From a virus, in IMG/VR virus record IMGVR_UViG_3300028883_000017, positions 1-42,890 of that record: 42,890 bases of DNA; one strand, 5' to 3'. Both the position numbers and the translations under genes were made by a program. How positions within the stretch are numbered: position 1 is the stretch's first letter; every line of letters begins with the position of its first letter. The notes beneath the pieces were generated by a model that had not been told where the DNA came from, searched no databases, and saw nothing but the letters and a program-made list of their open reading frames with translations. Of this stretch, positions 1 through 42,890 are shown one piece after another.

Positions 1-77
1 GCCGAGCCGCGCCGCTTGGACTGCGGTGCCGGTTCGGCCGAGCCGCGCCGCTTGGACTGCGGTGCCGGTTCGGCCGA
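1..77. repeat. 77-bp terminal redundancy made of a 36-bp tandem repeat (2.14 copies)
   Basis: Bases 1-77 are identical to the last 77 bases of the window. They consist of two complete copies of a 36-bp unit beginning GCCGAGCCGCGCCGCTTGGA, plus its first five bases. The copy at both ends is an assembly overlap of a circular molecule rather than a physical genome end, because a minus-strand gene reads straight through it. Thirty-six bases equal 12 codons, so each unit adds 12 residues without a frameshift. Because the contig was cut exactly at this repeat, the true copy number may be higher than assembled. Confidence 0.95.
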
Positions 78-878
78 CTCGCCCTGCGGCTGCTCCCAGG
101 CCTTGCTGAACCGGCCGCTGCTCTGGGTGGGCACGCTGTCGGCCGACCCGCCGGCCGCCGGCCGCTGGCCGCTCTGGTAGGCCTTCAGGAGGTGTTCGTA
201 CTGCTCGACGAGGTCCGGCCGCAGTTCGCGCATCACCTCGAGCAGGGCGTCGATCGTCGGGTACTGCTGCTTCGCCCAGGCCACCTGGGAGTCCCGGTCT
301 TCGCGGTGGATGTCCCTCATCCAGCGCCGATTCTCGTGCCGGCCGCGCTGGAAGCCCACCTCCTCGTACATCCGCTCGATCATCGAGTCCAGGCTCACGG
401 CGATGTCGTCGAGTTGCTTGGCCTGCACCTCGGGATCCTCGGGCTTGGGCGGCGCGTAGCCGGGCTTCAGCACCTGCTGCAGGCCCCACTGCCCCGTCTC
501 GGGATCCTGCTGCCAGGCGTGCTTCGATCCGCCGGGACCGCCGACCGTCTTCGGCGGCTCGGCGGCTTCCTCCTGCCCCAGCTTGAAGTCGGGCGGCTGG
601 TAGGCGTCCACCAGGCCCTTCTCGATCCAGCCGAGGACCAGTTCGGGCGTCCAGCCCTCTTCCTGCTCGAGGAACTTGGCCAGTTCGCGCTGGCTCATGG
701 GCCGGCCGCCGCGCTTCAGGTTCGTCTGCAGGATGGTGGTGGTCAATTCCTGGGCCCGCTGGAGGCGCTGGGCCTCCTGCTCCTGCTCCGAGCGTTCGCG
801 CTGGCCGAGCAGGTACTTGGCGTAGCGCTGGCCGAGTCCCGAGGCGCCGCGGCTGATCTGCTCCATGATGTCCGACAC
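1..878 (-). CDS. Internal virion / ejection-type protein, N-terminal part of a gene that crosses the contig junction
   Basis: A minus-strand frame starts with GTG at 878-876, 11 bases after the TAA of the upstream gene and behind an AAGGAGGGA ribosome binding site. It runs open to base 1 and continues at 42,813 in circular coordinates, ending with TAG at 42,716-42,714. As assembled the protein has 325 residues. The N-terminal half is helical and charged (ISRGASGLGQRYAKYLLGQ near the start). The C-terminus carries 12-residue repeats SAEPAPQSKRRG encoded by the 36-bp tandem repeat. By position (after the GNAT-fold and 234-residue proteins, before the giant protein) it corresponds to a T7 gp15-like ejection protein slot; this is inferred from gene order, not from similarity. 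Confidence 0.8.
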   Translation of the reverse strand, partial: MSDIMEQISRGASGLGQRYAKYLLGQRERSEQEQEAQRLQRAQELTTTILQTNLKRGGRPMSQRELAKFLEQEEGWTPELVLGWIEKGLVDAYQPPDFKLGQEEAAEPPKTVGGPGGSKHAWQQDPETGQWGLQQVLKPGYAPPKPEDPEVQAKQLDDIAVSLDSMIERMYEEVGFQRGRHENRRWMRDIHREDRDSQVAWAKQQYPTIDALLEVMRELRPDLVEQYEHLLKAYQSGQRPAAGGSADSVPTQSSGRFSKAWEQPQGESAEPAPQSKRRGSAEPAPQSKRRGS

Positions 879-888
879 GCTTCCCTCC

Positions 889-1593
889 TTACTGGGCCAG
901 CGGGACTTTGTCGCCGCCGCTGCCGCGTTCGAGCAGCACGGCGAACAGGTCGGGGCTGATCGAACTGGCCAGACCGCTCTCCCACCAGTTCAGGCCCGCA
1001 TCGGCCCCCAGGCCGGCGCCGACCACGAAGTCGGAGCCCATGCCCAGCAGGCCGCCCCAGGCGGCCCGCTTACGCGCATCGTCGGCCGTCTGCAGAGCCG
1101 CCTCGCGGACGCCGATCCCTGCCGCCCAGGGCGTCTGCGTGCGGATCTGCTGCAGGGCGTTGATGATCGACAGTTTCTGGGCGAGCTGGCGGCCGGCCAT
1201 GTCCTCGGCCTTCTCCATGGCCAGCAGGGGCGCGGTGGCCATGGACTCGCCCCGTTCGCGGTCGAGGACCGCCTCGCGCTCGACATCGAAGGACGAGCCG
1301 CCCAGGCCCAGCTGGCCGGCCCGCTCGCGCCGGGCGGCGTCGCGCTGCTGCCAGTCCTTCGTCGCGCCGCGCTCAAGCAGGCTCTGGTAGCGGCTCTGGT
1401 AGCCCTGGGTCGTCCGCGTCGGGTTGCGGACCTGGGCCAGCATCTGGGTGATGTCGGCGCGGGCGGTGTCGGACAGGCGGTAGTCGCCCTCGCGCCCCCG
1501 CCAGTTGATGCTACGGTTCCCGCCCCGCAGCAGGTCCATGATCCCGCCGGCCGCCTTCAGGCCGGCTCCCGCTGCCAGTGACCATGGGTCCAT
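889..1593 (-). CDS. Internal virion protein (T7 gp14-like position)
   Basis: 234 residues from ATG at 1593, preceded by a GGAGAGGGGG ribosome binding site 7 bases upstream; it ends in TAA. The N-terminus MDPWSLAAGAGLKAAGGIMD is a glycine/alanine-rich amphipathic segment such as small ejection proteins use to insert in membranes. The middle is a helical, charged segment and a second hydrophobic stretch (WGGLLGMGSDFVVGAGLG) follows near residue 180. It overlaps the upstream GNAT-fold gene by 83 bases, an unusually long overlap here. Gene order places it as an internal core protein; no named family was recognised. Confidence 0.8.
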   Translation of the reverse strand: MDPWSLAAGAGLKAAGGIMDLLRGGNRSINWRGREGDYRLSDTARADITQMLAQVRNPTRTTQGYQSRYQSLLERGATKDWQQRDAARRERAGQLGLGGSSFDVEREAVLDRERGESMATAPLLAMEKAEDMAGRQLAQKLSIINALQQIRTQTPWAAGIGVREAALQTADDARKRAAWGGLLGMGSDFVVGAGLGADAGLNWWESGLASSISPDLFAVLLERGSGGDKVPLAQ

Positions 1594-2140
1594 CGGTCAA
1601 CCCCCTCTCCATGAGCAGGGCGAATCGCTTCGCGGTCAGCCCCAGGGTGATCATCGTCCGCGGCCGTCCGTGGATCGTCTCGTAGTCGTAGTGCCGGCCC
1701 TCGAAGTCGAAGCCCAGCTTGCGGTAGAACTTCTCGGTCTGCGGCCGGCGCTGCTCGAAGATCGCGCTCAGGCGCGGCAGCTCGAAGCCGCCCGCAGCGG
1801 CCGGCGCGAAGCAGTGCGACAGCAGCCGGATCAGCAGCGGCCAGCCGTCGCGGCTCCAGGTGCCCCGGAAGCGCTTGAACACGAGCGACCCCAGTTCGGC
1901 CCGGTGGTAGCCGGGCCACGGGCTCTGCACCCAGAACCAGCCGAGCAGATCGTCTTCGCGCCGCAGGGCCAGGTAGATGCGCCCCTCGTGGACGACCCGC
2001 GCCTCGGGCTCGTGCTGCCGCCAGAAGTCGGGCAGGATCTGGGCGCGGTAGGCCGCGTCGTAGTACTCGCTGAACGGCACCTTCTCCCGACGCAGGGTCA
2101 GGCCGGCGGTCGCCGTCGTCTTCAACTCACTCACGCTCAT
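1511..2140 (-). CDS. GNAT-fold acetyltransferase-like virion protein (T7 gp13-like position)
   Basis: 209 residues; the ATG at 2140 overlaps the TGA of the upstream nozzle gene (ATGA). The sequence has GNAT landmarks: a strand/turn YLALRREDDLLGWFWV, a strand ELGSLVF leading into a loop and helix where acetyl-CoA would bind, and the terminal signature FYRKLGFDFEG typical of GNAT proteins. GNAT-like proteins occupy the internal virion protein A slot in several T7-like phages, which fits the order nozzle - this gene - two core proteins - giant protein. Whether it is catalytic cannot be told: the usual R/Q-x-x-G-x-G/A loop is poorly preserved (KRFRGTWSRDG). The last 83 bases are shared with the next gene in another frame. 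Confidence 0.75.
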   Translation of the reverse strand: MSVSELKTTATAGLTLRREKVPFSEYYDAAYRAQILPDFWRQHEPEARVVHEGRIYLALRREDDLLGWFWVQSPWPGYHRAELGSLVFKRFRGTWSRDGWPLLIRLLSHCFAPAAAGGFELPRLSAIFEQRRPQTEKFYRKLGFDFEGRHYDYETIHGRPRTMITLGLTAKRFALLMERGLTDGPMVTGSGSRPEGGRRDHGPAAGREP

Positions 2141-3672
2141 GGCGTGTCCACCCCCCGCAGATCCAGCTGCACGCGCTGGAACCTGCTCACTATGCCGCCG
2201 CCCGCGTAGTCGACACGCAGGCCCAGGCGCCCACCGAGTCCGGTCGGCACCTTGCGGCTGATGGCCGGCGTCCGCTGATGGCCGAAGCTGGGGGCCAGTG
2301 TGCCGGGCAGCGGGCGCCAGTTCTGGTCATCGAAGCGGATGCTGGCCGTCAGGTTTTCGCCCCCCTCGGCCATGAGAAAGTCGGCGAGCAGCACCTGGCC
2401 GCGGACGCCCAGGTCCATGTGGGGCAGCTCGAAGTAACTCTCCCAGAAGTCGCCGTAGCTGTCCAGCACGCCGAAGTCCATGTGCCTGACGTTGCCCTCG
2501 TAGTCGCCGAGCAGGACGATCCACTGGCCGGCCGTGTTCAAGCTCGACGCGTAGCAGCCCTCGAGCAGGTCGCCCACCAGGAAGGCGCCCAGGGTGACGC
2601 CCTGGGGGTCGGCATGCCGGCGCAGCAGGTGGTAGTCGATGACCCCGCTGTTGTGCGGCTCGTTCTGGAGCGGCACGAGGTAGCGGATCCGCTCGTTCTG
2701 GCGGTCGTGGATGGCCACGATCTGGTGCAGTCGGTTCGCGTCCAGTTCGGTGAGGAAGTCGCGGATCCGGTCGGTGGCCACGTTCACGAACACATCGCCG
2801 TAGGCGTCCCAGGCGCTCAGGGGCACGGGCCCCTGAGGGCTGAACCAGTGGACGTCGTTCTCCACGCGCTTGATGGCCAGGGGGCCGACCAGGCCGAAGG
2901 GGATCACCCGCATGCCGCTGGCCGTGCCGGCCACCGGATCCACGTCCGCGTAGACGACCGTCTTCGTCTGCTTGTGGCACAGCAGCAGCTGCTGGAAGTC
3001 GCTCACCCCGATCACCGGCTCGCCGTCGCCCTCAAGGACGCGCAGGCGGAAGGCCGTGCTGGACGTCTCGGTCCAGTCCCAGTCGAGGAAGTCGCGGTTG
3101 CCGCACAGGTGGACGTCGCTCGGCCGCTGGGAGCAGCCCCAGGCGGCGAGGCGCTCGGTCTTGTCGGCGCCGATCAGCGTGACGCCCGTCGGCCAGTTGC
3201 CCGGCTCCCAGGACAGGGGCAGATCGATGCCGTCCAAGTCGCTGATCAGATCGAGGTCGGTGCCGGCGGCGCCGCCGCCGTAGACCAGGGGCTCGTTGTC
3301 GGGGCCGAACATGAAGAGGCGGTTCATGTAGACGGCGGCCGTCCAGGCCCCCTCGTCGATCTCCGTGACCGCGCCGATGGCCCAGGGCCGGCCCGTGGCC
3401 GCGATGCGGTAGACCGTGGTGCCGGCGATCGCGATGTGGGCCACCGAGCCGTCCTGGCGCTCGAAGCGCCACAGGCCCACGATGGGGCCGGCCAGGGCGT
3501 CGGTCGTCCAGTTCTCGACGGTCGCCCGCCGCGGGATCTGGAGCGTGCCGTCGGTCAGGATCTCGATGTTGCGGGCTGCGGGCAGGAAGGGCGTCGGGAC
3601 GATCTTGCCCGGCGCCCCCTCGAGCAGCCCGCCCGTGCAGTCGAGGAACGGCCTGCTCGCCCGGCCGCTCAT
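2137..3672 (-). CDS. Tail nozzle / tail tubular protein B-like beta-propeller protein
   Basis: 511 residues. I place the start at ATG 3672, which overlaps the TGA of the adaptor gene (ATGA); the frame is open further upstream but that part lies inside the adaptor gene. The protein is beta-rich with repeated blade-like units (HIAIAGTTVYRI, NRLFMFGPDNEPLVYGG, VYADVDPVAGTASG), the pattern of phage nozzle and tail-stabilisation proteins. The segment with PSDVHLCGNRDFLDWDW resembles a loop often seen in these propellers. It directly follows the adaptor gene, as gp11/gp12 do in T7. The role, closing the tail tube below the adaptor, is inferred from fold and order. Confidence 0.75.
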   Translation of the reverse strand: MSGRASRPFLDCTGGLLEGAPGKIVPTPFLPAARNIEILTDGTLQIPRRATVENWTTDALAGPIVGLWRFERQDGSVAHIAIAGTTVYRIAATGRPWAIGAVTEIDEGAWTAAVYMNRLFMFGPDNEPLVYGGGAAGTDLDLISDLDGIDLPLSWEPGNWPTGVTLIGADKTERLAAWGCSQRPSDVHLCGNRDFLDWDWTETSSTAFRLRVLEGDGEPVIGVSDFQQLLLCHKQTKTVVYADVDPVAGTASGMRVIPFGLVGPLAIKRVENDVHWFSPQGPVPLSAWDAYGDVFVNVATDRIRDFLTELDANRLHQIVAIHDRQNERIRYLVPLQNEPHNSGVIDYHLLRRHADPQGVTLGAFLVGDLLEGCYASSLNTAGQWIVLLGDYEGNVRHMDFGVLDSYGDFWESYFELPHMDLGVRGQVLLADFLMAEGGENLTASIRFDDQNWRPLPGTLAPSFGHQRTPAISRKVPTGLGGRLGLRVDYAGGGIVSRFQRVQLDLRGVDTP

Positions 3673-4628
3673 CGCTTCAGCGCCCAGCTGGCGTCGCCGC
3701 CCACGGGCGGCTTGTCGGTCTGCGGGCCGCGGTCCCGCGGGTTCTGGTGGATCGGCCGGCGCCGGGCGATGCGGATCATCTCGAGCTTCTCGTAGGTGTA
3801 CTGCTTCGTCGCCACCTCGGTGGCCGGATAGCCGCAGTAGCCGCCGGCCATCTGCCAGACGGCGTAGGCGACCATCGCCGGGTAGAAGGGGTTGGGCAGC
3901 AGGGGCACTTCGGCCCCGTACTGCATGAGCGTCAGTGCGGCCTGGTAGCGAAGCAACAGGCGGCCGGGGTAGTAGCTGCGATCGCCGTTCCATGCGTAGT
4001 CGGCGTCGACCAGCGCGGGGTCGGTGTCGTGGGGATTCCAGGCGCCGACCGCCCGCTCCCAGTGATCCGCGTCCAGGTCCGGTATGACGGCGGTATCGGC
4101 CACCGGAAGGATGCAGATGTACCAGCCGCCGCCGTGCCAGCAGCACTTGTCCAGCAGGTAGACGGAACTCGGCGGCCGGGCCAGCTGGATCTTCCGCTCG
4201 AAGAGGCTGTACTCGGTCGGCGTGCCGAAGTTGGCGACGTCGGTCAGCAGGCCGACGGCATCGTCGACCGCGTCGATCGTCCTGAAGTCGAGCGGCGAGA
4301 GCGAGCAGACCGGGTCACTGACCATGTCGAGGAAGTCGCCGGGCAGATCGTAGCCGCGCACCCCGTCATCCAGATGCCAGTAGGCCTCGCTGTGGCCGAA
4401 GCTCTGGCCGGCCAGGTCGTAGAGGATCTGCTGGCCAGCGTTCAGCTGGTTCACGGCCTCGACGACGTAGTCGGGATCGGTCCCCTCGTCGCTGTCGGCG
4501 TAGATGGTCGGCACATCGTTGGGGCCACTGGGCAGGCGCAGTTCGGTCAGCACCTGGCGCACGAGCTGGAGCAGGGTGCGGGTGCGGCCGCCGCCGCCCG
4601 AGCGGATGATCGTGGTCGCATGCGGCAT
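3669..4628 (-). CDS. Head-tail adaptor protein (tail tubular protein A / gp11-like)
   Basis: 319 residues from ATG 4628 with a TAGGAGG site five bases upstream. The N-terminal part (TLLQLVRQVLTELRLPSG, then YVVEAVNQLNAGQQILYD) is a helical bundle like that of phage adaptors that bind the portal ring. The YDLPGDFLDMVSD segment matches the familiar adaptor pattern of a strand with a proline (yxLPxDfl). A long insertion with three cysteines (CCWHGGGWYIC) follows, and then a second helical part with YAVWQMAGG. The gene lies immediately upstream of the nozzle gene with overlapping stop and start. Assignment is by pattern and position. Confidence 0.7.
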   Translation of the reverse strand: MPHATTIIRSGGGGRTRTLLQLVRQVLTELRLPSGPNDVPTIYADSDEGTDPDYVVEAVNQLNAGQQILYDLAGQSFGHSEAYWHLDDGVRGYDLPGDFLDMVSDPVCSLSPLDFRTIDAVDDAVGLLTDVANFGTPTEYSLFERKIQLARPPSSVYLLDKCCWHGGGWYICILPVADTAVIPDLDADHWERAVGAWNPHDTDPALVDADYAWNGDRSYYPGRLLLRYQAALTLMQYGAEVPLLPNPFYPAMVAYAVWQMAGGYCGYPATEVATKQYTYEKLEMIRIARRRPIHQNPRDRGPQTDKPPVGGDASWALKR

Positions 4629-4637
4629 GGCCGCCTC

Positions 4638-6155
4638 CTACCTCTGCTTGCAGTCGCAGCGCCAGTTCGTGCCGTCGAACACGCATTCCATGCAGTCGCC
4701 GGCGGCGGGGTTCCAGTTGTTGCCCGTGCCGGCGGGGTTGTTCACGTCGCGGTCAAACAATGGCATCATGGGCACGGCGAATCCGATCGTCGTGTTGGCG
4801 TCCCCGAACTCGATCCAGATCCGCTGGCCCTCGTAGCCGTCGTCGAAGTCGACGATCGTGGTCGCGCCGCCGTTGTTGGTCTTGAAGAACAGGCCGTCGC
4901 GCACCGAGGGCGTGGCGTCGAGATTGGTGAAGGTGCGGAACATGCTGGACGTGAACTGCGAGCCGCCGAGCAGCTGCACGTCGCCGCCGGCCGCGTCGAT
5001 GTGTTCCCGCTTCAGGTTGTCGCCGATCGACACGACGGGCGGCAGCACCTCGGGGTGGGCGAAGTTCAGAACGCGGATGGCCGGATAGGGGGTGACCGCC
5101 AGGTTCGAGAAGCGATTGCAGATCGACACGATGCCGGAGTAAGGGCCATCCAGCACGATGTGGCCCTCCGTGGCCAGGCCGGGGGCGGGCCGTAGCGGGT
5201 AGTCGAGCAGGCAGCCTTCGGCGAGGATCCCGCTGCCATCATCGACCAGGATGTCGGCCTCGATGCAGTCCGAGATGCTGACCTCGCGGAAGCTGTGGCG
5301 GTTGATGTAGGCGATCCCCATGGCGGCGCCCAGCAGCCGGATGCCGTAGCGGAAGTGATGGACCTTCACCCTGCGGAAGGTGACGTTGTAGGCCGGAAGC
5401 GTGGTGCTGTCGACGAGGATCCCCGTGCCGGTGACGGAAGGGCTGTTGATGCCGATGACCGTGAGATTCTCGAACAGGACGTTCTCCGCGCCCGCCGTCA
5501 TGCGGACCCCCCCCACGCCCCCGCCGTTGCTCCCATCGGACACGTCGATCGTGAATCCTTGCAGGCGGGTGCCGTGAGCGCGGACATCGATGTCGATCAG
5601 GGTGGCACTGGCCAGATTCTCAGCCACCAGGCGGGTGCCGATGTAGTCGACCCCGGCTTCTTCGCGCACCGACCCCGCCCCGACGATGGAGATGTTCTCG
5701 TCGTAGATCTCCAGGCGGGTGCCGTCGATGTTGATCTGGCCTGGCGGCAGGCGCACGATGGCGCCCTGGCCCTCCGCCTGGGCGGCATCGAGGCACGCCT
5801 GGAGCGCTGCCGACTGATCGCCGGCCCCCGCGCCCGTGACCACGCCGTAGTTCGTGGCGTCGAACTCGTGGGGCACGCCGTCCTTCAGTTCGATGTCCTC
5901 GTCGTACTTGACGATGCCGCCGTAGGCGATCCTGAGATCGTAGCGGCCGTCGGCCGCGAAGCACTCCCAGCAGCCGTCGGCGTCTGCGGTGACGGGGTTG
6001 GTCTGCGGGGTCACTGCGAAGCGGTCCTGCCACAGTGTGGCCTGGGCCGCGACGCCGGCTGCGTAGCCGCCGAGGTTGCGGTCGTAGACGGTGATGAACG
6101 CGCCGCCGATGGCCACGCCATCGTTGTCCTGCACCACTCCGCTGAGTCTGTCCAT
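4638..6155 (-). CDS. Tailspike with right-handed beta-helix
   Basis: 505 residues from ATG 6155, five bases after AAGGAGG; a GTG directly before it is too close to that site. Residues 1-105 form a beta-rich virion-attachment domain starting like a carboxypeptidase-regulatory fold (SGVVQDNDGVAIGGAFITVY). From about residue 105 (FDATNYGVVTG) the pectate-lyase-like pattern begins: AALQACLDAAQ, GAIVRLPPGQI, then many short strands with N/G turns (ENVLFENLTVIGINS, NVTFRRVKVHHFRYGIRLLG) up to about 330. The last 20 residues hold three cysteines (CMEC...CDC). Such proteins bind and usually cleave host surface polysaccharide. No catalytic residues can be assigned. Confidence 0.85.
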   Translation of the reverse strand: MDRLSGVVQDNDGVAIGGAFITVYDRNLGGYAAGVAAQATLWQDRFAVTPQTNPVTADADGCWECFAADGRYDLRIAYGGIVKYDEDIELKDGVPHEFDATNYGVVTGAGAGDQSAALQACLDAAQAEGQGAIVRLPPGQINIDGTRLEIYDENISIVGAGSVREEAGVDYIGTRLVAENLASATLIDIDVRAHGTRLQGFTIDVSDGSNGGGVGGVRMTAGAENVLFENLTVIGINSPSVTGTGILVDSTTLPAYNVTFRRVKVHHFRYGIRLLGAAMGIAYINRHSFREVSISDCIEADILVDDGSGILAEGCLLDYPLRPAPGLATEGHIVLDGPYSGIVSICNRFSNLAVTPYPAIRVLNFAHPEVLPPVVSIGDNLKREHIDAAGGDVQLLGGSQFTSSMFRTFTNLDATPSVRDGLFFKTNNGGATTIVDFDDGYEGQRIWIEFGDANTTIGFAVPMMPLFDRDVNNPAGTGNNWNPAAGDCMECVFDGTNWRCDCKQR

Positions 6156-6165
6156 CACCGCCTCC

Positions 6166-7461
6166 TTAGGCGAAGGTGTGGGCGCCGCAGTCGCCGGCCA
6201 GCAGCGAGCGGTCGTAGAGTTTCATGTGGCGCGTGCCGGCCGTGTAGATCTCCAGGCCGATCTGGTAGCCGCCGGGGTTGCGGATTCTGAGGCTCTGGTT
6301 ATTGACCATGTTGATATTGTTATGCGTATGGACGCCAACATCCACGAGTCCCGACCTCATCATCGCCACCAGCTGGGCTGACGAGATCTTGCCCACGCCA
6401 TCGAGAACGCTCGTGATCAGGGCCATCGAGAACTTGACGCCGCCGGCCAGCACGCACTGCGGCCAGTAGATGCTGTAGTTTTCCGCGTCGCCGTCGTCGG
6501 TGGAGAACGTGATGGCGGCGCGGCGGCCATTCCAGGGCCGGCCGTTGAAGTAGGGGCCGTCGGCCTCGAAGCCCTGCTTGGGCACCCAGAAGCGGGCGTC
6601 GTGACTCGGGTGGTGGTAGCGGCGGAAGTGTTCGAGGCCCTCGGTCAGCGTGCAGATCCACAGGTCGTCGTCGGCATGCTCGAGCCAGGCCTGGAGCATG
6701 GCCGCGAAGTGGGCGGCGTCGATGGCGTTGTGGGTGTAGATCTGGACCCACGAGTGGTCGGCGATCCACCGCGGCAGGCGATCGGCGCCCTCGAGCAGCG
6801 CGAGTTGGGCCGCCTTGTTCGCCGCCGCCGCCTGGACGTCGGCCGCCGTGTACGAGTACGTCGGATTGCCGCTATTGCCACGCAGCGGCAACTCGAAGGG
6901 GGTGCCGAGATCCCAGCCCTTGCGCCAGTTCTCGTTGTGGTAGTGGCCGAAGACGTCCGAGCAGTGGCCCTCGGGCACATCGGTGCCCGGCGAGCCGTCG
7001 CGGGCGCCCAGGTAGCCGCGGCGCATCAGGTAGAGGATCGTGTCTAGGTCGTGGATGTGGTTGGGGAAGGCGACCCAGCGCGGCAGGGGCCCCTGGAGGC
7101 CCGTGATCACCGCCTCGGCCGCGTCGAGATCGGCATCCAGACCGGCCGGCCAGTCGATGCCCGAGGCCGCGGCCAACACGATTCCATCCTGGCCGATCGC
7201 CGAGACGCCGCGCTCCTCCAGTTCGTCAGCCTCGTAGACCAGGTGCGTGTTGGTCACGGCCGTGTCCACGCGGTAGTTCTGCCTGGGGCTGATGGACTCG
7301 ACGACCAGCTGCTTCACCCGCGCATCAGCATGCGCCGTGAACTTCGCCTGGATGTCACGCAGGTACTTGATGTCGCCGCCCACCTCATCCAGATCCCAGT
7401 CCGCACCCGCGATCGCTGTCCAGGGGCCGTAGCCGAACTCCATGTCCTCGTTGCCCGCCAT
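6166..7461 (-). CDS. Tail protein with circularly permuted NodB-like polysaccharide deacetylase domain
   Basis: 431 residues, ATG 7461 behind AGGAGAAGGGC; TAA stop. Residues 317-325 read ITFSTDDGD, close to NodB motif 1 (TFDDG). They are followed by a strand like the GxxATFF segment (GGVKFSMALIT, 340-350) and by LVDVGVHTHNN (372-382), like motif 2. The elements that normally follow these lie earlier in the chain instead: AFPNHIHD (131-138), RRGYLGARDG (147-156), IYTHNAID (241-248) and DLWICTLTE (266-274). This order suggests a circular permutation. Motif 2 is H-T-H rather than H-S/T-x-x-H, so metal binding may be altered. It sits directly upstream of the tailspike, so deacetylation of host exopolysaccharide during adsorption is a reasonable inference. 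Confidence 0.6.
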   Translation of the reverse strand: MAGNEDMEFGYGPWTAIAGADWDLDEVGGDIKYLRDIQAKFTAHADARVKQLVVESISPRQNYRVDTAVTNTHLVYEADELEERGVSAIGQDGIVLAAASGIDWPAGLDADLDAAEAVITGLQGPLPRWVAFPNHIHDLDTILYLMRRGYLGARDGSPGTDVPEGHCSDVFGHYHNENWRKGWDLGTPFELPLRGNSGNPTYSYTAADVQAAAANKAAQLALLEGADRLPRWIADHSWVQIYTHNAIDAAHFAAMLQAWLEHADDDLWICTLTEGLEHFRRYHHPSHDARFWVPKQGFEADGPYFNGRPWNGRRAAITFSTDDGDAENYSIYWPQCVLAGGVKFSMALITSVLDGVGKISSAQLVAMMRSGLVDVGVHTHNNINMVNNQSLRIRNPGGYQIGLEIYTAGTRHMKLYDRSLLAGDCGAHTFA

Positions 7462-7470
7462 GCCCTTCTC

Positions 7471-8130
7471 CTAGTAGGTCATGATCCGCTGGCCGTGCTG
7501 GTAGACTTCGGGCGGCCGGTGGGCCATGGCGATCAGGCCCATCGCGGCGATCGCATGGGGGATCCGTGCCCGGCCGCCAGCCCCGTTGCGATGGTAGAGC
7601 CGCACCTTGCGGATGTAGTAGAAGCGGTTGATGTTGCCGCGTATCCGCCAGACGGCGACAGCGTAGGTGTCGCCCGCGATCGTGAAGTCGAGGACGTAAT
7701 CTTTCCAGTAGCCCGCCCAGCCGCCGGCCCCGCCGTCGATCAGCACCGACCCGCCCGACTTGAGCGCATATATTTTCGGCTCGACGTTCTCGGCGATGAC
7801 GCTGTAGACCTCGCACACGAGGCGGAAGTCCTGCGGCAGTTTGAACTGGTTGAGCTTCCCGGCGCCGTACTGACCCATGTGGTAGCCGATGTACTCGCCG
7901 GCCGCGCCCGCCGTGCGGGCGATGCTGACCGCGTTGCCGTCGCCCGTCGGCGAGGCCAGGACGGTCATGGTGCCGTTGGCCCCGCCCTGGCGGTCCATGC
8001 GGAATGCCCCCGGCGAGGTGTCTCGATCGGACATCCCAGGGAAGTCCGGCGAGCCCTGGCCGTCGCCCCCCTGCATGTACAGGCGGCGGGTGAGTGCCAG
8101 GGCCCGCCGATGGTAGCATCGGCGGTCCAT
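7471..8130 (-). CDS. Beta-rich virion protein of unknown function
   Basis: 219 residues from ATG 8130 (GGAGGGGTAGGCC upstream); TAG stop nine bases before the next start. No family recognised. The N-terminus is arginine-rich (MDRRCYHRRALALTRRLYMQ). The middle looks like a concanavalin-type beta sandwich (GSVLIDGGAGGWAGYWKDY, YAVAVWRIRGNINRFYYIR), a fold common in phage adhesins. The position between the head proteins and the deacetylase/tailspike pair suggests a tail or adhesin subunit. A frame-shifted version of this region is open on the same strand but looks like a shadow, since it lacks a ribosome binding site. Confidence 0.75.
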   Translation of the reverse strand: MDRRCYHRRALALTRRLYMQGGDGQGSPDFPGMSDRDTSPGAFRMDRQGGANGTMTVLASPTGDGNAVSIARTAGAAGEYIGYHMGQYGAGKLNQFKLPQDFRLVCEVYSVIAENVEPKIYALKSGGSVLIDGGAGGWAGYWKDYVLDFTIAGDTYAVAVWRIRGNINRFYYIRKVRLYHRNGAGGRARIPHAIAAMGLIAMAHRPPEVYQHGQRIMTY

Positions 8131-8133
8131 GGC

Positions 8134-8466
8134 CTACCCCTCCCCCGTCCAGGAGACGTCGATGTACAGGTTCGTGGCCGTCAGCGCCGCGCCCTTGATC
8201 TGGATCGCGTCCACTTCCTCGAGGAAGCTGTAGAAGCCCTCCGCAGCGATCCCCGCCTGGAGCGGCTGCCAGTCCTCGACGCCATCACCGTCGCACTCGT
8301 TCGGGTAGATCGAGCCGTTGATGGTGATCGAGCCGGCGCCCAGGGCGCCCGTGAAGTGGATCTGCAGCGTGAATGGAGACTTGATCCCGGTCAGTTCGGC
8401 CAGCACGGCGTTCGACGCGTTCGGGTTGAACGGACCCAGCCGCTCCTTGAATCGGTGTGCGCCCAT
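8134..8466 (-). CDS. Small beta-rich virion protein, unknown
   Basis: 110 residues from ATG 8466, eight bases after the preceding TAG, with no strong Shine-Dalgarno site, so translation is probably coupled. The sequence is beta-rich with a central acidic loop (PNECDGDGVEDWQ) that could bind a divalent ion. It ends NLYIDVSWTGEG. Together with the following-upstream 110-residue gene it makes a pair of similarly sized small beta proteins whose C-termini both hold a short strand after a T/N-rich segment (TATNLYIDVSW and LTVNAVYLSRM). They may be related subunits of a tail or head-decoration structure; this is inference. Confidence 0.7.
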   Translation of the reverse strand: MGAHRFKERLGPFNPNASNAVLAELTGIKSPFTLQIHFTGALGAGSITINGSIYPNECDGDGVEDWQPLQAGIAAEGFYSFLEEVDAIQIKGAALTATNLYIDVSWTGEG

Positions 8467-8474
8467 GGCGGCGC

Positions 8475-8807
8475 CTACATCCGGCTCAAGTAGACGGCGT
8501 TGACGGTCAGGCTGTCGATCGAGGTGACGTCGGTCACGTCGACGCGCACCCAGATCATCTTGCCCAGGAGCCAGAACTCCTCGGTCGTGGCCTCGGTGGC
8601 CTCGACGACCGTGTGCCAGTTCACACCGTCGGCGCTGACCTCGATCTTCACATCGTAGTCCAGCTGGCCCTCGGCCAGGTTGGCCTCGATGCCGATCGAG
8701 TCCCAGCCCTGCACCATGAACAGCGGGTCACCCGTGATGACCTCCGAGCAGTCCAGGATCTGGACGACGTGTTTGGAGACTGGCAGTCCGACTTCGTTGG
8801 AATCCAT
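8475..8807 (-). CDS. Small beta-rich virion protein, unknown
   Basis: 110 residues using ATG 8807, with AGGAGG ten bases upstream; the frame is open 18 codons further but without a ribosome binding site. The composition is beta-rich and acidic (VKIEVSADGVNWHTVVEATEA). The phrase SADGVNWHTV is the type seen in discoidin/F5-8-like and other phage carbohydrate-binding domains. The gene is the first after a strong hairpin at 8835-8886 that separates the head genes from the tail genes, so it begins a new expression segment of the same leftward transcript. Confidence 0.75.
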   Translation of the reverse strand: MDSNEVGLPVSKHVVQILDCSEVITGDPLFMVQGWDSIGIEANLAEGQLDYDVKIEVSADGVNWHTVVEATEATTEEFWLLGKMIWVRVDVTDVTSIDSLTVNAVYLSRM

Positions 8808-8834
8808 GGGACGCTGTCCTCCTGCGTGTGGAAT

Positions 8835-8886
8835 GGGGCGCTCACCGTGCCTAGCACGCACGCATCGGTTTCTCGGTGAGCGCCCC
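8835..8886 (-). promoter_or_regulatory. Strong 13-bp hairpin between head and tail gene blocks
   Basis: GGGGCGCTCACCG (8835-8847) is the perfect reverse complement of CGGTGAGCGCCCC (8874-8886), with a 26-base loop. It fills most of the 117-base gap between the 299-residue protein (stop at 8925) and the next start at 8807. No U tract follows on the leftward transcript, so a simple intrinsic terminator is unlikely. A pause site, an RNase III processing site or an attenuator that lowers tail-gene expression relative to capsid are possible roles. Confidence 0.7.
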
Positions 8887-8924
8887 GACCCTACTTGGGT
8901 TATGTCAAAAGACGGCGCGAACGA

Positions 8925-9824
8925 CTACTCGCCTACTGGCGTCCCGTCCGGCATGACCCGCGTGCCACCGCCAGGGGTGGCGACGAGCGAGTCGGCCAGG
9001 CGGCGGCGGCCCCGCGGCTTGATCATGGACATGAAGCGCTTCGTCATTCGCTCGCGCTTCGCCTCCAGATCCGCGTCGGTCACCTGCATCGCCACGATCG
9101 AGAAGCGCGGCACCGGCCGCACGCGATAGCGCTTGGCCGGCGTCAGGTCGGGGAAGTCCGACCACTCCGCGTTGTTCTGCGGGATCACTTCTTCCTGGAG
9201 ATGCTCGTAGACCGCCCGCTGGAGCGTCGAGGCCACACCGGCCGGCACGGGGATCGTCACCTCCCTGGGCAGGTAGAAGATGCGGCCCATGTAGCGAACC
9301 GGAACCGGCTCGTTGTCCATGTGCCGCGGATCCTCCTTGTTGCCCAGGGCGATCTTGATCTCGTACCACGCGCACTTCTTCAGCGACGCGTGCAGTGCCG
9401 GCTGCTGGGCCTTCTGCCCGCCGGCCGCCGCCGCCGCGGGGCGGCTGAAGCCGCCGCCACCGCTGATGTTGTCCATGCCGGTCAGGGGCCGCGGCACCTT
9501 CTGGTGCTGCAGCTGGACCAGCATGTTCACCATGCTCCGCAGGTCGGCGACGGTGCGCTGAAGCTCCGCGACGTCCTGGGGGCCGGCGTCGGCCAGTGCC
9601 TCCTCGTCGATGCCCTTGCCCTGGGCCATGACCACGCCCAACTCCTCGCTGCCGTCCACCGCGATGGGCGGTTCGGCGGCCGGCGTCGGCGCGGCCTCGG
9701 CCGGCGGGTCCAGGGGCACCGCAGGCTCCGGCGGATCGGCAGGCAGGGCGTCTTCCGGCGTCACCACCGGCTTGCGCCCGACCTTCTTCGCCGTCGTCTT
9801 CTTCGCCGTCTTCTTATTGCTCAC
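8925..9824 (-). CDS. Minor head or tail structural protein, lysine-rich N-terminus
   Basis: 299 residues, GTG start at 9824 with GAGGT six bases upstream. Residues 1-20 are strongly basic and histone-tail-like (SNKKTAKKTTAKKVGRKP). Residues 20-70 are acidic and proline/alanine-rich. A leucine-spaced helix follows (LQRTVADLRSMVNMLVQLQ). The folded part starts near residue 125 (KKCAWYEIKIALGNKEDPRH) and runs to the C-terminus. The basic tail could touch packaged DNA. No named family was recognised; the location two genes after the capsid gene supports a virion role. Confidence 0.75.
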   Translation of the reverse strand: MSNKKTAKKTTAKKVGRKPVVTPEDALPADPPEPAVPLDPPAEAAPTPAAEPPIAVDGSEELGVVMAQGKGIDEEALADAGPQDVAELQRTVADLRSMVNMLVQLQHQKVPRPLTGMDNISGGGGFSRPAAAAAGGQKAQQPALHASLKKCAWYEIKIALGNKEDPRHMDNEPVPVRYMGRIFYLPREVTIPVPAGVASTLQRAVYEHLQEEVIPQNNAEWSDFPDLTPAKRYRVRPVPRFSIVAMQVTDADLEAKRERMTKRFMSMIKPRGRRRLADSLVATPGGGTRVMPDGTPVGE

Positions 9825-9881
9825 CTGTTCACCTCGTTCGTTTTCGCTCGCCAGCGGGTTGGCGGCTACCCGTCATCAGGA

Positions 9882-10319
9882 TCAGGGATCCTCGTCGGGG
9901 TAGTCCGCGTTGGCGCCCACCTTCACGGGCACGTCGCGCAGCACCAGGCACTTGAGCTGGTCGTTCACCGCGTTCAGGTTGCCGTCCGTGCCGATTGTGA
10001 AACCGGGCGCGGACCACGAACCCTCGGGCAGCGCGGCCGCCGTGTCGAAGTCGATCACGGGGTTGGTCGCCGCGAAGACCTGCTCACCGCCCGCGTAGGT
10101 GCTGAGGGCATCGGCCGCGGTGATCGTCACGGTGACACCCGTGCGGATCTCGAAGGCCGTGTCCTGGGGCATCCCCGCGAACCAGATGTGCAGACTGACG
10201 TCCGTGTAGTTGACCACGAAGATGGCGCACGGCTCGAAGCCGCACGACACCTTGATCAGAGCGCCCGTGCCCACGATGTGGGTGTGATTCGCGAGGAAGC
10301 TGGAAATCAGGCTACCCAT
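9882..10319 (-). CDS. Putative capsid decoration or head-associated protein
   Basis: 145 residues from ATG 10319, behind a strong TAGGAGGTG site, and only 12 bases after the capsid stop, so it is likely made in large amounts. The sequence is beta-rich (GALIKVSCGFEPCAIFVVNY, GVTVTITAADALSTYAGG) with an acidic end PDEDP. Small beta proteins encoded directly downstream of the capsid gene are often decoration proteins. That role is inferred from position and expression signals only. Confidence 0.7.
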   Translation of the reverse strand: MGSLISSFLANHTHIVGTGALIKVSCGFEPCAIFVVNYTDVSLHIWFAGMPQDTAFEIRTGVTVTITAADALSTYAGGEQVFAATNPVIDFDTAAALPEGSWSAPGFTIGTDGNLNAVNDQLKCLVLRDVPVKVGANADYPDEDP

Positions 10320-10331
10320 GTCTCACACCTC

Positions 10332-11351
10332 CTACGCCGACACCGCGACTTCGAGCCGCAGGATGCCCAGATCGTCGAGGATCTTCGCTCCCTGCGGGGC
10401 CTTCCAGGCCACCGAGCCGCGCTGGTTGAGCGGATCGGCCGAACCGGCCGAACCGAGTGGATGGATGATCAGCTCGAACGGCGCGTCCTCGCCCCCGAGC
10501 CGCACGGCGCCGTAGGCGTCCTGCGACACGATGAGCCCGTAGTGGACGTTGCAGTTCGTGCCGGTCGCGTCTGTCTCGATGCCGGCGGGGAGCGCGGCGC
10601 CCGCGCCCTCGTCGACGTACCCCTGGCCCGTGAGGAAGAGCCGCAGGTTCTTGTAGACGCCCTGCTCGCTCGCGTGGAGCCTCTGGTCCGTGGGGTACTC
10701 CGACTGGTCCTTGTAGCCGACGATGCGCTGTTCCATGTCGAACAGGATCTCCGCGTCGACGATCATCGGCCACGAATCCCGCACCGGGTGGGTGCCTTCC
10801 TTGGCCGAGGCGCGGATGCTCCGCTTCCAGGGCCGGAAGTGGTTCTGACGCATCTCGCGGATGGCACGGTCCAGGGCCGTGTTCGACACGCGGCCGGCGA
10901 CGTTGGCCGTCGCGGCCCCCTCGGTCCCGCTGTCGTCCGCGATGTACATCACGTTGGTGCCCGCGATGATGGCGTTGCGGATCACCTTGTCGAGGATCTT
11001 GCCGGCCTGGTCGCCCAGAACCCGCTGGCTGATCTTCATGATCGGATCGCTCGTCTCGTACTTCACCTTGTCGGAGTGCAGCACGAAGTCGCCGTACCAC
11101 TGGACGACCATCAGCACGTCGCTCTTGCGGAGCGTCTGGCCGGGCGGCGTGATCGCCTCGGCGATCGTGCGCTCGGTGCTGTCCAGGTCGAGGATGCGGC
11201 GCCACTTGACGGTGTCGCCGGCTCCGGTGGTGAAGTCCGTCTTCTGAGCGAACAGGTAGAAGATCAACCACGGCTGGGTCTGATACAGGACGCGCCGAAT
11301 GTATCGACGCCCGATTGCGTCGGGAATGTCGGCGGTTCCGGTGACCAGCAT
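10332..11351 (-). CDS. Major capsid protein, N4-gp56-type HK97 fold
   Basis: 339 residues from ATG 11351 with a near-ideal GAAGGAGGTG ribosome binding site, as expected for the most abundant virion protein. The N-terminal part has the pattern of the N4-gp56 capsid family: an early tyrosine/leucine helix (FYLFAQKTDFTTGAGDTVKW), RRILDLDSTERTIAEAITPP, then VQWYGDFVLHSDKVKYETSD. The central helix EQRIVGYKDQSEYP and the C-terminal strands (GAVRLGGEDAPFELIIHPLG) complete the fold. The upstream neighbour is the scaffold and the downstream one a putative decoration protein. Confidence in the capsid role is high; the subfamily is from remembered sequence pattern. Confidence 0.9.
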   Translation of the reverse strand: MLVTGTADIPDAIGRRYIRRVLYQTQPWLIFYLFAQKTDFTTGAGDTVKWRRILDLDSTERTIAEAITPPGQTLRKSDVLMVVQWYGDFVLHSDKVKYETSDPIMKISQRVLGDQAGKILDKVIRNAIIAGTNVMYIADDSGTEGAATANVAGRVSNTALDRAIREMRQNHFRPWKRSIRASAKEGTHPVRDSWPMIVDAEILFDMEQRIVGYKDQSEYPTDQRLHASEQGVYKNLRLFLTGQGYVDEGAGAALPAGIETDATGTNCNVHYGLIVSQDAYGAVRLGGEDAPFELIIHPLGSAGSADPLNQRGSVAWKAPQGAKILDDLGILRLEVAVSA

Positions 11352-11390
11352 GGTTCACCTCCTTCGAGGTTGTTATCGTTCGTCGCGCCG

Positions 11391-12368
11391 CTAGATCAGG
11401 AAGGCCTCGTTGCCGCCCTCTCTCTCCTCCAGCTGCGCGTATTCTTCGTCGGTCATGGTCATGGGATCCTTGCCCTTCGGCTTGGCCGCCTGGCGGCCAC
11501 CACCGCGGCGTACGCCACCGGACCCGAGGGTCGAGGCGCGTGCCTTGGCGATGGCGCCCAGGGTGGCCTTCAGCTTCACGGCGTCCGTCAGATCGCCGCG
11601 GCCCAGCAGGACGTTGTTCGTCAGCACCGTCAGCAGCAACTCGGGGTTGGCCACCTCGCCCTTGATGCCGATGCCCGCCATGAGCTTCTGCACCATGTTG
11701 TGGGTGTCCTCGCTCCAGTAGTCGCCGTAGCGCTTCTGCATGCCCTCCGTGGCCGATGCCAGGTCGGAACGCTGGATCACCTTGCCCATGCTCTCCAGGG
11801 CTTTCTCGAACCGGCCCGCGAGCGGGCCAATGAGCGCTCGAGCGCGAGTGGTAGCGATCTGATCCATGAGCGGACCGAGTACCTTGGCGTCCTCGAGGAG
11901 GGCCTCCTTGTCGCTGCCCGGCGGCAACTTCAGCTTGGAGAAGTCGATCTCGGGCAGATCCGTGTCGGCGAGCAGGTCGTCGAGCATCTGGCGCTGGTCG
12001 CCGGCCTGCTTGCGGCTTGTGCCCAGCTCGGCCAGCACCTCCTCCAGGCGCTCGCGCAACTCGCCACGGGTGACCGGCTCATTCCCCTCGCCCTTCTTGC
12101 CCTCGTCCTTCGGCGTCAGGCCCATCGCGCCACGCAGGAGGTCCATGCCCAGCGACGCGCCGAACTCGTCGTCGGCCGCCGCGCCGTCCCCCTGCGCCTC
12201 GCCGCCGTCGCCGGCGTCCTGGGGGGGCGCATCGTCCGCAGGCTTCTCGTTGCCCGCACCGCTGCCGCCACCGCCACCGCCGTCGCCGACCGGCGCATCC
12301 TCGGCGTCGGGATCCGTGAAGAAGTCTTCGTCTCCACCGATCCAGAGTCCTGTCAGCTCATCGATCAT
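11391..12368 (-). CDS. Scaffolding protein
   Basis: 325 residues from ATG 12368. The composition is that of a scaffold: acidic and disordered N-terminus with a run of glycines (residues 28-38), few hydrophobics, a long helical/coiled-coil region with regular leucines (ELRERLEEVLAELGTSRKQ; LLADTDLPEIDFSKLKLPPG), and a basic patch near the C-terminus (GGVRRGGGRQAAKPKGK) that could contact capsid. It lies between portal and capsid genes, exactly where T7 gp9 and similar scaffolds lie. No protease motif is visible. Confidence 0.8.
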   Translation of the reverse strand: MIDELTGLWIGGDEDFFTDPDAEDAPVGDGGGGGGSGAGNEKPADDAPPQDAGDGGEAQGDGAAADDEFGASLGMDLLRGAMGLTPKDEGKKGEGNEPVTRGELRERLEEVLAELGTSRKQAGDQRQMLDDLLADTDLPEIDFSKLKLPPGSDKEALLEDAKVLGPLMDQIATTRARALIGPLAGRFEKALESMGKVIQRSDLASATEGMQKRYGDYWSEDTHNMVQKLMAGIGIKGEVANPELLLTVLTNNVLLGRGDLTDAVKLKATLGAIAKARASTLGSGGVRRGGGRQAAKPKGKDPMTMTDEEYAQLEEREGGNEAFLI

Positions 12369-12411
12369 CTCTCACCGCTCCCGGTTTACGCTCCGCAGCG
12401 TTGGTGTGCGC

Positions 12412-12729
12412 TCAGTCCACGGACCCGCCGTGCGAGTCTCCGTCACGGGCCTCGGCCTCTCGGGCTGCGAGGCGGTCGGCGTCCTTCACCATGCGATCGA
12501 TCCTCTGGAGGATCTCCTGCCAGAACGCCCGCTTCACGTCGGCCGCCGCGGTGGCGGCCAGGTAGTTGGGATGCTGCAGGCTCACGGGCGGCGCGGCTGC
12601 GAACTGCGCCTCGATGTCAGCGGCGAGTGTTCGCCAGGCTGACGATGCCTGCAGCTCCCTGTAGGCGGCCCCCAGCCGCCGCGTTTCCTGCTGTGCCTCT
12701 CGCTGCGCCTTCCGCGCTTCGTCTGGCAT
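12412..12729 (-). CDS. Small helical protein between portal and scaffold
   Basis: 105 residues from ATG 12729 behind GAGGGAGATCG; the first 113 bases overlap the portal C-terminus in another frame. It is highly helical and charged (DEARKAQREAQQETRRLGA; RAFWQEILQRIDRMVKDAD), with no cysteine or membrane segment. Small helical proteins at this position occur in other podovirus-like genomes, but I recognise no family. The ribosome binding site and the otherwise empty 12,412-12,616 interval support a real gene. Confidence 0.65.
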   Translation of the reverse strand: MPDEARKAQREAQQETRRLGAAYRELQASSAWRTLAADIEAQFAAAPPVSLQHPNYLAATAAADVKRAFWQEILQRIDRMVKDADRLAAREAEARDGDSHGGSVD

Positions 12730-14554
12730 CGATCTCCCTCATCATCTCGGCCGCCGGCGAGTCGAGGTACAGGTCGTCCTCGTGCTGGCCGAGCGTCCAC
12801 TTCATGGCCAGCTGCAGCAGCTTCCCGTAGTTCACCTTGGCCTGGACCTCGGGCGGCGCCACCGCAACGATCTCCAGCATGACGCGCAGGCTCGAGATCT
12901 GCTCGTGCATCTGCCGGGCGAGGTCGGCGCCCTGGGCCTTGATCACGAAGCGCCGCCGGAAGGCCTCGGGCTCGACGCCCACCCACTTGCGCTCGCTCGC
13001 GCTCTCGCCGCGCACCGAGCGGTGGACGACCCGCTCCGGCGGGTTCTCGGCCATGATGGCCACCATGTCCTCGAGCGTCGGCTCGAAGGCCTCGACGTCG
13101 TTGTGGCGGGCCTGGTTGCGGAACCTCGTGTCCACCCGGCTGACGATCTGCGCGATCTCCGTCGCGCTCTTGCGGTAGCTCTCGGTGGTCAGGTTCTCGG
13201 GCGCCCCCGTGGCCTCCTGGTAGTACTGGCGCCACATGGGGATCATCTCGACCAGGCTGAAGAGCCGCACGTCGGCCGGGATGGGATTGATGGTGTCGTG
13301 GTCGCGCACGCCGATCCATGGCGACGCGCCCATCTCCACCTCGTCGGGATCGAAGAAGGGATCGCCGACCTTGTAGGTGTAGAGGCCGCGCAGCATGCGC
13401 TTGACCAGCTCGTTGAAGTTGTTGGCGTTCGCATTCAACATCGAGGAGATCGGCAGCGCCTTCTCCAGGGCGCCGACACCCATGGGCATGTTGGGATCGG
13501 ACCGCTGCGCGTAGGTCATGAACTGCAGGGGCAGCCGGCCGCTCGGCCGTGTGTTCGGCTCGAAGCGGATCAGGGTCTTGCGATTGGCGACGGCGACGAT
13601 CCAGTTCTCGAAGACGTAGGTGTCGCCGTCGATCTCGCAGGGGAAGTCTCCCTGGAACTCGAGGATGTCGACGGTGGCGTCGGGCCGCGTGGCCCGCGGC
13701 TCATCGACGCCCAGGGCCCGCCAGAGCGCTTCCTTGTCGCCCTGGCCATCGTTCTCCGACTCCTGGGGCTTCACCTTGTCGAGGTTCTCGTAGACGCGGT
13801 AGCCGCCAGGATAGACGCCGCCCAGGCGCTGCAGTTCGGCGAGGGTCATCTTCCGCTTGCGGATGCGGTAGATGTGCTGGGGCTGCTGGGAGGGCTGGGG
13901 ATGAGGCTCGAGCCAGACGTCGAGGGCATTCTCGATCGCGAGTCGGAAGCCCTGATAGGTCGGCCTCTCGTCGCGCATCTCCTGGAGGCCGGCCAACTCC
14001 TTCCGCAGCGACCGATGCATGCCCAGCGCGTCGGCGACCTTCGTCACCAGGCTGCCGTCGCGCTGCACGCGCCGGACGAAGCGACGGTACTCGTCGGCCC
14101 AGTAGATCTCGAAGGGGGAGTAGCCGACCAGAGCGTTCTGCATGATGAGCGGCCGCAGCCGCTCGATGAAGTGCATCTGATCCAGGCGGAAGATCAGTTC
14201 GGCGCTGATCTGATCAGCGAAGCGCGAGTCGCGCTCGTCTTCCTCGAGGACGTTGAACCAGTTCTCCGTCGGGCAGGCTAGGCGCATCTGCTCGGCCGTG
14301 ATCAGGTTCGCCGCGTGCCAGCCGTCGGGCATCCGCCGGGCGCTGGTGCCCTCGGGGATGTTGACGCCCTCGCCCCACACCACCTCGTACTCGTTCAGGC
14401 TGTCCTTGATGCGGGCGTCCAGCTCGGTGCGAGCGTTGCGGGCAGGCTCGAACAGATGCTCGACGAGCGTGGCCGCCACCAGGTGGCCGAGGCGCTCGTC
14501 GTCCTTGAATCGCTTGGGAATGATCACCCGGTTGTCTCTCCCACCCCGTGGCAT
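12617..14554 (-). CDS. Portal (head-to-tail connector) protein
   Basis: 645 residues from ATG 14554. The frame is open back to a TTG at 14593, and a GTG at about 14527 follows GGGAGA, so the start is uncertain; neither upstream choice has a good Shine-Dalgarno site. Portal features: residues 1-60 with a helical clamp region, YSPFEIYWADEYRRFVRRV, a long central part, RSDPNMPMGVGALEKALPISSML, and the stem/wing segment with VEMIPMWRQYYQEATGAPENL and SATEIAQIVSRVDTRFRNQA, typical of T7-like portals. It forms the dodecameric ring through which DNA enters and leaves. It is the first gene of the leftward virion operon. Confidence 0.88.
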   Translation of the reverse strand: MPRGGRDNRVIIPKRFKDDERLGHLVAATLVEHLFEPARNARTELDARIKDSLNEYEVVWGEGVNIPEGTSARRMPDGWHAANLITAEQMRLACPTENWFNVLEEDERDSRFADQISAELIFRLDQMHFIERLRPLIMQNALVGYSPFEIYWADEYRRFVRRVQRDGSLVTKVADALGMHRSLRKELAGLQEMRDERPTYQGFRLAIENALDVWLEPHPQPSQQPQHIYRIRKRKMTLAELQRLGGVYPGGYRVYENLDKVKPQESENDGQGDKEALWRALGVDEPRATRPDATVDILEFQGDFPCEIDGDTYVFENWIVAVANRKTLIRFEPNTRPSGRLPLQFMTYAQRSDPNMPMGVGALEKALPISSMLNANANNFNELVKRMLRGLYTYKVGDPFFDPDEVEMGASPWIGVRDHDTINPIPADVRLFSLVEMIPMWRQYYQEATGAPENLTTESYRKSATEIAQIVSRVDTRFRNQARHNDVEAFEPTLEDMVAIMAENPPERVVHRSVRGESASERKWVGVEPEAFRRRFVIKAQGADLARQMHEQISSLRVMLEIVAVAPPEVQAKVNYGKLLQLAMKWTLGQHEDDLYLDSPAAEMMREIDARRSAEGAARGTAGNAAAGGRLQGAAGIVSLANTRR

Positions 14555-14640
14555 CAGGAAGAGGCCGGGCCGCCGTGGCGGTGGAACCAGCAACGGGGCG
14601 CCAGGACGACCCGACCGTTGGGAACCCTCATGCCACCGAA

Positions 14641-14670
14641 ATCATGAGCCGGATTCGGCCCGTGTGTCAA
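14641..14670 (-). promoter_or_regulatory. Candidate leftward sigma70-type promoter for the virion block
   Basis: On the minus strand TTGACA (complement of 14,665-14,670) is followed after 18 bases by CATGAT (complement of 14,641-14,646), which matches four of six -10 bases. The predicted start near 14,634 would give a leader of about 80 bases before the portal gene. The -35 is perfect and the -10 is weak, which would suit activation by another factor. Confidence 0.4.
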
Positions 14671-14761
14671 GGGGCGATGGAGGTCGCAGGCACCCCCGTT
14701 CTCCTTGATACGATACGGTTTGCACATCTTGCACGAATAGCACGGTCGCGCCCCTCTGGCT

Positions 14762-14794
14762 TAGATCATAGATCATAGATCCTATATCATATAT
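14762..14794. repeat. AT-rich patch with TAGATCA tandem repeats
   Basis: TAGATCA occurs at 14,762-14,768 and 14,769-14,775, followed by TAGATC at 14,776-14,781 and then CTATATCATATAT. In a genome of about two thirds GC, this 33-base AT-rich patch stands out as an unwinding or regulatory element. A GC-rich hairpin follows directly. Confidence 0.75.
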
Positions 14795-14882
14795 GCCTCG
14801 CGGCCCCCTCCGGGGGGCCTACCCGAAACGTGGTGTTTGTGATGTCATGAGATTCATCAGAAGAGGGGGAGAAACAGGAAGA

Positions 14883-14942
14883 GTGTCGACACCCGTGGGC
14901 GCACTAGTGCCGACAGCCGTGTCGACACCCGTGTCAACTCAC
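14883..14942. repeat. Five contiguous 12-bp iteron-like units
   Basis: Units start every 12 bases with GTG: GTGTCGACACCC (14,883), GTGGGCGCACTA (14,895), GTGCCGACAGCC (14,907), GTGTCGACACCC (14,919) and GTGTCAACTCAC (14,931). Units 1 and 4 are identical and contain the palindrome GTGTCGACAC. The array ends 23 bases before the -35 of the rightward promoter. Such arrays bind initiators or repressors; a regular 12-base step puts sites slightly more than one helical turn apart. Confidence 0.7.
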
Positions 14943-14965
14943 TGGTATCGTTACAGATACTCCAC

Positions 14966-14994
14966 TTGACACAGACAGCACAGAGGGCTACAAT
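14966..14994 (+). promoter_or_regulatory. Rightward sigma70-type early promoter
   Basis: TTGACA (14,966-14,971), a 17-base spacer and TACAAT (14,989-14,994) form a near-consensus sigma70 promoter. Transcription should start near 15,001, giving a leader of about 38 bases with GAAGGGAG before the ATG at 15,039. An inverted repeat GTATC...GATAC (14,945-14,960) and the iteron array lie just upstream, so strength is probably modulated. Confidence 0.8.
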
Positions 14995-15038
14995 AGCACA
15001 TGGATTCGGAACCAACTCAGACCCGAAGGGAGTCACTC

Positions 15039-15485
15039 ATGCAGTTCAAGACCATGGGCCGCGACGAGGCCATCAAGATCCGCGAGATCATCAGCGGGAA
15101 CCTGCACAGGCTGGAGGCCGACCTGGCCGCCGCTGGCCTCGACGGCTTCAAGCTGGAGGCCGGGATGATCACCTACGGCGGCGACACCTTCAACCTCAAG
15201 ATCAAGGGCGGGCGCACCAACCCCGACACGGGCGTGGTCGCCTGCGAGGAGAGCGAGAACTGGCAGATATACCACCACCGCTACGGCCTGCCTGCCGATG
15301 CCGTGGGCAAGACCTTCCAGAACTCCTCGGGCCAGACCTTCACGCTCATCGGCTGCCGTCCGCGCAGCCACAAGTACCCCATCCTGTGCCGGCGCGAAGA
15401 CGGCAGACTCGTGAAGTTCCAGGCCAGCGCCGTCCGGCGCATGATGGTCGCCAGCGGCACCCTGACCGAGGAGGTGTCGGCGTGA
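15039..15485 (+). CDS. Early small phage protein, unknown
   Basis: 148 residues. I choose ATG 15,039 with AAGGGAG upstream over the ATG at 15,000, which would lie at the predicted transcription start. The N-terminal helix is followed by a beta-rich part (KLEAGMITYGGDTFNLKIKG). The last 55 residues (VGKTFQNSSGQTFTLIGCRP, then HKYPILCRREDGRLVKFQ) form a small beta module that recurs in phage early proteins, where an 'F...G..ftiiG..pR..kyPi' pattern is common. Function unknown. It is the first gene of the rightward block, hence probably made at once after infection, as host-takeover proteins are. It ends EVSA, as does the next protein. Confidence 0.75.
   Translation: MQFKTMGRDEAIKIREIISGNLHRLEADLAAAGLDGFKLEAGMITYGGDTFNLKIKGGRTNPDTGVVACEESENWQIYHHRYGLPADAVGKTFQNSSGQTFTLIGCRPRSHKYPILCRREDGRLVKFQASAVRRMMVASGTLTEEVSA
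15469..15485 (+). repeat. Repeated gene junction, copy 1
   Basis: AGGAGGTGTCGGCGTGA encodes the ribosome binding site, the last codons (EVSA) and stop of one gene, and the overlapping GTG start of the next. An identical 17-base copy lies at 15,915-15,931 at the following gene junction. Confidence 0.85.
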
Positions 15486-15931
15486 CGAACGAGACTCGCA
15501 CCTTCGCCGAACAGGCCAAGGCTCTCACTACCGCAGCCTGCGGCCTGGAGGTGGCCCTTGAGATCGCCAAGCGAGATGTGCATTGCTTTCAGTCCTGGCG
15601 GCGGGTCGTTGGCGACACCGTCAGTTCCATAGACGCCTCCATGTCGGCGATCGGCAACCACACCCACGGATCCAGAACCAACGGACTCGCCGTACTCCTG
15701 AACCACCGCCTCGGTCGCCTCCGCGTGAGCCTCAACCAGACCTATCACGAAACCGACGGTGCCACCCACTTCACCTGCATGAGTCTGGATGTCACGCGCT
15801 TCGCCGTGAACGAACTGCGGAACATCAGCGCGTTGCTCTACAACGTGGTCATCGCCTGGATCGACTACGCCACCGCGCAGATCTACGCCGACCGCGAGGC
15901 GGAAGCCTCCCGCAAGGAGGTGTCGGCGTGA
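15482..15931 (+). CDS. Early helical protein, unknown
   Basis: 149 residues from GTG 15,482, which overlaps the TGA of the preceding gene; AGGAGG lies 8 bases upstream. Mostly helical (AEQAKALTTAACGLEVALEI; FAVNELRNISALLYNVVIAW) with two cysteines and no motif that I recognise. The end of the gene repeats the AGGAGGTGTCGGCGTGA junction, so its C-terminus EVSA matches that of the preceding protein although the rest does not. Confidence 0.7.
   Translation: MTNETRTFAEQAKALTTAACGLEVALEIAKRDVHCFQSWRRVVGDTVSSIDASMSAIGNHTHGSRTNGLAVLLNHRLGRLRVSLNQTYHETDGATHFTCMSLDVTRFAVNELRNISALLYNVVIAWIDYATAQIYADREAEASRKEVSA
15915..15931 (+). repeat. Repeated gene junction, copy 2
   Basis: Identical to 15,469-15,485 over 17 bases: ribosome binding site, EVSA codons, stop and overlapping GTG start. 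This suggests duplication of a gene cassette boundary followed by divergence or replacement of the gene between. Confidence 0.85.
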
Positions 15932-16161
15932 AGCAGACCTACTCTGAGATCCGCACGAAGAAGTTCACCCGCGACGATGCCAAGAGCGTCGCCGCCGATC
16001 TCGCCAAGAACCACAGACAGTTCATGGCCGACGAGATCGACTACGGCGAGTGGTCGCGACGCCAGTATCAAGCCTGGGACCGCGTCCCCGCCCGCCGGGA
16101 GTACTCCGTCATGGTCCTGGAGGAACTGGAGGCCCTCGGCGTGGATGTGGCCTTCTCCTAG
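15928..16161 (+). CDS. Small early protein, unknown
   Basis: 77 residues from GTG 15,928, overlapping the previous stop (GTGA) with AGGAGG upstream. Highly charged and helical (KKFTRDDAKSVAADLAKNHR; YSVMVLEELEALGVDVAFS). It has no cysteine or membrane segment and no family I recognise. A hairpin GCCCGC/GCGGGC at 16,176-16,193 follows in the 52-base gap before the next gene, without a T tract. Confidence 0.65.
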   Translation: MKQTYSEIRTKKFTRDDAKSVAADLAKNHRQFMADEIDYGEWSRRQYQAWDRVPARREYSVMVLEELEALGVDVAFS

Positions 16162-16213
16162 TCCCCCAGCCGCCGGCCCGCTTCGACGCGGGCGGGCGCA
16201 TGGGAGCCTACCC

Positions 16214-16453
16214 ATGAGAATGGAGTCCGCGATGTACTGTACGATCTGCACCGAACCCGACGGCGACCGTCAGCCCGTCGGCTACGAGCGCACCGACTAC
16301 CGCTCGTGGCCGGCCGGCGAGATGGCCGCGCCTCACATCGAGGTCGAAGAGTGGGCGCTCATCGACGAGGCCGGCAAGCACGTCGGCACCGAGCAGCGCC
16401 ACCTCTGCCGCGCCTGCGGCCATTGCTGGTGGGAGGTGGACTGGAATGTATGA
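16214..16453 (+). CDS. Small zinc-ribbon protein
   Basis: 79 residues from ATG 16,214 (GGGAG seven bases upstream); ATG 16,232 with GGAG six bases upstream is an equally good start, giving 73 residues. Two CxxC knuckles, CTIC near the N-terminus and CRACGHC near the C-terminus, frame a 50-residue middle and would bind one zinc. Such short ribbons are frequent in early phage operons and often bind host proteins or nucleic acid. No specific family recognised. Confidence 0.7.
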   Translation: MRMESAMYCTICTEPDGDRQPVGYERTDYRSWPAGEMAAPHIEVEEWALIDEAGKHVGTEQRHLCRACGHCWWEVDWNV

Positions 16454-16742
16454 CCTTCCTCCCTTCATCAGGAACGTGACGAACATCCACTCGTTCACCA
16501 GCGACGTCGAAGGCGTGGCGGCTCTCGCCTACGAGCGCTGGGTCTTCCTCAAGCGAGAGGTTGACCGGCACTACGATAACCCCGCACCGATCCTCAACGA
16601 CGACGACGTGGCCCGCATCCTCGGCCAGATGGGCGCGTGGGAAGATGTGATCTCCCTGCTCACCCACTACCGGATCAGCCGTCAGCGGAAACGCGCCGAA
16701 GCCGCCCTGAACGAGAAGTTCGGCATCAAGCCGCTGGCATAG
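16446..16742 (+). CDS. Small early protein, unknown
   Basis: 98 residues from ATG 16,446, overlapping the end of the zinc-ribbon gene by eight bases, with GGGAGGTGG upstream. Helical and charged (DVEGVAALAYERWVFLKREV; QKRAEAALNEKFGIKPLA-like end). No motif recognised. It is part of the tightly packed early series, where most genes overlap by 1-8 bases and so are probably translationally coupled. Confidence 0.65.
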   Translation: MYDLPPFIRNVTNIHSFTSDVEGVAALAYERWVFLKREVDRHYDNPAPILNDDDVARILGQMGAWEDVISLLTHYRISRQRKRAEAALNEKFGIKPLA

Positions 16743-16752
16743 GAGGGCCACC

Positions 16753-17079
16753 ATGGATCGCTACCACCCCGACTACGCCGCCCTGGGCCGCGAGGAGCGC
16801 GTGCGACGACTGGCCGTCCAGGCCGCCGCCGCTCGCGAGGCGTGGCGCCAGCTTTGCGACAGCATGCCCGTGTGGCCGACCGGCGACGAGCCCCGCCACA
16901 TCATCCTCAACGAGAGCGACTGCACGCCCTGCCCCCGCTGCGGCGAACCGATCGTCCACGCCTGCGGCAAGTACGGCTGGGGCAACTACACGACGAGGCG
17001 GCACGGCCCGGCCCACCGCCGCCTCACGACACTCACCCGGCGCCACGTCTGCGCCACAACCCAAGGAGAAACCCATTGA
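16753..17079 (+). CDS. Small zinc-binding early protein
   Basis: 108 residues, ATG 16,753 with AGGAGG six bases upstream. The N-terminal half is helical (LAVQAAAAREAWRQLCDSMP); the C-terminal half holds CTPCPRCGEPIVHACG followed by HVC, a plausible single zinc site. The basic end (TTRRHGPAHRRLTTLTRRH) suggests nucleic-acid contact. Function unknown. Confidence 0.65.
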   Translation: MDRYHPDYAALGREERVRRLAVQAAAAREAWRQLCDSMPVWPTGDEPRHIILNESDCTPCPRCGEPIVHACGKYGWGNYTTRRHGPAHRRLTTLTRRHVCATTQGETH

Positions 17080-17534
17080 ACAAGGAGGAACTCACCAGGG
17101 AAGTCCACGGCCTGCTCGCCAGACTCGACCGGACCCGGATCGGCATCAGGATCCCCGATGACGCCGCCGATTCGGCCATGCTCCGCGTGACCATCCTGCA
17201 TCTGAAGACCTACGCGGAACTGATGCAGGAAACCGCGACGACCCTGCGGGAACTGCTGTACCTCGTGGACCTCCTCCCCGAGGAGAAGCAGCCCGCCGTT
17301 CGCAGCAACGACCCCGAGATCGAGAAGGCCCTCGACCTGACCGTGGACGCCATCGCGGGCGGCGTGGACCTCGACATTCTCACAAGCCTGCTCACCGGGC
17401 TGACCGCCGGCACCAAGCCGCTGCCCGGTGGACAGGACGTGCCCGAGGGCAAACTCCCGCAGCCCGAGCCGGCACTGGACATCGTGATGGACAGCGACGG
17501 AACGAAGACGCCGGCGGAACCCTCGGCCGAGTAG
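17076..17534 (+). CDS. Early protein, unknown, probable TTG start
   Basis: 152 residues from TTG 17,076, which overlaps the preceding TGA (TTGA) and has AAGGAG seven bases upstream; no ATG or GTG with a ribosome binding site is available nearby. The first 80 residues are helical with regular leucines (LREVHG, LKTYAELMQETATTLRELLY), suggesting oligomerisation. The tail is acidic and proline-rich. No family recognised. Confidence 0.6.
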   Translation: MNKEELTREVHGLLARLDRTRIGIRIPDDAADSAMLRVTILHLKTYAELMQETATTLRELLYLVDLLPEEKQPAVRSNDPEIEKALDLTVDAIAGGVDLDILTSLLTGLTAGTKPLPGGQDVPEGKLPQPEPALDIVMDSDGTKTPAEPSAE

Positions 17535-17558
17535 GCGCGAGGACGGGAGGGCCCCGGC

Positions 17559-17601
17559 CCCCTGACCCGCCGCCACGACTCCCGGCGGACGTGGTCAGGG
17601 G
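17559..17601 (+). promoter_or_regulatory. Long hairpin in the early operon
   Basis: CCCCTGACC (17,559-17,567) pairs with GGTCAGGGG (17,593-17,601), and inside it CCGCC and GGCGG can extend the stem. It lies in the 101-base gap before the HTH gene. No T tract follows, so an RNA processing or regulatory role is more likely than termination. Confidence 0.6.
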
Positions 17602-17635
17602 CACGGGACTCAGCCACACGGAAGGAGAGATTCCC

Positions 17636-17926
17636 ATGGCACGACGCATCCGCCAGATCACCACGCTGGTCGAGGCCCTGGAGGCCAACCAGCCGCTGCC
17701 CACGGGCATCGTCGCTCGCATCCTGGGCATGCACCCGAACACGGTGCGTGACTGGATCGAGAGCGGCGCCCTGTACGCCCGGCGCGTGCGCGGCAAGTGG
17801 CGCGTGCCGCCCGAGGCGCTCGTCCAGGTCATCGACGAGGAGACGCTCACCGACGACGAGGCCGCCGCCGTCGCCGCGTGGCGCGAGCAGTGCCGCCACG
17901 ACTTCGACGAGGCGGTGAACCGATGA
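17636..17926 (+). CDS. Excisionase/MerR-type helix-turn-helix protein
   Basis: 96 residues from ATG 17,636 with GAAGGAGAG upstream. Residues 22-56 form a winged helix-turn-helix of the excisionase/MerR N-terminal type: PTGIVARILGMHPNTVRDWI, then GALYARRVRGKWRVPPEAL. The tail is acidic. No integrase is present, so a role in excision is unlikely; a transcription regulator, perhaps acting at the operator-like repeats at 14,883-14,960, is the better guess. It starts the second early sub-block after a hairpin-containing gap. Confidence 0.75.
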   Translation: MARRIRQITTLVEALEANQPLPTGIVARILGMHPNTVRDWIESGALYARRVRGKWRVPPEALVQVIDEETLTDDEAAAVAAWREQCRHDFDEAVNR

Positions 17927-18243
17927 GCCCCCGACAGCGCTACTGGGGCTCCAGGCTCACGCCCGCCGAACGCCTGAGCATGTTCCAGCACCTCGCCACC
18001 CAGCTCGTCGGCCGGCGGATCCTCGCCGTCCTGCGCGTGCCCGAATCCCTCGCCCTCCAGACGTTCGGCCGCGATGGCCAGGAGCCGAGCCTGCTGATCA
18101 TGCTCGACGACGCCCAGATGTACCTGGTCGGCAACGCGCCCGACCCCACGGCGCCCGGCTGGCTGCTGCCCGTCCAGATGGCCCCGCACACACGGCTCGA
18201 AGGATACGTCATGCGCCAGGACAAGGAGGCCGACAATGCCTGA
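17923..18243 (+). CDS. Early protein, unknown
   Basis: 106 residues, ATG 17,923 overlapping the HTH gene stop (ATGA). Mixed alpha/beta with a hydrophobic core (RRILAVLRVPESLALQTF; EPSLLIMLDDAQMYLVGNA). No motif recognised. It is coupled to the HTH gene before it and overlaps the next gene by eight bases, so the three are likely expressed in fixed ratio. Confidence 0.65.
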   Translation: MSPRQRYWGSRLTPAERLSMFQHLATQLVGRRILAVLRVPESLALQTFGRDGQEPSLLIMLDDAQMYLVGNAPDPTAPGWLLPVQMAPHTRLEGYVMRQDKEADNA

Positions 18244-18604
18244 AGATGACATGCTGGTCTTCGCCGACGGCGATCCGCGGATCAACAACGCGCTGAAAGC
18301 CTCCATCGCGATGATCAACCGCGCCCTGATCCACGTGTCCAACAAGTACGGCAGCCGCCTGCTCTGCTGGCAGTACGCCGAGGACGATCCGGCCGGCCTC
18401 TACTTCCTGGCCTTCGACAAGGACGGCGATCCGCTCAAGATCGTCCGCGCCATCGCCGAACGCGGCCACTTCGTCATCGAGGAGATGGAAGGCGCCTCGC
18501 TGCCGACCAGCGAGGATGCCGTCGAGGAGTTCGAGCGCCGCCGCCGGGCGGCTGGCGCCATCCTCGCCACACCCGACCCCCGCGACCGGGAGACAGAGCA
18601 GTGA
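18236..18604 (+). CDS. Early protein, unknown
   Basis: 122 residues from ATG 18,236. Alpha/beta protein (NALKASIAMINRALIHVSNK; GLYFLAFDKDGDPLKIVRAI) with a basic helical C-terminus (EEFERRRRAAGAI). No family recognised. It overlaps its neighbours by 8 and 4 bases. Confidence 0.65.
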   Translation: MPEDDMLVFADGDPRINNALKASIAMINRALIHVSNKYGSRLLCWQYAEDDPAGLYFLAFDKDGDPLKIVRAIAERGHFVIEEMEGASLPTSEDAVEEFERRRRAAGAILATPDPRDRETEQ

Positions 18605-19056
18605 CGCAGAGCGAGATGCTGAAGCTGATCCACGACGTCATCCGCAAGCACGAGAGTACCTGCGAGATGTGCTGGGGCGGGCGCGAGATCTACTGCCCCA
18701 CCTGCAACGGCGAGGCGTCGATCCCCTGCCCCGACTGCGGTGGCCGCGGTGGCGGCGATGTCATCGACAGCCCCACGGCCGAGCCGCGCTGGGTGGAGTG
18801 CGACCGCTGCCAGTCGCTCGGCTGGATCGATTGCACGAACCCCGCCTGCCAGAACGGACGCGTGCCCTGCACGCGCTGCGCGGCCACAGGCCTCGATCTG
18901 AGCGACGACGACCTGGAACGCGTCAACGCGGAACTCGCCGAACAGGGGATCGTCATCAGCCTGGACCGGCGCCGCCGCGACAAGGCCGGCCGCTACATCC
19001 TGAGCAACATCACCACCTTCGACCCCGATCAGCCCCTTCCGAAGATCGTCACCTGA
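18601..19056 (+). CDS. DnaJ-type zinc-finger protein
   Basis: 151 residues from GTG 18,601, overlapping the previous stop (GTGA). Between residues 20 and 100 it has six cysteine knuckles in the DnaJ cysteine-rich pattern: CEMCWGG, CPTCNGEA, CPDCGGRG, CDRCQSLG, CTNPACQNG and CTRCAATG. This should bind two or three zinc ions and fold like the DnaJ central domain. There is no J domain, so it is not a DnaK co-chaperone as such; it may hold an unfolded or host protein. The C-terminal 50 residues are charged and helical. It lies just before the recombination genes. Confidence 0.75.
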   Translation: MTQSEMLKLIHDVIRKHESTCEMCWGGREIYCPTCNGEASIPCPDCGGRGGGDVIDSPTAEPRWVECDRCQSLGWIDCTNPACQNGRVPCTRCAATGLDLSDDDLERVNAELAEQGIVISLDRRRRDKAGRYILSNITTFDPDQPLPKIVT

Positions 19057-19070
19057 ACAGGAGGAACCTC

Positions 19071-20090
19071 ATGCCGCTGACCGCCGAACAACTGCAGGCC
19101 CGCAAGCGGGGCCTCGGCGGCTCCGATGCCGCCGCCGTCCTCGGACTCTCGCCCTGGGCGAGCCCACTGGACGTCTACCTCGAGAAGGCCGACCCCGAGA
19201 CGCCGCCCACCGTCGAGACGGAGGCGATGTACTGGGGGAACGTCCTCGAAGACGTCATCACCCGCGAGTTCGCGAAACGCACCGGCCTCAAGGTCCGGCG
19301 CTCGAACGTCACCCACCGGCTCGACGGCACGCCGCTCATCGCGCACGTCGACCGGCTCATCGAAGGCGCCGTCGACGGCCACCGGGCGCTGCTGGAAGCC
19401 AAGGCCTCCAGCATCTGGAACCGCGACGAGTGGGGCGACGAGGGCACCGACCAGATCCCCAAGTACTACCTGATCCAGGTCCAGCACTACATGGCCGTCC
19501 TCGGCTTCCAGCTGGCCTTCGTCGCCGTCCTGCTCGGCGGCAACGACTTCCGCATCTACCGCGTGCCGGCCAACCAGAAGCTCATCGGCGACCTGGTTCA
19601 CCTGGAGCGCCGCTTCTGGGAACGGCACGTCGAGCGGCGGATCCCGCCGGACCCGCAGAGCCTCGCCGACCTGTACAAGCTCTGGCCGCACGACGACGGC
19701 CACACGGTCACCGTCGCCGGCGACTCGCCGGCCTTCCAGGCCGCGCAGCAGCTGGCGGTGCTGAAGGCCATCAAGTCCGGCCTGAAGGAGCCGATGGACA
19801 AGGCCGAAGAAACGATCAAGGCCGAGATGGGCTCGGGTGCCACGCTCCTGGGGCCCGGCGGCGAGACGCTGGCCACCTGGAAGAGCTACACGAGCCAGCG
19901 CCTAGACTCGAAGCGCCTAAAGGCCGACGAACCCGACCTCGCCAAGAAGTACACCCTCTCGACCGAGGCGCGGCGCTTCACCCTGAAGGTGAAGCCCAAG
20001 AAGCCGGCCGACATCATCGTGCAGGGCATGCCGACGGCCCACGACCCGAACAAGGAGGATCAGAACGATGACCAGCAGACCCAGCAGTAA
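19071..20090 (+). CDS. YqaJ-type viral recombinase / exonuclease
   Basis: 339 residues from ATG 19,071 with CAGGAGG six bases upstream; TAA stop. Family signs: GLGGSDAAAVLGLSPWASP near residue 14, YWGNVLEDVITREFAKRTG (the glutamate of the nuclease core), then DRLI, LLEAKASS (E-x-K) and QVQHYMAVLG. These are the conserved elements of the PD-(D/E)XK YqaJ/lambda-exonuclease fold. It should resect double-stranded DNA ends 5' to 3' to load the neighbouring annealing protein. The last 23 bases overlap the RecT gene, the classic pair. Confidence 0.9.
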   Translation: MPLTAEQLQARKRGLGGSDAAAVLGLSPWASPLDVYLEKADPETPPTVETEAMYWGNVLEDVITREFAKRTGLKVRRSNVTHRLDGTPLIAHVDRLIEGAVDGHRALLEAKASSIWNRDEWGDEGTDQIPKYYLIQVQHYMAVLGFQLAFVAVLLGGNDFRIYRVPANQKLIGDLVHLERRFWERHVERRIPPDPQSLADLYKLWPHDDGHTVTVAGDSPAFQAAQQLAVLKAIKSGLKEPMDKAEETIKAEMGSGATLLGPGGETLATWKSYTSQRLDSKRLKADEPDLAKKYTLSTEARRFTLKVKPKKPADIIVQGMPTAHDPNKEDQNDDQQTQQ

Positions 20091-21099
20091 GCAGCAGGAA
20101 CTGAAGCCGGGAAGCCAGGCGCCCCCCGCGGCGCCGCGCAGCGAGCCGAAGCCGCCCTCGCCCGAGAAGCAGGCGGCGCAGAAGGAGGCGGCCGTCGTCC
20201 AGCGCGAGATGCGGCCGGCGCCGGTGAGGACCATGGAGGAGGTGTTCCGCAAGAACATCAAGGTCTTCGAGGCCATGGTCCCGAGCCACATCGATGCGTC
20301 CAAGCTGATCCGCACGGCGCTGATCGAGATGCGGCGCAGCCCCAAACTGATGCAGTGCCGGCCGGCGTCGATCCTCGGCGGCGTGATGACCGCCGCGCAG
20401 CTGGGCCTCGAACTGGGCAGCCACCTCGGGCAGGCGTGGCTCATCCCCTTCAAGCAGGAGGCGGTCTTCATCGCCGGCTACCGGGGCATGGTGCAACTCG
20501 CCTACCGCTCGGGGCAGGTCCGCAACATCCACGCCGACCCGGTCTACGAGGCCGACACCTTCTCCTTCGCCTATGGCACCAACCCCCACCTGACCCACAC
20601 GCCGAGCGACCTGCCGCCGGGCGAACGCGGCGAGATCACCCACTTCTACGCCGTCGCCTCCCTGGCCAACGGTGGACACGCGTTCCGCGTCATGACCCGC
20701 GCCGAGGTCATGCAGGTCCGCGAGCGCTCGCCCGGCGCCCGCAAGCCCGACAGCCCCTGGAACCACCCGGTCGACTGGCTGGACATGGGCCGCAAGACGG
20801 TGATCCGCCGTCTGGCGAAGTACCTGCCGCAGTCGGTCGAGTGGCAGAAGGCGGTCGCCCTGGACGAACTGGCCGAGGCGGGCAAGGGCCAGGATCTGGC
20901 CAGCGCGATCTCCTGGGATGACCTGGAACTCACCCCCGACGAGCGCGAGGCCCTGGAGCCGGAGGGGCCGGCCGACGAGACGCAGACGGCGGGCGAGGAA
21001 GAGGACGGCGCGGCGAACGGGAGCCGCACCGATCAGGTCGCCAGCATGCTCGCCGGACGGGTCGTCGAGGGCGAGGTCGTCGAAGGCGAGGACGACTGA
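20068..21099 (+). CDS. recT: RecT-family single-strand annealing protein
   Basis: 343 residues, ATG 20,068 with AAGGAGG upstream. A 60-residue proline/lysine-rich N-terminus precedes the RecT domain: LIRTALIEMRRSPKLMQC, ILGGVMTAAQLGLELGSHLG, AWLIPFKQEAVFIAGYRGMV, then VDWLDMGRKTVIRRLAKYLP. The C-terminal 70 residues are acidic (ETQTAGEEEDGAANG). It promotes strand annealing after resection by the YqaJ exonuclease encoded just upstream, and probably generates concatemers for packaging. Confidence 0.93.
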   Translation: MTSRPSSKQQELKPGSQAPPAAPRSEPKPPSPEKQAAQKEAAVVQREMRPAPVRTMEEVFRKNIKVFEAMVPSHIDASKLIRTALIEMRRSPKLMQCRPASILGGVMTAAQLGLELGSHLGQAWLIPFKQEAVFIAGYRGMVQLAYRSGQVRNIHADPVYEADTFSFAYGTNPHLTHTPSDLPPGERGEITHFYAVASLANGGHAFRVMTRAEVMQVRERSPGARKPDSPWNHPVDWLDMGRKTVIRRLAKYLPQSVEWQKAVALDELAEAGKGQDLASAISWDDLELTPDEREALEPEGPADETQTAGEEEDGAANGSRTDQVASMLAGRVVEGEVVEGEDD

Positions 21100-21284
21100 T
21101 GATCACCACGATCCTCCGCAGCCGCCGCACGGGCCGGCGGTGGCCAACGGCGGGCCGGGTGCTGGCCGCCGCCTGCGTCGGCACCAGCGTGATCTGCCTG
21201 GGCCGAGGCCTGGAGACGATTGCGCTCGCTCTCGCGCTCTACGCGGTGGTGGCCCAACTCTCTGCCATGGACTTCGATCGCTGA
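21099..21284 (+). CDS. Small putative membrane protein
   Basis: 61 residues; ATG 21,099 overlaps the recT stop (TGATG). The basic N-terminus (SRRTGRRW) is followed by a hydrophobic stretch from about residue 18 to 55 (GRVLAAACVGTSVICLGRGL, ETIALALALYAVVAQL), enough for one or two membrane segments with positive-inside topology. Function unknown; it may be an antiholin-like or exclusion protein. A strong terminator follows. Confidence 0.6.
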   Translation: MITTILRSRRTGRRWPTAGRVLAAACVGTSVICLGRGLETIALALALYAVVAQLSAMDFDR

Positions 21285-21372
21285 GATGCAGATGTGTTTG
21301 GCAACGACAGGGAAGGAGGCGGCGGCCTGGGAGGGCTTGGCCAGCCACCAGCAGTTGAGGTCCGAATCCCCA

Positions 21373-21410
21373 GGGGGCACCCCCGTGCAGCAGGGTGCCC
21401 CCTTTCTTCT
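21373..21410 (+). terminator. Intrinsic terminator after the recombination genes
   Basis: GGGGGCACCC (21,373-21,382) pairs perfectly with GGGTGCCCCC (21,393-21,402) across a 10-base loop and is followed by TTTCTTCT. This is a strong rho-independent terminator on the plus strand, ending the first early segment. The tRNA-like element starts on the next base. Confidence 0.85.
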
Positions 21411-21479
21411 GGGCACACTGCCGGCGCAGCGCCAGGGGTTTAAACCCTAGGCGGGAGGGTTCGACACCCTCTGTGTCCA
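21411..21479 (+). tRNA. tRNA-like element, best fold has anticodon UUA
   Basis: Acceptor GGGCACA (21,411-21,417) pairs with TGTGTCC (21,472-21,478) including one G-U; discriminator A at 21,479, CCA not encoded. T arm GAGGG-TTCGACA-CCCTC (21,455-21,471) is perfect. Anticodon arm CAGGG-GTTTAAA-CCCTA (21,433-21,449) has one C-A mismatch and puts TTA at 21,440-21,442, which would read UAA. The D region is only 13 bases (21,420-21,432) and folds poorly, and position 32 is G. A loop shifted by one gives anticodon UAA (Leu) with fewer pairs. It may be a real suppressor-type tRNA, a degraded tRNA or a tRNA mimic. Confidence 0.5.
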
Positions 21480-21505
21480 CCGCAATCCGTTGAAGGGAGT
21501 CACAG

Positions 21506-22531
21506 ATGGCCAAGAAGCAGGGGCCCTACGGCACCTACCACGCCGTCCACTCGGCGCTCATCGATGACCCGCACTTCCAGCTGCTCGAACCCGACTCGAA
21601 GACCCTGTTCTTCACCCTGCGCCTGTGCCACGAGGCGGGCATCGCCGGCCTCTTCCGCTACTACCGGAGCATGATGATGGAACGCTCGGGGCTGACGCGC
21701 CAGCGCCACGACGACGCCCTGGACGAACTGCAGCAGAGCCCGACGCTGGATCGCCAGCGGCCCTGGGTCTACTACGACGAGGAGACGAGCGTCATCTGGA
21801 TCCGCAACGCGGTCGAGGCCAACCCGACCCTGAACATCGCCAGCAACTGGGAGCAGCGCGAGGGCGTCTTCAACCAGCTGCGGGCCGTGCCGAAGACGCC
21901 GCTGATGCTGCTGTTCGCCGACTACTACCAGCTCACCCTCCCCGAGGATCTCGTCGGCCGGCTGGCCGAGTACGACGACGAGTCCAAGAGCCGCTGGACG
22001 ATCGTCCGGCCCCACCGGACCATCGTCGAGCGCCAGATCGCCGACGCGGCGGCCGTCGCCCCCGAACTTCACCTGGAAGCCCCGCCCGCCACAGGCTCGG
22101 CACGGGCCGCCACGATGAAGCGGCGCGACGCCGAGCGCCTCGCGATCTGGCAGCGCTGGCGGCGGCGCATCATCCAGCAGTCGGCCGACCAGGATCTGGC
22201 AACCTACTACCTCGACCACCTCGAGATGACGGTCGACGAACACTACGCCATCACGGGCGGCACCTTCACGCCGACACGCAAGGCGGCCGTCGCCCGCAGC
22301 CTGAACGAGGCCAGCGCGGAGGCCGTCCTCGGCGCCGCCGAACTGTTCATCGACAAGTCGCCGCAGCGCAGCGATGAGCGCTGGTTCCGCGCCGTCGCGA
22401 AGAGTCGCGACCGGATGTCCGGCGACGAGCAGAAGAAGGAGATGCAGGATCACCGCCGCCGCCACGAGGGCCGCGGCTTCTTCAGCCAGACCATGGAGGA
22501 TCTGGCCAGTGGATCGGAGGCAATCTCATGA
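21506..22531 (+). CDS. Putative replication initiation / replisome organiser protein
   Basis: 341 residues from ATG 21,506 with GAAGGGAG upstream, first gene after the terminator and tRNA-like element. The N-terminal 110 residues look like the winged-helix DNA-binding part of phage replisome organisers (KTLFFTLRLCHEAGIAGLFR; ERSGLTRQRHDDALDELQQS, then YYDEETSVIWIRNAVEANP). The C-terminal part is helical (YYLDHLEMTVDEHYAITGG; GAAELFIDKSPQRSDERW), resembling DnaD-like helicase-loading domains. With no phage polymerase or helicase visible, such a protein would recruit the host replisome to the phage origin. Assignment by pattern and context. Confidence 0.6.
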   Translation: MAKKQGPYGTYHAVHSALIDDPHFQLLEPDSKTLFFTLRLCHEAGIAGLFRYYRSMMMERSGLTRQRHDDALDELQQSPTLDRQRPWVYYDEETSVIWIRNAVEANPTLNIASNWEQREGVFNQLRAVPKTPLMLLFADYYQLTLPEDLVGRLAEYDDESKSRWTIVRPHRTIVERQIADAAAVAPELHLEAPPATGSARAATMKRRDAERLAIWQRWRRRIIQQSADQDLATYYLDHLEMTVDEHYAITGGTFTPTRKAAVARSLNEASAEAVLGAAELFIDKSPQRSDERWFRAVAKSRDRMSGDEQKKEMQDHRRRHEGRGFFSQTMEDLASGSEAIS

Positions 22532-23025
22532 CCACCACACGTTCGAGCTTCAGCCGTGGGGCCTCGGGACAGCGCCAGCCGCACCCCAAGCCCACGCTGA
22601 TGGTGCGCGTCGGACGCGGCCGCGACAGCGAGCAGTTCTGGGCCTACTGCCCGATCTGCCTCGCCCGGCCCGCCGGCTGGTACAAGGACGGCAGCCCCCG
22701 CTACCGCGGCGGCCTGGTGCCCGTGCGCCTGAAGCCGCTGCCCGATGATCCGAAGCGCGACCGCCAGGGGCACCCGCTGCTCAACTACGCCGACGCCCAG
22801 GCGCCCTGCACCTGCTGGCTCGGCCAGCGCCGCCGAGAGGCCATGGAGAAGGCCCTGCGGACGAGCAGCGCCCGCGCCTGGGCGGGAAAGATCCTCGACT
22901 ACGATCGCTTCCCGACCGACCGCCGCTGGCCGCCCGGCGATGCCGATGACGTGGAGATCGCCGATCGCCGGGCACCCGACGCGCCGCCACCCCAGGAGGA
23001 TCCCGATGATCACATCAGTCCGTAG
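22528..23025 (+). CDS. Zinc-binding early protein, unknown
   Basis: 165 residues; ATG 22,528 overlaps the previous stop. CPIC at residues 42-45 and CTC at 93-95, separated by a basic proline-rich segment, may bind zinc. The C-terminal third is acidic and proline-rich. Its position right after the replication candidate suggests an accessory replication role. No family recognised. Confidence 0.6.
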   Translation: MTTTRSSFSRGASGQRQPHPKPTLMVRVGRGRDSEQFWAYCPICLARPAGWYKDGSPRYRGGLVPVRLKPLPDDPKRDRQGHPLLNYADAQAPCTCWLGQRRREAMEKALRTSSARAWAGKILDYDRFPTDRRWPPGDADDVEIADRRAPDAPPPQEDPDDHISP

Positions 23026-23245
23026 CGCCCGACGCGCCGTCCGCTGGTGGTTCAAGCACTACCTCGGCGGCGACTCGTGCTGGCAGGGCAAGACTTCCAA
23101 CACCGCCATGTGGTTCGACGAGGAGCCGCCACCCCTTAGCACACTGGAGCCGAACGAACACGGAGTGCTGACGATGTCGCGGTTCCGCGTGGATGAGAAG
23201 TCCAACATCCAGAGAAGGAGGCGGCGATGCTCCTTGACGTGGTGA
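23006..23245 (+). CDS. Small basic protein, unknown
   Basis: 79 residues from ATG 23,006 with CAGGAGG seven bases upstream; overlaps both neighbours (20 and 19 bases). Basic N-terminus (SARRAVRWWFKHYLGGDSCW), an acidic proline-rich middle and a very basic end (RRRRRCS). The good ribosome binding site supports translation. Function unknown. Confidence 0.55.
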   Translation: MITSVRSARRAVRWWFKHYLGGDSCWQGKTSNTAMWFDEEPPPLSTLEPNEHGVLTMSRFRVDEKSNIQRRRRRCSLTW

Positions 23246-23697
23246 AACACCATGCCCACAAACTGGCCGTCGGCCGCGCCAGGAGCGACCCGATGCTCCG
23301 GCTCTACTGGCTGCGCGGGGTGAGCGCCCAGTTCTCCGGCCACTCGGTCCACAACATGCCGACGCGGATGAAGTTCTGTCGCGAGAACCCCTGGCGCCTG
23401 CCACGCCGCCGGCTGACGTCGAGCCAGCGGGCGGCCTTGCTGAATCTCGCACAGGACCGGATCGATCACCTGTGGCCGGGACAGCTGGCCGACTCGCTCG
23501 CCAGCAAGCAACTCGTCGACGACGAAGGGCGCCTGACGCCCACCGGCCGGGCCCTGGGCGCGGCGCTCGCGGGCCCCGCGCCCATGCTGAGTCTCAGGGC
23601 CCAGCATCGCGCCCGCCGACAACGCGATCAGAAGGCCTACTGGCTGCTCGGCTACCGCTGGGCGACACGCCACGGAAGCGAAAGGAAGACACGATGA
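23227..23697 (+). CDS. Early basic protein, unknown
   Basis: 156 residues from ATG 23,227 behind GAAGGAGGCGGCG. Basic and arginine-rich with several histidines (VVKHHAHKLAVGRARSDPML; LRAQHRARRQRDQKAYW). The segment WPGQLADSLASKQLVDDEGR followed by LTPTGRALGAAL resembles a small winged helix, as in transcription or replication factors. It ends overlapping the endolysin start (ATGA). Confidence 0.6.
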   Translation: MLLDVVKHHAHKLAVGRARSDPMLRLYWLRGVSAQFSGHSVHNMPTRMKFCRENPWRLPRRRLTSSQRAALLNLAQDRIDHLWPGQLADSLASKQLVDDEGRLTPTGRALGAALAGPAPMLSLRAQHRARRQRDQKAYWLLGYRWATRHGSERKTR

Positions 23698-24452
23698 CGA
23701 AGAAAGACAAGACACACAAGAACGTGATCCTGTTCATCCGCTCCATGATCGACAAGTACGAGGGCGTCTACAGCTGCGACGATCGCGATCCCGGTCGCGC
23801 CACGCTGTTCGGCATCAGCCAGCGCTACCACCCCGACCTGAAGCTCTGGCCGATCCTGGCCGACTTCCTCAACGCGGAATGCGCCTCGCCCCTCGAGGCC
23901 GAGGAGGTGAACGAGGCGCTCGCGCAGCACGAGCCGATCAGGAAAGCCCTGAAGGAGATGGCGGTCGACTACTACTACCGTCACTTCTGGCGGGACGGCG
24001 TGGCCGGCCACTTCTTCCTGCCCAAGGTCGGATACTACCTGCTGGACTGGGCCGTGAACGCCGGGCCGGACGACGCCATCCGCGGCCTCCAGCTCGCGAT
24101 CAACGACGTGATCAAGGTGTACGGTCTTGAAGAAGTGTCCCTCACCGCCGACGGCATCCTGGGGCCGAAGACAAGACGTGCGTATCTGCGCCACTTCAAC
24201 GCGCCGGGCAGCGACCCGCTCGACCAAGTCTCGCCGGCACACGACCAGCTGCTGATGCTGCTGCTGAAGACGCACCGCGCCATCTACTACCTGGGCCGCA
24301 TCCAGGAAAGGCCGGCTCTCGGCGTCTTCCTGCCCGGCTGGCTGCGACGGACCTTCGAGATGCCCGAGAGTTGCTACCCCGTGCAGTTCCGGTTCGAGAG
24401 GGAGATGGCGGCTGTCCTCGGGATCGATCCGCCGAACGATGAGGAGGCCTGA
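23694..24452 (+). CDS. Endolysin, GH108-type N-acetylmuramidase with PG-binding domain
   Basis: 252 residues from ATG 23,694. The N-terminal half fits Glyco_hydro_108: SMIDKYEGVYSCDDRDPG with probable catalytic Glu23 (usual motif EGGY), then ATLFGISQRYHPDL. From about residue 105 the sequence matches the C-terminal PG_binding_3 pattern: LPKVGYYLLDWAVNAGPDDA, RGLQLAIND and ADGILGPKTRRAYL. It cleaves peptidoglycan at the end of infection. There is no signal peptide, so a holin is needed; the holin candidate is in the opposite transcription block (30,686-31,069). An 80-residue insertion between the halves is larger than usual. Confidence 0.85.
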   Translation: MTKKDKTHKNVILFIRSMIDKYEGVYSCDDRDPGRATLFGISQRYHPDLKLWPILADFLNAECASPLEAEEVNEALAQHEPIRKALKEMAVDYYYRHFWRDGVAGHFFLPKVGYYLLDWAVNAGPDDAIRGLQLAINDVIKVYGLEEVSLTADGILGPKTRRAYLRHFNAPGSDPLDQVSPAHDQLLMLLLKTHRAIYYLGRIQERPALGVFLPGWLRRTFEMPESCYPVQFRFEREMAAVLGIDPPNDEEA

Positions 24453-24453
24453 G

Positions 24454-25428
24454 ATGATCACGCCCCCGCGCTTCGCTGCCATCACCCTGTGCGTGGCGGC
24501 CCTGCTGGGCCTCGCGCTGGCCGGCCAGCACTGCGCCACGCCGCCCGTGCGGCCCCAGGCCGACACGTTCATCGTCCTGCACCAGCGCGTGCCCCTGGCC
24601 GACGCCGCGCCGCTATGGCAGTACGACTACCTCGTCGTCGGCCACCGCAGCGAGCTGGACAGCTTGCCCGCCGATCTCCACGATCGCGTGCTGCTGCAGT
24701 TCAATCCGTGGGCGCATTGCCGCTACCACGACCCCGAAAACTGGCAGCCGGGGCCCGGCGATGTCGACCCGTTGCTCGGCGACCAGGTCATCGGCGGCCG
24801 GCACCTGTACCGGATCGACGCCCGCCATCGCCAGCAGTTCGCCCGCTGGGTCAGCGACGCGCTTCAGCAGTACGATGTGCGCGGCGTGTTCCTCGACGAC
24901 TTCGCCGCCGACCGCTTCTGGTGGGTGGCGCCCGGCGACAGCGCGGCGCAGGCCGCCGCCGAGGCCTGCTGGCCCGGCTATCCCGATGACAACAGTTCCC
25001 TGCTGGAGTTCATGTCGCGCCTTGAAGTCGAGGCCAACGATCTGGTGGACGAGTACGTCGGCGGCGAGGGGCTGGTCGTCCTCAACGGCCCCCTGCGGAC
25101 GGACGATCGCTCCGTCGCCTGCCGGGAGCAGGCCGGATGCTACCGCCAGGGGTCCGGCTGCAAGACGACCTGGGAGGCGCTGACCGACTCCACCAATGTC
25201 CGCTACGCGAGGCGCGGCGACTGGATCCTGATGAACTGCCTCAACTACGCCGGCCACGCGGACGGCCTCGCTCAGGATCTCGTGCGCTACGGCCTGGACC
25301 TCGCCAGCGATCAGGGCCTTGCCGCGTCGGTCACCTACTGGCAGAAGCCGATCGTCGGCGGCAGCATCTACCAGCTGCCACCCGAACCGTGGGCCGATCC
25401 CCGCGATTGGCCCTGGAAGGAGAAGTGA
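24454..25428 (+). CDS. Exported TIM-barrel glycoside hydrolase-like protein (GH114/GHL15 type)
   Basis: 324 residues from ATG 24,454, GAGGAGG six bases upstream, two bases after the endolysin stop. Residues 5-28 are a signal or anchor segment (FAAITLCVAALLGLALAG). The rest reads like a small alpha/beta barrel: YDYLVVGHRSELDSL, VLLQFNPWAH, QYDVRGVFLDDFAADRFWW with the G-x-F-L-D-D strand end typical of GH114 and related putative hydrolases, GLVVLNGPLRTD, WILMNCLNY and GLAASVTYWQ. GH114 enzymes cleave alpha-1,4-linked galactosamine polymers. Family membership rests on pattern and is moderate. Next to the endolysin it may open the exopolysaccharide for progeny release. Confidence 0.5.
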   Translation: MITPPRFAAITLCVAALLGLALAGQHCATPPVRPQADTFIVLHQRVPLADAAPLWQYDYLVVGHRSELDSLPADLHDRVLLQFNPWAHCRYHDPENWQPGPGDVDPLLGDQVIGGRHLYRIDARHRQQFARWVSDALQQYDVRGVFLDDFAADRFWWVAPGDSAAQAAAEACWPGYPDDNSSLLEFMSRLEVEANDLVDEYVGGEGLVVLNGPLRTDDRSVACREQAGCYRQGSGCKTTWEALTDSTNVRYARRGDWILMNCLNYAGHADGLAQDLVRYGLDLASDQGLAASVTYWQKPIVGGSIYQLPPEPWADPRDWPWKEK

Positions 25429-25429
25429 G

Positions 25430-25771
25430 ATGGGGAAGCGGGATGTGATGCATATGGTCCGCAAGCGGATCTACAATCTACAAGGTGCGCTGCCGCTGGC
25501 CAATGGCGGGGAGGAAGTCATCAGCGCTCTGGAAGCTCTGGCCGCCGCGATCGAGACGATCTTCAGCGGCTACTACCGCGACCGGCACATCCGCCACAAC
25601 GCGGCGGTGATACTGGCGGGGATGGCGGCGCAGGATGGCTTGGCAGTTGAGAGCGTAGAGCGCGGATTGTCAGTCAAAGCGGCATTGGCTCACGCCATCG
25701 ACATCGAGGACGCGGAGATCCCCCAGCGAAGCGAAGCGCACGCACACGCGGAAGGAGGTGATGCCACATGA
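25430..25771 (+). CDS. Small helical protein, unknown
   Basis: 113 residues from ATG 25,430, with GAAGGAGAAG upstream. Helical (EEVISALEALAAAIETIFSG; AAVILAGMAAQDGLAVESVE) with a histidine/acid-rich end. No membrane segment or motif. It lies between the hydrolase and a 38-residue membrane peptide. Confidence 0.6.
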   Translation: MGKRDVMHMVRKRIYNLQGALPLANGGEEVISALEALAAAIETIFSGYYRDRHIRHNAAVILAGMAAQDGLAVESVERGLSVKAALAHAIDIEDAEIPQRSEAHAHAEGGDAT

Positions 25772-25884
25772 AGAAGCGACTGGTGGACGCCCTCGTGATC
25801 GTCGGGGCCGTCTGCACCGTGGCCACGTTCAGCTACCCGATCTGGTTCGAGTTGCTCGACCTGTTCTGGTGGCTGAAGGACTGA
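25768..25884 (+). CDS. 38-residue single-pass membrane peptide
   Basis: ATG 25,768 overlaps the previous stop (ATGA) and GGAGGTG lies about eight bases upstream. The peptide is MKKRLVDALVIVGAVCTVAT followed by FSYPIWFELLDLFWWLKD: basic start, one hydrophobic segment and an aromatic end. Its place in the lysis neighbourhood suggests a holin regulator or accessory lysis peptide. Expression is supported by the ribosome binding site and coupling. Confidence 0.6.
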   Translation: MKKRLVDALVIVGAVCTVATFSYPIWFELLDLFWWLKD

Positions 25885-25896
25885 CGCTTCATGTGA

Positions 25897-25921
25897 GCGG
25901 GGCGCGGCCGTCGCGCCCCGC
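25897..25921. promoter_or_regulatory. 10-bp GC-rich hairpin
   Basis: GCGGGGCGCG (25,897-25,906) and CGCGCCCCGC (25,912-25,921) pair perfectly over a 5-base loop in the gap after the membrane peptide. No T tract follows; a partial terminator or RNA stabiliser is possible. Confidence 0.6.
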
Positions 25922-25938
25922 CATGGAAGGAGGGCAGC

Positions 25939-26289
25939 ATGAATGAGATGAAAACTCCGCTGATTGATCTGCTGCGCGGCATCCCGGCAAACGCTCGCCT
26001 TGAGTGGGAAGATAGTCCCACCAGTTGGCATCAGGCGCCCGTGGGCCGCTACTGCAAGGAAGCTGCCGCCGAACTCTCCCGCCTGCGGGCGGAGAATGAG
26101 CGGCTGAAAAGCCGCCTCGAGATGTGCGCCGACACGATTCAATCTTTAGCCGCGGTCGCGCGTGCAAAGGGAGTCATCTGCAATGAGCGCTATAAGCAAG
26201 CGCAGATAACCGCACGGGCTGCCAGGACAGTCTCGATTCTCGGAGAAATCCCCCTCACCCCGCCCGCTGCGGAGGGGGAGTCCAAATGA
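25939..26289 (+). CDS. Small coiled-coil protein, unknown
   Basis: 116 residues from ATG 25,939, GGAAGGAGGG upstream. The middle is a coiled coil (AAAELSRLRAENERLKSRLE); no membrane segment. Base composition is less GC-rich than the neighbours, with AT-rich codons around 26,140-26,220, suggesting separate acquisition. Its end contains a CCCCCTC/GAGGGGG hairpin (26,250-26,278) just before the next start. Confidence 0.6.
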   Translation: MNEMKTPLIDLLRGIPANARLEWEDSPTSWHQAPVGRYCKEAAAELSRLRAENERLKSRLEMCADTIQSLAAVARAKGVICNERYKQAQITARAARTVSILGEIPLTPPAAEGESK

Positions 26290-26666
26290 CCCGCCCCGCG
26301 CTGCTCGCCCTGCTCCTGCTCGCCTGTGCGCCGCGCCCGGCAATCGAGCCGGAGCCGCCGGCCGCCGCGCCGCTGGACGTTGACCGCATCTTCGTCCTGG
26401 GCGAGTGGCGGCGGGAGCAGATGATCCGCGAGGCTGTGCCGCTCGCTCGCGAGGAAGGCGGCACGCTGATCCTCTGGCTCAAGCCGGAAGCCTACTGCTG
26501 GCCTGACTGGCCGGGCGAGTGGCCCTCGCCGGATGGGCCGGGGAGAGTAGGCATCCTGGTGAGCGCAACGGACAGCTCGCACATCGCCGGGCCGTTCATG
26601 CTCATCGAGCGTGGGCGGCTCATGCCCTACTATCGGCCGCTGTACTGGCCCAGATCGGGCCAGTGA
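26286..26666 (+). CDS. Putative lipoprotein
   Basis: 126 residues from ATG 26,286, overlapping the previous stop. MTRPALLALLLLACAPRPAI is a lipoprotein signal with lipobox LLAC, so Cys14 should be lipidated. The mature part begins proline-rich, then has a compact alpha/beta segment (VDRIFVLGEWRREQM; GGTLILWLKPEAYCWPDW). A lipoprotein in this lysis-linked region could be an outer-membrane spanin or a superinfection-exclusion protein; the fold does not decide. Confidence 0.65.
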   Translation: MTRPALLALLLLACAPRPAIEPEPPAAAPLDVDRIFVLGEWRREQMIREAVPLAREEGGTLILWLKPEAYCWPDWPGEWPSPDGPGRVGILVSATDSSHIAGPFMLIERGRLMPYYRPLYWPRSGQ

Positions 26667-26715
26667 ACACCCGCTACGCGGCTGTTTGGTGGCCGCAGAC
26701 GATTCAGGAGGAGCC

Positions 26716-27057
26716 ATGAGTCTCACACGCGACCACCGGTTGGCGATCAGCGCGGAGTGGAAAGAGGCCGCTTTTCACAAAGCTCCTCACAAACTCCCAA
26801 AAGAGTTTTCCCATTTTAGAGAACGGGCCAAGCAGCAGCAATCGCTTGCCAGAGTCGCCCGCCATATCCCAGCCCTCCTCGACGCGCTGGAGGAGGCGGA
26901 GAAGATGGCGAGATACGGCGCTGTGTGGCTCAAGGAAATGTCATCGGCTGACGGAAGCGGACACGCCGACCTGGGTAGGCGCATTGACGAAATGTTAGCT
27001 GATATCCGCGAGCAGTTCCCGGCCGACGGGCGCGAACGGAACGAGGAGCCGGCGTGA
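26716..27057 (+). CDS. Small helical protein, unknown
   Basis: 113 residues from ATG 26,716 with AGGAGGAGCC upstream. Basic at the start, then helical (IPALLDALEEAEKMARYGAV) and an acidic C-terminus. It overlaps the methyltransferase start by four bases (GTGA). Codons near 26,770-26,830 are AT-rich compared with the rest. No family recognised. Confidence 0.6.
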   Translation: MSLTRDHRLAISAEWKEAAFHKAPHKLPKEFSHFRERAKQQQSLARVARHIPALLDALEEAEKMARYGAVWLKEMSSADGSGHADLGRRIDEMLADIREQFPADGRERNEEPA

Positions 27058-27845
27058 CCTTCGGCAGCCTCTTCGCCGGGATCGGAGGAATGGATCTCGG
27101 ACTGGAGCGGGCAGGGATGCGGTGCCGCTGGCAAGTCGAGAACGACGACTACTGCCAGCGAGTCCTCGCCCGCCACTGGCCGGACGTCCCCCGCTACGGA
27201 GACATCCACGACTGCGGCAGGCACAACCTCGAAGCCGTTGACCTCATCTGCGGGGGGTTCCCCTGCCAGGACATCAGCGTGGCCGGGAAAGGAGAGGGAC
27301 TCGATGGAGAACGATCCGGTCTATGGTGGGAGTTTGCTCGAATCATTGGCGAGCTACGACCCCGCTACGTCCTCGTGGAGAACGTCCCAGCTCTCACTCG
27401 CCGGGGACTTGACCGAGTTCTCGGGGCCCTGGCCCAGGGCGGGTACGATGCGTCGTGGGATCATATACCGGCGGCAGCCGTTGGCGCCCCTCACCGCCGC
27501 GACCGGATCTTCCTTGTGGCCGACGCCGAAGGGCAGCCCGATCGGGCCGGACTACGCGAGGGCGAACCGCGACGGCAGCGGGGGCGACGATCTGGCGACG
27601 GCGGTGGCAAGGTTCCCAACGCCCAATGCCCGCGACTGGAGAAGCGGGAAGGGCCGCCAGGACAACGGGCACTCGCCGCAATTGCCGGAAACGATTGGTG
27701 GGCAGTTGAACCCGACGTGGGTCGAGTGGCTCATGGGGTTCCCGCTCGGGTGGACCGACTGCGAGGACTAGGCAACGCCGTCGTCCCTCAGGTCGCAGAG
27801 TTCATCGGACGGCTGATCGTGGAAGCAGACAGGAGGATGCTGTGA
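27054..27845 (+). CDS. DNA (cytosine-5) methyltransferase
   Basis: 263 residues from GTG 27,054. Motif I FAGIGGMDLGLERAG (7-21), motif IV GGFPCQDIS with catalytic Cys71, motif VI ENV (109-111), motif VIII GAPHRRDRIF (144-153) and motif X RGLGNAVVPQVAEFIG near 235-250 are all present, so it should be active. The region between VIII and IX (about 158-215), where the target-recognition domain sits, is short, arginine/glycine-rich and low in hydrophobics. There is no restriction enzyme nearby, so it is an orphan methylase, likely protecting phage DNA from host restriction. A second open frame overlaps it from 27,238 to 27,771. Confidence 0.92.
   Translation: MTFGSLFAGIGGMDLGLERAGMRCRWQVENDDYCQRVLARHWPDVPRYGDIHDCGRHNLEAVDLICGGFPCQDISVAGKGEGLDGERSGLWWEFARIIGELRPRYVLVENVPALTRRGLDRVLGALAQGGYDASWDHIPAAAVGAPHRRDRIFLVADAEGQPDRAGLREGEPRRQRGRRSGDGGGKVPNAQCPRLEKREGPPGQRALAAIAGNDWWAVEPDVGRVAHGVPARVDRLRGLGNAVVPQVAEFIGRLIVEADRRML
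27304..27771 (+). CDS. Nested overlapping frame inside the methyltransferase gene
   Basis: 155 residues from ATG 27,304 in the +1 frame relative to the methyltransferase, nine bases after AAGGAGAG; the frame is open from 27,238 (177 codons). The product contains WRTSQLSLAGDLTEFSGPWP, GTMRRGIIYRRQPLAPLT, LWPTPKGSPIG, FPTPNARDWRSG and ends LNPTWVEWLMGFPLGWTDCE. I recognise this arrangement, especially NPxWVEWLMGFPxGWTD, as recurrent in phage and prophage proteins usually called hypothetical or methylase-associated. The methyltransferase frame looks least constrained exactly where this frame looks most protein-like. Function unknown. Confidence 0.55.
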   Translation: MENDPVYGGSLLESLASYDPATSSWRTSQLSLAGDLTEFSGPWPRAGTMRRGIIYRRQPLAPLTAATGSSLWPTPKGSPIGPDYARANRDGSGGDDLATAVARFPTPNARDWRSGKGRQDNGHSPQLPETIGGQLNPTWVEWLMGFPLGWTDCED

Positions 27846-28078
27846 CGTTGGAGATCGTACACTACCGCAAGCATGTGATCGTCCGGCGGCGCTTCGACCG
27901 CAACGACCGCGCCGTCCTGGCCATCGTGCCGGCGCCGACGAAGGCCGCGGGCAACCGGATCATGGCCACGGTCACCGAGGCCATCTCGGCAGCCCTGGAC
28001 CGACACGATCCGCCCAGGGCGACGGCGGCCACCGGCTTCTTGTTCGACGACAACGAGATGGCCAACTTGACGATCTGA
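27842..28078 (+). CDS. Small protein, unknown
   Basis: 78 residues from GTG 27,842, overlapping the methyltransferase stop. Basic N-terminus (VHYRKHVIVRRRFDRNDRAV), then a mixed segment with TVTEAISAALDRHDPP. No motif recognised. It closes the methylase cluster. Confidence 0.55.
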   Translation: MTLEIVHYRKHVIVRRRFDRNDRAVLAIVPAPTKAAGNRIMATVTEAISAALDRHDPPRATAATGFLFDDNEMANLTI

Positions 28079-28118
28079 GCCTCCCGCTTCTACACTTCAG
28101 GCAGCCGCGGAGGACGCC

Positions 28119-28274
28119 ATGATCGTCAAGCGCAACGGCAACTACTACCTCTACAGCCGCACCGTCGATCCCAAGCTGGGCCGGCGCCGCCGCCTCGGCG
28201 GCCCCTACCGCACACGCGCCGCCGCCGTGCGCCGCGAGCGCCAGGTGCAGTACTTCAAGCACAAGGGCCGCTGA
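28119..28274 (+). CDS. 51-residue basic protein resembling an Arm-type DNA-binding module
   Basis: ATG 28,119 with GCGGAGGA upstream; the TGA overlaps the small terminase ATG (TGATG). The sequence MIVKRNGNYYLYSRTVDPKL, then GRRRRLGGPYRTRAAAVRRE and an end QYFKHKGR, has the strand-turn-strand-helix pattern of N-terminal Arm domains of tyrosine recombinases. Similar stand-alone small proteins ending in YFKH occur in phages. Directly upstream of the terminase genes it may bind DNA for packaging or regulation; this is inference. Confidence 0.6.
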   Translation: MIVKRNGNYYLYSRTVDPKLGRRRRLGGPYRTRAAAVRRERQVQYFKHKGR

Positions 28275-28873
28275 TGGCCAGAGCAAAGCGCCGGGAGCGG
28301 AAGAAGGCCGTGCGGGCCGACACCGCCGAGGCCCGCCAGCGGGCGGCCTCCGTCTACCTCGAGACGATCAGCGAGAAGCGGCCGGCCGGCAACTACGCGG
28401 CGGCGGCTCGCGTACTGGGCATCACGGCGGCCACCCTGAAGCGCTGGAGCAAACTGGACTGGTTCAAGCTCCAGGTCAAAGAACTGCAGAAGCAGGTGCG
28501 CGAAGCCGAGGCCCAGGATGTCGCCGAAGGCGGCGACGACGACGCGATCAACAGGATCCGTCGCACCATCCGGCTCCTCGCGCTCCGCGCCCAGACGGGT
28601 GCGGAGAACATCGCGGTCGCCGACATACCCCAGGCCATCAACAACCTGGCCACCAGCCTGAACAAGCTGGCCGGCGATCCCGAAACCTACGTCGAGCGGC
28701 TGGCCATGCTGCCCCGCGAGGTGCTGCTGCGCGAACTCGAACTGGCCGACCTCGAACTGGAGGAAGCCAGCACCTTCGGCGACGCGCAGAAGGCTCGCCT
28801 GCGCCACACCGAGGCGCTGGAGGGGATCGATCTGGAGGCCCTCGAGGAAGAGGCGAATGAGTACCGGGATTAG
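28274..28873 (+). CDS. terS: Small terminase subunit
   Basis: 199 residues from ATG 28,274, overlapping the previous stop. The N-terminus is very basic (RAKRRERKKAVRADTAEARQ), followed by a helix-turn-helix (NYAAAARVLGITAATLKRWS) that would recognise the packaging site. A long helical oligomerisation region (RRTIRLLALRAQTGAENIAV; LPREVLLRELELADLELEEA) and an acidic end follow. It precedes the large terminase with a 17-base overlap, which supports the call. Confidence 0.75.
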   Translation: MARAKRRERKKAVRADTAEARQRAASVYLETISEKRPAGNYAAAARVLGITAATLKRWSKLDWFKLQVKELQKQVREAEAQDVAEGGDDDAINRIRRTIRLLALRAQTGAENIAVADIPQAINNLATSLNKLAGDPETYVERLAMLPREVLLRELELADLELEEASTFGDAQKARLRHTEALEGIDLEALEEEANEYRD

Positions 28874-30359
28874 CAGACCGATCGGCGACCTACGCCTGCG
28901 GCCGGTGAAGGGCTACCCCCAGTGGACGCTGCCCCGCGAGCCGCTTCTCCGCGCCGTCGTCCTGCGCTACGCGATCGCGCACGCGACGCGCCGCCGGCAA
29001 CTCGAGTTGTACAAGCCCCATCCGAAGCAGCTGGAGGCCCACGCCCTGGGCCGCATTATGCGGGCGGTCGGCGTCTTCGGCGGCAACCGCACCGGGAAGT
29101 CCGTGCTGGCCGGCAGCGAGGTGTCCTACCATCTGACCGGCCGCTATCCCTACTGGTGGCCGGGGCGCCGCTACACCAGCCCCGTCACCTGGTGGGTGGC
29201 CAGCGAGTCGGCCCAGGTGACCCGCGACGGCGCCCAGCGGCTCCTGCTTGGGCCCTGGGACGAGATGGGCACGGGCCTGGTGCCCGCCGACTGCATCGGC
29301 GAAAAGATCGTCCACTCGGGCAGCGTGAAGCACTACCTGGACACGGTGAAGGTGAAGCATGTGTCGGGGAAGTTCTCAACCCTGAGCTTCCGCAGCTACG
29401 ACCAGGGCCGCAAGAAGTTCCAGTCGGCGAGCATCGACGGCGCGTGGCTGGACGAGGAGCCGCCGAAGGAGATCTTCAACGAGTGTCTGATGCGCGTCTA
29501 CGACCGCGGCGGCTACCTCCTGCTGGCCTTCACCCCGCTGTCCGGCATGACCGAGGTCTGCCTGATGTTCCTCGGCCGGCAGAAGCCGAAGAGCTTCGGC
29601 TCTGTCACGATGAGTTGGGCCGACAACATCCACCTGCCGGACTCCATGCGCCTGGAGATGATCGATGCGATGCTGCCCTACGAGCGGGAGGCCCGCGAGA
29701 AGGGGATCCCGGTCATGGGCAAGGGCCGCGTCTACACGACGCCCGAGAGCGTGCTGCGCGTCCAGCCCTTCAACATCCCCAGCCACTGGCCCCGCGGCCG
29801 CACGCTCGACTTCGGCTGGGACCACCCGACGGCCGCCCTGCTCGGAGCGAAGGATCCGAACACGAGCGTCGTCTACATCTACTGGACCTACAAGCTGACC
29901 GAGCAGCTGCCCGACGTCCACGCCCGCGCCATCCTGGCGGCCGACGACTTCGGCGACCGGATCCCCACCTGGGCCGACCCCTCGGGCTTGGCCACGAACG
30001 TCGAAGACGGCCGGAAGCTCTTCCAGATCTACGCCGACGAGGGCCTGCACTGCATGCCGGCGAACAACGAGGTCTACGCGGGCCTCGTCCGCACCCACCA
30101 GATGATGGCCCGCGGCCAGCTGAAGGTCTTCGCGACGTGCGAGGACTGGTTCGACGAGTACCGCCTCTACCACCGCGACGAGAAGGGGCCGGTGAAGATC
30201 AATGACGACCTGATGGACGACACCCGGTATCTGACCGCGCACCTCGGCGAGTTCACGGTGCCGCTTGACCTGGGCGGCGGCAGCCCGCACAGTCCCTTCA
30301 GCGGCGGGAAGAAGAAGCCGACGGGGCGCGTGGACGACGGCATGGGCGGCTGGGGGTGA
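28857..30359 (+). CDS. terL: Large terminase subunit (packaging ATPase-nuclease)
   Basis: 500 residues from ATG 28,857. Walker A is GGNRTGKS (75-82), Walker B WLDEE (197-201), followed by the coupling segment LLLAFTPLSG. The nuclease domain begins with TLDFGWDHPTA, whose aspartate is the first metal ligand; DLMDDTRY carries the C-terminal acidic pair. It forms the pentameric motor on the portal and cuts concatemers. Unusually, it is in the early rightward block, opposite to portal and capsid. Headful packaging is suggested by the circular assembly, but not shown. Confidence 0.93.
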   Translation: MSTGISRPIGDLRLRPVKGYPQWTLPREPLLRAVVLRYAIAHATRRRQLELYKPHPKQLEAHALGRIMRAVGVFGGNRTGKSVLAGSEVSYHLTGRYPYWWPGRRYTSPVTWWVASESAQVTRDGAQRLLLGPWDEMGTGLVPADCIGEKIVHSGSVKHYLDTVKVKHVSGKFSTLSFRSYDQGRKKFQSASIDGAWLDEEPPKEIFNECLMRVYDRGGYLLLAFTPLSGMTEVCLMFLGRQKPKSFGSVTMSWADNIHLPDSMRLEMIDAMLPYEREAREKGIPVMGKGRVYTTPESVLRVQPFNIPSHWPRGRTLDFGWDHPTAALLGAKDPNTSVVYIYWTYKLTEQLPDVHARAILAADDFGDRIPTWADPSGLATNVEDGRKLFQIYADEGLHCMPANNEVYAGLVRTHQMMARGQLKVFATCEDWFDEYRLYHRDEKGPVKINDDLMDDTRYLTAHLGEFTVPLDLGGGSPHSPFSGGKKKPTGRVDDGMGGWG

Positions 30360-30363
30360 TCTG

Positions 30364-30639
30364 ATGACGCGACGGTGGACGGACGAGGAAGTGCTGCGCG
30401 GCGCCAGCCGGATCACGCTCCGCTGCGAGCGGCGGATGCTCCGCAAGATTCTGCAGATCATCACGCGCTATCGCCAGGACCAGCACCTGCCCGATCACGA
30501 ATCCTGTTCGCTCGTCGTCGAGGACGCGTCGACAGGCGACCAGGTCGAACTGCGCGACGACGAACTGCAGAGCCGACTGCTCGCCGTCGACGTGCGCCTC
30601 GCGCACCTGGGGCACACGGGAAAACCCCCGCCGGCCTGA
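30364..30639 (+). CDS. Small protein at the end of the rightward block, unknown
   Basis: 91 residues from ATG 30,364, four bases after the terL stop. Basic helical start (GASRITLRCERRMLRKILQI), then SLVVEDASTGDQVELRDDEL. Its last 15 bases form one arm of the leftward terminator hairpin. No family recognised. Confidence 0.6.
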   Translation: MTRRWTDEEVLRGASRITLRCERRMLRKILQIITRYRQDQHLPDHESCSLVVEDASTGDQVELRDDELQSRLLAVDVRLAHLGHTGKPPPA

Positions 30640-30651
30640 TGTCGGCGGGGG
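30621..30651 (-). terminator. Leftward intrinsic terminator at the convergent end
   Basis: CCCCCGCCG (30,625-30,633) and CGGCGGGGG (30,643-30,651) form a perfect 9-bp stem with a 9-base loop. Reading leftward, the stem is followed by TTTT (complement of 30,621-30,624), so it terminates the virion transcript. It overlaps the end of the last rightward gene; on the plus strand it lacks a T tract. Confidence 0.85.
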
Positions 30652-30685
30652 CCTGATGCTCTCTCACCTTCTCCTGCGACAGCCC

Positions 30686-31069
30686 TCAGAAGATCTTGCC
30701 GAGAAGACCCCGCACGCGCTCGATCACCGTGTTGGGGATCTCCTTCACGTCCACGGCCAGACCGATCAGCTCCTGCAGCGCCGACTTCTCCTCGGGCGCC
30801 ACAGGCGGGCTGCTTGGGATTCCTCCCATGTGCGCGAGCCGCTGGATCTCCAGTTCCTGCTCGCGCAGCCGGACCAGATGCTTCTTCTCGGCCACGTTGC
30901 CCACCGTGTAGCTGACCAGGATGCCGAGGCCCGCGAGGACGTCGACGATCAGCGTGACCAGGGACTCGGCCTGGGCAGCATCGATGTGGCCGAGGTTCAC
31001 CAGGGCCAGGCCGACGGCCATCAAGATGTGGAACCACAGCTTGCGGCTGCGCCATCCGTCTCCTTGCAT
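30686..31069 (-). CDS. Holin-like membrane protein
   Basis: 127 residues using ATG 31,069 (GAGAGG seven bases upstream); the frame is open further without a ribosome binding site. Two hydrophobic segments, LWFHILMAVGLALVNLG (about 11-27) and SLVTLIVDVLAGLGILVSYTVG (about 36-57), are followed by a charged coiled-coil tail (AEKKHLVRLREQELEIQRLA). This is the layout of class II holins. It is the last gene of the virion transcript, so it is made late and could time release of the endolysin encoded on the other strand. Confidence 0.65.
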   Translation of the reverse strand: MQGDGWRSRKLWFHILMAVGLALVNLGHIDAAQAESLVTLIVDVLAGLGILVSYTVGNVAEKKHLVRLREQELEIQRLAHMGGIPSSPPVAPEEKSALQELIGLAVDVKEIPNTVIERVRGLLGKIF

Positions 31070-31073
31070 CTCA

Positions 31074-31409
31074 TCACCTCTCTCTTGGTTGTCCCGCCCC
31101 GTTCCGAAGAATGGTGCGGAGGTCTTTCTTGACATCGCCGAGATCGGACTTCACATCCTCCAGCTGCTGGGACAGTCGGCCCAGCACCTCGGCGCAGGTT
31201 ACCTCGTACTTGTGGAAATCCGTCGCCAGCAACGAGTGATCGGCCACGGCTACCTTGGAGGCGGCGATGGCCCTGATCGCGTCGCACTCCTTCCGCATGT
31301 CTTTCATATCCGCCTTCCCAGCCATTCGCGCCCTGACGGTGATCAGGGCCGTGACGAGCGCCACAAGAGCAGAAACGGCGCCCGCCACAGCCGCGATTGC
31401 CGTCGTCAA
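31074..31409 (-). CDS. Membrane-anchored coiled-coil protein (spanin- or holin-like)
   Basis: 111 residues from TTG 31,409, nine bases after TAGGAGG; no ATG with a site exists. A single N-terminal membrane segment (AIAAVAGAVSALVALVTALI) is followed by a charged helical region ending in a clear coiled coil (LSQQLEDVKSDLGDVKKDLR). An N-terminal anchor plus periplasmic coiled coil is the layout of inner-membrane spanins; a holin partner is the alternative. It lies next to the holin candidate. Confidence 0.6.
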   Translation of the reverse strand: MTTAIAAVAGAVSALVALVTALITVRARMAGKADMKDMRKECDAIRAIAASKVAVADHSLLATDFHKYEVTCAEVLGRLSQQLEDVKSDLGDVKKDLRTILRNGAGQPRER

Positions 31410-31422
31410 TGTGCCCGACCTC

Positions 31423-32337
31423 CTACGGCTTGAAGTAGAAACCCTCGATGAGAAGCGTGCCGTTGCGATTGGTCGCACAGTTTCTGTTGGCGTCCAGCGG
31501 CAGCAGCATGTCCCAAGTTATGTCGGCGAAGCCCGGTGTGCCGCCGCTCACCTTGTAGTTGTAGTAGGCCGTCGCGCTCACGGGGGCGAGTTGTGGGGCG
31601 GCAAGGGTAAAGCCGGCAGCGTTCATGCAGGCGGCCATTGCCGTCGTTGTTCCGGGTGGCACCTGGGCGGCTAGGTCGGTGACGTCCCAGCCGCCGCCGG
31701 GGAGAATGTTCTGGAAGTGCCCCTGGACCCCCACGGTCGTAGGCCAGAAGCGATAGATGCCGGACTTGTGGTTGTAGGCGAAGGGGATGATCTCGTGGAG
31801 TGCGGTCGTGTCGTCAGTGAAGACCCACCCCAGCAAGCGGTGGCGCGTGAACCCCGAGGGCATCATCGGCGCGGAGAACGACTCCGAGAAACGAAGGATC
31901 GACTCTTCCGACTCTGGATTGTAGCCCAGGTGAACGCCGTACCACGTCAGATCATTGGGCACGCCGCCCACATCCACAAGCGAATTGATGCTCCCGGTGA
32001 TGTTCACATCCCTGACGACCGTCTTGTGATCGTCCATCACCACGGCCGGAGCGATCACCCGGATCAGGTAGGCATCCTCCCAGATGAGTTGCAGCCCCTG
32101 GACGCCGCCATACTTCGGATGCTCGGCGTCGACATTGTGGTCGTCGTACTCACTGCGATGCTGCGTGACCAGTTCGATGAGCGCCACCAGACCGGCCGGC
32201 GCCATGAGCAGGTAGTCGTGGAGTAGCGCGTTCGACTGGCCGCAGATGCCCTGGATCTCGGTCACCATGCTGGCCGGAATCCAGGCGGCGGGCAGCGGGT
32301 CGATCGTTCGCGTGTAGACTCCTGGCCAGGGCATCAT
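31423..32337 (-). CDS. Tail fibre / receptor-binding protein 2
   Basis: 304 residues; two adjacent ATGs at 32,337 and 32,334 follow CAGGAG, the second with better spacing. Beta-rich in the C-terminal half. LLGWVFTDDTTALHEIIPFA then NHKSGIYRFWPT parallels VGYFFVNDRNQIDPFDHC then TSGLFRLHT in the next upstream gene product, and both proteins end in a similar strand (LLIEGFYFKP; YIYLVGAFLQE). The N-terminal 110 residues differ. The two appear to be paralogous fibre subunits with different attachment or partner domains. Confidence 0.65.
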   Translation of the reverse strand: MMPWPGVYTRTIDPLPAAWIPASMVTEIQGICGQSNALLHDYLLMAPAGLVALIELVTQHRSEYDDHNVDAEHPKYGGVQGLQLIWEDAYLIRVIAPAVVMDDHKTVVRDVNITGSINSLVDVGGVPNDLTWYGVHLGYNPESEESILRFSESFSAPMMPSGFTRHRLLGWVFTDDTTALHEIIPFAYNHKSGIYRFWPTTVGVQGHFQNILPGGGWDVTDLAAQVPPGTTTAMAACMNAAGFTLAAPQLAPVSATAYYNYKVSGGTPGFADITWDMLLPLDANRNCATNRNGTLLIEGFYFKP

Positions 32338-33312
32338 CTACTCCTGGAGGAAGGCGCCGACGAGGTAGATGTACGAGTTGTTCGCCGTCGCCCGCTGAAG
32401 TTGCACGCTCTGGGTGCCATCGAGGAAGAGGTAGCGCTCGAACTCCAAGTCGCAGGCGGCATTGTTGTGATCCACGATGGCGGTGTAGGTTCCGACCGGA
32501 GAGGTGGAACCGATGGGGCGAGCGTAGATCGCATCTCCAGCCGCGCCCGAAACCAGCGCGTTGACCAGGATGGCCCGGCAGTCAGGGGGGATGTTAATGG
32601 CCGCGCCGAGGTTCACATTACCCCAGGCGCCGGCACCGGAAACGATGCTGTAGCGGAAGACCGCATTCGGTGCGATGGCGTTGGTGTGGAGGCGAAACAG
32701 GCCACTGGTCGGACAGTGATCGAACGGGTCGATCTGGTTGCGATCGTTGACGAAGAAGTAGCCGACCAGCGCCCAGTGATTGTAGGTGCCGGGCAGGGTG
32801 GGGCCGCCGGCGCTAGGGCCTGTCGGGCTGCCGATGGCCGACCAGGTGTCGTTGGTGTCGTCGTAGATGATGTAGGCGCAGTGCCAGCCGGCCAGCAGGG
32901 GGGCAACGTAGTCGAGGCCGCCGGCGGCAGCGAACACGGTGATGTCGATGGTCAGCTTGGAGCCGGGCAAGGCAGCAACGATGTCGGCGGTCAGCACATG
33001 CTCGCCGTCGCTGGTACTCTTGGCGCCGGCCACGAAGATGTCGAACTGCGTGTTCGGCGCCGCGCCCATCCGGCACTGGACCTGCCAGTCGATGCCCCAC
33101 TTGGAGTGGAGTGCGGTGTCGGCCTCGTGCGCGGTGAACAGCGCGTGGTTGGCGTTGACCGTGTTCTCGAGGTTCACGCCGCCCTGGCGCAGCGCGTTGA
33201 GCTGGCTGACCAGCTGGTCGATCTCGGCGTCGGTCAGCGGCTGCGCGAGTTGCCAGTCGTCGGGCAGTTCACGCCGCAGGCGGCGGATCAGATCGACGGC
33301 CTTGAAGCTCAT
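32338..33312 (-). CDS. Tail fibre / receptor-binding protein 1
   Basis: 324 residues from ATG 33,312 with CAGGAGG upstream. The N-terminus is helical (AVDLIRRLRRELPDDWQLAQ; EIDQLVSQLNALRQGGVNLE), as in fibre attachment domains. The rest is beta-rich with a segment shared in pattern with the following gene (see that entry). Ends exactly where the next gene starts. The position after the ejection proteins matches the tail fibre gene of T7-like genomes. Confidence 0.7.
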   Translation of the reverse strand: MSFKAVDLIRRLRRELPDDWQLAQPLTDAEIDQLVSQLNALRQGGVNLENTVNANHALFTAHEADTALHSKWGIDWQVQCRMGAAPNTQFDIFVAGAKSTSDGEHVLTADIVAALPGSKLTIDITVFAAAGGLDYVAPLLAGWHCAYIIYDDTNDTWSAIGSPTGPSAGGPTLPGTYNHWALVGYFFVNDRNQIDPFDHCPTSGLFRLHTNAIAPNAVFRYSIVSGAGAWGNVNLGAAINIPPDCRAILVNALVSGAAGDAIYARPIGSTSPVGTYTAIVDHNNAACDLEFERYLFLDGTQSVQLQRATANNSYIYLVGAFLQE

Positions 33313-33315
33313 GGG

Positions 33316-36300
33316 CTACCTCCTGGGGCGCCGGCTCGGCCGGCGGCTGCGACTGCGCGGCGGCGGCGCCTGGTCTGCTTCCCTCTCCGCTTCCCGCTCC
33401 TCGAGCATACTACGCCCGCGACCGAACCACCAGTAGTACGGCTTGCCGATGATGGGGACCATTTGAACCGAGTGCAGCTTGTCGATCTCGATCGGCTCGC
33501 CCTTCTTCCACTGGCGCTCGATGTACAGATAGTCCTTGTGCCACTTGCTGCCCAGGCTGAAGTGCGGGGGCATGACCAGTTTCGCGCCCGCCTCCAGGGG
33601 GCCGTAGCGTCGGATCTGCCAGGCGAAGAACCGGCTGACGCCGACCAGTCGCGCAAGCTGGTCCTGCATCAGTTCGGTGAAGTGAATCGGTCGGCCCATG
33701 ATCAGATCCTTGATGACGTCGGCCGTCGCGTTCATCAGCGTGAAGGCGATCGTCAGGCGGATGAGATTCTGGAATCCCTCGATACGGTCAGCGCGACTCT
33801 CCGAGCCCATCAGGTCAAAGCACTCGCGGCGGAAGGCGTCGAACTGCTTCAGGGTGAAGGTCTGAAGCATGTACGAGATCCGACCGTTCGGGTGGTTCTG
33901 GTAGTACTCGGGCATCTCGCTCTCGGCCAGCGGCTGCCAGTCGAGTAGCTTGTTGGCCAGGAAGTACTTGATGTCGGGCGTCACCTTGCCGCTGGCCAGT
34001 TGCGGGATGAGCCGCTGCCAGTCCTCACCGAAGTAGCGGGCGAGATCGCGCTGGAGCCGCCGGCTGGCGCGGCCGCGCCGGGCCTCGCGCTGGTAACGCG
34101 CCAGGGTGGAATTGATCAACGACTCCTTGCCCAGCACGTCAATGTGCTTCAGGAAGATGGTTGTGAACAGCGCGTCGAGCGCCCAGCCAGCCTTGTCCGG
34201 CCGCTCGAACTCCGCACTGATCCTCTCCAGCCCCAGATCTTTGCGGCTGATGTCTAGCTTGCGACCGACGGTCTTCCCGACCGCCTTTGACGTCTCGTAG
34301 AACCCGGATTCGTAGAGGCTCCAGGCCAGATCGCCGAACTGGGTGATCCCGCTGGTATGGCTGCCCATCGTGGCCATGTAGCCGAGCGTTTTCAGCCAGC
34401 GGACCGCGTTGGAACTCGGCTCGTGGCGCAGCAGCGCAGCACAGATGTCCTTCACCTCGCGCTGCTGGGCGGCCATGATCTTGCCCTCATCCATGAGCTG
34501 GCGCACGAAGTGGCCGATCGACTCCTCGCTGTTGGCGCCCTTGCCGAAGAACTTGTTGCGGGCGATGGCCCTCTCCATCTCCTCGATGTGTCGGATCAGC
34601 GCCGTCTCGGGGTCGTAGTAGAACTTGCGGATCGATTCGGTGACACGGGGAATCGTCCGACGCTTCGCGGCCCGCGGTCGGCCCGTACCCGGCGGCACCC
34701 GGCCGGCAAGGAAGTTGTTGACGATCTGGTTGCGCTCCTCGTCGGTGATGTCGCGGTCCTTCGTCTCCAGCAGCCGCGCCCGCTTCTTGTTGATTAGCTT
34801 CTGGAGTTGGCCGTAGGCCGTTGGATCGGCATCGTAGAGGAACGTCATGAGTCCCTCGTAGTCCTTCACGCGCCTCGGATAGTAGTAGGAGACGGTCCCT
34901 TCCATCTTGCCGCCGCTCTCGATGTAGCGCTGCCGGATGTTTTCCAGGACCGCCTCATTATCCTTGAGAGCGGAAAGCCCCTCTTCGCCGACGATCTCGT
35001 AGGCGGTATTCGGGTCCGCGTTCTGAAGCGCTTCGTGCAACAGCTCGTAGTCTTCGGCCGACCGCTTCCGCACGCGCTTCAGCGTCTCAAGCCAGGGCAG
35101 CACCTTGGCCGTCGTCTCCAGGGTCTCGAGGCGATAGCCGATAGTGTAACCGCGCACGGCCCGCTCGACGGCGGGGTCTACCCGCCGCGCACGACTGGAG
35201 AGGGGGACCAAGAGCTTGCGACCTAGGCTGGCCATGCGATTCTTCTTGGACGCCCTTTTGGCCCGCTTGACCGCCTCCCGCGCCTCGCGGCTGGCGTGGT
35301 CGATCTCGGCATCCTGCGGCTGGCGGCGGCGCACCTGGAACTTGGAGAAGCCGGCGTCCATTGCGCTCCGCTTCAGGTCGGGCGTGACGTCCAGGGCGTG
35401 ATACTTCTCGCCGACCTTCATGCCCCCAATCCCCTTTTCCAGTTCGGCATCGGCGACGATTACGACTTCGTCGCTTCCGAGCCTCTCGGAGGCGTCTTCT
35501 GCGCCAGTGAACCAGAGATCCAGCTCCTCCCGGTCGGTGATGTTGTCCTTGTGCAGTTCCCACTTGTCCTTGAGCCCCGGCCCGCGCCGTGTCCGGTGCC
35601 AGATGCTCATCCGGTACTCCTCGGCGGCGGCATCCAGGGCCCCGGCTGCCGACGGGTAATCGTCGTAGTAGAGTCCTTGGCGATAGATGTCTGCCAGCCT
35701 GTCTTCCAGGCTGCGGTGGCCTCCCAGTTCCGTCTCGCCCGGCTTGGCGCCGAAGCGCTTGCCCAGCTTGCTCATCACGTTCCGCAGATTCACATCGTAG
35801 AGTTTCTTGGGCCACCCGGCCTCGAAGTGCGTGCCCTCGGGCGGGTTCCAACTCAGCGGGAAGTCCAGGCCGGCGGCCTCATGCTCGGCCGCTTGCTCGA
35901 CGATCTGCTTGGCCAGCGAGGCGCCGATCTGGCCGCGCAGCTGGGCCTCGGTCGCGTAGCCGTTGCTCTCCCAGACGGGCTCGCCGTAGTCGCGCTCGCT
36001 GTTGTTCCACAGTTCGACGGCGTACTTCTTCTCGCCTTTCGACGTGACCGCGGTGCTGACGACCTGGACCTCGTCGACGAGGCCGGCCAGCGCCTCGCTG
36101 TAGCGGCGCACCTGCTGCTCGCCGGTCGTCCAGGCGACCTTGTCGTAGCCGCCCTCGGCGGCCATCCGCAGGATCCGCTTGGCGACCAGTTCGATCCACT
36201 TGCTGCTGGACGCCCAGGGGACGGGCTCGGCAGAATCCGCCCGGAGGATGGTGTTGAGATGTAGGGCGATCTCCCCGCGAGCCCCCCCCGACGCCAGCTC

Positions 36301-39300
36301 CTTGAAGGCGGCCTTCACCTTGTCGTCCGACCAGACCTGAGTCCGCAGGCTCTTCCACTCGCCCCCGCCCTTGGGGTCGGGGTTGAACTCGATGTGCTTG
36401 AGCCTGGGTCCCTCCGTGGCCCGGTGAATGCGGAACATATCCTCGGTCAGGCGCTCGGGCAGGATGCCGTACTTGGCCTGCCGCAGTTCCGTCGACCAGT
36501 CGCTCTGGATCTCGTCGACCAGCAGCACCTTCTTGCCGTCAGGGTCCGCGAAGTCCTTCACGCGGACATGGGCAACGGGGTTCTCTTCGCCCGGCTGCGA
36601 CCAGTGGCTCGAGCGGAAAGCCCGCCCTTCCCACTTGGGCAGCATGATCAGGATCTCGCGGTAGTTCTCGCCGGTCTCCGGGCCGCCCGTGCTGTAGCGG
36701 CCGTAGCTGGTGGGGGTGTACTCCTCGCGGTTGATTTCCCCGCTCCACAGGAACTGCTTCGCCTCTTCCATCGTCTTGAAGCCGGGCGAGAGGCCGCCGA
36801 TATAGCCGCCGATGTAGTCGGCCGTGAAGCGGCGATTCGGATCCGAGAAGGATGCCCCGTGGTCCGTGATCTGGTACTCGACCGCGTGGTATCGACCGTC
36901 TCCACCCCTGTACTCGAAGCGTGTCGAGATGTCGGTGATCGCTCTGATCTCTTTCTCGATCAGCGATTCGAGGTAGAGGCGGTTCACTTGCTCAGGCGTC
37001 ACGCTCAGGCGGGACGGGTCCATGTTGAAGGCCCCGCCCGTCACCCTCATCTGCTGGATGGCTTTTTCCTTCGCATCCTTCATCAGCTTCTTTCTGTTCT
37101 CGTCCGACTCACGAGAGGCCTTGAGTCTCTCCCAGGTGGCCTCCTCACGATCGGCCAGTTCGTGAGGCAGGAAGATGTGGACCTTGGCGCCACGGTGCGG
37201 CATGTCCAGCGTGACCCAGCGGTGGCCAGGAATCTCATCGGTCGGCGTATCGCCTGGGACTCCCTCGCTCCTGGCCAGATCACGCAGCGTGCGGTGCGGG
37301 GCGATTGGCTGTCTCTTCACATGCTGCGTTTCGCCCCGCCGCCACTCGTCCAGTGCCAGCTGCTCGTTGCGCCGCGCCAGTTCGTCCAGCACCTGGGCCC
37401 GCGTCAGCTTCTCGTTCGCCCGCTCCTCGAACCAGGTGTCCATGCCCGTCCACAGCAGTTCGTCCTTGACGCCGCTGTGCTGCAGGAGCCGCTTCTGGAG
37501 GGCCGCGCCGATCTCCGTCTTGCCCATGGGCAGGCCGGTCAGGGCCCGGCGGGTCGGGCTGTAGAAGCCCAGCTCGTCGATGTCATCGTAGCGGCGGCCC
37601 TGCTTCGGCCGTACCTGGAAGGAGCGCTTGCGCGGGCCGCTCGTCGCATAGGCCGCGCTCGTCGGGTCCATCTTCCTGAGCCGGCGCTGCACGCGCTCGG
37701 GGATCGGGCCGCTGGGATCCGCGCCGCGATCGGCCACGTCGATCAGCGCCCCGCCCTTGGCCGAGCAGGTGGAGCAGCGGCCCGTGACACAGCACTGCTG
37801 GCCGAACAGGCCCTCGTACTCCTTGCCCATCCGCATGTAGCGATTCAGGTAGCCGAGCTTTTTCAGCTGGCGCTCCAGGCGCGGGGTCATCACGCCGATG
37901 TCCCAGAGCCGCTCGTAGGACAGGCCCACCTCTCCGTGGCCGATCGGGTAGCGCGGCAGCCGCTTCAGCCGGCGGGCCTCGGCCTGCAGTTCCCTGCGCT
38001 CGGCGCCCTCGGCCGCCTGGGCCCGGCGCAGCAGATCCTTGACCCGCTCGTGCAGTTCGGGATCGGCCAGCTTGTAGACCCGGTTGCGCTCGGCGATCCG
38101 CAGCGCCATGTCCATGGCCTCTTCCATGGGCACCTGGTGCCGCTCGGCGATCCGCCGGGCCATCGGCTCGATGGACTTGGCGGTCGTGCCAGCGAAGCCC
38201 GGCGTGTCGATGTGGAGCGGCGTCTCGAGGATCGCCCGCGGCGGCAGGCCCGTGGCGGCGATGTACTCGAGCGTGGTGGCGATCGACTGAGGGTGCGACA
38301 GCAGCCGGCCGAACTGGCCGAACTCGTCGGTGATCAGGCGCATCACGGGCTCCAGGCCCGCCTCGCGCAGGCGGTGGTAGCCCTTCGTGCGGAGCCGGCA
38401 TTCCCAGGGCTCGAAGTCGATCCCGCCCGAGTGCTGGACAAGCAGTCCGTCGCCGAACTCGCGCTGGATCTCGCGCAGCAGATCGAAGGGGACGTCGGCG
38501 TAGTAGCCGGTGGTGACCACCGACCACTTCTGGCCGGCGGCCCGGCCGAGGCCCTTGCGCTCGGCCTCGCGGACGAAGGCCTGCCAGGCGCCCTCGTTGC
38601 CGTCGAGCGGCAGGATCTCCTGCATCCAGTCGCCGGCCTGATTGTTGCGGATGAACGGCGAGCGCCGGTATCTGGCCACGGTCTTCGGACGAAGGCTCTG
38701 AGCGTACTTGGCCGCCACCTCGGCGTCAGGCACCTGGGGGCTCATTGCGCTCTGCGGAACGTAGAGGTTCGGGTACTCGCCCGCCGCGTGCAGTTCGCGG
38801 TACAGGCGGCGGCGGTCGGCGGTCGACATCTGGCTGAAGGCGTCCTTCATGGCGGCCAGCCGCGGCTTGTCGCTGCGCTTGCCGTCCGCGCTGATCTTGG
38901 GATCCACATCCAGCAGGCGGAAGCCCTTCACGCCCAGTTCGCCGGCCAGCTGCCGCAGGCGGCGGCGGGCGTCCATGTCGCCCTTGCGTCCGCGCTCGAT
39001 CAGTTTCGAGAAGGGGCTGGCGCCGCTCAGGGCGGCCGTGTCGGCTTCCTTGTAGCAGGCGTCCCCGTGGCAGCTGGTGAGCAGGCGCACGGCGTCGGCC
39101 GGCGCCTCGCCGGCCTCCACGGCCGAGAGGATCGCTGCATGACGGCCGCAGCCGCTGGAGATCGCCATCAGGGGCTGGCCCTCGAGCTTTGCGCTGCCCA
39201 TCCGCAGATCGATCCAGCGGTTCCGATCCTTCTCGGGCACGCCCAGGAGATGATCCATCCAGGCCTCGAGGGCCACCTGGTCGTGGGCCTTGGTGCCGAA

Positions 39301-42300
39301 GCGGGAGAAGTCGCGCTGGGGATAGTGGATCCGGCCGGTCAGGCCGCGGCCCGAGCCGCCGACGATCTCGTACTCGACGCTCCTGAGCGGCCCCTTCTTT
39401 CCCCGGAGGGTGCGGGGTTTCACGCGCAGCGAGTAGCTCTCGAACAGTTCGCCCTGGGCGGGCACCGGCAGCCGGGAGATGTCTGGCTGGGCCCGAAAAG
39501 GAGCCGCGCCCTCTCCTACCCCCGCCCGAGTGCCAGTGGCACTGCCTGCGGTTCGGTCGCCCCGAGGGGCGAGTGGAGAGGGCGCTGCGCCCATGTCCGC
39601 GATTTCGTTACTAGGATACCCCCAGCGGCCGGCTCTGTCAACGGGGATCCGCTCGCCGGCCTGCCGGTACAGATCCTGAATCTTCTTCGGGATCTTGGCG
39701 CCGCGGATCTTGCGGATGCCGCCGATCAGGGCCCGCAGGGTGTCGCGGGCCTGGGCGAACAGCGTGCGGATGGGCCCGGCCGCCTCGTGCATCTTCTCGC
39801 TGAAGAAGAAGGCCGTGGCCTCCTCGGCGAACAGTTCCTCCTCCGACAGGTTCTGGGGGTTGTCGTGGGACTCGTAGTAGTCGTGGAACGGGGCCTGCTG
39901 CTCCTCGGTGAGCCGATACCACCAGTCGTGACTGAACTCGTGGACGACCGACTGGGCGTCGTGGCCGGCCATCAGCCGGACGGCGGTCCTCAGGTTGCCG
40001 GCGGCGTGGTCGGCGTAGGTGACGCCCGGCACCTCGACGTCCTCGGGACTCAGGTCGCCTAGGCCCCAGTCCTCCAGGCCCTGGCGGGTGACCTTCATCA
40101 CCGTCTGGCTGATCTCCAGGGAGGTCGTCTCGTCGAAGGTCGGATCGATCTCGATCAGCCGGCGGGCCAGGGCGGCGGCGCCCGCGTCGGTGTCGCCGGC
40201 GGCCAGCGCCCGCTCGACCTCCCGGCGGGCCCGCCCTCCCAGGTCCGGCCGGAAGGGGGCCGCCTGGCCACGGGCACCCCGCTCCGGGGGGTTTACCCAG
40301 ACCTCGATGGGGGTCCGGGTGGGTCGGCGCTCCGCGGGCCTCTCAGGCGCTCTCTCGGACGCACGAGATTCAGTTAGGGGCGCCTCTCTGCCCCTGACAT
40401 CCTCTACCCGGCCGGCCCGCGCCGGGGGCCCCTCGCCCAGGATGGCCGACTCGGGCTGGCCCGGCGGCAGCATCCGCTCAGGCGCCGGCCGGCGCCGGCC
40501 GAGGATCGACCAGGTGCCGTCCTCGTTCGCGTGGAGGCTCATGTCGGCGTACTGGCCGCCCTCGCGGGCGGCGTCCAGGGCCCGCTGGGCGTCGGCCTGC
40601 CGCGGGTAGGTCTTGCCCGTGACCGACTCCCAGACCTCGGGCTCGCCGCGCACGCCCCGGTAGCCGGCGTTCTCGAGGAAGTCCTCCCAGACCTCGCGGC
40701 CGAAGCGGCGCTGCGCCTCGCCCTTGACCCGGCCCAGGCCCTCCTCCCAGTCGAGGCCCTCCAGGTCATCGTAGAGCGCGTCGGGGAGCCCCTCGTCCTC
40801 GGCCATCAGCTGCCGGCTGCGGGCGTAGGCCTCCAGGGCGCCGGCCACGTTAGCCGCCTCGCCCGCCCACTCGGCCTTGTCGGCGGCCAGCACCGGCTCG
40901 ACCTCGGCCTGCCGCACGCGGGTCGGTGGGCGGGTCCGGCGGCGTTCCTGATCACTGAGCAGCTGGGCCGTCTCCAGGCCTCGCCCCCGGCGGGCGCCGG
41001 GGCCTGGCGGGGGGCCCTCGGCCGCGGGCAGGGCTGGGCGCGGTCGCGGCTGCGTTCTGGGCGAGGGAGCCTCGCCGGGCGCGTAGAGGAGCCGCTCCGT
41101 CCAGGGGGTGGGGTGCTGGCGGCGAGCCGCCTCGCGCAGGCCGGGGTAGGACTTCTCGATCTGGCCGGCGGCGCCGTGCATCGTGAACAGGGCGTTGATC
41201 CCGTACTGGAAGATCCGGTCGGCGAGCTGGTCGGGATCCACGTCGTAGACCAGCCCCTCGCCGGGCTTCTGGCCATGGAACAGGTCGAGCAGGGCGCTCA
41301 CGCCGGCCCAGCGGGCCAGCCACTCGCCCCCGCGGCGCATGAGGTCCGCACCGATCCGGCCGGGGATCAGGGCCGTGCCCGTGGCGAAGGCGAGCCCCAT
41401 CTCGGCGCCCTCGAGGCGGGCCTGACCCGCCACCTTCAGCGCATCGGTCAGGCTCGTCTGGGCCAGCACGTCGCCCGTGCGGGCCAGTCCGATGGCCTCG
41501 GCCAGATGGCTGGCCTCGGTGGCCGCCATCTTGGCCCACCGTCTCACGGACGAGCGGGGCGAGTAGAGCAGGTCGGCGGCCTTCAGCTGCGTGCGTCCGA
41601 GGAGTTTCTTCACCCAGGGCAGGCGCCGGGCCAGCAGCACCCGTTCGGCCTTGGCGATCTTCGAGGGGCCGGCCACGAAGCCGGCCAGCGCTCCCAGGCC
41701 GACGGCGACGCGCTCGGCCGTGTTCTCGGCCTCGGGCCAGGCGCCGGGCCCGTAGGCGGCCTCCAGGGCGCTCTTGGGCAGGCCGAGCAGGGCCTCGTTG
41801 GCCGCTGCCAGTCCGGCGGCGCCGACGAGGTTCGCGGGCAGGGGCCCGCCGGCGCCCGTCGCGGCGAGGCTGGCCTGCATGCCCCTCTTCAGCCCCGCGC
41901 CGATGGCACCGCCGCCGCCGGCCGCCGCCTGCGCCTGGTACTCCTCGGCCGTCTTGCCGGGGGTGAGCCCCCCCAGGATGCGCTGCATGGCGCTGGGGCC
42001 CGCCTCCATGGCCGTGGGCATCGGCGCGGCGGCCAGCGTTTCACGGGAAACGTCGGGCGGCGGCGCCGCCGCGTAGTCGGGATCCTCGAAGCCCAGGTCG
42101 TCGGTCGCCGGGTGGACGAGCCACAGGTACAGGCGCGTCAGTTCGTCGGGCGGCAGGTCGGCCACCATCTCGGGCTCGATGCCCAGGACGGCCAGTCCGG
42201 TCTGGAGCGCCTCCCAGAGCGTCGCCGAGCCGTGTTCCTCGGCCACCTTCATCAGGCTGGCCAGTTCGCCCTCGCTCCACTGGCCGAGCAGTTCGGCGAG

Positions 42301-42714
42301 CTGGGCCTCGTGCTGGTCGGCGATCGTCGCGTCGACCGGGACGTCGGCGGTGGTCGGCGGCGCCGCCAACTGGCCATCGAGCAGGGGGCCGGCCGGCGCG
42401 GTGTACAGGTCGGGGGCGCCGCCCGCATCGACGGCAGGGCCGGAAGGAAAGGTCGGCGCAGCTGCGACCGATCCCTGCTCGTCGCCGCCCGCCGCGGTCA
42501 GGAGCCCGCCGCGAGCGCCCGGCACAGCTGCGGGGGCGCCCCCCAAGGGGTAGGCCTCGATGAACTCGCTCCAGGCGGCCTCGGCGTTGTCCTTGCCCAC
42601 CTGGGGCAGCACGACCTCGGCGAAGTAGTCGCGCTGCATCTGGACCCGATCCTTGGAGCCGAGACGCTGGTAGTCGTCGCTCTGGAGAATCTCACGCCAC
42701 GGGAGCGCCGCCAC
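33316..42714 (-). CDS. Giant polyvalent ejection protein with zincin motif (T7 gp16-like slot)
   Basis: 3132 residues, about 22% of the genome; GTG 42,714 shares its first base with the preceding TAG and GGGAGG lies upstream. Residues 1-60 are a small helical domain seen at the start of phage polyvalent proteins. About 290-530 is alanine/glycine-rich and hydrophobic, suited to membrane insertion. HEFSH at 925-929 with LFAEEA near 961-966 is a zinc metallopeptidase signature. About 1110-1650 is a cysteine-rich module (C1189, C1215, C1220, CC1641-1642, C1646, C1649). FYSPTRRAL at 1717 begins an LPD23-like domain; near 2019-2200 lies the polyvalent segment with DEIQSDW and VAWTTGEQQ. The C-terminal 600 residues (SEMPEYYQNHPNGRISYML) match ejection-protein tails, ending in a basic R/S/P stretch. 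Confidence 0.85.
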   Translation of the reverse strand: MAALPWREILQSDDYQRLGSKDRVQMQRDYFAEVVLPQVGKDNAEAAWSEFIEAYPLGGAPAAVPGARGGLLTAAGGDEQGSVAAAPTFPSGPAVDAGGAPDLYTAPAGPLLDGQLAAPPTTADVPVDATIADQHEAQLAELLGQWSEGELASLMKVAEEHGSATLWEALQTGLAVLGIEPEMVADLPPDELTRLYLWLVHPATDDLGFEDPDYAAAPPPDVSRETLAAAPMPTAMEAGPSAMQRILGGLTPGKTAEEYQAQAAAGGGGAIGAGLKRGMQASLAATGAGGPLPANLVGAAGLAAANEALLGLPKSALEAAYGPGAWPEAENTAERVAVGLGALAGFVAGPSKIAKAERVLLARRLPWVKKLLGRTQLKAADLLYSPRSSVRRWAKMAATEASHLAEAIGLARTGDVLAQTSLTDALKVAGQARLEGAEMGLAFATGTALIPGRIGADLMRRGGEWLARWAGVSALLDLFHGQKPGEGLVYDVDPDQLADRIFQYGINALFTMHGAAGQIEKSYPGLREAARRQHPTPWTERLLYAPGEAPSPRTQPRPRPALPAAEGPPPGPGARRGRGLETAQLLSDQERRRTRPPTRVRQAEVEPVLAADKAEWAGEAANVAGALEAYARSRQLMAEDEGLPDALYDDLEGLDWEEGLGRVKGEAQRRFGREVWEDFLENAGYRGVRGEPEVWESVTGKTYPRQADAQRALDAAREGGQYADMSLHANEDGTWSILGRRRPAPERMLPPGQPESAILGEGPPARAGRVEDVRGREAPLTESRASERAPERPAERRPTRTPIEVWVNPPERGARGQAAPFRPDLGGRARREVERALAAGDTDAGAAALARRLIEIDPTFDETTSLEISQTVMKVTRQGLEDWGLGDLSPEDVEVPGVTYADHAAGNLRTAVRLMAGHDAQSVVHEFSHDWWYRLTEEQQAPFHDYYESHDNPQNLSEEELFAEEATAFFFSEKMHEAAGPIRTLFAQARDTLRALIGGIRKIRGAKIPKKIQDLYRQAGERIPVDRAGRWGYPSNEIADMGAAPSPLAPRGDRTAGSATGTRAGVGEGAAPFRAQPDISRLPVPAQGELFESYSLRVKPRTLRGKKGPLRSVEYEIVGGSGRGLTGRIHYPQRDFSRFGTKAHDQVALEAWMDHLLGVPEKDRNRWIDLRMGSAKLEGQPLMAISSGCGRHAAILSAVEAGEAPADAVRLLTSCHGDACYKEADTAALSGASPFSKLIERGRKGDMDARRRLRQLAGELGVKGFRLLDVDPKISADGKRSDKPRLAAMKDAFSQMSTADRRRLYRELHAAGEYPNLYVPQSAMSPQVPDAEVAAKYAQSLRPKTVARYRRSPFIRNNQAGDWMQEILPLDGNEGAWQAFVREAERKGLGRAAGQKWSVVTTGYYADVPFDLLREIQREFGDGLLVQHSGGIDFEPWECRLRTKGYHRLREAGLEPVMRLITDEFGQFGRLLSHPQSIATTLEYIAATGLPPRAILETPLHIDTPGFAGTTAKSIEPMARRIAERHQVPMEEAMDMALRIAERNRVYKLADPELHERVKDLLRRAQAAEGAERRELQAEARRLKRLPRYPIGHGEVGLSYERLWDIGVMTPRLERQLKKLGYLNRYMRMGKEYEGLFGQQCCVTGRCSTCSAKGGALIDVADRGADPSGPIPERVQRRLRKMDPTSAAYATSGPRKRSFQVRPKQGRRYDDIDELGFYSPTRRALTGLPMGKTEIGAALQKRLLQHSGVKDELLWTGMDTWFEERANEKLTRAQVLDELARRNEQLALDEWRRGETQHVKRQPIAPHRTLRDLARSEGVPGDTPTDEIPGHRWVTLDMPHRGAKVHIFLPHELADREEATWERLKASRESDENRKKLMKDAKEKAIQQMRVTGGAFNMDPSRLSVTPEQVNRLYLESLIEKEIRAITDISTRFEYRGGDGRYHAVEYQITDHGASFSDPNRRFTADYIGGYIGGLSPGFKTMEEAKQFLWSGEINREEYTPTSYGRYSTGGPETGENYREILIMLPKWEGRAFRSSHWSQPGEENPVAHVRVKDFADPDGKKVLLVDEIQSDWSTELRQAKYGILPERLTEDMFRIHRATEGPRLKHIEFNPDPKGGGEWKSLRTQVWSDDKVKAAFKELASGGARGEIALHLNTILRADSAEPVPWASSSKWIELVAKRILRMAAEGGYDKVAWTTGEQQVRRYSEALAGLVDEVQVVSTAVTSKGEKKYAVELWNNSERDYGEPVWESNGYATEAQLRGQIGASLAKQIVEQAAEHEAAGLDFPLSWNPPEGTHFEAGWPKKLYDVNLRNVMSKLGKRFGAKPGETELGGHRSLEDRLADIYRQGLYYDDYPSAAGALDAAAEEYRMSIWHRTRRGPGLKDKWELHKDNITDREELDLWFTGAEDASERLGSDEVVIVADAELEKGIGGMKVGEKYHALDVTPDLKRSAMDAGFSKFQVRRRQPQDAEIDHASREAREAVKRAKRASKKNRMASLGRKLLVPLSSRARRVDPAVERAVRGYTIGYRLETLETTAKVLPWLETLKRVRKRSAEDYELLHEALQNADPNTAYEIVGEEGLSALKDNEAVLENIRQRYIESGGKMEGTVSYYYPRRVKDYEGLMTFLYDADPTAYGQLQKLINKKRARLLETKDRDITDEERNQIVNNFLAGRVPPGTGRPRAAKRRTIPRVTESIRKFYYDPETALIRHIEEMERAIARNKFFGKGANSEESIGHFVRQLMDEGKIMAAQQREVKDICAALLRHEPSSNAVRWLKTLGYMATMGSHTSGITQFGDLAWSLYESGFYETSKAVGKTVGRKLDISRKDLGLERISAEFERPDKAGWALDALFTTIFLKHIDVLGKESLINSTLARYQREARRGRASRRLQRDLARYFGEDWQRLIPQLASGKVTPDIKYFLANKLLDWQPLAESEMPEYYQNHPNGRISYMLQTFTLKQFDAFRRECFDLMGSESRADRIEGFQNLIRLTIAFTLMNATADVIKDLIMGRPIHFTELMQDQLARLVGVSRFFAWQIRRYGPLEAGAKLVMPPHFSLGSKWHKDYLYIERQWKKGEPIEIDKLHSVQMVPIIGKPYYWWFGRGRSMLEEREAEREADQAPPPRSRSRRPSRRPRR
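39506..39585. repeat. Three-way-junction palindrome inside the giant gene
   Basis: Outer arms GCGCCCTCTCC (39,506-39,516) and GGAGAGGGCGC (39,575-39,585) enclose two perfect hairpins: AGTGCC-AGT-GGCACT (39,529-39,543) and TCGCCCC-GA-GGGGCGA (39,557-39,572). The segment is in frame and encodes a flexible linker (about residues 1044-1070) after the zincin domain. It resembles a small palindromic insertion element or a structured RNA that slows translation between domains. Confidence 0.7.
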
Positions 42715-42890
42715 TACTCGCCTCCCAAGGTCTTCTTCGTGGATGAGAAGTCAAACTCCCTGGTAGCGAGGCGCCTCGAATAGGAGAGGGTGGAACTGCT
42801 TGCCCCGTATGAAGCCGAGCCGCGCCGCTTGGACTGCGGTGCCGGTTCGGCCGAGCCGCGCCGCTTGGACTGCGGTGCCGGTTCGGCCGA
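42714..42890 (-). CDS. C-terminal part of the junction-crossing ejection-type protein
   Basis: Continuation of the gene that starts at 878. Reading leftward from 42,890 the frame encodes SAEPAPQSKRRG twice (bases 42,814-42,890 repeat 1-77), then a serine-rich end SASYGASSSTLSYSRRLATR and EFDFSSTKKTLGGE, stopping with TAG at 42,716-42,714. The stop shares a base with the GTG of the giant gene (TAGTG), so the two are translationally coupled. In a circular map only 42,714-42,813 is additional sequence. Confidence 0.8.
   Translation of the reverse strand, partial: SAEPAPQSKRRGSAEPAPQSKRRGSASYGASSSTLSYSRRLATREFDFSSTKKTLGGE
42814..42890. repeat. Second copy of the 77-bp terminal redundancy
   Basis: Identical to bases 1-77: two 36-bp units plus five bases. 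The base before the repeat (A at 42,813) differs from the last base of the unit, and the base after it at 78 (C) differs from the unit's sixth base, so the repeat boundary is exact at both sides. Confidence 0.95.

Follow-up and report, generated by a model that had tools for sequence, protein, structure and literature searches.

A +1-frame gene nested in a phage C5-cytosine methyltransferase gene probably encodes the second subunit of the enzyme

Two overlapping reading frames lie on the plus strand of a 42,890-nucleotide stretch of viral DNA (positions 1 to 42,890 of the IMG/VR record IMGVR_UViG_3300028883_000017), which as a whole is called the window below. Frame 0 encodes a methylase chain, alpha, and within it the +1 frame is open from a TTG at 27238 to a stop codon at 27769-27771, a run of 177 codons. 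The limits of this open frame and the motifs that alpha and the second chain, beta, form at the same bases (GGFPCQDIS in alpha with GGSPARTS in beta, and EPDVGRVAHGVP with NPTWVEWLMGFP) agree with the original prediction, so that a second frame nested in the methylase gene is confirmed. The features of the locus are as follows.

27054..27845, plus strand: alpha, C5-cytosine methyltransferase catalytic subunit (frame 0; 263 aa; GTG start; motifs I-VIII and X)
27238..27303, plus strand: upstream extension of the +1 frame (TTG start without a ribosome-binding site; covers the catalytic PCQ of alpha)
27261..27269, plus strand: alpha motif IV, PCQ, with the catalytic Cys71 (invariant in the family alignment)
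27288..27294, plus strand: AAAGGAG, likely ribosome-binding site of beta, 9 nt before ATG 27304
27304..27771, plus strand: beta, nested +1-frame gene, predicted TRD/motif IX subunit (155 aa from the ATG; stop codon included in the coordinates)
27342..27513, plus strand: doubly coding segment 1, alpha motifs VI-VIII over the N-terminal part of beta (SYDPATSSWRTSQ...FSGPWPRAGTMRRG..YRRQPLAPLT)
27514..27696, plus strand: TRD-like segment of beta (LWPTP..., FPTPNARDWRSG), where the alpha frame is an Arg/Gly-rich linker
27697..27759, plus strand: beta motif IX GGQLNPTWVEWLMGFPLGWTD over alpha EPDVGRVAHGVPARVDR (synonymous suppression in both frames; hhalign)
27771..27791, plus strand: alpha motif X, GNAVVPQ, whose first base is the last base of the beta stop codon

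Alpha is recognized as a C5-cytosine methyltransferase by its match to PF00145 together with the catalytic motifs PCQ, ENV and RxR. The PF00145 match (2.2e-47, Pfam profile search) is restricted to residues 2-161, that is, through motif VIII, and the Pfam, NCBIfam and listed PADLOC methylase profiles all end at or just past this motif, unlike PHROG 363, the best match (3.2e-85, residues 2-260), which reaches motif X. The AlphaFold model of alpha is confident at residues 1-160 and about 232-263, the end that carries motif X, and disordered at residues 162-228, and a Foldseek search with this model gave M.HhaI as the top match (E 3.7e-16, rmsd 1.5 over 161 columns). Alpha by itself is thus predicted to be without a folded small domain, the segment between motifs VIII and X being modelled as disordered. 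The GTG start of alpha shares its bases with the stop codon of the upstream ORF (GTGA, 27054-27057), which suggests translational coupling. A RecE-like exonuclease, a RecT-like annealing protein and the terminase large subunit are encoded at 18516-21099 and 28857-30359, and the methylase gene therefore sits between the recombination and packaging genes of a tailed phage. Elsewhere in the window, 33316-42714 on the minus strand forms one open frame of 3132 codons. A weak tblastn match to a second methylase at the left edge of the window was rejected as an Arg-rich, low-complexity match.

Relatives of beta are widespread, and a tblastn search with beta matched 279 phage records. IMG/VR loci were fetched independently with alpha or with beta and then compared. 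Of the 80 viral loci that the methylase protein retrieved, 79 have a beta match in the +1 frame, which in 73 lies at a single overlapping place; alpha overlapped beta in 80 of 80 viral loci retrieved with beta. The same overlap, in the same +1 register, was found in 80 of 80 bacterial and archaeal genome-contig loci (prophage included) fetched with beta. The earlier view of beta as a recurrent stand-alone phage protein is contradicted by these two complete sets; a stand-alone beta was found in neither the viral nor the bacterial collection, and only a split type of actinophage, described below, overlaps partially. As judged from these sequences, the nested arrangement is common to hundreds of phage and prophage loci. 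Some records annotate one of the two frames only, and in Microcystis phage Mwe-JY08 a piece of the beta frame is listed as a hypothetical protein. PHROG 1008, which beta matches at 1.5e-30 ('DNA methyltransferase'), and PHROG 363 are listed as separate families, without a note that one nests in the other. A search of E. coli DNA for relatives of the Salmonella phage copy returned prophage copies, none of them identified as EcoHK31I. One of the E. coli loci (PCP07014, L261:3001-3762), adjoining an integrase, has decayed: it is annotated as a pseudogene, interrupted by an internal stop, and a stop in the beta frame lies close by. In E. coli PT62, within a prophage recognized by flanking terminase genes, a second, more distant C5-methylase (L262:43-1029) adjoins a nested-type one; its +1 frame is open for 307 codons against 123 expected, a length that none of 1000 shuffles reached, and the beta profile matches it at 2.8e-11. 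To judge from this second methylase, C5-methylases outside the family studied here may also be dual-coded.

The distribution of motifs over the two frames is not the same in all relatives. Most loci, the window included, have the nested layout with motif IX in beta and motif X in alpha (129 viral and 70 genomic loci by a strict pattern), and the motif IX pattern in nested loci is present in beta and absent from alpha in nearly all of them. In Streptomyces phage Lilbooboo and Mycobacterium phage Catdawg alpha ends past motif VIII and a +1 ORF holds the TRD, IX and X; Arthrobacter phage Leona and Mycobacterium phage Maminiaina have the same split layout by eye. Both IX and X lie in alpha in Gordonia phages Baddon and Neville, Mycobacterium phages Phasih and Silvy, Arthrobacter phage 1191A and Rhodococcus phage ReT1v-2, and in these phages the +1 frame still matches the N-terminal part of the beta profile. 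Their +1 frame is open beyond chance in Baddon (p 0.003) and 1191A (p 0.03); the others, with GC-rich genes, are not clear. In six actinophage loci (L254, L255, L256, L257, L260 and L002) LPTP-type modules occur in the +1 frame, and in L255 and L257 the alpha frame of that gene has such modules as well.

Profile searches with beta gave no match in Pfam or NCBIfam, and no PDB match was found by sequence, profile search included; phmmer matches to kelch proteins were dismissed, as they span 20 residues. A profile built from 62 betas, compared by hhalign, matched the region past motif VIII of single-chain actinophage methylases (prob 95.6, E 1.2e-8) and the beta of the split type (E 3e-17), and gave no match to its own alpha family. 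The match to the single-chain TRD/motif IX region covers profile positions 92-182, and by this profile alignment the C-terminal half of beta is homologous to that part of the single-chain enzymes. The motif IX sequence of beta is LNPTWVEWLMGFPLGWTD, and its LNPTWVEWLMGFPLGW is also similar to the canonical motif IX of M.HhaI, L-x-P-x(5)-[LV]-M-G-[FY]-P. Since the TRD-like segment is very variable across the family, its identity as a TRD is based on position together with the profile match. The AlphaFold model of beta alone is poor (pLDDT 60.6), as would be expected if beta folds solely on alpha. Taken as sequence evidence, these observations point to beta being very probably the missing DNA-recognition subunit of the methylase. 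It has to be asked whether beta is instead a separate regulator, for example one that inhibits the methylase or host restriction, encoded in the shared gene but staying outside the enzyme. Its N-terminal part is conserved even where motif IX lies in alpha, so that beta may do more than supply this motif; however, the absence of IX from alpha and its presence in beta in nearly every nested locus, and the profile match to the TRD/IX region of single-chain methylases, make a separate regulator improbable.

The beginning of beta can be approached from the synonymous variation of alpha. A column scan of 136 loci gave alpha-synonymous codon diversity relative to expectation of 0.98 at residues 1-60, 0.89 at 61-96, 0.66 at 97-160 (p 2e-12), 0.19 at 216-234 in the motif IX stretch and 0.90 past residue 238; for the alpha-query loci only, the same five segments gave 1.00, 0.92, 0.78, 0.22 and 0.95. 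The suppression starts sharply at alpha codon 97, and this onset of strong constraint falls downstream of ATG 27304. Twelve relatives have a beta frame that is not open upstream of residue 1, and in six of them (L012, L025, L084, L086, L132 and L133; L025 and L086 most clearly) a purine-rich stretch precedes a start at residue 23/24. Beta is most likely translated by internal initiation at ATG 27304, which we consider the best reading of these sequences; a start at TTG 27238, which has no ribosome-binding site, is possible. The upstream extension (27238..27303) is probably not translated here, since synonymous suppression over it is weak, about 0.89 against 0.98. We also considered +1 ribosomal frameshifting from alpha, by which a fused methylase would be made instead of an internally initiated beta. 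In the split actinophage type such a switch past motif VIII would restore a canonical chain of motifs I-X, but in the nested type the fused product would be without motif X. Moreover, constraint on the +1 frame reaches back 60 codons or more from the point where motif VIII ends, and a frameshift product would have no use for such constraint. The several relatives with stops upstream and a purine-rich stretch ahead of a start at residue 23/24 also speak against frameshifting, which is very unlikely compared with internal initiation.

For the window alone, the open +1 frame has a p of about 0.016-0.03 under synonymous shuffling; a single ORF of this kind is only mildly surprising in DNA of 68% GC, and the evidence at the level of the family is decisive. 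In 56 non-redundant alpha-query loci, stops were counted between motif IV and the point where the overlap ends, with alpha codons shuffled synonymously within each gene. The +1 frame contained 4 stops where 218.2 were expected and was fully open in 53 of the 56 loci against 1.6 expected, whereas the +2 frame (578 stops vs 573 expected) and the antisense frames fitted expectation. Reciprocally, from motif VIII to the end of beta the alpha frame had 0 stops against 188 expected under beta-synonymous shuffling. Over 46 independent pairs, four-fold sites with an identical alpha residue differed at a rate of 0.51 before the overlap, 0.31 over motifs IV-VIII and 0.24 over VIII-IX (third-position Wilcoxon p 3e-9). 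Beta-synonymous diversity over motif IX is about 0.5 of expectation (0.48 in beta-query loci), and because alpha- and beta-synonymous diversity are both reduced there, both readings are constrained over this motif. In close pairs, past motif VIII, either the third codon position of beta varies most or the third position of alpha is clearly suppressed (in the pair L144/L152, 0.43, 0.27 and 0.19 at alpha positions 1, 2 and 3), which indicates that this segment is read mainly as beta. Purifying selection acts on both frames, and as the nearest relatives of the window are at most 57% identical in beta, this holds for the family rather than for the window copy. The original prediction of a true dual-coding gene, which named homologues of the nested product, stop-free relatives and suppressed synonymous sites as its checks, is borne out in the family: the homologues exist in the phage records and in the viral and genomic loci, the +1 frame is nearly free of stops, and suppression in the overlap is strong.

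An open +1 frame could also be a by-product of GC-rich DNA and conserved alpha motifs, which would make a chance ORF seem conserved. The window by itself, with a p of about 0.02-0.03 and 68% GC, leaves some room for this explanation, but the family-wide depletion of stops specific to the +1 frame refutes it at the family level, and neither the synonymous suppression at identical alpha residues nor the third base of beta being most variable past motif VIII in close pairs agrees with it; we find it hardly credible. An RNA or DNA element, such as a structure or a binding site, as the source of the suppression would suit the almost invariant nucleotides over motif IX, yet the stop depletion is frame-specific and the codon-position pattern shifts to the beta frame past motif VIII, and its probability is close to negligible.

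A gene of comparable layout has been described in bacteria, as Lee, Kam and Shaw reportedly found in 1995 that the gene for the large subunit of M.EcoHK31I contains, in another frame, that for the small subunit (176 aa). The large subunit of M.EcoHK31I holds motifs I-VIII and X and the small subunit motif IX, while in M.AquI motifs IX-X are both in the small subunit (PMC3404938). Work on targeted methylation has also employed M.EcoHK31I, as a naturally split methylase (PMC3439449). The window shares with M.EcoHK31I (YGGCCR) the two-polypeptide layout, with motifs I-VIII and X in the large chain, IX in the small chain only, and the small gene nested in another frame, and is by this layout a further case of the M.EcoHK31I type. 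The two differ in that M.EcoHK31I belongs to a restriction-modification system, whereas the window gene lies in a phage beside the terminase gene, and in that the TRD of M.EcoHK31I is assigned to the large subunit, whereas the TRD-like segment of the window is in beta. No companion restriction endonuclease was recognized among the few neighbours in the window or among the 10 ORFs flanking the gene in bacterial loci. M.AquI (CYCGRG) is likewise split past motif VIII and has the motif distribution of the actinophage split type (Lilbooboo, Catdawg, Leona); its motif X is in the small subunit, whereas that of the window is in alpha (27771-27791), and the window is not of the M.AquI type. The ShiLan domain is another instance of a phage methylase gene with a second protein in a different frame, in this case a hidden out-of-frame HNH gene, a mobile insertion coding for an endonuclease (PMC11855218). 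In the window, by contrast, the overlap spans motifs of the enzyme itself, and the second protein does not belong to the HNH type. A hidden gene of the HNH or intein type was rejected for the window, with no HNH match in Pfam, PHROGs or NCBIfam and an overlap that spans core methylase motifs. We found no prior description of nested methylase genes in phages in the literature, where our coverage of subscription papers was poor.

In a tree of the I-VIII domain, split and single-chain layouts interleave in one actinophage clade (100/96), single-chain 1191A is sister to split Leona (100/97), and the IMG/VR locus L082 is split elsewhere in the tree. Well-supported branches require the split label to have changed at least 4 times, in a small tree whose bootstrap is unsettled, and on this basis the recognition modules have probably switched frame several times. 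It is possible, and we propose it tentatively, that dual coding extends throughout a large clade of phage and prophage methylases, selection having fixed both frames at the same bases, and that the TRD, IX and X moved between the frames several times. If this is true, the effect of a frameshifting indel would be no more than a transfer of the recognition module between the subunits, by which specificity might be remodelled without loss of the enzyme. Overlapping frames selected at the same bases are seldom as clear-cut as in this family, where a single-chain homologue tells, segment by segment, in which frame the ancestral reading lies.

We consider it very likely that the locus encodes a two-subunit C5-cytosine methyltransferase, alpha plus nested beta, laid out like M.EcoHK31I. 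Alpha would supply the large SAM-binding and catalytic domain with motifs I-VIII and X, and beta, started internally at ATG 27304 behind AAAGGAG, would supply the target-recognition segment and motif IX and dock on alpha so that the DNA-binding cleft is rebuilt. The phage would then probably methylate its own DNA against host restriction. We infer the translation of beta, the formation of the heterodimer, a specificity set by beta and the anti-restriction benefit from the layout and conservation of the two frames. The suggestion that beta is an undescribed methylase partner or an anti-restriction factor stands in part: the TRD/IX match favours a partner, but the arrangement is already known from M.EcoHK31I, and nothing beyond methylation itself points to an anti-restriction factor. 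Many C5-methylases of phages and prophages appear to be annotated as one protein, while the active enzyme is probably a heterodimer with its second half in another frame, and such a hidden half would matter whenever these methylases are expressed, assigned a specificity or knocked out.
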